Shown here one piece after another: positions 1 through 34,988 of a stretch of DNA of 34,988 nucleotides (position 1 is its first letter; every line of letters begins with the position of its first letter). The notes under the pieces are model-generated. The model saw only the letters and a program-made list of their open reading frames with translations. It was not told where the DNA came from and did no database searches. Source of the stretch: Bacilli bacterium (GTDB lineage: Bacteria > Bacillota_I > Bacilli_A > RFN20 > CAG-826); NCBI GenBank assembly GCA_024407995.1, contig JAKSVL010000003.1, positions 1-34,988 of the forward strand, read 5' to 3'. The position numbers and the translations under genes were made by a program.

Positions 1-53
1 AATTATAACTTTCAAAAAATGTCTCCAAGTAAAAGAAAGTTTACATCTTTTTC

Positions 54-82
54 TTGCCATACAAATAACAAAAATGTAATAT
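54..82 (+). promoter_or_regulatory. Predicted promoter of the HTH-glmM operon
   Basis: TTGCCA (54-59), a 17-base spacer and TATAAT-like TAATAT (77-82) form a good vegetative promoter. It gives a leader of about 20 bases holding TAGGAGG (97-103), 8 bases before the ATG. An AT-rich inverted repeat, AAAAAT-GTAAT-ATTTTT (70-86), lies over the -10 and could be an operator for the HTH domain of the first gene, but its composition makes chance likely. I see no gene in bases 1-111. Confidence 0.6.
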
Positions 83-111
83 TTTTCCATTCATACTAGG
101 AGGTTGCGTCT

Positions 112-1752
112 ATGACTATTGGTGAAAAGATTGTCCACTTGCGTATTGTTAATAACATTTCTCAAGAAGAATTGTCTAAAAACTTAAAAGTCTCAAGACA
201 ATCATTATCTAAATGGGAAAATAATGACACTTTACCTCCTTTGAATTCTATTAAGGATTTATGTCAAATCTTTAAAGTATCCGCTGATGAACTTATTGAT
301 GACAACATTGTCATTCATCGTGGCAAAAGAGTAGAACTCCCTGATGAAAATATCAAAACAAAATATTTCGGTACTGATGGTTTTAGAGGCGAGGCTAATG
401 AATCATTAAATTCAGATAAAGCTTATAAAATTGGTCGTTTCTTAGGTTGGTTCTATAGCAATCCTAAATACAATATGCAAAAGCCAGGATATCGTCCAAA
501 AATTGTTATCGGTAAAGATACAAGACGTTCTTCCTATATGCTTGAATATAGTGTCGCTGCTGGTGCGGCTAGTAGTGGTGCAGACGTGGAGTTACTCCAC
601 GTGACCACAACCCCATCTGTTTCATATATCGTGAGACAAGACTGTTTTGACTGTGGTGTGATGATCACGGCATCCCACAACCCATTCTATGACAATGGTA
701 TTAAAGTCATTAATGCTAATGGTGAAAAACTTGAAGATGGTGTGGCCTACTTAGCAGAAGCTTATTTGGATGGTGATTTTAAAGCCCTTGGTCTTGAAGA
801 TGAAGAAGATTTACCATTTGCTAAAAGAGGCGATATTGGCACAATCAACGATTACTCATCTGGTAGAAATAGATATATTGGTTATCTTATCTCTTTAGCA
901 AGACATTCCATGAAGAGATTAAAAATTGGTTTAGATACTGCTAACGGTGCTTCTTGGATGATTGCTAGAAGTGTTTTTGAAGCACTAGGAGCACAAGTGT
1001 TTATCGTTAACAACCATCCAGATGGTTTAAATATAAATTTCAATGCGGGTTCCACTCACATTGAACAATTCTGTAAATTTGTAAAAGAAAATAAATTAGA
1101 TGTCGGTTTCGCCTTTGATGGTGATGCTGATAGATGCATTGCCGTTGATGAAAATGGCAAAGAAGTCGATGGTGACAAAATCATGTATTTGCTTGCCTGC
1201 AAGTTACAAAGTGAAGGTTCCCTTGAAAAAGATACTGTCGTCGCCACAATTATGTCCAATAGTGGCCTTGAAAAGGCCCTTAAGAATATTGGCCTTAAAT
1301 TGGTGAGAACCAAAGTTGGCGATAGATTCGTCTTTGAAAAGATGATGAGTGATGGTTACGCTCTTGGTGGTGAACAATCTGGTCACGTTATTATTAGAAA
1401 ATATGCTACAACTGGTGATGGTGTTTTGACTGCTATCATGCTCGCTGAAGAAATGCTTGAAAGAAAAGAAACTCTTTCTAAACTTGTCTCACCAGTGAAA
1501 TTATTCCCACAAAAAACCAAAAATATCAAAGTCACTGATAAGAATGCAGCGGTAGAAGACGCTGCAGTCAAAGCTAAATTTGACGAAGTGAATAAAGAGA
1601 TTGGTGATAACGGGCGTGCGTTATTAAGACAATCTGGTACTGAGCCAGTCATTCGTATTACTGTGGAATATCAAACCTTACAAGGCTGTGATGAATATAT
1701 CGAGAAGATATATAACGTTGTGAAAAAAAGAGGCTTTGTCATCGATGAATAA
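112..1752 (+). CDS. glmM: HTH (XRE family)-phosphoglucosamine mutase fusion
   Basis: A 546-residue protein joins a DNA-binding domain to a complete alpha-D-phosphohexomutase. Residues about 5-62 are a Cro/C1-type helix-turn-helix (motif SQEELSKNLKVSRQSLSKWE). From about residue 84 it reads as GlmM, which converts glucosamine-6-P to glucosamine-1-P for cell-wall precursors: FGTDGFRG at the start, phosphoserine loop TASHNP with Ser188, metal loop DGDADR near 336-341, the GlmM-type sugar loop GEQSGH, and phosphate loop RQSGTEP near 506. GlmM alone is about 450 residues, so the extra length equals the HTH. No stop or plausible internal start separates the two parts. TAGGAGG precedes the ATG by 8 bases. 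It heads an operon with a GlmU-like acyltransferase and nagB, so autoregulation or pathway regulation is likely (inference). GlmM identity is favoured over phosphomannomutase by the GEQSGH loop and the neighbours. Confidence 0.92.
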   Translation: MTIGEKIVHLRIVNNISQEELSKNLKVSRQSLSKWENNDTLPPLNSIKDLCQIFKVSADELIDDNIVIHRGKRVELPDENIKTKYFGTDGFRGEANESLNSDKAYKIGRFLGWFYSNPKYNMQKPGYRPKIVIGKDTRRSSYMLEYSVAAGAASSGADVELLHVTTTPSVSYIVRQDCFDCGVMITASHNPFYDNGIKVINANGEKLEDGVAYLAEAYLDGDFKALGLEDEEDLPFAKRGDIGTINDYSSGRNRYIGYLISLARHSMKRLKIGLDTANGASWMIARSVFEALGAQVFIVNNHPDGLNINFNAGSTHIEQFCKFVKENKLDVGFAFDGDADRCIAVDENGKEVDGDKIMYLLACKLQSEGSLEKDTVVATIMSNSGLEKALKNIGLKLVRTKVGDRFVFEKMMSDGYALGGEQSGHVIIRKYATTGDGVLTAIMLAEEMLERKETLSKLVSPVKLFPQKTKNIKVTDKNAAVEDAAVKAKFDEVNKEIGDNGRALLRQSGTEPVIRITVEYQTLQGCDEYIEKIYNVVKKRGFVIDE

Positions 1753-2419
1753 AAAAGCAGTTTTAACAAAAGATTTATTCAATATCGAAGAGCCTTCATA
1801 CATGAAAGAGTTTTTTGGCAGATATGAATATCCTTGGCAAATGCTTCCTCATATTAAGGATCTAATAAGTGAATTATTAGAAAAGGGCATTCCAGGATAT
1901 ACCTTACTCAAAGAAGGTGTTTTGATAGGTGAGGATGTGAGCATCGCGCCAACCGCGACAATTATTCCCCCTGCTATTATCGGTAGTCATACCGAAATTA
2001 GACCAGGTGCCTTTATTAGAGGAAACTTCATCTGTGGTGAGAACTGTGTTCTTGGTAATTCTTCAGAATTCAAAAATGCCATTCTCTTATACCACGTACA
2101 AGTCCCACATTATAACTATGTTGGTGATTCCATCCTGGGTAATTATGCTCATATGGGTGCAGGTTCAATCTGCTCAAACCTAAAAAGCGATGGAAAGAAC
2201 ATCACCATACATGGTGATACTGAAATCGAATCCGGTTTAAGAAAAATAGGGGCAATCCTAGGAGATTATGCAGATATTGGTTGCCAGTCCGTTCTTAATC
2301 CAGGAACAATCATTGGCAAACATACACAAGTGTATCCATTAAGTATGGTACGCGGTGTGGTCCCAGAAAATAGTATTTATAAAGCAAAAGATAATATTGT
2401 CGTTAAAGAAAAGAGGTAA
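1745..2419 (+). CDS. Left-handed beta-helix acyltransferase, GlmU C-domain-like
   Basis: A 224-residue protein made mostly of hexapeptide repeats (about residues 55-200), the left-handed beta-helix fold of acyl/acetyltransferases. Two stretches resemble the acetyltransferase half of GlmU: VPHYNYVGDSILG, like the VNHLTYVGDAEIG region, and GAGSICSNLKSDGKN, like GAGTITCNYDGKN. The nucleotidyltransferase (pyrophosphorylase) half of GlmU is absent. The likely role is acetylation of glucosamine-1-P made by the upstream GlmM, but the substrate is inferred from motifs and context. The ATG at 1745 is preferred to the TTG at 1736, because AAGAGG (1728-1733) is 11 bases from the former and only 2 from the latter. 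The gene overlaps the glmM stop by 8 bases, so translation is probably coupled. Homologues may be listed as UDP-GlcNAc pyrophosphorylase, a misleading name for this domain alone. Confidence 0.8.
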   Translation: MNKKAVLTKDLFNIEEPSYMKEFFGRYEYPWQMLPHIKDLISELLEKGIPGYTLLKEGVLIGEDVSIAPTATIIPPAIIGSHTEIRPGAFIRGNFICGENCVLGNSSEFKNAILLYHVQVPHYNYVGDSILGNYAHMGAGSICSNLKSDGKNITIHGDTEIESGLRKIGAILGDYADIGCQSVLNPGTIIGKHTQVYPLSMVRGVVPENSIYKAKDNIVVKEKR

Positions 2420-2425
2420 AACAAA

Positions 2426-3148
2426 ATGAAAGTAGTTATCGGCACAAACGAAGAAATCAGCAAATTGATTGCAGAAGAATTTATCAAGCAAGTCCAAAAG
2501 AAACCAAATAGTGTTCTTGGTTTAGCAACAGGTACATCTCCAATTGATGTTTACGCTAATATGATTAAGGCTAATCAAGAAGGTCGTGTTTCATTTAAAG
2601 ATGTCGCCACATTTAACTTAGATGAATATATTGGCTTAGAAGGTACACACGATCAATCTTATCGTTATTTCATGAATAAATATTTATTCAATGGTTTAGA
2701 CATTGACAAAGCTCGCACACATGTTTTAAAAGGTGTTGGTGATTATTTAGCATATGCTAATCAATACGATGCTGAAATCGCTTCTTTCGGTGGCATTGAT
2801 TTACAAATCTTAGGTATTGGTAGTGATGGCCATATCGCTTTTAATGAACCAGGAACTCCATTTGATTCATTAACTCATGTTGCAGAATTAACCGAACAAA
2901 CAATTAAAGATAATTCTCGTTTATTCAATGATATTTCTGAAGTCCCAACTAAGGCTGTTACTATGGGTTTAAAGAGCATTATGAATGCAAGAAAAATCGT
3001 TTTAATTGCAACTGGTCAAAATAAAGCACAAGCAATTTATAATTTATTAAAAGGTCCAAAGACCGAAGATGTTCCTTGCTCAATTTTACAAGATCACCCA
3101 GACTGCACAATTTATTGTGATGCTGCGGCATATAGCTTAATTAAGTAA
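2426..3148 (+). CDS. nagB: Glucosamine-6-phosphate deaminase
   Basis: This 240-residue protein interconverts glucosamine-6-P and fructose-6-P plus ammonia in the cytoplasm. The sequence has the NagB phosphate loop LGLATGTSP (31-39), FNLDEYIGL with the catalytic base Asp66, and GIGSDGHIAFNEPG with Asp134, His136 and Glu141. These are spaced as Asp72, Asp141, His143 and Glu148 are in E. coli NagB. Length is typical of the short Bacillota form. The ATG follows AAGAGGT and lies 6 bases after the previous stop, so it is the third gene of the operon, which ends at a strong terminator. With GlmM and an acetyltransferase upstream, it may run in the aminating direction and supply glucosamine-6-P (inference). 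The alternative is the usual catabolic role. Confidence 0.95.
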   Translation: MKVVIGTNEEISKLIAEEFIKQVQKKPNSVLGLATGTSPIDVYANMIKANQEGRVSFKDVATFNLDEYIGLEGTHDQSYRYFMNKYLFNGLDIDKARTHVLKGVGDYLAYANQYDAEIASFGGIDLQILGIGSDGHIAFNEPGTPFDSLTHVAELTEQTIKDNSRLFNDISEVPTKAVTMGLKSIMNARKIVLIATGQNKAQAIYNLLKGPKTEDVPCSILQDHPDCTIYCDAAAYSLIK

Positions 3149-3162
3149 AAAAAGCACCAAAT

Positions 3163-3190
3163 AAAAGCGGCTGAAACACGCCGCTTTTTT
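3163..3190 (+). terminator. Terminator after nagB
   Basis: Perfect 9-base stem AAAAGCGGC (3163-3171) and GCCGCTTTT (3180-3188) with loop TGAAACAC and a T run. It ends the glmM-acyltransferase-nagB operon. Confidence 0.93.
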
Positions 3191-3220
3191 ATTGGCAATT
3201 TTTAAAAATTAGGGTTTTAC

Positions 3221-3249
3221 TTACAAAAAATGCTTAAAAATGCGATAAT
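3221..3249 (+). promoter_or_regulatory. Predicted promoter of carD, start site almost at the ATG
   Basis: TTACAA (3221-3226), 17 bases, GATAAT (3244-3249). A start about 7 bases past the -10 would fall near 3256, giving a leader of about 4 bases before the ATG at 3260. There is no Shine-Dalgarno-like purine run upstream of that ATG. Confidence 0.5.
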
Positions 3250-3259
3250 ATAAACGTAA

Positions 3260-3751
3260 ATGTTTAAAATTAATGACTCTGTAATCCATTGCCGCGAAGG
3301 TCTTTCCAAGATAGTTGCTATGAACAGCATGAATGGAAAAGATTACTTTTTAGTGAGCGTTCAACGCAACAGTGGCGAAACAATTTATGTGCCAGTGGAA
3401 ACTGCTAGTAGTATCATTCGTCCTTTAATGAATGAAAAAGAAGCAGATGAGTTATTAAGATATATCAAGAAGATTCACAAAGAATTCAACACCAATACCA
3501 AACAAAGAAGAGACGCTTATAAAAAGATGCTTTCTTCTGGTGATGTGAAAGAAATTGCTTATTTATATCGTCAATTATTTTTCTATAACAAAATCGGTGG
3601 TGAAAATAACACCGAAATTAAATTAGGCCCAGTTGATATTGATATGCTAACTTATGCACAAAATATGTTGATGGATGAATTGTCAATCACTTATAACGTG
3701 AAATTAGAAGAAGTTAAAGACTTCGTTGAAAAGAGAATCGCTAAATTATAA
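3260..3751 (+). CDS. carD: CarD/CdnL-type RNA polymerase-binding regulator
   Basis: A 163-residue protein that begins directly with a CarD/TRCF RNA-polymerase-interacting domain (residues 1 to about 60: FKINDSVIHCREGLSKI, then a short beta-rich stretch ending YVPVET) followed by an all-helical C-terminal half. Family members bind the polymerase beta subunit and stabilise open complexes at rRNA and other promoters. Because the domain starts at the first residues, the ATG at 3260 must be close to the true start even though no ribosome site precedes it. It lies between the nagB terminator and a convergent gene whose stop it overlaps by 6 bases, so it is probably transcribed alone. The assignment rests on the N-terminal pattern and overall architecture; the gene symbol follows the family. 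Confidence 0.85.
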   Translation: MFKINDSVIHCREGLSKIVAMNSMNGKDYFLVSVQRNSGETIYVPVETASSIIRPLMNEKEADELLRYIKKIHKEFNTNTKQRRDAYKKMLSSGDVKEIAYLYRQLFFYNKIGGENNTEIKLGPVDIDMLTYAQNMLMDELSITYNVKLEEVKDFVEKRIAKL

Positions 3752-4402
3752 ATTAACCCACTTTAATAAGTAATCGGTTAGTTCTCTAATTGAAGAAAAC
3801 GGCATGTCGTTAGGACATGTTTTTTTAAGCTCATCAAGCGTTCTAAAACCATAGGCCACTAAACGATAATCTAGCTCTGCGTTACTCGCGCTTTCTTTAT
3901 CAATATCAGTGTCACCAATATATAAACATTCTTCTTTGTTAATATCATTTTCTTTAACTATTTTATTAATAAGATATGGATCTGGTTTTTTAGGATGATC
4001 CATATATGAACCTTGAATGACATCAAATATACCAGGGAACTCTTTATTAATAAGTTTTTGTGTTAAATCATTGTCTTTATTAGAGACCACAACTAGTAAA
4101 CATTTTCCTTTTAAAGATGTTAATAATTCCTTAATTCCTTCGTAAGGTTTTGTATAGATATCATAATGTTCTAAATAATAAGATTTAAATAAATAAAAGA
4201 CCTCTTTTTCTTTTTCTTTAGTAATACTATTACCAGTACATCTATTGATTAAAACTTGTGTGCCATTTCCGATTGCTTTTCTCACGAATTCAATGCACCT
4301 CTCCTCTAAATTGAAGGAAATTAAAGCGTGATTAACAGCGTTTGTTAAATCTTGTAAGGTATCAAGAATCGTGCCATCAAGATCAAAAATAATTGTTTTC
4401 AT
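3746..4402 (-). CDS. HAD-superfamily hydrolase, phosphoglycolate phosphatase-like
   Basis: A 218-residue haloacid-dehalogenase phosphatase. Motif I is FDLDGTILDT with nucleophile Asp7 and Asp9, motif II is VVSNKD with Ser107, motif III is the KKPDP region (Lys138/139), and motif IV is IGDTDID with Asp164 and Asp168. A helical cap of about 70 residues sits between motifs I and II (subclass IA), as in phosphoglycolate phosphatase and PpaX-like pyrophosphatases. The substrate cannot be read from sequence. Its ATG overlaps the sirtuin stop by one base (TAATG) and has no clear ribosome site, so translation is probably coupled to the sirtuin. Its 3' end overlaps the convergent carD gene by 6 bases, with no terminator between them. 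Confidence 0.88.
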   Translation of the reverse strand: MKTIIFDLDGTILDTLQDLTNAVNHALISFNLEERCIEFVRKAIGNGTQVLINRCTGNSITKEKEKEVFYLFKSYYLEHYDIYTKPYEGIKELLTSLKGKCLLVVVSNKDNDLTQKLINKEFPGIFDVIQGSYMDHPKKPDPYLINKIVKENDINKEECLYIGDTDIDKESASNAELDYRLVAYGFRTLDELKKTCPNDMPFSSIRELTDYLLKWVNL

Positions 4403-5130
4403 TATTTAATCTTTTTAATTACTTCAGCGACATCTTCGTTGAATACTAAATCACAGTTAGAATCATATGAAGTAGCTTCTTTGTTGATAACTACCAAATA
4501 ACGACCCTTGAAATAGCGAACAAAGCCAGCAGCAGGATACACTCTTAATGATGTACCGATAATAATCAAAAGGTCGCATGTCATTATAGCGTTGATGGAT
4601 CTACTGATTGTATCTTCATCCAACGATTCTTCATATAAAACAACATTTGGTTTAATCGTGCCAACACATTTATCACAATGCGGTACACCCTTAGAATTCA
4701 TCACATAATCTAAACCAAATAAGCGCCCACATTTTTGACAGAAATTTTGATGAACTGTGCCGTGCAATTCGTACACTAAAGATGAGCCAGCTTTTTGATG
4801 AAGGCCATCAATATTTTGAGTAACAACAATTACATTTTTACCCTTCTTTTCTAAATCTGCAAAAAACTTATGTGCGATGTTTGGTTCGGCATTTGGGTAG
4901 CACATTTTGTCTTTATAAAATTCGTAAAATTCTTCTGTGTGCTTGACAAAGAAGGTATGAGAAATGATATCTTCTGGTGTCGCACTAAATTTTGTTTTTT
5001 GATTATAGATGCCATCAGCGCTTCTAAAATCAGGGACGCCACTAGGCACAGATATACCCGCGCCAGTGAAAACGACGATATTTTGACACTCGCCGATCAT
5101 CTCTTTTAAATATTCATATTCGTTTTTCAT
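4402..5130 (-). CDS. cobB: SIR2-family NAD-dependent protein deacylase
   Basis: A complete 242-residue bacterial sirtuin, which removes acyl groups from protein lysines using NAD. NAD-binding motifs are GAGIS (23-27) followed by GVPDFRS, and TQNIDGLH (104-111). The catalytic histidine is in ELHGT (His123). Four zinc-binding cysteines are in two CxxC pairs (131/134 and 152/155). The C-terminal Rossmann part has GTSLRVYPAAG. It is first in a two-gene operon with a HAD phosphatase, divergent from the O-antigen ligase-like gene. No Shine-Dalgarno sequence precedes the ATG, and a predicted promoter ends 6 bases before it. Whether it is a deacetylase, desuccinylase or other deacylase is not shown; the symbol is the common bacterial name. 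Confidence 0.93.
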   Translation of the reverse strand: MKNEYEYLKEMIGECQNIVVFTGAGISVPSGVPDFRSADGIYNQKTKFSATPEDIISHTFFVKHTEEFYEFYKDKMCYPNAEPNIAHKFFADLEKKGKNVIVVTQNIDGLHQKAGSSLVYELHGTVHQNFCQKCGRLFGLDYVMNSKGVPHCDKCVGTIKPNVVLYEESLDEDTISRSINAIMTCDLLIIIGTSLRVYPAAGFVRYFKGRYLVVINKEATSYDSNCDLVFNEDVAEVIKKIK

Positions 5131-5136
5131 GACACT

Positions 5137-5165
5137 ATTTTAACAATTTATTGTTAGTTTGTTTA
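5137..5165 (-). promoter_or_regulatory. Predicted promoter of the sirtuin gene, leaderless arrangement
   Basis: Read on the minus strand: TAAACA (5165-5160), 17 bases, TAAAAT (5142-5137), then AGTGTC and the ATG at 5130. A start 7 bases after the -10 is the A of the ATG. No ribosome site is present. Confidence 0.5.
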
Positions 5166-5198
5166 GGGCAATTGTTAATGAATTATATAAATTTAATA

Positions 5199-5226
5199 TG
5201 GTCAAAATTATGTCGGCGTGTATAAT
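5199..5226 (+). promoter_or_regulatory. Predicted promoter of the O-antigen ligase-like operon
   Basis: TGGTCA (5199-5204), 16 bases, perfect TATAAT (5221-5226). The start would be near 5233, leaving a leader of about 30 bases without a Shine-Dalgarno sequence. A second possible -10, TATTAT (5251-5256), lies 7 bases before the ATG but has no good -35. Confidence 0.5.
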
Positions 5227-5263
5227 ACTCGTGGGACATCGGTCTCGCATTATTATTTGATAT

Positions 5264-6901
5264 ATGGGCAAATTAAGATTTACATTAACTAGTGTCGTAT
5301 TTTGGATAGTGTTAGTCCTATCCTGTATTTTGTCTGAAAGCTTTATTGTTTTTAATAGCGATCCACTTAAATCGTTCTCTAGTGATTCCGCTTTTTTCTT
5401 AACTGTCTCCATTATCATCTTATTAGTGTTTTATTATTTCCTCGAACATAAAAAGAATGGTCTTAAATTCGACAAAATTCTTTTACCAAGTTTTTGCATT
5501 ATTGGTTTATTGCTTATTCTTAATGTCTTCCGTCAAGGTGAACGTTCCTTCATTAGCTATTCAGGAATGTGGGACTTCATTATTACTTTTTCTTTTAAAG
5601 ATCGCTTTATGGCGGCCTTACAAATTGTTATATGGCTAGGGGTTGTTTATGGTCTAATTTTCTCTTACAATCGCTTGCGATTGAACAAAGAAAGCTTCAG
5701 ATGGATTGCTAAGATTTATTTGCTAGGTATCATCTGTGTTTCTTTTTTTGATCACTTTTTAGAAGCAGAAACTATCGGCGGCATCTTTAACGGCACATAC
5801 GAAGGCGAAGGTTTAGAGTTTGTCACGGGCAATCCTAATGTTTGGTCTTTATTAATATTCTCCGCTATATTGTGCGCTTTGCTTCTCTGTTATAAGAGGT
5901 TTAATTGGTACTATTTAGCAGCGATGATTTATTTATTCATCTTCAACATTCTTACGACTTGTTCTTCCACATTCTATATTTCATTTATCGCTATTACAGC
6001 GTTCATTATTTATGAGATTGTTTCAACATATAGACACGATAAATATCATCGTCGAAGATTGACTATTATTTATCTCAGTTGCCTTTTAGGCGCTGTTGGT
6101 TTATTTGCCTTTTTAGTATTGCTTCAAGTTCCAGTTTTTTCTAACATTTGGTCTTTCATTATTAGAGAACTATTCCAGAAAGATTTTATGACATTAACTG
6201 GCCGCACTGATATGTGGCAAAGAATCATTATTTTGATGAGTGGAAATCCACTAGATATTATTTTTGGTTTAGGCCATCAAACAGCCACTTTTGTTTTTAG
6301 AGAATATATGGGCACATCAGTTAAAAGTGCGCATAATGCTTTCTTTGAAATATTCTTAAGATATGGTCTAGTTGGCCTATTAATTTATGTTGGTTTAATT
6401 GGTGTAATTATTTATTGTTTTATTTTACAAATAAAGAAGAAAAATTATCGCTTCTCTTTCTTCTATGGTATTTGCTTCATCAGCATTTTCATGCATTCAT
6501 TATTAGAATCTACAACTTTGTTCACGCCTAATATTGGAGGTCTATTCTTCGGTGCGGTTTTTGTTTTACCAGTTATGAACATTCTTCAAGAGAAAAAAAT
6601 CGCAGAATTTAAAGCAGATATATTAACTATTAATGTTACTAAAGAAACAATTAAATCAACAACAGCTATATCACATGTGGTACAAATTGCGTATTCAGTA
6701 ACGTTAACAATTATATTAAAAAATATTTTTAATATTGGGCCATATCGCTTTATACTAATTCTTATCTTTTTGATAATGATTAATACAATTGTGATTTCTC
6801 GTTTGAGAAAAAATAAGAATTATAAACCATTACAAATTCTATCTAATAATATATTATTAAGATATCAAAACGCAGTGAAAAAGGAGAGAAACGATGAGTA
6901 A
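5264..6901 (+). CDS. O-antigen ligase/polymerase-like membrane protein
   Basis: A 545-residue polytopic membrane protein with about a dozen hydrophobic segments. The middle matches the O-antigen ligase/Wzy family pattern: GNPNVWSLL near residue 190, a run of helices, the TGRTDMWQ motif near 310 opening the large extracytoplasmic loop, and SAHNAFFEIFLRYG near 354-367 before more helices. Such proteins polymerise or transfer surface polysaccharide repeat units. The C-terminal 110 residues (after about 435) add a soluble stretch and two or three more helices and match nothing I recognise. It starts an operon whose next gene, smpB, overlaps it by 8 bases. The ATG has no visible ribosome site. It is confidently a membrane protein of this superfamily; the polymer and the ligase-versus-polymerase role are unknown. 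Confidence 0.8.
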   Translation: MGKLRFTLTSVVFWIVLVLSCILSESFIVFNSDPLKSFSSDSAFFLTVSIIILLVFYYFLEHKKNGLKFDKILLPSFCIIGLLLILNVFRQGERSFISYSGMWDFIITFSFKDRFMAALQIVIWLGVVYGLIFSYNRLRLNKESFRWIAKIYLLGIICVSFFDHFLEAETIGGIFNGTYEGEGLEFVTGNPNVWSLLIFSAILCALLLCYKRFNWYYLAAMIYLFIFNILTTCSSTFYISFIAITAFIIYEIVSTYRHDKYHRRRLTIIYLSCLLGAVGLFAFLVLLQVPVFSNIWSFIIRELFQKDFMTLTGRTDMWQRIIILMSGNPLDIIFGLGHQTATFVFREYMGTSVKSAHNAFFEIFLRYGLVGLLIYVGLIGVIIYCFILQIKKKNYRFSFFYGICFISIFMHSLLESTTLFTPNIGGLFFGAVFVLPVMNILQEKKIAEFKADILTINVTKETIKSTTAISHVVQIAYSVTLTIILKNIFNIGPYRFILILIFLIMINTIVISRLRKNKNYKPLQILSNNILLRYQNAVKKERNDE

Positions 6902-7352
6902 TGATGCTGGAATTAAAATTATAACTTCGAACAAAAAAGCCCATTTTAATTATTTCCTTAGTGAATTCACTGAATGTGGTCTTTCTTTAATGGGCACAGA
7001 AATCAAGTCCTTAAGGACCCATGGTTGTTCCCTTAATGATTCTTATATTGTGATTAGAAACGGGGAAATGGAAGTCTTAAATATGCACATTAATCCTTAT
7101 GACAAAGGCAACATTTTTAATCACGATCCTTTAAGAACTAGAAAGCTCTTATTACATAAAAAAGAAATTAGATGGTTTGATGATAAAGTTAAAAGAGATG
7201 GCTACACTATCGTTCCTACGCGCGTGTACCTAAAGCGTGGTAGGGCGAAGATAGAGATTGCCCTTGCAAAGGGCAAAAAGCTCTATGACAAACGTGAAAC
7301 AATCAAACAAAGAGACATTAAACGCAGCCTCAAGAATGGAGATAATCTATGA
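6894..7352 (+). CDS. smpB: SsrA-binding protein SmpB
   Basis: A 152-residue tmRNA partner that delivers SsrA RNA to stalled ribosomes. Diagnostic stretches are NKKAHFNYF at the start, GLSLMGTEIKSLR, NGEMEVLNMHINPYDKGN, RTRKLLLHKKEI, RVYLKRGRAKIEIALAKGKKLYDKRE, and a basic tail after the KRE segment that becomes helical in the ribosome. AAGGAGA is 7 bases before the ATG. The start overlaps the upstream membrane-protein gene by 8 bases and the stop overlaps folC (ATGA), so it sits mid-operon. The tmRNA gene itself, often nearby, is not in this window. Confidence 0.97.
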   Translation: MSNDAGIKIITSNKKAHFNYFLSEFTECGLSLMGTEIKSLRTHGCSLNDSYIVIRNGEMEVLNMHINPYDKGNIFNHDPLRTRKLLLHKKEIRWFDDKVKRDGYTIVPTRVYLKRGRAKIEIALAKGKKLYDKRETIKQRDIKRSLKNGDNL

Positions 7353-8560
7353 ATATAAAAGACTATTTTGAACAAGCCGACCGTGGTGATTATCAACGTG
7401 AAAACTTTGATGACTTTTTGAAGAAAGTCTCTTTTAAATATAACGTTCCTTCCATTCATATCGCGGGCAGCAATGGTAAAGGTACTACTGCGAACTATCT
7501 CGCTAACATTTATCAAGTTCATGGTTTAAAAGTTGGTCTATACACTTCTCCATATTTAAACGATGTAAATGAAATGATAAGCATCAATGGAGAAAACATT
7601 TCTGATAATGATATTGAATCCGCATTAAAAGAGAATGATAAATTGTTCCAAAAATATGGCTTGTCCGCTTTTGAAATTCAAACATTTATTGCCTTAAATT
7701 ATTTCCAAAAAAACAATGTTGATTTAGCCATTATTGAATGTGGAATGGGCGGTGAAATTGATGCCACAAATATCTTTGAACCAATCCTTTCAATCATCAC
7801 ATCAATCAGTCTAGAACACACAGCATTTTTAGGCCGCTCTTTGTGTGAAATTGCTTATCAAAAAGCCGGTGTTATTAAGGATGAAATTCCTGTTATCACA
7901 GGCATACTTGAAGACGAAGCTATTAACACAATCGTAGAAGTTGCAAAAGAAAGACATTCCCAAGTTATCGTTTCAGTCGAACCTGCAAATGTAGTTTATA
8001 GTGATTATGGTTATACATTTGCATATCTCACCTATACAGATCTTAGAATCAACTCTTCTGCAACATATTCATTAAAAGATGCTTGTATCGCTTTAGAAGC
8101 GGTCAATAAGCTACAAGATAGATATCAAATTAGCGAACAAGAAATTCATGAAGGACTCGCTAAAACATATATGCCAGTTCGTATGGAAATTATGAACGAG
8201 AAACCACTTATCATTATTGATGGTTCGCATAATCCAGAAGGTGTGTACAACATGGTTAAATCACTACCTTATGTCGTCGGAAATCGAGAACTTCACGTTT
8301 TATTCGCTTGTTTTAAAGATAAAAATGTTGAACGTATGTTGTCGTATTTAGGCGAATATAGTAAGGACATTACTTTAACAACATTCCCACATAAACGTGC
8401 TAGAACAGAAGAAGATTATTTCCTCTATTTAGACGATCATCATTTTAGCGAAGATGCGATTGCTGCTTTAGCTGAACTAAAGGAAAAATATCCAGAAGAT
8501 GTAATTTTAATCGTTGGTTCATTAGCGTTTGCAGCATATATGAAAAACACAATAAAATAG
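7349..8560 (+). CDS. folC: Folylpolyglutamate synthase / dihydrofolate synthase
   Basis: A 403-residue Mur-ligase-family enzyme that adds glutamates to folates so they stay in the cell and bind their enzymes. The ATP loop is GSNGKGTT (40-47), followed by TSPYL, the family signature ECGMGGEIDATN near 130-141, ITSISLEHTAFLG, and the C-domain signature DGSHNPEG near 291. It overlaps smpB by 4 bases (ATGA), with GGAG upstream inside smpB. The following gene is a folate-type ECF transporter subunit, which suggests import of folate and trapping by polyglutamylation. Whether it also has dihydrofolate synthase activity is not decided by these motifs. Confidence 0.96.
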   Translation: MNIKDYFEQADRGDYQRENFDDFLKKVSFKYNVPSIHIAGSNGKGTTANYLANIYQVHGLKVGLYTSPYLNDVNEMISINGENISDNDIESALKENDKLFQKYGLSAFEIQTFIALNYFQKNNVDLAIIECGMGGEIDATNIFEPILSIITSISLEHTAFLGRSLCEIAYQKAGVIKDEIPVITGILEDEAINTIVEVAKERHSQVIVSVEPANVVYSDYGYTFAYLTYTDLRINSSATYSLKDACIALEAVNKLQDRYQISEQEIHEGLAKTYMPVRMEIMNEKPLIIIDGSHNPEGVYNMVKSLPYVVGNRELHVLFACFKDKNVERMLSYLGEYSKDITLTTFPHKRARTEEDYFLYLDDHHFSEDAIAALAELKEKYPEDVILIVGSLAFAAYMKNTIK

Positions 8561-8570
8561 GTTAAAACAA

Positions 8571-9341
8571 ATGCATTTAATTAAAACAAGATTAAGCGTT
8601 ATACAAAAGATTTGCCTTTCTGGTTTGATTATGGCTTTGGTCGTAATTTTACAAAAAGTTGTGGCAATAAATTACCTCGCGTTTGCGCCTTTTTTACGTG
8701 TCAGTTTAGGTGGGCCTGCACTCATCATGTTTGCCTCCATTTTATCAGGCCCTGTTTATGGTCTTTTTATCGGTATGGGCAGTGACCTTTTGGGCTATCT
8801 TGTTTTTGATCCAAGAGTGTATCCTCCTTACTTACAAATCACTGCGATTTATGCTCTTCTTGGTTTTGTGAGTTACTTTATTTTTTCTATCGTTTTTTCT
8901 ATCAAAAATCGTAAAGCAATGGCCATCACTGAGATTTGTTTTCTTGCCGCTATTTGGGCGGTAGTGGCCATTTTTACTTTGACCAGAAATGAAATCACTT
9001 TATTTAGCTCAACATATGAGCTTTCAGTTTTAAGCAAAACGCTAGTATGCACTGTTTCAGGCGTCATATTGCTCGCTATTATTCTTTTAAGTATTTTAAT
9101 CAAGCCAAAGGATGATAATGTCTTAGCGAGCCCATTACACATTTGCTTCGCCTCATTTATTTGTGATTTCTTTGTTTTGGTCTTGTTTGGCAGTGTGATG
9201 AAAGCTTGGGCATTTGGCTTTGCCACTTTCTTAGCAATTATTGTTTCACAATCGTTAGTAATGTTCTTTAACGTATTTATTGATACGTTCTTTATTTCAG
9301 CGTTCCAACGCTTCACTAAAAAGTTTTATGTGGGAGATTAG
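8571..9341 (+). CDS. folT: ECF transporter substrate-binding (S) subunit, folate type
   Basis: A 256-residue membrane protein whose N-terminal half follows the FolT-type ECF S-component pattern: a first helix with VVILQKVVAI, then FLRVSLGGPALIMFASILSGPVYGLFIG, a helix with GSDLLGYLVF, and YPPYLQITAIYALLGF. FolT proteins are usually 170-190 residues. This one has about 70 extra residues in the middle (roughly 105-180), including two more hydrophobic stretches. ECF modules capture a vitamin through the S subunit and use a shared EcfA/EcfT motor, which must be elsewhere. The preceding gene is folC, 10 bases away, which supports folate as substrate; this is inference. The ribosome site is weak (TAGG about 10 bases upstream), suggesting coupling to folC. 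Confidence 0.75.
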   Translation: MHLIKTRLSVIQKICLSGLIMALVVILQKVVAINYLAFAPFLRVSLGGPALIMFASILSGPVYGLFIGMGSDLLGYLVFDPRVYPPYLQITAIYALLGFVSYFIFSIVFSIKNRKAMAITEICFLAAIWAVVAIFTLTRNEITLFSSTYELSVLSKTLVCTVSGVILLAIILLSILIKPKDDNVLASPLHICFASFICDFFVLVLFGSVMKAWAFGFATFLAIIVSQSLVMFFNVFIDTFFISAFQRFTKKFYVGD

Positions 9342-9342
9342 T

Positions 9343-9510
9343 ATGGAAGAAGAAAAGAAAACTCTTGATGAATTAGATGAAACTGAAGTCGTTCCTGTTG
9401 ATGAAAAACATGAAACATTTCATTTCCCTTGGGCAGTCGCTATTATCATTGGCGTTTTGATGCTTTTAATCATTGCCTGTTTTATTGTAATCATGATTTT
9501 GGAACACTAA
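9343..9510 (+). CDS. Small single-pass membrane protein, unknown function
   Basis: A 55-residue protein I do not recognise. The first 30 residues are soluble and acidic (EEEKKTLDELDETEVV), followed by one strong transmembrane segment (about residues 31-52) and the tail LEH. The ATG at 9343 is preferred over an in-frame start near 9280 because it begins one base after the folT stop and GGGAG (9332-9336) is well placed. The longer version would only re-read the end of folT. It closes the operon that starts with the O-antigen ligase-like gene. It is not SecE, which is encoded 270 bases downstream. It could be an accessory of the transporter, but nothing proves that. Confidence 0.7.
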   Translation: MEEEKKTLDELDETEVVPVDEKHETFHFPWAVAIIIGVLMLLIIACFIVIMILEH

Positions 9511-9558
9511 TTATTAGTGAATTTCCTCAAAATTAGCATGTAAAGAGATAAATATTTC

Positions 9559-9587
9559 TTTACAAAAAATAGATGGAGTGATAGTGT
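9559..9587 (+). promoter_or_regulatory. Possible promoter of rpmG-secE-nusG
   Basis: TTTACA (9559-9564), 17 bases, TAGTGT (9582-9587). The -35 is good and the -10 poor. No terminator is seen after the preceding small gene, so read-through is also possible. Confidence 0.35.
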
Positions 9588-9620
9588 ATTAAAAGTTAAT
9601 CGTATATAGGGGGTCAGGAG

Positions 9621-9767
9621 ATGAGAATAAAAGTTCTTTTGATTTGCGAGGAGTGCCTCTCCCGAAACTATACAACAACGATTAAAAAAGAAGGTGCTTC
9701 AAACCTTCAAATGAAAAAGTATTGTAAGCGTTGTAATAAGATGACGCTTCACAAAATAAGTAAATAG
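9621..9767 (+). CDS. rpmG: Ribosomal protein bL33
   Basis: A 48-residue large-subunit ribosomal protein. It begins [17 protein letters not shown], continues with a TTTIKKEG strand and ends [15 protein letters not shown], the usual bL33 shape. Two CxxC pairs (Cys9/Cys12 and Cys35/Cys38) make this the zinc-ribbon form rather than the cysteine-free one. AGGGGG about 7 bases before the ATG, and AGGAG directly next to it, serve as ribosome site. Its TAG stop forms part of the TAGGAGG site of secE, so the two are translated in step. The order rpmG-secE-nusG is the standard Bacillota arrangement. Confidence 0.93.
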
Positions 9768-9778
9768 GAGGTCCAACT

Positions 9779-9970
9779 ATGGGTCTTGGAAAATTTGCAA
9801 AAGATGTAGTTAAAGAAGGCAAGCGTGTTCGCTGGCCTAAGAGAGATGTGTTAATTCCATCAATTATTGTGGTCGTTATCATTTCTGCATTAACCGGCAT
9901 CATCTTGATGGGTGAAGACGCACTTGGTAAAAGTTTAATTGATGTTTTAAAACAAACCTTCAATAGATAG
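9779..9970 (+). CDS. secE: Preprotein translocase subunit SecE
   Basis: A 63-residue short-form SecE, the small essential subunit of the SecYEG channel in the cytoplasmic membrane. It has the amphipathic N-terminal helix with KEGKRVRWPKRD (the conserved region before the membrane helix, with the usual W-P pair), then one transmembrane segment (about residues 29-45) and a short outer tail. TAGGAGG lies 8 bases before the ATG. It is between rpmG and nusG, as in most Bacillota. Confidence 0.95.
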   Translation: MGLGKFAKDVVKEGKRVRWPKRDVLIPSIIVVVIISALTGIILMGEDALGKSLIDVLKQTFNR

Positions 9971-9980
9971 GAGTAGTGTT

Positions 9981-10589
9981 ATGGCAGACGAAGTTAAATT
10001 TACAGATAGCACCACCGATTTAAGTGAAGGTGAATCAAATGTGACATTAGGCGAAAAAGCTTGGTATGTCGTTAATACTTATTCAACACACGAAAACAAA
10101 GTTAAAGAAAACCTCCGTCGTCGTGTCGAATCTATGGGTTTGGAAGATTTAATCTTCCGTATCATCGTCGCAGAGCAAGAAGTTCCTGTTATGAAAGATG
10201 GTATGCCTACAGATAAAACTAGAATGAAAAACCTCTATCCAGGTTATGTCTTCGTAGAAATGATTATGACAGACTATGCTTGGTACGTTGTCCGTAATAC
10301 TCCAGGTGTTACAGGCTTCGTTGGATCTTCTGGTAAAGGTACAACACCATCCCCAGTGCCACGTGAACAAATTGAACCAGTTCTTAAAAGAATGGGTGAA
10401 ATTGACGCTGATATGTTTGATCGTTATAGTGTTGATGACTATGTCAAAGTCATCCATGGTCCACTTGAAGGCACCGAAGGTAGAATCCTTTCTATCAACC
10501 GCGATACCAAAGTCGTTGAACTCGAAACCATCTTCTTTGGTAGAGCAACTAAAGTCGAAGTTGACTTCTCTGAAATCGATAAGATCTAG
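9981..10589 (+). CDS. nusG: Transcription elongation/termination factor NusG
   Basis: A 202-residue NusG. After a 25-residue acidic leader, the NGN domain starts at EKAWYVVNTYSTHENKV and includes LYPGYVFVEM and NTPGVTGFVG. The C-terminal KOW domain has the pattern DYVKVIHGPLEGTEGRI and ends near EVDFSEIDKI. It binds RNA polymerase and modulates pausing and Rho or ribosome coupling. AGGAG lies upstream, 10 bases after secE. Normally rplK follows at once; here a terminator and the oppositely oriented ktrBA operon intervene. Confidence 0.97.
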   Translation: MADEVKFTDSTTDLSEGESNVTLGEKAWYVVNTYSTHENKVKENLRRRVESMGLEDLIFRIIVAEQEVPVMKDGMPTDKTRMKNLYPGYVFVEMIMTDYAWYVVRNTPGVTGFVGSSGKGTTPSPVPREQIEPVLKRMGEIDADMFDRYSVDDYVKVIHGPLEGTEGRILSINRDTKVVELETIFFGRATKVEVDFSEIDKI

Positions 10590-10611
10590 AGTCGTTAATA
10601 ATAAGCAACAA

Positions 10612-10640
10612 AAAAGGCTCCAATCGGAGCCTTTTGTTTT
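10612..10640. terminator. Bidirectional terminator between nusG and ktrA
   Basis: Stem AAAAGGCTCC (10612-10621) and GGAGCCTTTT (10626-10635) with loop AATC. T-rich tails occur on both strands, so it can end nusG transcripts and those of the convergent ktrBA operon. Confidence 0.93.
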
Positions 10641-10651
10641 GCAAACAAATA

Positions 10652-11335
10652 TTAAAGAGTTCTCTTTTTCTTTCTGCCACCATTGATGGCTTCACGGAAG
10701 TTTCTGATTTCTTTTGTACCACCAACGACGAAGATTGTGTCATCTGGTAATAATGAGTCATTGCCACCTGGGACAAATGAACGGCCGTTTCTCATAACAA
10801 GAACGATACTGACACCATATTTATCTTTGGATGATAAATCTTTTAATTGTTCTGGCACATAACCATTGTTAATAACGATAGAAACAACAGAGTACTTATC
10901 ATCTAGTTTATAGAAGTCTTTAAAGTCTTCGTTACCAAGTCTATTTGCTAAAGCAACACCTGCAGCTTTTTGTGGCATGATAACTTCAGTTGCCCCTAAC
11001 TTTTTCATAATTGAGGTGTAATATGGATCGTCAACACGAACAATGATGGTTTTAACGCCTAATTCCTTAAGAATAACTGTAGTTAAGATGCTAGCTTCAA
11101 TGTGTGAACCATAAGCGACGATAGCAGCATCAACGTCCTTAATACCTAAATCCTTAAGAGCTTCTTCATCGGTACTATTAGCAACAGCGACAGTAGGAAG
11201 TAAGCCACTGATTTTTTTGACCGCTTCTTCATTGCTATCGATAGCGATGACATCCATGCCATTGTCTACTAATTCTTCAACGATAGAAATACCAAATTGT
11301 CCAAGTCCGATGACTGCAAATGATTTTTTAGCCAT
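10652..11335 (-). CDS. ktrA: Potassium channel regulatory subunit KtrA/TrkA type
   Basis: A 227-residue cytoplasmic gating protein with two RCK domains. The N-terminal Rossmann part has FAVIGLGQFGISIVEEL (glycine motif at residues 10-15), the acidic residue of IAIDSNEE that holds the nucleotide ribose, and VANSTDEEAL. The C-terminal RCK_C part (about 140-215) ends with DTIFVVGG. Family proteins form an octameric ring under KtrB, control K+ uptake through ATP/ADP, and in many Bacillota bind c-di-AMP through RCK_C. AGGAGGAA precedes the ATG. It starts 15 bases after the ktrB stop. The final basic stretch GGRKKKRTL is unusual but short. Confidence 0.93.
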   Translation of the reverse strand: MAKKSFAVIGLGQFGISIVEELVDNGMDVIAIDSNEEAVKKISGLLPTVAVANSTDEEALKDLGIKDVDAAIVAYGSHIEASILTTVILKELGVKTIIVRVDDPYYTSIMKKLGATEVIMPQKAAGVALANRLGNEDFKDFYKLDDKYSVVSIVINNGYVPEQLKDLSSKDKYGVSIVLVMRNGRSFVPGGNDSLLPDDTIFVVGGTKEIRNFREAINGGRKKKRTL

Positions 11336-11350
11336 ATAAAGATTCCTCCT

Positions 11351-12787
11351 CTAACCGATTAAAAAATCCTCTTCAACAAAACTATAATGTGAATTCGTTG
11401 TTTTGTCCAAGTTATTTTGGAATAATTGGAAAAAAGCCATTGGTCCCAAGTGACCAATTAACATTAATAAACATAACACTAATTTCGATCCTGTTGATAA
11501 GAATGGTTCTAAGCCTGTATAGAAACCAACGTTACCAAAGCAAGAGAATACTTCGTATAAATAGAAAGATGCTTTGTCATTAGCGATTTTTTCGCTTAAT
11601 ACATAACCATCGACATCTTTTACACCGAATAAAGAAACCAAGATAAATGACACAAATAAGAAGGTAACGATAATAAACACTAGTGACATACTCTTGGCCA
11701 CAAGATCATAACTATAACGGCGTTTGAAAGCAGATAATTTCTTGCCACTGAAATAAGAAATAATTGTCAAAACAATAATGAAAGCAGTGGTAATTTTTAA
11801 GCCACCCGCAGTAGAAAGCGGCGAGCCACCAACAAGCATCAAAAGACAGCAAATCATACGACCAGGAAGAGAAATATCTTCTTGAGGATAGATGGTAAAT
11901 CCAGCAGTTCTACAGTTGATAGATTGCATCAAAGCTTCATATAAATTCATCGGATTATTTGCCTTAAATCCTTCGGTGAAAAATAGTAAGAAAGTGGAGA
12001 TAAAAATCATACCAAAAGTCATGGTCAAACAGACCTTAGTAAAAGCCGACCAACGACGTAATGGTTTGTGCTCCACAATGATATCAATAATAACTAAGAA
12101 AGAGATTCCGCCTAAGAGGGATAAAATCGCCATGTAGATAGTGGAATAGTAGTATAAGAAATTGCTTGTAGAAATAAAAGTACCGCCAGTGGCGCTTAAA
12201 CCATCAATTAGCGAGGACGTACCGCTAAATAAGTCGAACCCCACATTGTTAAAAGCGGAAACGGCATAGAAAATAGAATAATAAATACCTTTTAAAGGAT
12301 TATCAGGGAAAACTTGTAAAAAGAAAGGCACACCGAGGGCAATTCCAATTGCTTCACATACCGCGGTAATTGCGATTAATCGACGCACGTACTTCACGAT
12401 TTCGCCAAAGTTATCAAAAGAAATAGCTTGAGAAATCATTAAGCGATCTTTAAATTGTAATCTTCCTCTAAAAATAGTAACTAAGAAGGTTAAAATTGTA
12501 ACGATACCTAAACCACCTGTTTGCACTAAGACGAGAACTATGATTTGACCTGCTAAAGATAAGGTGTTTGCAAGGCCATCTGGATAGGTAGTAACCCCCG
12601 TTAAAGTCATGGATGCCAGTGAGGTGAAAAAGGCGTCTAAATATGTACCAACATGACACCACTCATTGTTAGGGTTATCTCTAAAAGAAAATGGCATGCT
12701 CAATAGTAACGAACCGATTAAAGCAAATGTCAAAAATGAAACGATGAGTAGTAAATATGGATTGACCTTAAATTTTTTGGATTTCAT
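11351..12787 (-). CDS. ktrB: Potassium transporter membrane subunit KtrB/TrkH type
   Basis: A 478-residue K+ transporter of the Trk/Ktr/HKT superfamily. The four repeated pore loops can be seen by their filter glycines: SMTLTGVTT, AFNNVGFDLF, NCRTAGFTI and CFGNVGFYTGL, each between two transmembrane helices. An in-frame GTG at 12811 would add 8 residues, but it lies inside the spacer of a near-consensus promoter, so I chose the ATG at 12787. It is first in an operon with ktrA. There is no ribosome site at either start; the transcript probably begins at or next to the ATG. Confidence 0.94.
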   Translation of the reverse strand: MKSKKFKVNPYLLLIVSFLTFALIGSLLLSMPFSFRDNPNNEWCHVGTYLDAFFTSLASMTLTGVTTYPDGLANTLSLAGQIIVLVLVQTGGLGIVTILTFLVTIFRGRLQFKDRLMISQAISFDNFGEIVKYVRRLIAITAVCEAIGIALGVPFFLQVFPDNPLKGIYYSIFYAVSAFNNVGFDLFSGTSSLIDGLSATGGTFISTSNFLYYYSTIYMAILSLLGGISFLVIIDIIVEHKPLRRWSAFTKVCLTMTFGMIFISTFLLFFTEGFKANNPMNLYEALMQSINCRTAGFTIYPQEDISLPGRMICCLLMLVGGSPLSTAGGLKITTAFIIVLTIISYFSGKKLSAFKRRYSYDLVAKSMSLVFIIVTFLFVSFILVSLFGVKDVDGYVLSEKIANDKASFYLYEVFSCFGNVGFYTGLEPFLSTGSKLVLCLLMLIGHLGPMAFFQLFQNNLDKTTNSHYSFVEEDFLIG

Positions 12788-12795
12788 TTGGCGAT

Positions 12796-12824
12796 ATAAT
12801 ACACTTGCCACAGTTAAATGTCAA
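12796..12824 (-). promoter_or_regulatory. Strong promoter of ktrBA, leaderless arrangement
   Basis: On the minus strand: consensus TTGACA (12824-12819), 17 bases, TATTAT (12801-12796), then 8 bases (ATCGCCAA) and the ATG at 12787. The predicted start is within about 2 bases of the start codon. Confidence 0.75.
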
Positions 12825-12831
12825 ATAAAAA

Positions 12832-12849
12832 CAAATCATTAATGATTTG
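12832..12849. promoter_or_regulatory. 18-base perfect palindrome upstream of the ktrB promoter
   Basis: CAAATCATTAATGATTTG is a perfect dyad without a spacer, 7 bases upstream of the ktrB -35. It looks like a site for a dimeric transcription factor; which one is unknown. Confidence 0.5.
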
Positions 12850-12894
12850 ATAGTATACAAATTGTCTATTAAAGAAGAAAAAGCAAAAAAACGC

Positions 12895-12924
12895 TTGCTA
12901 CGCTTGTACGTAATTTGATACGAT
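12895..12924 (+). promoter_or_regulatory. Predicted promoter of rplK-rplA
   Basis: TTGCTA (12895-12900), 18 bases, TACGAT (12919-12924). A competing pairing is TTGTAC (12904-12909) with TATAAG (12926-12931), 16 bases apart. Either gives a leader of about 115 bases before the GTG of rplK. Confidence 0.5.
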
Positions 12925-12930
12925 ATATAA

Positions 12931-13042
12931 GCGTGTTGTCTAGCGCTATGAGAGAGCGCAAGCGCACGTGAGAAATTACGTTCCGTGGAAGAGTGGCGAT
13001 CACTCAATAAACCACGGCACTGACAAAAACTACATAAGGAGG
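12931..13042 (+). promoter_or_regulatory. Structured leader of rplK-rplA, candidate L1 autoregulatory site
   Basis: The leader can form GCGCT (12943-12947) with AGCGC (12955-12959 or 12961-12965). It can also form a two-part hairpin: CCGTGG (12983-12988) with CCACGG (13012-13017) enclosing GAGTG (12991-12995) with CACTC (13001-13005), separated by an asymmetric internal loop (AA opposite AATAAA). L1 is known to repress rplKA mRNA by binding an asymmetric-loop mimic of its 23S site, and this is the expected place. The match to that motif is inferred, not aligned. AAGGAGG (13036-13042) is the ribosome site. Confidence 0.45.
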
Positions 13043-13050
13043 AAAGTCAA

Positions 13051-13461
13051 GTGAAGAAAATCGCGAAAGTCGTGAAAATGGAACTTCCTGGTGGTGAAGC
13101 AAAGCCAGGTCCAAAACTCGCTTCTGCTGGTGTTAACATGGGTAAATTCTGCACAGATTTCAATGCTAAAACCGCTGATAGACGTGGTGAAATCGTTCCA
13201 GTTATTATCACCGCTTATGAAGACAAGTCCTGTGACTTTGTCATCAAAACCTCTCCAGTAGCAGGTTTAATCTTAAAAGCTGCTGGCATTCAAAAAGGTA
13301 GCGCCACTGGCCGTAAGACCCAAGTTGGCAAAATTACCAGAGCTCAACTCAGACAAATTGCTGAATACAAGCTCCCAGATCTCAACTGCGATGACATTGA
13401 GGCAGCTATGAAGATCGTTGAAGGCAGTGCCAATAATATGGGCATTGCAGTCGTTGACTAA
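13051..13461 (+). CDS. rplK: Ribosomal protein uL11
   Basis: A 136-residue ribosomal stalk-base protein that binds the GTPase-associated centre of 23S rRNA. It reads KKIAKVVKMELPGGEAKPGP, with the proline-rich segment PGPKLASAGVNMGKFCTDFN typical of L11. The C-terminal RNA-binding domain is GSATGRKTQVGKITRAQLRQIA and the end is EGSANNMGIAVVD. The start codon is GTG, set by AAGGAGG 8 bases upstream. It is followed by rplA after 11 bases. Confidence 0.97.
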   Translation: MKKIAKVVKMELPGGEAKPGPKLASAGVNMGKFCTDFNAKTADRRGEIVPVIITAYEDKSCDFVIKTSPVAGLILKAAGIQKGSATGRKTQVGKITRAQLRQIAEYKLPDLNCDDIEAAMKIVEGSANNMGIAVVD

Positions 13462-13472
13462 GGAGAATCGGT

Positions 13473-14156
13473 ATGTTTAGAAGCAAAAATTACAAAAACG
13501 CCGCTCAAAAAGTCGATGCTAACAAACTTTACACAATCGAAGAAGCTTGTGCATTAGTCAAAGAAACTTCCACAGTGAAGTTCGATGCTACTATTGATGT
13601 AAGCTTCAGACTCAATGTCGATCCAAAACAAGCTGACCAACAAGTCAGAGGAACTCTCATCCTCCCAAATGGTAATGGTAAAACAAAGAAAGTCTTAGCC
13701 ATCACCGACAAAGTTGACGATGCTTTAGCCGCCGGTGCTGATTTCGGAGGCGGTAACGAAATGCTCGAAAAGATCCAAAAAGAAAACTGGTTCGATTACG
13801 ATGTTATCGTTGCAACACCTAACATGATGGGCAATATCGGTAAATTAGGCCGTGTCTTAGGTCCAAAAGGCTTAATGCCAAACCCAAAGACTGGTACAGT
13901 TTCCCCAGATATCGCAAAAGCCATCAAAGAAATTAAAGCTGGTAAAGTCGAATATCGTGTTGACAAAGAAGCAAATATGCACGGTTGCATTGCTAAAGTG
14001 TCATTCGATACAGACAAGATTGTCCAAAACTTAAATGCTCTCGTTGATGCAGTTACAAAAGCAAAACCAGCAGTAGTTAAGGGCACTTACTTCAAAAAAG
14101 CTGTCATCCATACGACCATGGGTCCAGCCATTCAATTCACATTTGCTGGTCGTTAA
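13473..14156 (+). CDS. rplA: Ribosomal protein uL1
   Basis: A 227-residue L1-stalk protein. Recognisable stretches are [21 protein letters not shown], the [15 protein letters not shown] region, [40 protein letters not shown], and the closing [14 protein letters not shown]. In other bacteria L1 also represses its own rplKA mRNA. A 24-base coding-neutral gap follows before the rplJ leader, where I see no separate terminator. Confidence 0.98.
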
Positions 14157-14167
14157 TTAACAAAAGG

Positions 14168-14272
14168 TCAATATACCTAAGACAGTAACGGACGAAATAG
14201 TCTTAATCATGTTACCGAGGCGTATGTATAAATACCCATCGTATATTGGAGCCTCAAAAAATCAATTTTTTA
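14168..14272 (+). promoter_or_regulatory. L10 leader (rplJ-rplL autoregulatory RNA)
   Basis: CCTAAGACAGTAACGGAC and the later TTACCGAGGCG carry the hallmark CTAAGACAG...CCGAGG pattern of bacterial L10 leaders, bound by the L10(L12)4 complex. Downstream, GAGGC (14217-14221) can pair with GCCTC (14251-14255), followed after an A-rich stretch by TTTTTT (14266-14271), so an attenuator is possible in addition to translational control. Confidence 0.8.
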
Positions 14273-14292
14273 GAAAAAAGGAGGTCAAGAAT

Positions 14293-14778
14293 ATGAACCA
14301 AGCAGTCTTAGCAGCTAAATCCGAGACAGTCAATGAAATCAGTAGCAAAGCTAAAAATAGCCAAACAATCATTGTTTGTGAATATCGTGGCTTAACAGTT
14401 GCTCAAATTCAAGAAGTCAGACGTGCTCTCCGTAAGGAAAACGCTGAAATGAACGTTTACAAGAATTCTCTCGTTGAACGTGCATGTGATGAATTAGGCT
14501 ACACTGAACTCAAAGATGTTTTACAAGGTCCTAACGCTATCGTTTTCTCTGAAGACGTTATCGCCGGTGCCAAAGTCATCGCCAAATATGCTAAAAGACA
14601 TAGAGACGTTCTTGTTGTCAAAGGCGGTATCGTCGAAGGTAAATTCGTCGACGCTAAAGGCATGATCGAAGTTTCCAAACTTCCAGGCAAAGAAGGTCTT
14701 ATTTCCATGTTCTTATCGTGCTTACAAGCACCAATCCGCTCCTTCGCTTGCGCTGTCAAGGCAGTAGCGGACAAGTAA
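14293..14778 (+). CDS. rplJ: Ribosomal protein uL10
   Basis: A 161-residue stalk protein that anchors L7/L12 dimers. It starts MNQAVLAAKSETVNEIS and has the L10 signature region TIIVCEYRGLTVAQIQEVRRALR, then NSLVERACDELGY and GPNAIVFSED. The C-terminal helix that binds L7/L12 is short. The ATG at 14293 is chosen because AAGGAGGT lies 7 bases before it; an in-frame ATG at 14209 would translate the L10 leader and adds no conserved sequence. rplL follows after 24 bases. Confidence 0.96.
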   Translation: MNQAVLAAKSETVNEISSKAKNSQTIIVCEYRGLTVAQIQEVRRALRKENAEMNVYKNSLVERACDELGYTELKDVLQGPNAIVFSEDVIAGAKVIAKYAKRHRDVLVVKGGIVEGKFVDAKGMIEVSKLPGKEGLISMFLSCLQAPIRSFACAVKAVADK

Positions 14779-14802
14779 TGCCAATCTAGGAGGATTATTA
14801 TC

Positions 14803-15180
14803 ATGGCAAAATTAACAAATGAAGAAATCATTGCTGCATTAAAAGAAATGACAGTAGTGGAATTAAATGAATTAGTCAAAGCCGTCGAAGAAGAATTCGG
14901 CGTCACAGCAGCAGCCCCAGTCGGCGTTGTTGCAGCTGCTCCAGCAGAAGAAGAAGAAAACAAAGGTCCAGCAGAAGTCTCCTTAATCTTAAAGAGCTGC
15001 GGTGCCTCAAAGGTCCAAGTCATCAAAGCAGTCCAAACTATCACAGGTTTAGGCTTAATGGATGCCAAGAAGTTAGTTGACTCCGCTCCAGTCGCAGTCA
15101 AAGAACACATCTCCCCAGTTGAAGCTGAAGAACACAAGAAAGCTCTTGAAGCCGCTGGTGCAGAACTCGAAATTAAATAA
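14803..15180 (+). CDS. rplL: Ribosomal protein bL12 (L7/L12)
   Basis: A 125-residue acidic stalk protein. It has an N-terminal dimerisation helix ([20 protein letters not shown]), an alanine- and glutamate-rich hinge (about residues 40-55), and the conserved C-terminal domain [35 protein letters not shown] and [17 protein letters not shown] that contacts elongation factors. TAGGAGG precedes the ATG. L12 is present in several copies per ribosome, and a small hairpin after the gene may set the rplL/rpoB expression ratio. Confidence 0.98.
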
Positions 15181-15206
15181 GTTCCAAATTTCAAACAAAT
15201 TTCATT

Positions 15207-15223
15207 ATTACCAAGGGGGTAAT
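15207..15223 (+). promoter_or_regulatory. Small hairpin holding the ribosome site of the rsmC-like gene
   Basis: ATTACC (15207-15212), loop AAGGG, GGTAAT (15218-15223). The only ribosome-binding run, AAGGGGG (15213-15219), lies in the loop and the 3' arm, 12 bases before the ATG at 15232. It could reduce translation or act as an attenuation or processing point between rplL and rpoB; this is inference. Confidence 0.45.
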
Positions 15224-15231
15224 TTCGCCTA

Positions 15232-15837
15232 ATGAGCCATTATTTCCAAGATGATCCAAATCTTGCTTCAAATTATAAAATGATCAGCTTTGAAGTTAAT
15301 GGTCTCACTATGAACTTACTCACTGATAATGGTGTGTTTTCCAAGAATAGAGTCGATGAGGGAAGCTTAGCCTTTTTAAAGGTTATCCTTCCCCTCAATC
15401 TTGGAAACAACATCTTAGATTTAGGATGCGGTTATGGCACGATCGGCTTAACGTTAGCCATGGCTAAAAAAGAGGCAAGGGTTACCCTTGCTGATATCAA
15501 TGCGCGCGCTCTTAATATGTGCAAAAAGAACGCTGAAGCGCTTAATTTAGGCCAACGAGTCACTATCCTTCAAAGTGACATCTATGAAAAGATTGAAGGA
15601 CCATATGATTCAATTGTTGTTAACCCGCCCATACGCGCAGGCAAGTCTGTGACCTATCGCATGTATGAGGAGGCCAAGCAATACTTAATTGATGGCGGCT
15701 CACTGTTTATAGTGATTAGAAAAGCCCAAGGCGCTTTAAGCGCTAGCCAATATATTGAGTCAATCTTCGGTAATGTTAAGCTACTAGATCGACACAAGGG
15801 CTATCACATCTATCAAGCAGTTAAGAGCAACAAATAA
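15232..15837 (+). CDS. RsmC-like SAM-dependent rRNA methyltransferase
   Basis: A 201-residue class I methyltransferase of the MTS/RsmC type. The SAM site is [16 protein letters not shown] (61-76), followed by an acidic ribose-binding strand (LADIN) and the catalytic NPPI motif ([10 protein letters not shown], near 128-137), typical of enzymes that methylate exocyclic amines of guanine. E. coli RsmC modifies G1207 of 16S rRNA and has a second, degenerate N-terminal copy. Here only the catalytic half is present, as in the Bacillus YbxB-type proteins that also lie between rplL and rpoB. The exact target base is inferred. rpoB starts 17 bases downstream. Confidence 0.88.
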
Positions 15838-15854
15838 TCAAAAGGAGCCATTAT

Positions 15855-18800
15855 ATGATTAGAAATATTGAGAACTTAAACAAACTCAACAACAATCGTT
15901 ATGATTACAGCAAAATCTCTGGCAAACTTCCTTTACCAAATCTTGTTGAAATTCAAACGAAATCGTATGAAGAGTTTAAGGAAAAAGGATTGGACGAAGT
16001 CTTCAGAGAATCATTCCCAATTGTTAACTATACAAATACATTATCAATCGACTACGTCTCAATTCGTTTTGGTGAACCAAAGCATACATTTTTACAATGT
16101 AAAGCTCAAGACCTCACCTATAGCGCGCCTATCTATGTGATGTTACGTTTAACTCACCACGATACTGGTGAAATCCAAGAATCTGAAGTCTATATGGGTG
16201 AATTCCCACTTATGACTAAGTCTGGTACATTCATCGTCAATGGTGCAGAACGTGTCATCGTTTCACAATTAGTCCGTTCCCCAGGCGCGTATATGTCTTT
16301 AACAAAAGATATAAAAACCGGAAAAGTTACTTATGAAGCAGATCTCATCCCAGGTCGTGGCACATGGTTACAATTTGAAAGTGGCACAAAGGACTTATTA
16401 AGTGTCCGTATTGACCGTCAAAGAAAACTTAATGCCTCATCCTTATTAAGAGCTTTAGGTTTAGAAGAAACTAGCGATATCATCAAATTATTTGGTGATT
16501 CCGAAGCTTTAAGAAACACTTTAGCCAAAGATGATGATCAAAAGATCAAAACTGCCAAAGCTGCCCTTGTTGAAATCTTCAAAAAGATGAAACCAGGTGA
16601 ACCAGTCACTGAAGAAGGCACAGTTAATTTCTTAGTGCAAAAATTCTTCGATGCTAAACACTATGACTTAGGCAGAGCTGGTCGCTTTAAATACATTAAG
16701 AAATTAGGCGTTTACAATCGTTTAACCGGTCGCACTTTAGCAGAAAACCTCATTGATAGTGAAGGTGAAGTGCGTTTCAAGAAAGGTTATACCTTAACTG
16801 CACAAGATGTTGATGCATTAAGAGATGAAGACTTCTTTGAAAAAGGCGCTCACATGAAGAAGCTCAAAGTCAACGAAAGACTTGATAATCATGGCGTTAT
16901 CAATCTCGTCAAAGTTTATAACAATGAAAGAGAAAAGAAAGTTTGCCACATTATCGGTACTGACTTAAATAGCACATGCTCTTATGTCACAATCAGTGAT
17001 ATCATCGCTTGTTTCTCCTATTTCCTCAACGTGATGGATGGATTCGGTGATACCGATGATATCGACCACTTAGGTAACAGAAGAATCCGCTGTGTCGGTG
17101 AATTAATTCAAAACCAATTCCGCTTAGGTTTAGCGAAAATGGTGAAGACCGTGCAACAAAAGATGTCTATTTCTGATTTAGGCAATGTCAAACCAAAAGC
17201 TTTAATCAACCCACGTCCATTAAGTGCGAGTATTAGAGAATTCTTCGCATCTTCTCAACTCTCTCAATTTATGGATCAAACTAACCCTCTCGCGGAATTA
17301 ACTAACAAACGTAGATTATCCGCTTTAGGTCCTGGTGGTTTAACTAGAGACAGAGCCTCTACTGAAGTGCGTGACGTTCACGTTTCTCACTATGGTAGAA
17401 TTTGTCCAATTGAAACTCCTGAAGGTCAAAACATTGGTTTGATTAACAACCTTGCTTCGTACGCGAAAATTAATAAATATGGATTTATTGAAACTCCATA
17501 TAGACGCGTAGACAAGACTACATGCCGCGTTTTAAGCGAAGCTGAAGATTCCGTTTATTTATCAGCAGATGAAGAATGGGATTATGTTATCGCTGAAGCA
17601 AATATTAATTTAAGTCCAGAAGGCGAAATTCTTGATGAACAAGTTATCGCTAGATATAAAGGTGAAAACGTTATGGCGAGTAGAGAAGATGTTGACTATG
17701 TCGACGTTTCTCCAAAGCAAATCGTTTCTATTGCTGCGGGTTGTATCCCATTCTTAGAAAACGATGACACCATGAGAGCACTCATGGGCTCCAACATGCA
17801 ACGTCAAGCCTTACCTCTTTTAAGACCACATGCCCCATTCGTCGGCACTGGTCTTGAACATCAAATTGCCCGTGACTCAGGTCTCGCTGTGGTCGCTGTG
17901 GAAGATGGTACCGTCACTTATACCGATTCCTGCACCATTGAAATCTTAGAAAAAGGCAATGTTGAACCAAGAATTTATCAATTACAAAAATTTGAAAGAA
18001 GTAACCAAGGCACTTGTATCAATCAAACATCAATCGTTAAAGTTGGTCAACAAGTGACAAAAGGTCAAATCATCGCTGATGGTCCAGCTATGGAAAAAGG
18101 TGATTTAGCCCTTGGTCAAAACGTCACAATCGCCTTCATGACATGGAATGGCTACAACTATGAAGATGCTGTCATCATGTCTGAAAGATTAGTGAAAGAT
18201 GATGTTTACACATCAATTCACATTGAAAAATATGAATTAGAATGCAGAAGCATTCCAAAATTAGGTGATGAAGAAATCACTCGTGATATTCCTAACGTCA
18301 GTGAAGCTGCTAAAGCTAACTTAGACGAAAGAGGTATTATCGTTCCTGGCGCAGAAGTGAAAGAAGGCGACATTTTAGTTGGTAAAGTCACTCCTCGTGG
18401 TCAAAGCGAACCAACTCCAGAAGGCAAATTATTAATGGCCATCTTTGGTGAAAAGACCAATGAAGGTAAAGATGCCTCCTTACGTGTCCCTCACGGTGGT
18501 GCTGGTATCGTCTTAGACGTTAAGATCTTCAAACGTGAAGGTAAATCAAAAGATGTCGAATTACCTCCAGGCGTTAACGAAGTCGTCAGAGTCTATATCG
18601 TCCAAAAGAGAAAGATCTCCGAAGGTGATAAGATGTCTGGTCGTCACGGTAACAAGGGTGTTATTTCCCGTATCTTACCAGAATGCGATATGCCATTCCT
18701 TCCAGATGGTACTCCAGTTGACATCATGCTCAACCCATTAGGCGTTCCATCTCGTATGAATATCGGTCAAATTTTGGAAGTCCACTTAGGCTATGCCTTA

Positions 18801-19475
18801 AAACAATTAGGCTATAAGATTGCCACTCCAGTTTTCGATGGTATTACCAATGAAGAAATCTTGGATATGATGGAAAAAGCCAAAATGGATCCAACCGGCA
18901 AAACTGTTCTTTATGATGGTACAACCGGTGAAAGATTTGATGAAAGAATTACTGTTGGCTGTATGTACATGATTAAGCTTGTCCACATGGTCGACGATAA
19001 ATTACACGCTCGTGCCACAGGCCCATATAGCTTAGTGACACAACAACCTTTGGGTGGTAAAGCCCAAAATGGTGGTCAAAGATTTGGTGAAATGGAAGTC
19101 TGGGCTCTTGAAGCTTATGGTGCTGCCCACGTCTTACAAGAAATTATTACAATCAAATCCGATGACCGCGTTGGTAGAAGAAAGACTTACGAAGCCATTA
19201 TTAAAGATCAACAATTACCAAAGCCAGGCATTCCAGAAGCCTTCAAAGTCTTGGTAAAAGAATTACAATCACTCTCCATGAACGTCACTCTTCTCGACCA
19301 AGAAGATAATGCCATCGATATGGATGCTCTTGCTAAAGAAGCAGAAAAAGAAGAAAGAAGAATCAATTCTAATATTCGTAACCTCGTTGGTGAAGGCGTC
19401 AACAATGATGCCGTCGTGGACGAAGATGCCGTCGGTATGTCCTATCGTGACATGGACGACGATATGTTGAATTAA
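15855..19475 (+). CDS. rpoB: RNA polymerase beta subunit
   Basis: A 1206-residue beta subunit. The rifampicin-pocket region (about residues 464-495) contains [20 protein letters not shown] and [10 protein letters not shown], the drug-sensitive consensus at the visible positions. Other landmarks are [11 protein letters not shown], the active-centre segment [24 protein letters not shown] near 930, and the C-terminal [20 protein letters not shown] that contacts beta'. Length is close to that of Bacillota (no large lineage insertions). AAAGGAG precedes the ATG. rpoC follows after 15 bases with TAAGGAGG between. Confidence 0.99.
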
Positions 19476-19490
19476 GGAGGATAAAAGATT

Positions 19491-22400
19491 ATGTTTGATG
19501 TTAAAAGATTAGCAGCGATTAAAGTCGGTTTAGCCTCCCCAGAAACAATTCGTGGTTGGTCACATGGTGAAGTCTTAAAACCAGAAACCATTAACTATCG
19601 TAGTCAAAAACCAGAAATGCAAGGTTTATACTGCGAAAAAATCTTTGGACCTAGCAAGGATTATGAATGTCACTGTGGTAAATATAAGAAAATTAGATTT
19701 GCCGGTGTCGTTTGTGAAAAGTGTGGTGTTGAAGTCACTTCTAAAGAAGTTAGAAGAGAAAGAATGGGCCACATTGAACTCGCTAGCCCATGCTCTCATA
19801 TTTGGTATTTAAAAGGTATCCCAAGCCGTATTGGCCTCATTTTAGATGTTTCTCCAAAACACTTAGAAGAAGTCACATATTATGCTGCCCATATCTGCTT
19901 AAATCCAGGTAAGAGCACAGTGCTCACATACCGTGAATTCATCAATGAACGTAACGGTAGAGATATCTTCATTAATGCTGTTAAAGAAATTCAACAAAAC
20001 GCTGCTGAATGGGGCTTACAAGAAGGTAGTGACGACTATGCTAGAAGTGAAGAACTCATTTCTCGTATGGAAAACAAAGGTGAAGTCTTTGACTTCCAAA
20101 CTGTCGCTAGATTCATTTGCAAGTACACAGGCGCGGAATTCTCTGAAGGTGCTGCTGCCATTAAGAGACTTTTACAAGAAGTCGACTTAGACAAAGAAGC
20201 GGCAGAAATTAACCGCAAGATGAAGGAAACCAAATCCACATCTCGTCAAAAATTAACAAAGAGACTTGAAGTTATTGAAGCTTTCCGTAACTCCGATAAT
20301 AAACCTGAATGGATGATTTTGGATGTCGTTCCAGTTATCCCACCAGATTTAAGACCTATGTTACAACTTGATGGTGGTAGATTTGCTACTTCCGATTTAA
20401 ACGATTTATATCGTAGAGTTATTTCCCGTAATAATCGTTTAAAGAAATTAATCGATATGAATTCTCCTCAAGTTATCTTGATGAACGAAAAACGTATGCT
20501 TCAAGAAGCCGTTGACGCTTTGATTGATAATGGTAGAAGAAATAAACCAGTCCAAGGTCCTGGTGGTCGCGCTCTTAAGTCCTTAAGTAGTGCACTTAAA
20601 GGTAAACAAGGTCGTTTCAGACAAAACTTACTTGGTAAACGTGTTGACTATTCTGGTCGTTCCGTTATCGCTGTTGGTCCATCATTAAAGATGTATCAAT
20701 GTGGCTTGCCAAGAGAAATGGCTATTCAATTACTTAGACCATTTATCGCTTGTGAACTCTTAAAGAGAGGCAGCGCTAACGCTCATAAACAAGCTGATAA
20801 GATTATTGATCGCTACGATGATGTTGTCTTTGATATCGTCGAAGAAATCATTTCTAAGCACCCAGTTTTATTAAACCGTGCGCCAACATTACATAGACTT
20901 GGTATCCAAGCCTTCCAACCAATCTTAGTTGATGGTCGTGCCATCCGTTTGCACCCACTCGTTTGTACAGGTTTCAATGCCGACTTCGATGGTGACCAAA
21001 TGGCCGTTCACGTCCCATTGTCTAAAGCCGCTCAAGAAGAAGCTTTACACTTAATGTTAGCCTCCAATAATATTCTTGGCCCTAAAGATGGTAAACCAAT
21101 CGTTACTCCATCCCAAGATATGGTTATTGGTAACTACTATTTAACTCTTGAAAGCACTAAAGAAGACTTCTTAAGAACTGCTAAAGAACTTCACTCCCGT
21201 AAGGATGAAGAAGAAGCAGAAAGATATGAACTTTATGCTGCTAGTGAAGGTAAAGTCTTCAAAGATGTCGATGATGTCTTAAGAGCATATCAAACAAAAC
21301 AAATTCACTTACATAACCGTATTGCCTTATTAGGTAAAGCGATGATGAAGAAGGATTTCACAGAAGAACAAAACAAGAGCTACTTAATCACTTCTGTTGG
21401 TAAAGTAATCTTCAACTTAATCTTCCCAAGTGACTTCCCATATTTAAACGAAGTCAGTAGTGCAGCTTTACGCGGTGACGCTGAAACAGTGAATAAATAT
21501 TTTGCCCCAAGAGGTACAAACATTCCTGAATTCATCGCTGCACGTCCTGTCTTAAAACCATTCAATAAGAAAGACCTCGGTTCTATCATTAACGAAATCT
21601 TCCAACGTTATGATCGTCAAGGTAATCCAAAGACATCTGCCGTTTTGGATAAGATTAAAGACCAAGGCTTCCATTATTCTACAGTCGCTGGTTTAACCGT
21701 TTCCTTAAGTGATATTCACGCGGTTAAAGGTAAAGAAGAAATTCTTAAATCCGGTGATGACAAGGTTGCTAACTTAAAAGAACTTTACGAAATGGGTATG
21801 TTAACCAATGATGAAAGACATAAACAAGTCGTTGAAGTTTGGGAAAAAGTTAAAGACCAAGTCCAAAAGAAACTTGAATCACAATTCAAACTCGATACAC
21901 GTAACCCAATCTTCATGATGTCTGATAGTGGTGCTCGTGGTAATATTTCCAATATTCTCCAATTAGCCGGTATGAGAGGCTTGATGGGTAGTACTTCTGG
22001 TTCAACCATTGAACTTCCTGTTAAATCTTGCTTCCGTGAAGGTATGAACGTGTCTGAATTCTTTATTGCTACTCACGGTGCCCGTAAGGGTGGTGCTGAT
22101 ACCGCTTTAAAGACTGCTGACTCAGGTTACTTAACAAGACGTTTAGTCGACGTTTCTCAAGACGTCATCGTCAGAGAAGAAGACTGCGGTACTGATCATG
22201 GCTTTGAAGTCTATGAAATCAGAGACTCCGCTAGAGATTCCGTTATCGTTAAATTAGAAGACCGTTTAGTCGGTAGATTCGCTCTTAACGATGTCGTTGA
22301 TCCACAAACAGGTGAAGTCATTGTGAAAGGTAACACAATGATTCACGAAAACGAAGCTAAGGCCATCGTTAACGCTGGCATTAAATCTGTCTATATCCGT

Positions 22401-23417
22401 AACTTATTCGGTTGCGAAACTAAAGATGGTGTTTGTGTCCACTGTTATGGTCGTAACTTAGCCACTGGTCGTCGTGTCCAAGTGGGTGAAGCTGTCGGTA
22501 TTATGGCTGCTCAATCCATTGGTGAACCTGGTACTCAATTAACCATGAGAACATTCCATACTGGTGGTGTTGCCGGTAGCGATATTACTCAAGGTTTACC
22601 TCGTGTTCAAGAATTATTTGAAGCTCGTACACCAAAGGGTGAAGCTTTAATTAGTGAAATTTCTGGTACAGTTACTAAGATCGAAGAAAAGAATGGTTGC
22701 TATCTTGTCACCGTCAAGAACGATCTTGATGAAAAAGAATACATCACAAACTTCGGTGCTAGATTACGTGTTAAGAAAGGTGATACTGTCAAAAACGGCG
22801 GTAAAATCACTGAAGGCGCTATCTCACCTAAGAAGTTATTAGAAGTCGCTGATGTGACTGCTGTAGAAAACTACATCTTAAAAGAAGTACAAAAAGTCTA
22901 TAGCGCACAATCTATTGGCATCTCTGATAAGCACATTGAAGTTATCGTTAGACAAATGTTAAGAAAAGTCTTAGTCATTGAAGCTGGCGATACAGATATG
23001 CTCTCAGGCACACGTGTGAACGTTAATACATTCACTCAAAAGAACACTGATGTTATTTTAGAAGGCAAGCATCCAGCCGTCTTCTCACCATTAATTCTTG
23101 GTATTACAAAGTCCGCTCTTGAAACAGAATCATTCTTATCAGCAGCGTCCTTCCAAGAAACAACTCGTGTCTTAACTGATGCCGCTATCAAGGGTAAAGT
23201 TGACTACTTACATGGCTTAAAAGAAAACGTCATTACTGGTCACCTTATCCCAGCAGGTCGTGGCTTAATGAACGAAACTGATAGTGATGATATCTCTAAA
23301 AACTTCGACGTCGAAGAAACAATGAGAGAAGTCAGTGATCGTTACATCGAAGAACACGAAAGAAAAGTCAAAGAAATTAATGAAAAGATTCGTGTCTTAG
23401 ACGAAGAAAAGAAATAG
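19491..23417 (+). CDS. rpoC: RNA polymerase beta' subunit
   Basis: A 1308-residue beta' subunit, about 100 residues longer than that of Bacillus. The N-terminal zinc ribbon [20 protein letters not shown] is at about residues 60-79. The catalytic [15 protein letters not shown] loop with its three aspartates is near 495. The trigger-loop region and bridge helix lie in the [11 protein letters not shown] to MRGLMG part (about 808-830). The second zinc site has Cys near 899 and [14 protein letters not shown] near 975-988, followed by [20 protein letters not shown] and [11 protein letters not shown]. The C-terminal 60 residues are charged and probably helical. It ends the operon at a clear terminator. 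Confidence 0.99.
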
Positions 23418-23441
23418 TTTCTAGATAAAAAAACAAAAATC

Positions 23442-23473
23442 AAGCGTGTCTATAATAAGGCACGCTTTTTTAT
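23442..23473 (+). terminator. Terminator after rpoC
   Basis: Stem AAGCGTG (23442-23448) and CACGCTT (23461-23467), a 12-base loop, and a T run to about 23471. It ends the rplJ/rpoBC transcripts. Confidence 0.88.
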
Positions 23474-23491
23474 ACCAATAACTTTAAGTTA

Positions 23492-23500
23492 TGGTATAAT
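23492..23500 (+). promoter_or_regulatory. Extended -10 promoter of plsX
   Basis: TGG-TATAAT (23492-23500) is an extended -10 element. No good -35 is found 16-18 bases upstream, as is common for such promoters. Confidence 0.6.
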
Positions 23501-23529
23501 TAAATTTAGAAATAAAGGAAATGATATTT

Positions 23530-24528
23530 ATGAGTCAATATAAAATTGTGATTGATACTTTAGGCTCCGATAAAGGACCAGAAGCCATCATTTTAGGCGC
23601 TGCTTTAGCGTTAAAAGAATTTCCAGATTTAAGCATTACATTAGTAGGACCAGAAGAACTCATTAATGAAAAGATTAAAGAGTATGAAGGTGATGCTAAT
23701 AGAATTAAAGTTATTAACACAAATGAAACTATTACCAATTATGAAAACCCATACACTGGTATTATGAATAAGCCAAACGCTTCCTTAGTCTTAGCGATGA
23801 AAGAAGCTGGAAAAATTGAAGAGAATTATGCTGGCATGATTACCGCTGGTAATAGTGGGGCTATTCTCATGGGTTCATTTAGATTTTTAAGCGATGAAAA
23901 TAAAACTAGACCATGTATGGCAGCAGTCCTACCTTGCGCAAATGGCTCATATACCTGTTTAGTGGACACAGGAGCGACGATTGACTGTACATCAAGTCAA
24001 CTCCATTCTTTCGCCCATTTAGGCAGCGATTTGATGAAAAAGATGTATCAAATTGAAAGACCACGTGTCGCTCTTCTTTCTAATGGTGCGGAACCTACTA
24101 AAGGTAATCATCTAGTTAAAGAAACATATCCAATACTTGCCGAAGATAAAGAATTAAATTTCATTGGCAATGTCGAAGGTAATAGAGCCCTTTCTGGTGA
24201 TGCCGATGTTCTTGTTTGTGATGGCTTTGCCGGTAACCAAGTGCTTAAAAACTCCGAAGGTATGGCCAAACAACTCATCACTGATATTGTGAAATTATCA
24301 AAAATGAGAAATAAACCAGAATTCATGGAAGTGGCCCAATATTTAATGAAAACATATGACTTAGGCGCTTTAGGTGGTGGTATTGTCTTAGGCTCAAGAA
24401 AAGTCATTATGAAAGCGCGTGGAAACTCCGATGAAAGAGCAATTGTTAATATTTCTAGAATGTTAATTAACTACGCAAACGGAGAAGCAGTTTTCACTAA
24501 AGAACAATTAGCAGAAGCTAGTCGTTGA
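23530..24528 (+). CDS. plsX: Phosphate acyltransferase PlsX
   Basis: A 332-residue enzyme that makes acyl-phosphate from acyl-ACP (or, with other systems, handles fatty acids) to start phospholipid synthesis with PlsY. It begins YKIVIDTLGSDKGPEAIILG, the usual PlsX opening where many homologues have DxMGGD-like sequence. It also contains ITAGNSGAILMGS, the conserved VDTGATIDC, LVCDGFAGNQVLKNSEG, and near the C-terminus KARGNSDERAIVNIS. The ATG at 23530 is preferred to one at 23521, because AAAGGAA (23514-23520) lies about 10 bases before the former and touches the latter. It pairs with acpP downstream, a common combination since acyl-ACP is the substrate. Confidence 0.94.
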   Translation: MSQYKIVIDTLGSDKGPEAIILGAALALKEFPDLSITLVGPEELINEKIKEYEGDANRIKVINTNETITNYENPYTGIMNKPNASLVLAMKEAGKIEENYAGMITAGNSGAILMGSFRFLSDENKTRPCMAAVLPCANGSYTCLVDTGATIDCTSSQLHSFAHLGSDLMKKMYQIERPRVALLSNGAEPTKGNHLVKETYPILAEDKELNFIGNVEGNRALSGDADVLVCDGFAGNQVLKNSEGMAKQLITDIVKLSKMRNKPEFMEVAQYLMKTYDLGALGGGIVLGSRKVIMKARGNSDERAIVNISRMLINYANGEAVFTKEQLAEASR

Positions 24529-24543
24529 TAGAAAATTGATAAT

Positions 24544-24558
24544 TTGTTAATATAACAA
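24544..24558 (+). repeat. Inverted repeat between plsX and acpP
   Basis: TTGTTA-ATA-TAACAA, perfect 6-base arms, in the 47-base gap between plsX and acpP. It may be an operator or an RNA hairpin that separates acpP expression from plsX. It does not resemble the known FapR site. Confidence 0.4.
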
Positions 24559-24575
24559 GGCTGAGGAAAAAGACT

Positions 24576-24803
24576 ATGTTAGAAAAATTAAAAAAATTAA
24601 TGAAAGGTGTCGATGAAAACATCAACCTCGATAACGTTACTTTAGAAACAAAATTAGTAGAAGATTTACATTTCGATTCATTAGGCTCAATGATGTTCGC
24701 TATGGCAATCGAAGATGAATTCGGTATCACATTTGATGAAGAGGCATTACACTTTGAAACAGTTGGTGATGTCGTTAAATGCATCGAATCAAAAACAAAA
24801 TAA
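24576..24803 (+). CDS. acpP: Acyl carrier protein
   Basis: A 75-residue acidic four-helix carrier protein. The phosphopantetheine attachment serine is Ser35 in DLHFDSLGSMMFAMAIEDEF. The residue after DSL is Gly where most fatty-acid ACPs have Asp or another polar residue, a modest departure. GAGGAA lies upstream of the ATG. It follows plsX after 47 bases and is followed by two terminator hairpins. No fatty-acid elongation genes occur in the window, so it may serve PlsX-linked acyl transfer or a pathway encoded elsewhere. Confidence 0.93.
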   Translation: MLEKLKKLMKGVDENINLDNVTLETKLVEDLHFDSLGSMMFAMAIEDEFGITFDEEALHFETVGDVVKCIESKTK

Positions 24804-24829
24804 GTTTCATTAATTATTAAGCAAGAATT

Positions 24830-24853
24830 AACGGGTTATCCCGTTTTTCTTTT
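24830..24853 (+). terminator. Terminator after acpP
   Basis: Stem AACGGG (24830-24835) and CCCGTT (24840-24845), loop TTAT, followed by TTTTCTTTT. Confidence 0.85.
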
Positions 24854-24860
24854 GCAATTA

Positions 24861-24888
24861 AAAACCACCGCAGTGACGCGGTGGTTTT
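24861..24888. terminator. Strong terminator, bidirectional
   Basis: Perfect 11-base stem AAAACCACCGC (24861-24871) and GCGGTGGTTTT (24878-24888), loop AGTGAC. It lies between acpP and the end of the convergent lipoprotein gene and can serve both; the stem itself supplies the terminal T or A tract on each strand. Confidence 0.85.
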
Positions 24889-24905
24889 GCTTAGTCAATT
24901 AACGA

Positions 24906-26588
24906 TTAGGCTTTTGCAACGTAACCAGGAACGAAGATTTCACGGATATGTTCAAGTGTGGATTTTTCAATACCGAAGCTCATTAAGTGGTTTTCCATCT
25001 TATCTGCAAATGTTGAACCATCACAAGCTTTTGTCTTTTCTAACCATTTTGGGAATTCAGCATCACTTTCGGTATATTTAACTGTTCTACCTTGAGTGAA
25101 TTGTGTCCAGAGGTAATCTCTAATCATATCTTCTTCATTCATACCTAATAAGGCTTCTAAGAAGAATGTGGTGATACCAGTTCTATCAGCACCATATGTG
25201 CAGTGCAACATAGCAGGCGCTGTATCACAGTTAGCTAATGTATCAAAGATGATTTTATATTGTGCGGCAATATCAGTTCCTTGATAAGAGCCACCTTCCC
25301 AACGTACTGGTTCGGAACCAGATGGGACGGCTGCACCAACGAATGTCACTGGCCAATCATTACTATTAGCAGCGGAGACATTACCTTGTGGGAAGTTATA
25401 GCTATCTCTCATGTCGATATCAACTTTAATGCCGAGTTCTTTAATAGCAGCTTTGCCTAAACCAGCGGTATCCAATTTAGAAGTTGTGTTGCCACCGCGG
25501 CCAGCATCGAGTTGAGCGCAACGGAAATATAAACCTTGATTAATCTTGGCGCCTGGAACTAATGTTGATTCCCAACCACCAATATCACGGAAGTTAAGAA
25601 TGTTTGGAACATTCACAACACGTGGTGCTAAATCAGTTGAAGTGATATTTTTAACTTCGGCACTAGCTAGAGCGCTTTCACTTGTGGCGGCTCTATAGTA
25701 ATACTTTGTGCTTAATTTAGCGTTTTGGAACATATAGTACTTGTTAGTAGATTCTCTAACGGTAGCATTGGCTAATGCTGCTTCGCTTTCAGCAACTTGG
25801 AAATAATATTTGCTAGCATCTTCAAGTTCCTCGTATCTTAATTTCATACCTCTTGGAGCGGATAAATCGGCACCAGTTGCGTATGTCTTATATTTGAGTT
25901 CATCTTCATCCATCAAATACTTATATTGTTGTAAGTTATGGAAATCATTATCTGGAATATCGTCTTCAGTAATTGTGCTTGGATCTACTGGAACGATGCT
26001 GGCATCAGTTGTTTTGAATTGAATGTAGTCAATACTGGCAAGAGATACTGGGGCTTCATCCTTAACAGTGATAGAAACGTTATAAGTACCTGGATATAAG
26101 TCTTGAGATTCATATGGTAATAAATCCCAAATTGTCGCGCTACTACGAGCAGCTAATGTTCCCTTACCTTCTGCGAATGAAAGTGGTGAAACCGTTTCAA
26201 TGTTGTAATGATAAACTTTGGACATGTCAAGTGCTTTAGCGATATCGCTTTCAACTTGAGCATATGCGGCAGAGATCACAACCTTAGAGAATTTCTTTAA
26301 TTCAAAGCTAAATTTTGCTTCCGCAGCAGAACCTGAAGCTGCAGCAGCAACATATTTACCACCAGAGGCATTAGCTTCTTCGATGATATTGTCATCATAA
26401 GATTCATCGGCTTCCCAACCTGATAAGTCGAAATCTTCAGCTTCCATTTTAAGAGTACCAAAATCTTCGATAACGATTTTGCTCTTATCATTGTTTTGTT
26501 TGGATGAGCCGTTGCCACCTTGGCCACTGCCACAACCTGTTAAACATGCTACAACTAACAATGAGAGTAGAATATTTTGTTTTTTCAT
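24906..26588 (-). CDS. Secreted lipoprotein with CBM6-like, Fn3-like and tyrosine phosphatase domains
   Basis: A 560-residue surface lipoprotein. The signal peptide ends at lipobox LTGC (Cys19) and is followed by a Gly/Ser/Asn linker. Residues about 35-180 look like a carbohydrate-binding module of the CBM6/35 kind (KMEAEDFDLSGW, then ASGGKYV, and a final DYIQF strand). About 215-300 is a fibronectin type III-like pair of strands. The catalytic domain starts near NFRDIGGW (about 331-338) and has the phosphatase loop HCTYGADRTG (Cys463, Arg469), matching the tyrosine/serine phosphatase family with the NFRDIGG signature. The start is the ATG at 26588, preceded by GGAGAC; an ATG 18 bases upstream is inside a hairpin and would put charged residues before the signal. 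A paralogue is at 31424-32572. The substrate (phosphoprotein or other phosphoester outside the cell) is unknown. Confidence 0.85.
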   Translation of the reverse strand: MKKQNILLSLLVVACLTGCGSGQGGNGSSKQNNDKSKIVIEDFGTLKMEAEDFDLSGWEADESYDDNIIEEANASGGKYVAAAASGSAAEAKFSFELKKFSKVVISAAYAQVESDIAKALDMSKVYHYNIETVSPLSFAEGKGTLAARSSATIWDLLPYESQDLYPGTYNVSITVKDEAPVSLASIDYIQFKTTDASIVPVDPSTITEDDIPDNDFHNLQQYKYLMDEDELKYKTYATGADLSAPRGMKLRYEELEDASKYYFQVAESEAALANATVRESTNKYYMFQNAKLSTKYYYRAATSESALASAEVKNITSTDLAPRVVNVPNILNFRDIGGWESTLVPGAKINQGLYFRCAQLDAGRGGNTTSKLDTAGLGKAAIKELGIKVDIDMRDSYNFPQGNVSAANSNDWPVTFVGAAVPSGSEPVRWEGGSYQGTDIAAQYKIIFDTLANCDTAPAMLHCTYGADRTGITTFFLEALLGMNEEDMIRDYLWTQFTQGRTVKYTESDAEFPKWLEKTKACDGSTFADKMENHLMSFGIEKSTLEHIREIFVPGYVAKA

Positions 26589-26598
26589 AAAGTCTCCT

Positions 26599-26613
26599 CG
26601 ATTCATAGAATCG
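26599..26613 (-). promoter_or_regulatory. Dyad directly before the ribosome site of the lipoprotein gene
   Basis: CGATTCATAGAATCG has perfect 6-base arms around ATA. In the mRNA it forms a hairpin ending just before AGGAGAC of the gene at 24906-26588. It may be an operator, an mRNA stabiliser, or a block to the alternative ATG at 26606 that lies within it. Confidence 0.4.
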
Positions 26614-26852
26614 TATTATTGCGTATTAGAATAACACATTTGTTACGTATGTATACATATGCGTTTCCTAAGTTATAAATATAGTATACGCATATGCCCG
26701 TTAGTTGCACAAATAAAAATGAATATTAGGCTAAAAAAATTATGTTATTTCGTTAAAAAGTAGATGTATTTTTGGCATTTTTTTGGCCATTTTTCATTAG
26801 TAATTTTGGCTATGATACACCAGGTATCGTGTGTATAAAAATAATTTTTTTA
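26614..26852. other. Non-coding upstream region between lipoprotein gene and rpsL
   Basis: This AT-rich part of a 408-base gap has no supported gene on either strand. It contains a 12-base dyad TATGTATACATA (26648-26659), an inverted repeat CATATGCGT (26656-26664) with ACGCATATG (26688-26696), several T runs, and the first copy of an 18-base dyad repeat. The promoter of the minus-strand lipoprotein gene should be here, but I cannot choose between weak candidates. Confidence 0.5.
26814..26831 (+). repeat. 18-base dyad repeat, copy 1, upstream of the rpsL promoter
   Basis: GATACACCAGGTATCGTG; GATAC and GTATC form a hairpin or dyad around ACCAG. An identical copy is at 26942-26959, 128 bases downstream. 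This copy lies before the predicted rpsL promoter. Confidence 0.75.
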
Positions 26853-26881
26853 TTGCGCAGTTTTTCCTGCTTATATATTAT
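26853..26881 (+). promoter_or_regulatory. Predicted promoter of rpsL-rpsG-fusA
   Basis: TTGCGC (26853-26858), 17 bases, TATTAT (26876-26881). It gives a leader of about 108 bases, containing a weak hairpin GACC (26908-26911) with GGTC (26918-26921) followed by ATTTTT, then the second 18-base dyad. Confidence 0.6.
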
Positions 26882-26941
26882 ATATGAGCGTGTGCAATCC
26901 ATGCCTCGACCAATTTAGGTCATTTTTAATGGGAAGATACC

Positions 26942-26959
26942 GATACACCAGGTATCGTG
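26942..26959 (+). repeat. 18-base dyad repeat, copy 2, in the rpsL leader
   Basis: GATACACCAGGTATCGTG, identical to 26814-26831. A C before it extends the stem to CGATAC/GTATCG. It lies about 55 bases into the predicted leader and 37 bases before the rpsL ATG. Confidence 0.75.
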
Positions 26960-26996
26960 GATACACAACATGAAATAGTTATTGAAAGGAGCAATT

Positions 26997-27416
26997 ATGC
27001 CAACAATTAACCAATTAGTTCGTCAAGGCAGACAAAATAAGACATTCAAGTCAAAATCTCCTGCTCTTGGACAAAGATGGAACTCCTTAAAGAAAAAAGG
27101 AACTGCTCAACCAGCTGCTCAAAAACGTGGCGTTTGCACCCGTGTTGGTACAATGACACCTAAGAAACCTAACTCAGCTTTAAGAAAATACGCTCGTGTT
27201 AGATTAAGCAACGGTTACGAAGTCACCGCTTACATCGGTGGTGAAGGACACAATTTACAAGAGCACAGCACCGTCATCATTCGTGGCGGCCGTGTCAAAG
27301 ACCTCCCAGGTGTGCGTTATCACATCGTTAGAGGTACATTAGACTGTGCAGGTATCGAAGCAAGAAGACAAGGTCGTAGCTTATACGGTACCAAGAAGCC
27401 AAAGGCTGAAGAATAG
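26997..27416 (+). CDS. rpsL: Ribosomal protein uS12
   Basis: A 139-residue decoding-centre protein. It reads [15 protein letters not shown] and contains [17 protein letters not shown] (with the lysine that streptomycin-resistance changes affect in other bacteria still Lys), [10 protein letters not shown], and [18 protein letters not shown]. The start at 26997 is set by AAGGAG 5-6 bases upstream; an in-frame ATG 15 bases earlier would add MKGAI and lies before the ribosome site. It is the first gene of the str operon, and rpsG starts 13 bases later after TAGGAGGT. Confidence 0.97.
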
Positions 27417-27429
27417 GAGGTAAGAAAAT

Positions 27430-27897
27430 ATGCGTAAAGGAAATCCTACAAAACGTGATGTCTTACCAGATCCAATTTACAACTCAAAGTTAGTCACACG
27501 TTTAATCAACAAATTAATGCTCGATGGTAAAAAAGGCACCGCACAAAATATTCTCTACGGTTCCTTCAAGAAAATCGAAGAAAAAACTGGCAAACCAGCA
27601 ATGGATGTCTTCGCAACAGCCATTAACAACATCATGCCAGAAGTCGAACTTAAGATGAAAAGAGTCGGTGGTGCAAACTTCCCAGTTCCAACTGATGTTT
27701 CACCAGAAAGAAAAGTCACCTTAGGTCTCAGATGGTTAGTCAACTATTCACGTTTAAGAAATGAAAAGACAATGACCGACCGTTTAGCAAACGAAATCAT
27801 CGATGCCGCTAACGGCACTGGTGCTTCAGTCAAAAAGAGAGAAGATACACACAAAATGGCAGAAGCCAACAAGGCTTACTCACATTATCGTTGGTAA
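27430..27897 (+). CDS. rpsG: Ribosomal protein uS7
   Basis: A 155-residue small-subunit head protein that nucleates 16S 3' domain assembly. It starts [20 protein letters not shown] and has [38 protein letters not shown] and the terminal [14 protein letters not shown]. In E. coli S7 represses the str operon by binding the rpsL-rpsG gap. Here that gap is only 13 bases, so such a site cannot be there, and any S7 control must act elsewhere, for example in the rpsL leader. Confidence 0.98.
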
Positions 27898-27917
27898 TCA
27901 GTTAGGAAATCTTATCT

Positions 27918-29996
27918 ATGTCACGCGAATATGATCTAGCACATACACGCAATATAGGCATCATGGCCCATATCGATGCAGGAAAGACTACCACAACTGA
28001 ACGTATTCTCTACTTCACTGGCAAAATCCACAAACTTGGTGAAACTCACGAAGGTAGTGCCACCATGGACTGGATGGAGCAAGAACAAGAAAGAGGTATT
28101 ACAATTACCTCCGCCGCGACAACCGCCACTTGGAAAGGCAATCGTATTAATATCATCGACACTCCTGGACACGTCGACTTCACTGTCGAAGTGGAAAGAT
28201 CACTTCGTGTCTTAGATGGTGCTATTACCGTGCTTGATGGCAAAAACGGCGTTGAACCACAAACAGAAACCGTGTGGAGACAAGGCTCCAAGTACGGAGT
28301 CCCACGTATTGTCTTCGTCAATAAGCTTGACGCCATTGGTGCAGACTATGAAATGTCTATCGCTTCTCTTAGAGAAAGATTAGGTGCCAATGCGGAAGCA
28401 GTGCAATATCCAATCGGTATCGAATCATCCTTAAAGGGTTGGATCGATATCATCACTCAGAAAGCATATATTTATGCTTCTGATATGAATGAAGAACCAC
28501 ATGAAGTTCCTGTTCCTGAAGAATATCAAGATAAACTTCTTGAATTCAGAATGAGATTATTTGAAGCTTTATCAAATTTTGATGAAGAAATTCTCATGAT
28601 TGTTCTTGAAGGCAAAGAGCCAAGTGAAGAACAAACAAAGAGTGCTATCCGTAAAGCAGTTTTAACTGGTGAATTCCACCCTGTTTTCTGCGGTAGTGCT
28701 TACAAAAACAAAAACATTCAACCTTTATTAGATGGTGTTATTGATTACTTACCATCCCCATTAGACATCACACATGCTAAAGGCACTGATGATCGTGGTA
28801 ATGAATTGACTTGTGAACCTGATGACGATGCTCCTCTTGCTTCATTAGCCTTCAAGATTGCTACTGATCCATTTATTGGCCGTCTAGCCTATGTCCGTGT
28901 CTACAGTGGTACTCTAAAATCAGGTAGCTATGTCTATAACTCTGTTAAAGGTGTGAAAGAAAGAATTGGCCGTGTTGTCTTAATGCACAGCAATCACCGT
29001 CAAGAAGTTCCAGAACTTCACGCTGGTGATATCGGTGCGGTTGTCGGTCTTAAATCAACCATCACTGGTGATACACTCTGTGATGTCGGAAAAACCATCA
29101 TTTTGGAAAAGATGGAATTCCCAGCTCCGGTTATTGAAGAAGCTGTTGAACCAAAGACTAAAGCCGACCAAGAAAAGATGAACATTGCCTTACAAAAACT
29201 TGCGGAAGAAGACCCAACATTCCGTGTAAGAACAAACCCAGAAACCGGTCAAACATTGATCGCCGGTGTTGGTGAATTACACTTAGACATTATCGTCGAT
29301 AGAATGAAGAGAGAATTCAACGTTCAAGTCAACGTTGGTGCACCACAAGTTGAATACCGTGAAACAATCCGCGCTCAAGGCGAATGCGAAGGTAAATACA
29401 TTAGACAATCTGGTGGTCGTGGTCAATATGGTCACGTTTGGATCAGATTTGAACCAAATGATGGTAAAGGCTTCGAATTCGTTGATGCCGTTGTCGGTGG
29501 TACTGTTCCAAAGGAATATATCAAACCAACCGAAGAAGGCTTAAAAGATGCAATGAACCGCGGTATGTTAGCAGGCTTCCCGGTCATCGATGTCAAAGCT
29601 ACCTTATATGATGGTAGTTACCATGATGTCGATAGTAGTGAAGCGGCTTACAAAATCGCTGCTTCTATGGCTTTAAAAGAAGCGGCTAAAAAATGTCAGC
29701 CAGTTATCTTAGAACCAATCATGAAGATTGAAGTAACTGTCCCAGAACAATATTATGGTGATGTCATTGGTGATATCTCCAGAAGAAGAGGACAAATGAC
29801 TGGTGAAAGTCAAAGGGCTAATGCTAAGATTATCGAAGCAGAAGTCCCATTGAGCGAAATGTTTGGCTATGTTACTGACTTACGTAGTATGACTCAAGGA
29901 AGAGGCAATTACGTCATGCAGTTTGACCACTACGGTGAAACGCCAAGATACGTTCAAGACGAAATTTTGAAAAAAGTGGGAGCGATTGCCCGCTAA
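27918..29996 (+). CDS. fusA: Elongation factor G
   Basis: A 692-residue translocation GTPase. GTP motifs are AHIDAGKT (17-24), the switch-I region with [17 protein letters not shown] and NKLD. Domain IV carries the [12 protein letters not shown] segment and the tip near [11 protein letters not shown]. The C-terminal part has [11 protein letters not shown] and the end [16 protein letters not shown]. Length is that of ordinary EF-G rather than a tetracycline-protection protein. The ribosome site is weaker (TTAGGAAA, about 10 bases away) than those of its neighbours. No terminator is visible between fusA and tuf. Confidence 0.98.
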
Positions 29997-30005
29997 AAAT
30001 AATTA

Positions 30006-30029
30006 GTGTAATATCAAATGATATTGCAC
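30006..30029. promoter_or_regulatory. Hairpin or dyad overlapping the tuf -35
   Basis: GTGTAATATC (30006-30015) and GATATTGCAC (30020-30029), loop AAAT, pair over 10 positions with one G-U. There is no T run after it, so an operator or mRNA-end structure for fusA is more likely than a terminator. Confidence 0.45.
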
Positions 30030-30050
30030 AAACAAATCAAATGCTATAAT
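30024..30050 (+). promoter_or_regulatory. Predicted separate promoter of tuf
   Basis: TTGCAC (30024-30029), 15 bases, and an extended -10 TGC-TATAAT (30042-30050). The spacer is short but the extended -10 compensates. It allows tuf to be expressed above the str operon. Confidence 0.6.
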
Positions 30051-30101
30051 ATGATTTCGTTGCAAAATTGTTATTAACGAAAGAAAGGAGATCTCAATTT
30101 T

Positions 30102-31286
30102 ATGGCAAAACAACATTTTGACAGAAGTAAACAACACGTCAATATTGGTACCATCGGTCACGTTGACCACGGTAAAACAACATTAACCGCCGCTATTACA
30201 TCTGTCTTAGCAAAAAAAGGTGGCGCAGTCAAAACTGATTATGCTTCAATCGACTCCGCACCAGAAGAAAAAGCTCGTGGTATTACAATCAACACCGCTC
30301 ACATCGAGTATCAAACAGAAACAAGACACTACGCTCACGTTGACTGCCCAGGACACGCTGACTACATCAAGAACATGATTACTGGTGCTGCCCAAATGGA
30401 TGGTGCTATCTTAGTCGTCGCAGGTACTGATGGTGTTATGCCACAAACACGTGAACACATCTTATTAGCCCGCCAAGTCGGTGTCCCATATATCGTCGTG
30501 TTCATTAATAAAACTGACTTAGTCGATGATCCAGAATTATTAGACTTAGTCGAAATGGATGTCCGTGAATTATTAAATTCTTATGGCTTCCCAGGTGATG
30601 ATGTTCCAGTTATCCGTGGTTCCGCAAGAGCAGCTCTTGATGGCAACGCAGAACAAGAAAAGAACATCGAAGAATTAATGGCAGCATGTGATGCTTACAT
30701 CCCAGCTCCAGCTCGTGAAAACGACAAACCATTCTTATTAGCTATCGAAGACGTCATGACAATTTCTGGTCGTGGTACAGTCGTTACAGGCCGTGTTGAA
30801 CGTGGCCAAGCTAAATTAGGCGATGCAGTTGAAATCGTCGGTATCAAACCAACAGTCAACTCCGTCATTACAGGTCTTGAATCCTTCCGTAAGATTCTTG
30901 ACTACGCCGAAGCCGGTGACAACGTTGGTGTCCTTTTAAGAGGTATCAACCGTGACCAAGTCGAACGTGGCCAAGTCTTAGCAAAACCAGGTAGTGTTAC
31001 TCCACACTCCAAATTCAAAGGTCAAGTCTACGTTTTAACAAAAGAAGAAGGTGGCCGTCATACAGCTTTCTTAAGCAACTACCGTCCACAATTCTACTTC
31101 CGTACAACCGACGTCACAGGTGTTATCACACTTCCTGCTGGTGTCGACATGGTTATGCCTGGTGATAACGTTGAACTCACAGTTGAACTCATTCACCCAA
31201 TCGCCATGGAAAAAGGTACCAAATTCTCCATCCGTGAAGGTGGCAGAACCGTTGGTGCTGGTACAGTTAGCGAAATTATTAAATAA
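30102..31286 (+). CDS. tuf: Elongation factor Tu
   Basis: A 394-residue GTPase that carries aminoacyl-tRNA to the ribosome. Motifs are GHVDHGKTT (19-27), the switch-[29 protein letters not shown], and GSARAAL near 173. Domains 2 and 3 follow with [32 protein letters not shown] and the C-terminal [26 protein letters not shown] lies about 10 bases upstream of the ATG. It is separated from fusA by 105 bases with its own promoter and followed by a terminator. Confidence 0.99.
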
Positions 31287-31308
31287 TTTAACTAATCAAA
31301 CTAAATTT

Positions 31309-31340
31309 AAAGCTCACCCATTAAAAGGTGGGCTTTTATT
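31309..31340 (+). terminator. Terminator after tuf
   Basis: Stem AAAGCTCACC (31309-31318) and GGTGGGCTTT (31327-31336) with one G-U pair, loop CATTAAAA, and a short T-rich tail. Confidence 0.87.
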
Positions 31341-31423
31341 ATTTAAAGAATCTAAAACGATAAGAATAACAAACCTTATTTTTCAAATAAAACAATTTAT
31401 GATATATTTTTTATTAGGAAATT

Positions 31424-32572
31424 ATGAAAAAAGTTTTGCTCTCATTATTAGCCGTTGTGCCGCTAGTATCTTGTACTACGGCATCAATCCCTACAATAAA
31501 TCAATTAAAAGTGGCTTCTAAAGGCCATTTTAGCGATGCACAGTTAAATTATCTTTCTAGCGATAATTACACCGATACGACCCCATATAATGGCAATATG
31601 TCGGTATCTAAACCTTTGCCTATTAATATTTCATGGGAAAATTTAGAAAATAAAGCATATAAGATCGAAATATATCATGATCAATCATGTAATGATTCTT
31701 CATTAATTACCTCCTACGTCGTAGAAGGAAATGCTTTTGATTTTTATAATCCAGAATTTAATAAAGAATATTATGTCAAAGTAGTTTCTAAAGAGAACGA
31801 AAAAATCACCGCTCAAAGCGAGGCGGTTTCTTTCAAAGAAATTCCAGCTGTACCAGGTCCAAGAAATCTTTTTGTGGACGGCGTTGAAAACTTCCGTGAT
31901 ATTGGTGGTTGGGGTAAATTTGTTAACAATCAATATCAAACATATATGAAGCAAGGAATGCTTTATCGTTCTGGTCGTTTTAATGCAGACTCGGTAGAGC
32001 AAGTCAATGTCACGATTACTAATAACGGATTACAAGAAATCAATAATCATTTAAAAATTAAAACTGAAATTGATTTAAGAAGAACTTCCACGAATGAAGT
32101 TGGTGCTTTAACTAATAAATCTCCTTTAGGAGATAATGTGAATTATATTCAAATACCAATGGCTTTCGGTGGTAAAAACATTCTAACGTTCAAAGGCACT
32201 TTGAGTAATGATTCATATCAATATGATAATCCAAGCGCAATCAAAAACTTCTTTGAAGTACTCGCTAATGAAAATAATTATCCAATCAATTTTCATTGTT
32301 CTATTGGTAAAGATAGAACAGGCTGCATGGCTTATCTCATTGAAGGTTTGTTAGGCTTCAGTGAAAAGGATATGTGCCGGGATTATATGTTCACCAATTT
32401 TGCCGATGCTGGAATGTGCAAAATCAGCGATATTAATGATCGCTATGGTGATACTATTTCCAAATATGAAAACGGCAACACAATTAATGAAAAAATATAC
32501 AATTATTTAAACGAAGTTATCGGTGTATCTAAAGATAATCTCGATAAAATCATTAATATTTTAAAAGCATAA
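31424..32572 (+). CDS. Secreted lipoprotein with tyrosine phosphatase domain
   Basis: A 382-residue surface lipoprotein, shorter paralogue of the protein at 24906-26588. The signal peptide ends at lipobox LVSC (Cys17). Residues about 45-140 form a fibronectin type III-like domain (INISWENLENKAYKIEIY to KEYYVKVVSK). The catalytic domain runs from NFRDIGGW (about 155-162), through LYRSGR and IDLRR, to the phosphatase loop HCSIGKDRTG (Cys292, Arg298). The C-terminal 80 residues match the paralogue (LLGFSEKDMCRDY against LLGMNEEDMIRDY). The CBM-like domain of the paralogue is missing. TAGGAA precedes the ATG; the only nearby promoter candidate (TTTCAA 31381, TATATT 31403) is weak. It starts an operon with two RDD proteins. 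The substrate is unknown. Confidence 0.85.
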   Translation: MKKVLLSLLAVVPLVSCTTASIPTINQLKVASKGHFSDAQLNYLSSDNYTDTTPYNGNMSVSKPLPINISWENLENKAYKIEIYHDQSCNDSSLITSYVVEGNAFDFYNPEFNKEYYVKVVSKENEKITAQSEAVSFKEIPAVPGPRNLFVDGVENFRDIGGWGKFVNNQYQTYMKQGMLYRSGRFNADSVEQVNVTITNNGLQEINNHLKIKTEIDLRRTSTNEVGALTNKSPLGDNVNYIQIPMAFGGKNILTFKGTLSNDSYQYDNPSAIKNFFEVLANENNYPINFHCSIGKDRTGCMAYLIEGLLGFSEKDMCRDYMFTNFADAGMCKISDINDRYGDTISKYENGNTINEKIYNYLNEVIGVSKDNLDKIINILKA

Positions 32573-32573
32573 A

Positions 32574-33707
32574 ATGGAAGAAAATAAAGATAACATCATT
32601 GAAATTAGACCAGTTAGTAAATGGAAAAGGTTTCTCGCTTTCTTAGCGGACTTCTTTATTGCGTTTATTATCGCTTTTACTTTATTTAATTTAGCAACTT
32701 TTCCTTTAGCGAAGCTTATTTTTAATACACAAAAACAAAGTGAACAGGCTTTGGTACTAGAAAGAAAAGCCACCAACTTATTAATTAATGATGGCTATTT
32801 ATATTCGCCTGCAATGGATGCTTCGTTTGAAGATGATGTGAACTATACGTTTAAAGTGTTTTTGTCTTATTACGCTTTTGATGAAGAAACTCCAGAATCC
32901 ACTAAAGCGCAATTTGGTCACAAGATAGAAAATGAAGTAATTTTGAAATATTACAAAAATGTGATAAAAGACACAGATTTATATATAAACGACTTTAAAG
33001 AGATCAATCAAGAAGATGAAATGTTTGAAATCGGCAGTACTCTTGATGAAATCACTTTAAAAAGTGATTATAAGACCATATTAGCAAACGAACTATTAGA
33101 AGTAGTGAATGAAGATAAATATAGTGCCACAATGACCAATTTTAGAGATCATGTTTTTGCTAAACTATTCTATTTAAAAGTTTATGACCATATTCTTACT
33201 AATGATTATGTTGCTGATGGCGTTTCGTTTAAAGAGTGTTTAGAAGAGTCTAGAGACATTATGCGCTCGCTCCAATGGATTGCCACTGGAACAGCTTTAT
33301 TTACAACTTTATTAGCGTGGGCTATTTGCTTTGTTATATATCCTTTAATTAATAAAGATCATAAAACTATTGGATTAAGTGCAATGCATATTTCAAAGTT
33401 GAACTATCGCACCCTTGGACCAATCAGTCGTGGTAGTGTGATGATTCAATCATTTTATCAATTTGTGTTCTTGTTAAGTGGCAATTTATTCTTACCTATT
33501 TTGTTCTTTGGAATGTCTTATATATTTAACCTTCCTTTGCTATTTGTTTTAAGTTTAATTTCGTTTATCTTAATTCTTGTTTCAGGTCTATTTATTATCA
33601 CTAGTGGATATAACCGTAGTGGTGCTGATATATTAACAAATATCGTTTTGCTTCCTGATAGTGAAATCGATATGATGTATAGAGTTGAGGTCGATCATGG
33701 AGAATAA
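32574..33707 (+). CDS. RDD-family membrane protein with large extracytoplasmic insertion
   Basis: A 377-residue membrane protein. The N-terminal RDD-type segment KWKRFLAFLADFFIAFIIAF contains the conserved Arg19 and Asp26 within the first helix. A soluble, charged region of about 180 residues (roughly 50-230) follows and is predicted outside. Two or three further helices start near SLQWIATGTALFTTLL, and the family-like cytoplasmic stretch KTIGLSAMHISKLNYR leads to the last helices. RDD proteins are mostly uncharacterised; some are ion antiporters or transport-related. The ATG is 1 base after the phosphatase stop with no ribosome site, so it depends on translation from upstream. The next gene is a paralogue overlapping by 11 bases. 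Confidence 0.75.
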   Translation: MEENKDNIIEIRPVSKWKRFLAFLADFFIAFIIAFTLFNLATFPLAKLIFNTQKQSEQALVLERKATNLLINDGYLYSPAMDASFEDDVNYTFKVFLSYYAFDEETPESTKAQFGHKIENEVILKYYKNVIKDTDLYINDFKEINQEDEMFEIGSTLDEITLKSDYKTILANELLEVVNEDKYSATMTNFRDHVFAKLFYLKVYDHILTNDYVADGVSFKECLEESRDIMRSLQWIATGTALFTTLLAWAICFVIYPLINKDHKTIGLSAMHISKLNYRTLGPISRGSVMIQSFYQFVFLLSGNLFLPILFFGMSYIFNLPLLFVLSLISFILILVSGLFIITSGYNRSGADILTNIVLLPDSEIDMMYRVEVDHGE

Positions 33708-34773
33708 TCAAAAAGAAATTGAAAGGAACGAAGTAGTTAATGTCAATTACGCTCAGCCTAAATTCTGGCATCGTGTGATGGCAAACTTTGTTGACTTCTT
33801 TTTATTCATTCTTCTTTTTCTTTCTGCCTTCATCGGTATGCGTACGATAGCTTTGAACATTCCTTCCTATCAAGCGGTAGAGAAAAAGATAAATGATATA
33901 CAAATAGCGTCAGGTATGTATGTTAAAGATCCTAACGATTCTAGCAAAAATATTGATACCGTGTATTATTTAGACCGCTACGTTAGTCTTTATGGTAATG
34001 AATTTGATGGTGTAGGAGAAGATGGAGGAGCGCCAACTGGTAAAATTGGTATCATTGTTTCTTCTATTAATAAGTTAATTAATTATTGCGGTGATGAATC
34101 GGTCACTCCAAAAGAGAGATATTTAGAGCTTGTTAGCTACTATGATAACATGCGTTTAGAAGCGATAACTGATGACGGTGTCCATTATTTTGTTAAAGAT
34201 GGCGAAAATATCATCCCTAATGAAACACTCGCAGGATCTGCAGAAAAAAGACAACTTTATTACAAAAATGTCTATGTTCCTATTGTCGAAAAAAGATGTA
34301 TCCCATTTTTGGAAAGCAACGTGACTGAATATCGCGAATCTTATCGCACTGAATTTAATTATTTGGTTTTCTTTGAGCTACCAGTATCATATGTTATTGC
34401 CGCTATTCTTGTTTACTATATTCCACCTTTAATTATGAGAAGAGGCAGGATGACATTAGGCAAAGCACTCTATCGAATTGGCCTTGTTGATGATCGTGTT
34501 TTATCACCAACTTTCTGGCGCTTTACTGTACGTTTTCTTATCTTATTAGTTGGTGAATTTATCCTTTCATTATTCACATTTGGTTTACCCTTCATTATCT
34601 CATTCTCGCTAATGGCGTTTTCTAAGAAAAAACAAGGCTTCCCAGATTACATGCTTCACCTATATGAAATCGATGCATCTAAGGCAAATATCTATATGGA
34701 TTATGTTGAAGCCGCTCTTAAAAATGAGCTTCATGGTGATGCCGTTGACTTCTCAATGGAAAAGCCATTATAA
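33697..34773 (+). CDS. Second RDD-family membrane protein with large insertion
   Basis: A 358-residue paralogue in layout of the preceding gene. The first helix is PKFWHRVMANFVDFFLFILL (conserved Arg26, Asp33). An extracytoplasmic region of about 170 residues follows (roughly 50-220). A helix near YLVFFELPVSYVIAAILVYY comes next, then the RDD-type stretch RMTLGKALYRIGLVDDR, two more helices, and the family-like end KKQGFPDYMLHLYEID. The ATG at 33697 is preferred over one at 33685 because GAGG (33687-33690) lies 6 bases before it. It overlaps the previous gene by 11 bases. Function unknown; two subunits of one membrane complex is a reasonable guess. No convincing terminator follows. Confidence 0.75.
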   Translation: MENNQKEIERNEVVNVNYAQPKFWHRVMANFVDFFLFILLFLSAFIGMRTIALNIPSYQAVEKKINDIQIASGMYVKDPNDSSKNIDTVYYLDRYVSLYGNEFDGVGEDGGAPTGKIGIIVSSINKLINYCGDESVTPKERYLELVSYYDNMRLEAITDDGVHYFVKDGENIIPNETLAGSAEKRQLYYKNVYVPIVEKRCIPFLESNVTEYRESYRTEFNYLVFFELPVSYVIAAILVYYIPPLIMRRGRMTLGKALYRIGLVDDRVLSPTFWRFTVRFLILLVGEFILSLFTFGLPFIISFSLMAFSKKKQGFPDYMLHLYEIDASKANIYMDYVEAALKNELHGDAVDFSMEKPL

Positions 34774-34817
34774 GACACCTTTATAAATAAAAATATGCGC
34801 GCTACACGCATACGCAT

Positions 34818-34847
34818 TTGACAATTTTCATATTTAAGTCATATAAT
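34818..34847 (+). promoter_or_regulatory. Consensus promoter of the last gene
   Basis: Perfect TTGACA (34818-34823), 18 bases, perfect TATAAT (34842-34847). It lies just after a small dyad ATGCG-CGCTACA-CGCAT (about 34796-34812) that lacks a T run. Confidence 0.8.
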
Positions 34848-34879
34848 ACTTATGTATTAATTGTATAAGGCGGCTACAT

Positions 34880-34988
34880 ATGAAACATCTTGTCAAAACA
34901 ATGTCGCGTTTCTTGTTACTAGGGCTCACTGTCGGCTGTGGCTTTCTTGCGTTATCTAGAAATAATCAAACTATCGCTCCTGCCCTAG
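34880..34988 (+). CDS. Exported or membrane protein, N-terminal fragment
   Basis: Only the first 36 codons are in the window, with no stop. The reading starts MKHLVKTMSRFLLLGLTVGC, a basic N-terminus followed by a hydrophobic run, and continues GFLALSRNNQTIAPAL. This can be a signal peptide or membrane anchor. TVGC (Cys20) resembles a lipobox but the hydrophobic stretch goes on past the cysteine, which argues against a lipoprotein. AAGG lies about 9 bases upstream and a consensus promoter before that. The product cannot be identified from this part. Confidence 0.65.
   Translation, partial: MKHLVKTMSRFLLLGLTVGCGFLALSRNNQTIAPAL

What the first reader, a model, noticed from the sequence alone, without database searches (positions are those of the whole stretch)
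24906..26588. Extracytoplasmic tyrosine phosphatase lipoprotein with carbohydrate-binding-like domain
Phosphatases of the NFRDIGG family are usually cytosolic or secreted by pathogens. Here one is anchored outside the cell behind a CBM6-like and an Fn3-like domain, a combination I do not recognise. It could act on phosphorylated glycans, teichoic or host molecules at the cell surface.
Basis: partly seen in the sequence, partly recalled or inferred. Interest (0 to 1): 0.6.

Follow-up and report, generated by a model that had tools for sequence, protein, structure and literature searches.

The report
Expanded family of surface phosphatase lipoproteins
A small-genome gut-type bacterium carries one of at least eight related phosphatase enzymes that appear to be tethered outside its cell by a fat anchor, some fitted with extra binding-type modules, so its surface seems equipped to strip phosphate from something not yet known in its surroundings.

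Summary
The gene (24906-26588, minus strand) encodes a lipoprotein with lipobox LTGC, an N-terminal beta-rich module, an Fn3-like domain and a PtpB-fold Y_phosphatase3 domain. Two full-length orthologues (62-66% identity) show purifying selection. The carbohydrate-binding label for residues ~48-205 is plausible but unproven: no Pfam or PDB profile match and a low-confidence model, whose structural neighbours are often CBM35/CBM36/CBM6 at sub-threshold Z.

This is one of eight such lipoproteins in a 766-kb draft (69% complete). Fourteen of 16 genomes of the genus carry the family, at 2-11 matches each; 61 other relatives average 0.9. The clades differ in P-loop and in added modules. This copy, like most lipoprotein copies sampled, lacks the lysine that defines PtpB-type 'atypical lipid phosphatases' (HCxxGKDR; here HCTYGADR), so phosphoinositides are less likely substrates.

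Most likely role: a tethered ecto-phosphatase acting on phosphate esters in forestomach contents or on partner cells. Secreted Y_phosphatase3 enzymes are already in print. The novelty is the architecture, the P-loop change and the expansion. New variant of a known kind; substrate open.

The parts
24906..26588 (-). CDS of the lipoprotein phosphatase (560 aa from this start; the ORF opens at 26606)
   Evidence: start supported by GGAG at 26594-26597 and by orthologues L062 and L063
26532..26588 (-). signal peptide with lipobox LTGC (Cys25)
   Evidence: sequence; Cys invariant across 8 paralogues
26466..26531 (-). low-complexity linker after the lipid-modified Cys
   Evidence: sequence; pLDDT ~30
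25992..26465 (-). N-terminal beta-rich module, residues ~48-205, jelly-roll / CBM6-CBM35-like by weak evidence
   Evidence: conserved in L062/L063 and in two standalone lipoproteins; weak structural neighbours; no Pfam or PDB profile match
25623..25964 (-). Fn3-like domain, residues 215-328
   Evidence: model block pLDDT 85-97; paralogues match fn3 (2 of 8, best 3.9e-9) and Pur_ac_phosph_N (4 of 8)
24921..25622 (-). Y_phosphatase3 / PtpB-fold catalytic domain, residues 329-562
   Evidence: PF13350 E 3e-21; Z 19.7 to PtpB 1ywf, 19.4 to C. difficile PTP 8dhj
25176..25205 (-). P-loop HCTYGADRTG (Cys469, Asp474, Arg475; Ala473 in place of Lys)
   Evidence: sequence; alignments A1-A3
31424..32572 (+). 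paralogue: 382-aa lipoprotein (lipobox LVSC), Fn3-like + Y_phosphatase3, P-loop HCSIGKDRTG
26656..26696 (.). imperfect inverted repeat (15-nt arms, 87%) upstream of the start; possible operator, not evident in orthologues

Best explanation
It is an ecto-phosphatase. Shown by sequence or model: a lipoprotein signal with lipobox, an N-terminal beta-rich module, an Fn3-like spacer, and a PtpB-fold cysteine phosphatase with Cys469, Asp474 and Arg475 intact. Inferred: it is exported and held on the outer face of the membrane by lipidated Cys25. The N-terminal module docks it on a glycan-like surface. The catalytic domain hydrolyses phosphate monoesters by the usual two-step route (Cys nucleophile, Arg holding phosphate, P-loop Asp as catalytic acid, as argued for the PtpB/Lmo1800 group in PMC3091653). 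With Ala in place of Lys at P-loop position 5, its substrates are more likely singly phosphorylated small molecules, peptides or glycans than phosphoinositides. The genus keeps a set of such enzymes with different P-loops and accessory modules, most simply read as a division of labour for releasing phosphate, or for dephosphorylating nutrients, in ruminant forestomach contents.
For: PF13350 match. PtpB-like fold. Eight lipobox-bearing paralogues in G000. Genus-wide expansion. Purifying selection on the catalytic domain, dN/dS 0.133/0.705 against L062. Clade-specific P-loops and architectures. Nine of the 23 nearest loci (at least 42% identity) come from records whose titles name a ruminant forestomach organ; 10 more carry RUG/RUI codes, which I recall as rumen series. 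Wall-teichoic-type polymerase mostly absent. A secreted relative, Pho16B, is promiscuous and acts on phytate (PMC6409689).
Against: No substrate evidence at all. No neighbouring transporter or phosphate-metabolism gene marks the locus, which lies between plsX and rpsL (gene names from my reading). The fold of the docking module is unproven. At least one related lipoprotein (L117, G004) has a destroyed P-loop yet an intact frame, so binding may matter more than catalysis in part of the family.
Confidence: 0.45

Rival explanations
1. A surface phosphatase that acts on other cells (host epithelium, ciliates or neighbouring bacteria), changing phosphoproteins, phosphoglycans or membrane phosphoinositides, as the pathogen relatives PtpB and Lmo1800 are thought to do.
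For: The fold is closest to M. tuberculosis PtpB and C. difficile PTP; surface tethering and binding-type modules fit contact with other cells; named relatives come mostly from ruminant forestomach records.
Against: The P-loop Lys needed for good phosphoinositide turnover is Ala here (Lys-to-Ala in Lmo1800 and LM1 lost much activity on PI(3,5)P2 and kept 10% on PI(3)P, PMC3091653 passages). The protein is tethered, so it should not reach cytosolic lipids. No secretion system was sought.
Confidence: 0.2
2. One half of an extracellular phosphorylation cycle: CotH-type secreted kinases phosphorylate the bacterium's own surface proteins and these lipoproteins remove the phosphate.
For: CotH (PF08757) is found in 15 of 16 genus genomes, including G000. 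Outside the genus CotH occurs in 10 of 15 genomes with long-frame PF13350 against 16 of 46 without (Fisher p 0.039).
Against: The association is weak, does not correct for shared ancestry, and my sorting into 'surface type' was by frame length and score from a list that was cut off. CotH is also present without the phosphatases (G010). Whether these CotH proteins are secreted, or linked to phosphatase genes, was not tested.
Confidence: 0.12
3. An ordinary PtpB-type atypical lipid phosphatase that happens to be a lipoprotein, acting on phosphoinositides or inositol phosphates.
For: Same Pfam family and fold; secreted member Pho16B degrades phytate; no PTP-like phytase PF14566 in the genus (0 of 16), so this family could fill that place.
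Against: The defining HCXXGKDR Lys is missing in this protein, and Ala, Thr or Gln stands there in 49 of 58 lipobox-bearing domains collected.
Confidence: 0.15
4. Mainly a surface binding protein; catalysis is secondary or moribund.
For: A paralogue-like lipoprotein with a destroyed P-loop persists with an open frame; added modules vary from clade to clade.
Against: The P-loop of this gene is intact, and its catalytic domain is the most conserved part (189 of 228 residues identical to L062 against 77 of 150 for the N-terminal module).
Confidence: 0.08

Closest known systems
MptpB / PtpB of M. tuberculosis and the atypical lipid phosphatases (PMC3091653, passages)
   Same: Fold (Z 19.7), PtpB-type phosphatase domain, P-loop Cys, Asp and Arg
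   Different: No P-loop Lys; lipid-anchored; two added domains, whereas that paper describes ALPs as phosphatase domain only
C. difficile protein tyrosine phosphatase (PDB 8dhi/8dhj)
   Same: Closest solved structure by sequence (E 2.6e-7) and among the closest by fold
   Different: A single ~240-residue domain; no extra domains in the solved chain
Pho16B, secreted soil-metagenome phosphatase with phytase activity (PMC6409689, abstract and passages)
   Same: Exported Y_phosphatase3 enzyme from a non-pathogen setting
   Different: Has the HCXXGKDR motif; the passages seen describe a signal peptide and a PTP domain, no Fn3 or binding module and no lipid anchor
N-terminal Fn3-like domains of purple acid phosphatases (PF16656)
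   Same: Four of 8 paralogues match this profile (best 3.5e-5)
   Different: There it precedes a metallophosphatase, here a cysteine phosphatase; this gene itself gives no match
CBM6 / CBM35 / CBM36 carbohydrate-binding modules
   Same: Beta-rich module; neighbours of the weak model are often of this kind (Z 5.3-6.7)
   Different: No Pfam or PDB profile match; model pLDDT 47

Membership tests
PF13350 Y_phosphatase3 (PTP superfamily) | profile score above the gathering cut-off | tested here: met
   76.9 bits against 22.2
PF13350 Y_phosphatase3 (PTP superfamily) | CX5R P-loop and PtpB-like fold | tested here: met
   HCTYGADRTG; Z 19.7 to 1ywf, 192 residues, rmsd 2.8
Atypical lipid phosphatase (ALP, MptpB type) | HCXXGKDR signature with Lys at position 5 | tested here: not met
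   Ala473 in this gene and in L062/L063
Atypical lipid phosphatase (ALP, MptpB type) | catalytic Asp at P-loop position 6 | tested here: met
   Asp474
Atypical lipid phosphatase (ALP, MptpB type) | phosphatase domain only | tested here: not met
   Fn3-like domain and N-terminal module
Atypical lipid phosphatase (ALP, MptpB type) | phosphoinositide phosphatase activity | not testable with these tools
   needs an assay
Bacterial lipoprotein | type II signal peptide with lipobox | tested here: met
   MKKQNILLSLLVVACLTGC; Cys invariant in 8 of 8 paralogues; read by eye and simple pattern, no SignalP
Fn3-like domain | profile match of the domain before the phosphatase | tested here: inconclusive
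   no match in this protein; fn3 in 2 of 8 and Pur_ac_phosph_N in 4 of 8 aligned paralogues; confident beta model
CBM6/CBM35 | profile match | tested here: inconclusive
   no match even at E 10, but short divergent domains are often missed
CBM6/CBM35 | beta-jelly-roll fold | tested here: inconclusive
   model pLDDT 46.9; neighbours often CBM35/36/6, best Z 6.9 overall
CBM6/CBM35 | carbohydrate binding | not testable with these tools
   needs a glycan array or pull-down
PTP-like phytase (PF14566) | profile match | tested here: not met
   no match in this protein at E 5 or 0.1

The most novel reading that the evidence does not exclude
A reduced-genome rumen lineage displays a diversified array of ecto-phosphatases, each clade with its own P-loop and added modules, that together with secreted CotH-type kinases run a phosphorylation cycle outside the cell, on the bacterium's own surface or on the cells it sits on.
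Probability: 0.1. Interest if true: 0.8.

Novelty: new variant of a known kind. Interest (0 to 1): 0.45.

Why it matters
The PtpB-type phosphatases are studied largely as virulence factors. A lineage that spends eight or more genes of a ~1 Mb genome on surface versions, with the 'lipid-phosphatase' lysine mostly replaced, says the fold has another, ecological use. The natural set of P-loop variants (HCTY/HCTH/HCAN/HCWG/HCYG/HCFG/HCRI/HCSI/HCAI with A, T or K) gives a ready panel for testing how P-loop positions 2, 3 and 5 set substrate choice. It also warns that a match to PF13350 in gut or rumen metagenomes need not mean a cytosolic or virulence phosphatase.

Tried and rejected
Mobile element or defence role: no PADLOC match for this gene or the window paralogue and no mobility genes seen beside it. 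PTP-like phytase: rejected. Teichoic acid trimming: weakened. Shared operator among the eight G000 genes: the only 9-mer found in four or more of the eight upstream stretches was TATGAAAAA, at the start codon. The inverted repeat at 26656-26696 was not evident in the orthologues' upstream DNA, and promoter-like matches were no more than in shuffles (7 against 9.2). Viral and phage collections were not searched. The structural second look at the N-terminal module lists calpain C2-like, Cry toxin and collagenase domains at similar Z, so it cannot single out the CBM fold. Foldseek for that model had no match at E <= 0.001 and was crowded with viral haemagglutinins, as expected of a poor model. 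Literature: searches returned no paper; one search returned 5 listings on other subjects; some searches gave the two papers used plus listings I did not read. So 'not described' rests on this open-access library only. PMC13172010 was opened by a term search only and was irrelevant.

Full report
What is there. The gene at 24906-26588 (-) lies between plsX and rpsL (names from my reading of the translations). The upstream ATG at 26606 is in frame, but GGAG at 26594-26597 and the starts of both orthologues favour 26588. I number residues in the 566-aa frame. MKKQNILLSLLVVACLTGC ends in a lipobox with Cys25. The catalytic domain is Y_phosphatase3 (PF13350, E 3e-21, residues 332-507), the only Pfam family found in the whole protein.

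Structure. With 27 sequences (window and the search for related loci proteins only) AlphaFold2 gave block means of pLDDT mostly 80-98 from ~211 to the end (lowest block 66, at 371-380) and under 60 before that. Foldseek ranked the C. difficile phosphatase 8dhj/8dhi and M. tuberculosis PtpB first; the second look gave Z 19.7 to 1ywf and 19.4 to 8dhj, with a gap to 13.4 for the next family. So the catalytic fold is PtpB-like. The beta domain at 215-328 is Fn3-like: this protein has no Pfam match there, but of the 8 aligned G000 paralogues 2 match fn3 (best 3.9e-9) and 4 match Pur_ac_phosph_N (best 3.5e-5).

The N-terminal module. Residues ~48-205 are conserved at 45-51% in L062 and L063 and at 30-31% (E 1.7e-6, 2.7e-6) in two other lipoproteins of 230-231 aa that carry nothing else. 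No other place in the 16 genus genomes matched at E 0.01; most genus relatives at ~50% identity start matching at residues 201-246, so the module sits in only one branch. Pfam and a profile search of PDB sequences gave no family. A separate model reached only pLDDT 46.9. Its Foldseek list had no E <= 0.001, though CBM6 chains 2cdo/2cdp scored probability 0.97-1.0; the second look listed many CBM35/CBM36/CBM6 modules at Z 5.3-6.7 beside calpain, Cry and collagenase domains. I call it a jelly-roll-like module, carbohydrate binding plausible, unproven.

Real gene. Against L062 dN/dS is 0.133/0.705 over the catalytic domain, 0.274/0.638 over linker plus Fn3 and 0.463/1.174 over the N-terminal module; against L063 0.149/0.865, 0.295/1.416 and 0.527/1.053. 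All three parts are constrained, the catalytic part most.

The expansion. G000 (766 kb, 69% complete) holds 8 PF13350 genes, each with a lipobox, two of them in this window. In 77 relatives PF13350 was found in 46; in the genus 14 of 16, with 2-11 matches in those that have it (matches can split a gene: G000 shows 10 for 8 genes). Mean matches are 6.9 in 16 genus genomes against 0.89 in 61 others, of which the largest has 6. In an even draw from the phylum, 54 of 295 genomes had a match, and apart from G000 none had more than 6 (G277, same family). Two genus genomes, G010 and G012, had none, and G003 only two.

Clades. A tree of 68 catalytic domains, from a hand-chosen set of loci, groups the lipoproteins by P-loop: HCTYGADRT (this gene, L062, L063) beside HCTHGADRT/HCANGADRT, then HCWGGADRT, HCYGGADRT/HCFGGADRT, HCRIGTDRT, HC[AS]IGKDRT, HCSIGTDRT and HC[TL]EGKDRT; the ~260-aa forms without signal peptide stand apart. 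Some deep placements are weakly supported and several rows are long branches. Several clades contain both G000 and other genus species, so they predate those species. Lengths run from ~370 to ~790 aa, with extra N- or C-terminal parts that Pfam does not name. Outside the genus, one genome (G324) has the domain at the end of a 2053-aa protein with List_Bact_rpt repeats.

P-loop. Among the 68, position 5 is Ala 36, Thr 12, Lys 9, Gln 1 in the 58 with a detected lipobox, and Lys 6, Thr 3, Ala 1 in the 10 without; some of those 10 are truncated or may have a signal my pattern missed. The set was gathered with a pattern that demands HC..G.[DG]R, so conservation of Cys and Arg in it is by construction. 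A check of loci that gave nothing turned up L117 (G004), a 506-aa lipoprotein in which the P-loop is replaced (SSSNGCDEVG) in an open frame, and L111, a short frame with FCAAGKDRT. Beresford and colleagues (author name recalled; PMC3091653, passages only) define the atypical lipid phosphatases by HCXXGKDR, show that the Asp is needed for catalysis and that Lys-to-Ala costs much activity on PI(3,5)P2, and state that the family has the phosphatase domain only. This gene fails two of those features and keeps the catalytic ones. It works like a PtpB-fold phosphatase; it should not be filed as an ALP.

Setting. Of 42 loci from named genomes, 23 are at least 42% identical (best segment) to this gene; 9 of those 23 titles name rumen, reticulum or omasum, and 10 more carry RUG/RUI codes (recalled as rumen series); they are deposited as Bacilli, Bacillales, Erysipelotrichaceae, and in one case Lentisphaerae. 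More distant lipoprotein forms appear in records titled Lachnospiraceae (L085) and Victivallales (L086). The window's own organism and source are not named by any search.

Function. Nothing here identifies a substrate. PTP-like phytase is absent from the genus (0 of 16), Glyphos_transf is in 2 of 16 and CotH in 15 of 16. The CotH association outside the genus is weak (10 of 15 against 16 of 46, p 0.039, uncorrected for ancestry). The simplest reading is a set of tethered ecto-phosphatases that strip phosphate from dissolved or surface-bound esters.

Verdict. Observation confirmed; interpretation partly supported; new variant of a known kind.

Noticed in passing
window 31424-32572: Second lipoprotein phosphatase of the same family after tuf, with the Lys-containing P-loop HCSIGKDRTG, followed by two multi-pass membrane proteins that look like RDD-type proteins (32574-34773; name from my reading).
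   Followed up: partly
L117:2390-3910 (-): Paralogue-like lipoprotein of 506 aa whose P-loop is replaced by SSSNGCDEVG while the frame stays open: a probable dead phosphatase.
   Followed up: partly
L143:1571-7729 (+): 2053-aa protein with nine List_Bact_rpt stretches and a C-terminal Y_phosphatase3 domain, in a 0.9-Mb genome of another family; a second frame of ~1900 aa there also matches.
   Followed up: no
G000:C12:25069-26196 and C42:665-1870: CotH-family genes in the same genome; the first holds one in-frame TAA in the matched stretch.
   Followed up: no
L118:1702-2394 and L131:2243-2932: Lipoproteins of ~230 aa made only of the N-terminal module (FEAEN ... NASGGKFV), probably surface binding proteins.
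   Followed up: partly
window 26656-26696: Inverted repeat CATATGCGT.../...ACGCATATG upstream of the gene, a possible operator; not evident upstream of the two orthologues.
   Followed up: partly
L019:4366-6036 (-): Paralogue with P-loop HCRIGTDRT (basic residue at position 2, where PMC3091653 reports Lys in polyphosphoinositide phosphatases) and an extra C-terminal part that Pfam does not name.
   Followed up: partly

Follow-up and report, generated by a model that had tools for sequence, protein, structure and literature searches.

In the mycoplasma SNase-ABC operon, the SNase is active and co-transcribed, and import of nucleic-acid precursors has been proposed but not proven (PMC3585158). 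The locus that we describe here resembles M. agalactiae MAG_5030-MAG_5070 in that a surface SNase lipoprotein, a binding lipoprotein, an ATPase and two permeases are clustered (PMC3585158). It differs in carrying RDD genes, "RDD" having no mention in that report (PMC3585158), and in the position of the SNase, which is upstream in the mycoplasma operon and mostly downstream in the Bacilli loci studied here.

RDD proteins are widespread, and we found one functional report on them, which proposes that the RDD protein of Halobacillus andaensis is an antiporter and in which R124, R129, D154 and D158 are the residues found essential (PMC5996927). The two RDD proteins of the present locus, RDD1 and RDD2, are like this antiporter and other PF06271 members in scoring above the family cut-off, in their R/D/D residues and in having three transmembrane-like (TM-like) segments. 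Unlike typical PF06271 proteins, they have extracytoplasmic domains of 165-185 residues, are encoded as a tandem pair and are recurrently linked to ABC and SNase genes.

The lipoprotein encoded before RDD1 shares its catalytic domain and HCxxGKDRTG loop with PF13350 lipid/tyrosine phosphatases (PtpB of M. tuberculosis, PDB 1ywf; PDB 8dhi), and differs from the PtpB type in being a lipoprotein, in its N-terminal region (about 130 residues) and in its importer-associated locus. The importer is like the CUT1 systems UgpBAEC and MalEFGK in its ATPase, permeases and binding protein, and unlike them in that the ATPase of this family has an insert of ~270 residues (Walker A to signature) and that EXO, an exported membrane protein, RDD1 and RDD2 are encoded alongside. 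A search of the literature on RDD proteins with SNase or ABC operons returned nothing relevant and, as far as such searches reach, the link between RDD proteins and a nuclease-coupled importer has not been described previously.

Phosphatase lipoprotein and RDD pair downstream of tuf

The window, by which we mean the whole stretch of 34,988 nucleotides that was analysed, carries a phosphatase lipoprotein gene and two RDD genes close to its right end (Table 1). The first-pass annotation had recognised this trio; its three reading frames are real, the identities given to them are correct, and we confirm both the 1-base gap between phosphatase and RDD1 and the 11-base overlap between RDD1 and RDD2. 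The overlap supposes that RDD2 starts at ATG 33697, most likely the true start as judged from the sequence, with TTG 33685 as a longer, mechanical alternative.

Table 1. Features of the locus and its surroundings in the window
Feature	Position	Strand	Remarks
Second PF13350 phosphatase lipoprotein	24906-26606	-	566 aa; upstream of rpsL
tuf (EF-Tu)	30102..31286	+	Left neighbour of the locus, kept in many relatives
Intrinsic terminator of tuf	31309..31336	+	10-pair stem, -15.3 kcal/mol, z -3.9
Possible weak promoter	31380..31408	+	TTTTCA-17-TATATT, TG before second hexamer; 9/12
PF13350 phosphatase lipoprotein	31424..32572	+	382 aa; lipobox LVSC at 14-17; loop HCSIGKDRTG (C292, R298)
RDD1 membrane protein	32574..33707	+	377 aa; signature R19/D26/D352
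RDD1 predicted extracytoplasmic domain	32724..33278	+	About residues 51-235; without PDB fold match
RDD2 membrane protein	33697..34773	+	358 aa, ATG start; signature R26/D33/D317
RDD2 predicted extracytoplasmic domain	33859..34341	+	About residues 55-215; without PDB fold match
Promoter-like site between RDD2 and EXO	34818..34847	+	TTGACA-18-TATAAT; 12/12 consensus
EXO start (exported membrane protein, ~710 aa)	34881..34988	+	Contig ends 108 bases into gene

With a strong terminator behind tuf, the trio is probably transcribed separately. Its transcript may possibly start from the weak promoter-like site located 15 bases 5' of the phosphatase start codon, a kind of match that is no commoner than in shuffles. 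The perfect promoter-like site 5' of EXO may uncouple the trio from the importer. Elsewhere in the window, a phosphoglucomutase/phosphomannomutase-type enzyme (GlmM-like; positions 112-1752) carries an XRE-type helix-turn-helix domain at its N-terminus, which is an unusual fusion, and an L10 leader RNA (RF00557; 14158-14279) is the sole Rfam match.

The lipoprotein matches PF13350 (Y_phosphatase3) with E=1e-27 and 98.1 bits against a cut-off of 22.2, and its CX5R active-site motif is intact, with C and R invariant in 18/18 sequences. An action on nucleotides would be a guess from the position of the gene; to our knowledge, PtpB and related PF13350 phosphatases are not known as nucleotidases. 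An association of such phosphatases with RDD proteins as a general rule was considered and rejected, being seen in just 1/20 neighbourhoods of short full-length PF13350 proteins. A separate RDD-phosphatase adjacency occurs on contig C1 of genome G012 (L157 / L190, locus positions 669-7737), where the order is lipoprotein, fused permease, MalK-type ATPase, RDD (333 aa), signal-less PF13350 protein (248 aa) and probable RpiR-type regulator.

RDD1 and RDD2 score 31.8 and 51.1 bits, respectively, against PF06271 (cut-off 24.1). The RDD signature consists of an R at the start of TM1, a D within TM1 and a D in the C-terminal part. In alignments of 48 relatives these residues are found in 43/48 (R19), 46/48 (D26) and 38/48 (D352) sequences for RDD1 and in 45/48 (R26), 48/48 (D33) and 42/48 (D317) for RDD2. 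Hydropathy averaged over 48 relatives places TM1 at ~21-48 in RDD1 and ~26-53 in RDD2 and TM2 at ~236-259 and ~220-246, with a stretch of ~165-185 residues between them in both proteins. Each has three TM-like regions by this measure, the last of which could span twice in RDD1. According to the positive-inside rule, the K/R-rich stretches at the N-terminus and after TM2 put the large domain outside. The first-pass annotation was thus right to call these outer domains larger than usual, the PF06271 model having only 137 positions; RDD matches outside the order are mostly 150-290 aa.

AlphaFold models of the two RDD proteins are confident (mean pLDDT 91.0 and 93.4) and largely helical, and a PDB fold search with both found no match (best E 0.45 and 0.21; TM-scores of the best hits no higher than about 0.2). 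The homology between RDD1 and RDD2 extends over their full length (298 columns, 99.5% by hhalign), suggesting that the pair probably arose by duplication and making a pair of related subunits plausible. Just these two RDD genes were found in the window's genome, which is 69% complete.

Genomic partners of the RDD pair in relatives

RDD2 has a match in 124/146 family genomes. We labelled the neighbourhoods of relatives with profiles built for this analysis and obtained 57 adjacent RDD1-RDD2 pairs among the loci fetched across the family, window included, with identities to the window of 22-55% for RDD2 and 14-53% for RDD1. The two genes are thus not neighbours by accident. An ABC ATPase follows RDD2 on the same strand in 51 of these pairs, often with an SNase lipoprotein further on; some relatives are without a recognisable SNase. 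Among the remaining six pairs, two (window and L053) are truncated at contig ends, and L048, L058, L063 and L093 form one rearranged clade, three of them with SBP-SNase genes directly upstream. The partners that persist with the RDD pair are the downstream ABC importer and, often, the SNase lipoprotein, which lie beyond the window.

The phosphatase is less regular. It precedes RDD1 in 12/57 pairs, all within one 19-locus clade and with four changes on the tree, and wherever present (12/12) it is the gene directly before RDD1, with a gap of -20 to +63. Five of the 45 pairs without it are at contig ends. The first-pass annotation had taken the trio for one functional unit and had offered its conservation in relatives as a check: the trio does not stay together. 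What stands of that proposal is the RDD pair, with its order and tight spacing kept, while the phosphatase is not a constant member.

Within the phosphatase clade, the slot before RDD1 may instead hold SNase+LTD (L042, L045), endonuclease I (L043, L044, L055, L082), a 5'-nucleotidase-like metallophosphoesterase (L068, L069) or an EAL/GGDEF protein (L049), L044 being assigned by near-identity to L043 and L045 by a profile built for this analysis. Slot content alone is weak evidence, since unrelated genes (ZIP transporter, Fic) occupy the slot in other clades. Three or four RDD-type genes are found at the locus in L076, L081, L096, L140, L142, L146, L149 and L151.

The genes downstream of the trio can be read in relative L042, where EXO encodes a protein of ~710 aa whose signal peptide precedes a large outer part and C-terminal TM segments; next come the genes of an ABC ATPase, two permeases and a solute-binding lipoprotein. 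Their identities (UgpC/MalK-like ATPase, two BPD_transp_1 permeases, SBP_bac_8 lipoprotein) are those of a CUT1-type importer. In the window's own genome, contig C18 (L104) begins inside EXO and carries its 3' part, followed by ATPase, permease, permease, SBP, a second SBP-like lipoprotein, SNase lipoprotein, zinc ribbon and a 1007-aa lipoprotein. We infer from synteny, and not by joined sequence, that the window contig continues into C18. The ATPase, two permeases, binding lipoprotein and SNase lipoprotein of a mycoplasma-type cluster are all in order on C18, with the join to the window by synteny, and in relatives. The segments RFYGIDTPES and SRYVSLVW of the SNase fit the catalytic residues (two Arg, one Glu) by eye only, there being no PDB match for residue mapping. 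The small zinc-ribbon protein (L104:9956-10450) lies beside the SNase, and similar-looking ones adjoin SNase in L058, L063 and L093.

Between Walker A and the signature, the ABC ATPase (for example L042:11305-13215) has an insert that reaches up to ~270 residues and is lacking in families f11 and f17. This insert mostly goes with EXO (median Walker A-to-signature distance of 371 with EXO and 129.5 without), and its length shows no correlation with summed RDD length (Spearman -0.015).

In a class-wide profile search, long-ectodomain RDD proteins were found in this family and, within the order, in one further family, f11, and no RDD2-type match was found in the two UGA-reading, mycoplasma-like genomes listed (G148, G160). 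The order RDD-ATPase-permease-permease-SBP-SNase occurs also in f11 (2-3 RDD genes), f25 (one) and f17 (one, about 255 aa), often accompanied in these families by a large lipoprotein. In one genus, a single SNase gene is present in 9/17 genomes, and in 8 of these 9 it is located 5.5-9 kb away from an RDD match. The f17 cluster comes after an apparent dnaX-ebfC-recR (names read from sequences and gene sizes), and a locus of another family, L160, has ABC-SBP-SNase genes without RDD after the same kind of neighbours, indicating that RDD is not essential to the cluster. The likely course of events is acquisition of a single RDD gene by an SNase-ABC cluster, followed by duplication and enlargement of that gene.

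Substrate of the importer and role of its neighbours

We propose, and consider on balance probable, that the trio forms the front of a locus by which gut and rumen Bacilli scavenge nucleic acids and import the products, with the phosphatase as an optional, clade-specific surface hydrolase. Surface nucleases (SNase, and endonuclease I too in some relatives) would cut extracellular DNA or RNA, and surface phosphatases, either 5'-nucleotidase-like or here the PF13350 lipoprotein, would strip phosphate. The product would then be captured by the solute-binding lipoprotein and brought in by the ABC transporter. The RDD proteins may serve the importer as accessory membrane subunits, either keeping surface enzymes and binding protein next to it by means of their extracytoplasmic domains or gating or energising it. 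The role of the RDD proteins and the substrate of the phosphatase are the least certain steps. The large outer domains of the pair would fit a platform, and we tentatively raise the possibility that RDD1 and RDD2 are heterodimeric subunits of the nuclease-coupled ABC importer that gather nuclease, phosphatase and binding protein.

Import of nucleic-acid material is supported by the lack of PurH, by the nucleases and nucleotidases found in the slot before RDD1 and by the OB-fold nucleic-acid-binding match that the large lipoprotein near SNase has in some relatives. PurH is absent from 112/117 family genomes and present in 12/14 controls, and with PurH mostly missing purine salvage is likely needed. 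Full-length RDD2 and SNase are retained in 2/5 PurH-positive genomes, and their tie to purine auxotrophy is therefore not absolute; two genomes had hinted that the cluster and purine synthesis are anticorrelated, which for the same reason was not upheld. For pyrimidines, a test with DHO_dh was mixed across the family, with weak matches or none among the window-genus members listed.

The main argument for another substrate, and one that weakens the case for nucleic acids, is that the closest solved structures of the binding protein are sugar-binding proteins. The nearest models of the ATPase and permeases are UgpC/UgpA/UgpE and MalK/MalF/MalG (sugar and glycerol-3-phosphate importers), and the structurally known PF13350 relatives are PtpB of M. 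tuberculosis and related phosphatases. It is conceivable that the substrate is instead a sugar or phosphorylated compound (oligosaccharide, glycerol phosphate or inositol phosphate) which the PF13350 lipoprotein dephosphorylates outside, the nuclease being a general scavenger that shares the locus by chance. This appears rather unlikely given that SNase is tied to the cluster in four families, that endonuclease I and 5'-nucleotidase recur in the same place and that the mycoplasma SNase operon also has CUT1-like proteins (PMC3585158). We judge it less probable still that the RDD pair is an independent cation/proton antiporter and merely a neighbour of the importer. Na+(Li+,K+)/H+ antiport is reported for the Halobacillus protein and the R/D/D signature is conserved here; however, R35 and D42, two of the three family-wide residues, are dispensable for antiport (PMC5996927), and an antiporter leaves unexplained both the large extracytoplasmic domains and the linkage of RDD to ABC-SNase genes in four families.

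The phosphatase itself may be a passenger, one PF13350 lipoprotein whose gene came to lie behind tuf and shares a transcript, but not a function, with the RDD genes. The window's genome has at least 8 PF13350 lipoprotein genes, most of them elsewhere, and genomes of the family have up to 11 matches, which favours a passenger, but the place and order of the phosphatase gene are kept over a clade with RDD2 identity down to about 36% and its catalytic motif is intact, and we regard a passenger as possible while leaning against it. Another reading, close to what the first-pass annotation had suggested, is a dedicated surface complex of the phosphatase and the RDD pair, in which the phosphatase is coupled to a paired channel or transporter and does not depend on the downstream importer. 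The near contact of phosphatase and RDD1 in the window, their direct adjacency in every pair that has the phosphatase, the probable transcription unit after the tuf terminator and the separate strong promoter-like site downstream are all consistent with such a complex. The phosphatase is, however, missing from 45/57 pairs while the ABC importer is present in 51/57, which makes the dedicated complex very improbable.

The nucleic-acid-scavenging locus that we favour would carry the nuclease-importer idea beyond mycoplasmas to other small-genome Bacilli, mostly without purine synthesis, in which the importer locus is seen to gain and swap surface hydrolases. The link of RDD proteins to a surface-nuclease importer over four families provides a testable function for at least this RDD branch. 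The platform role, if true, would assign a definite function to the RDD family, which is poorly understood.
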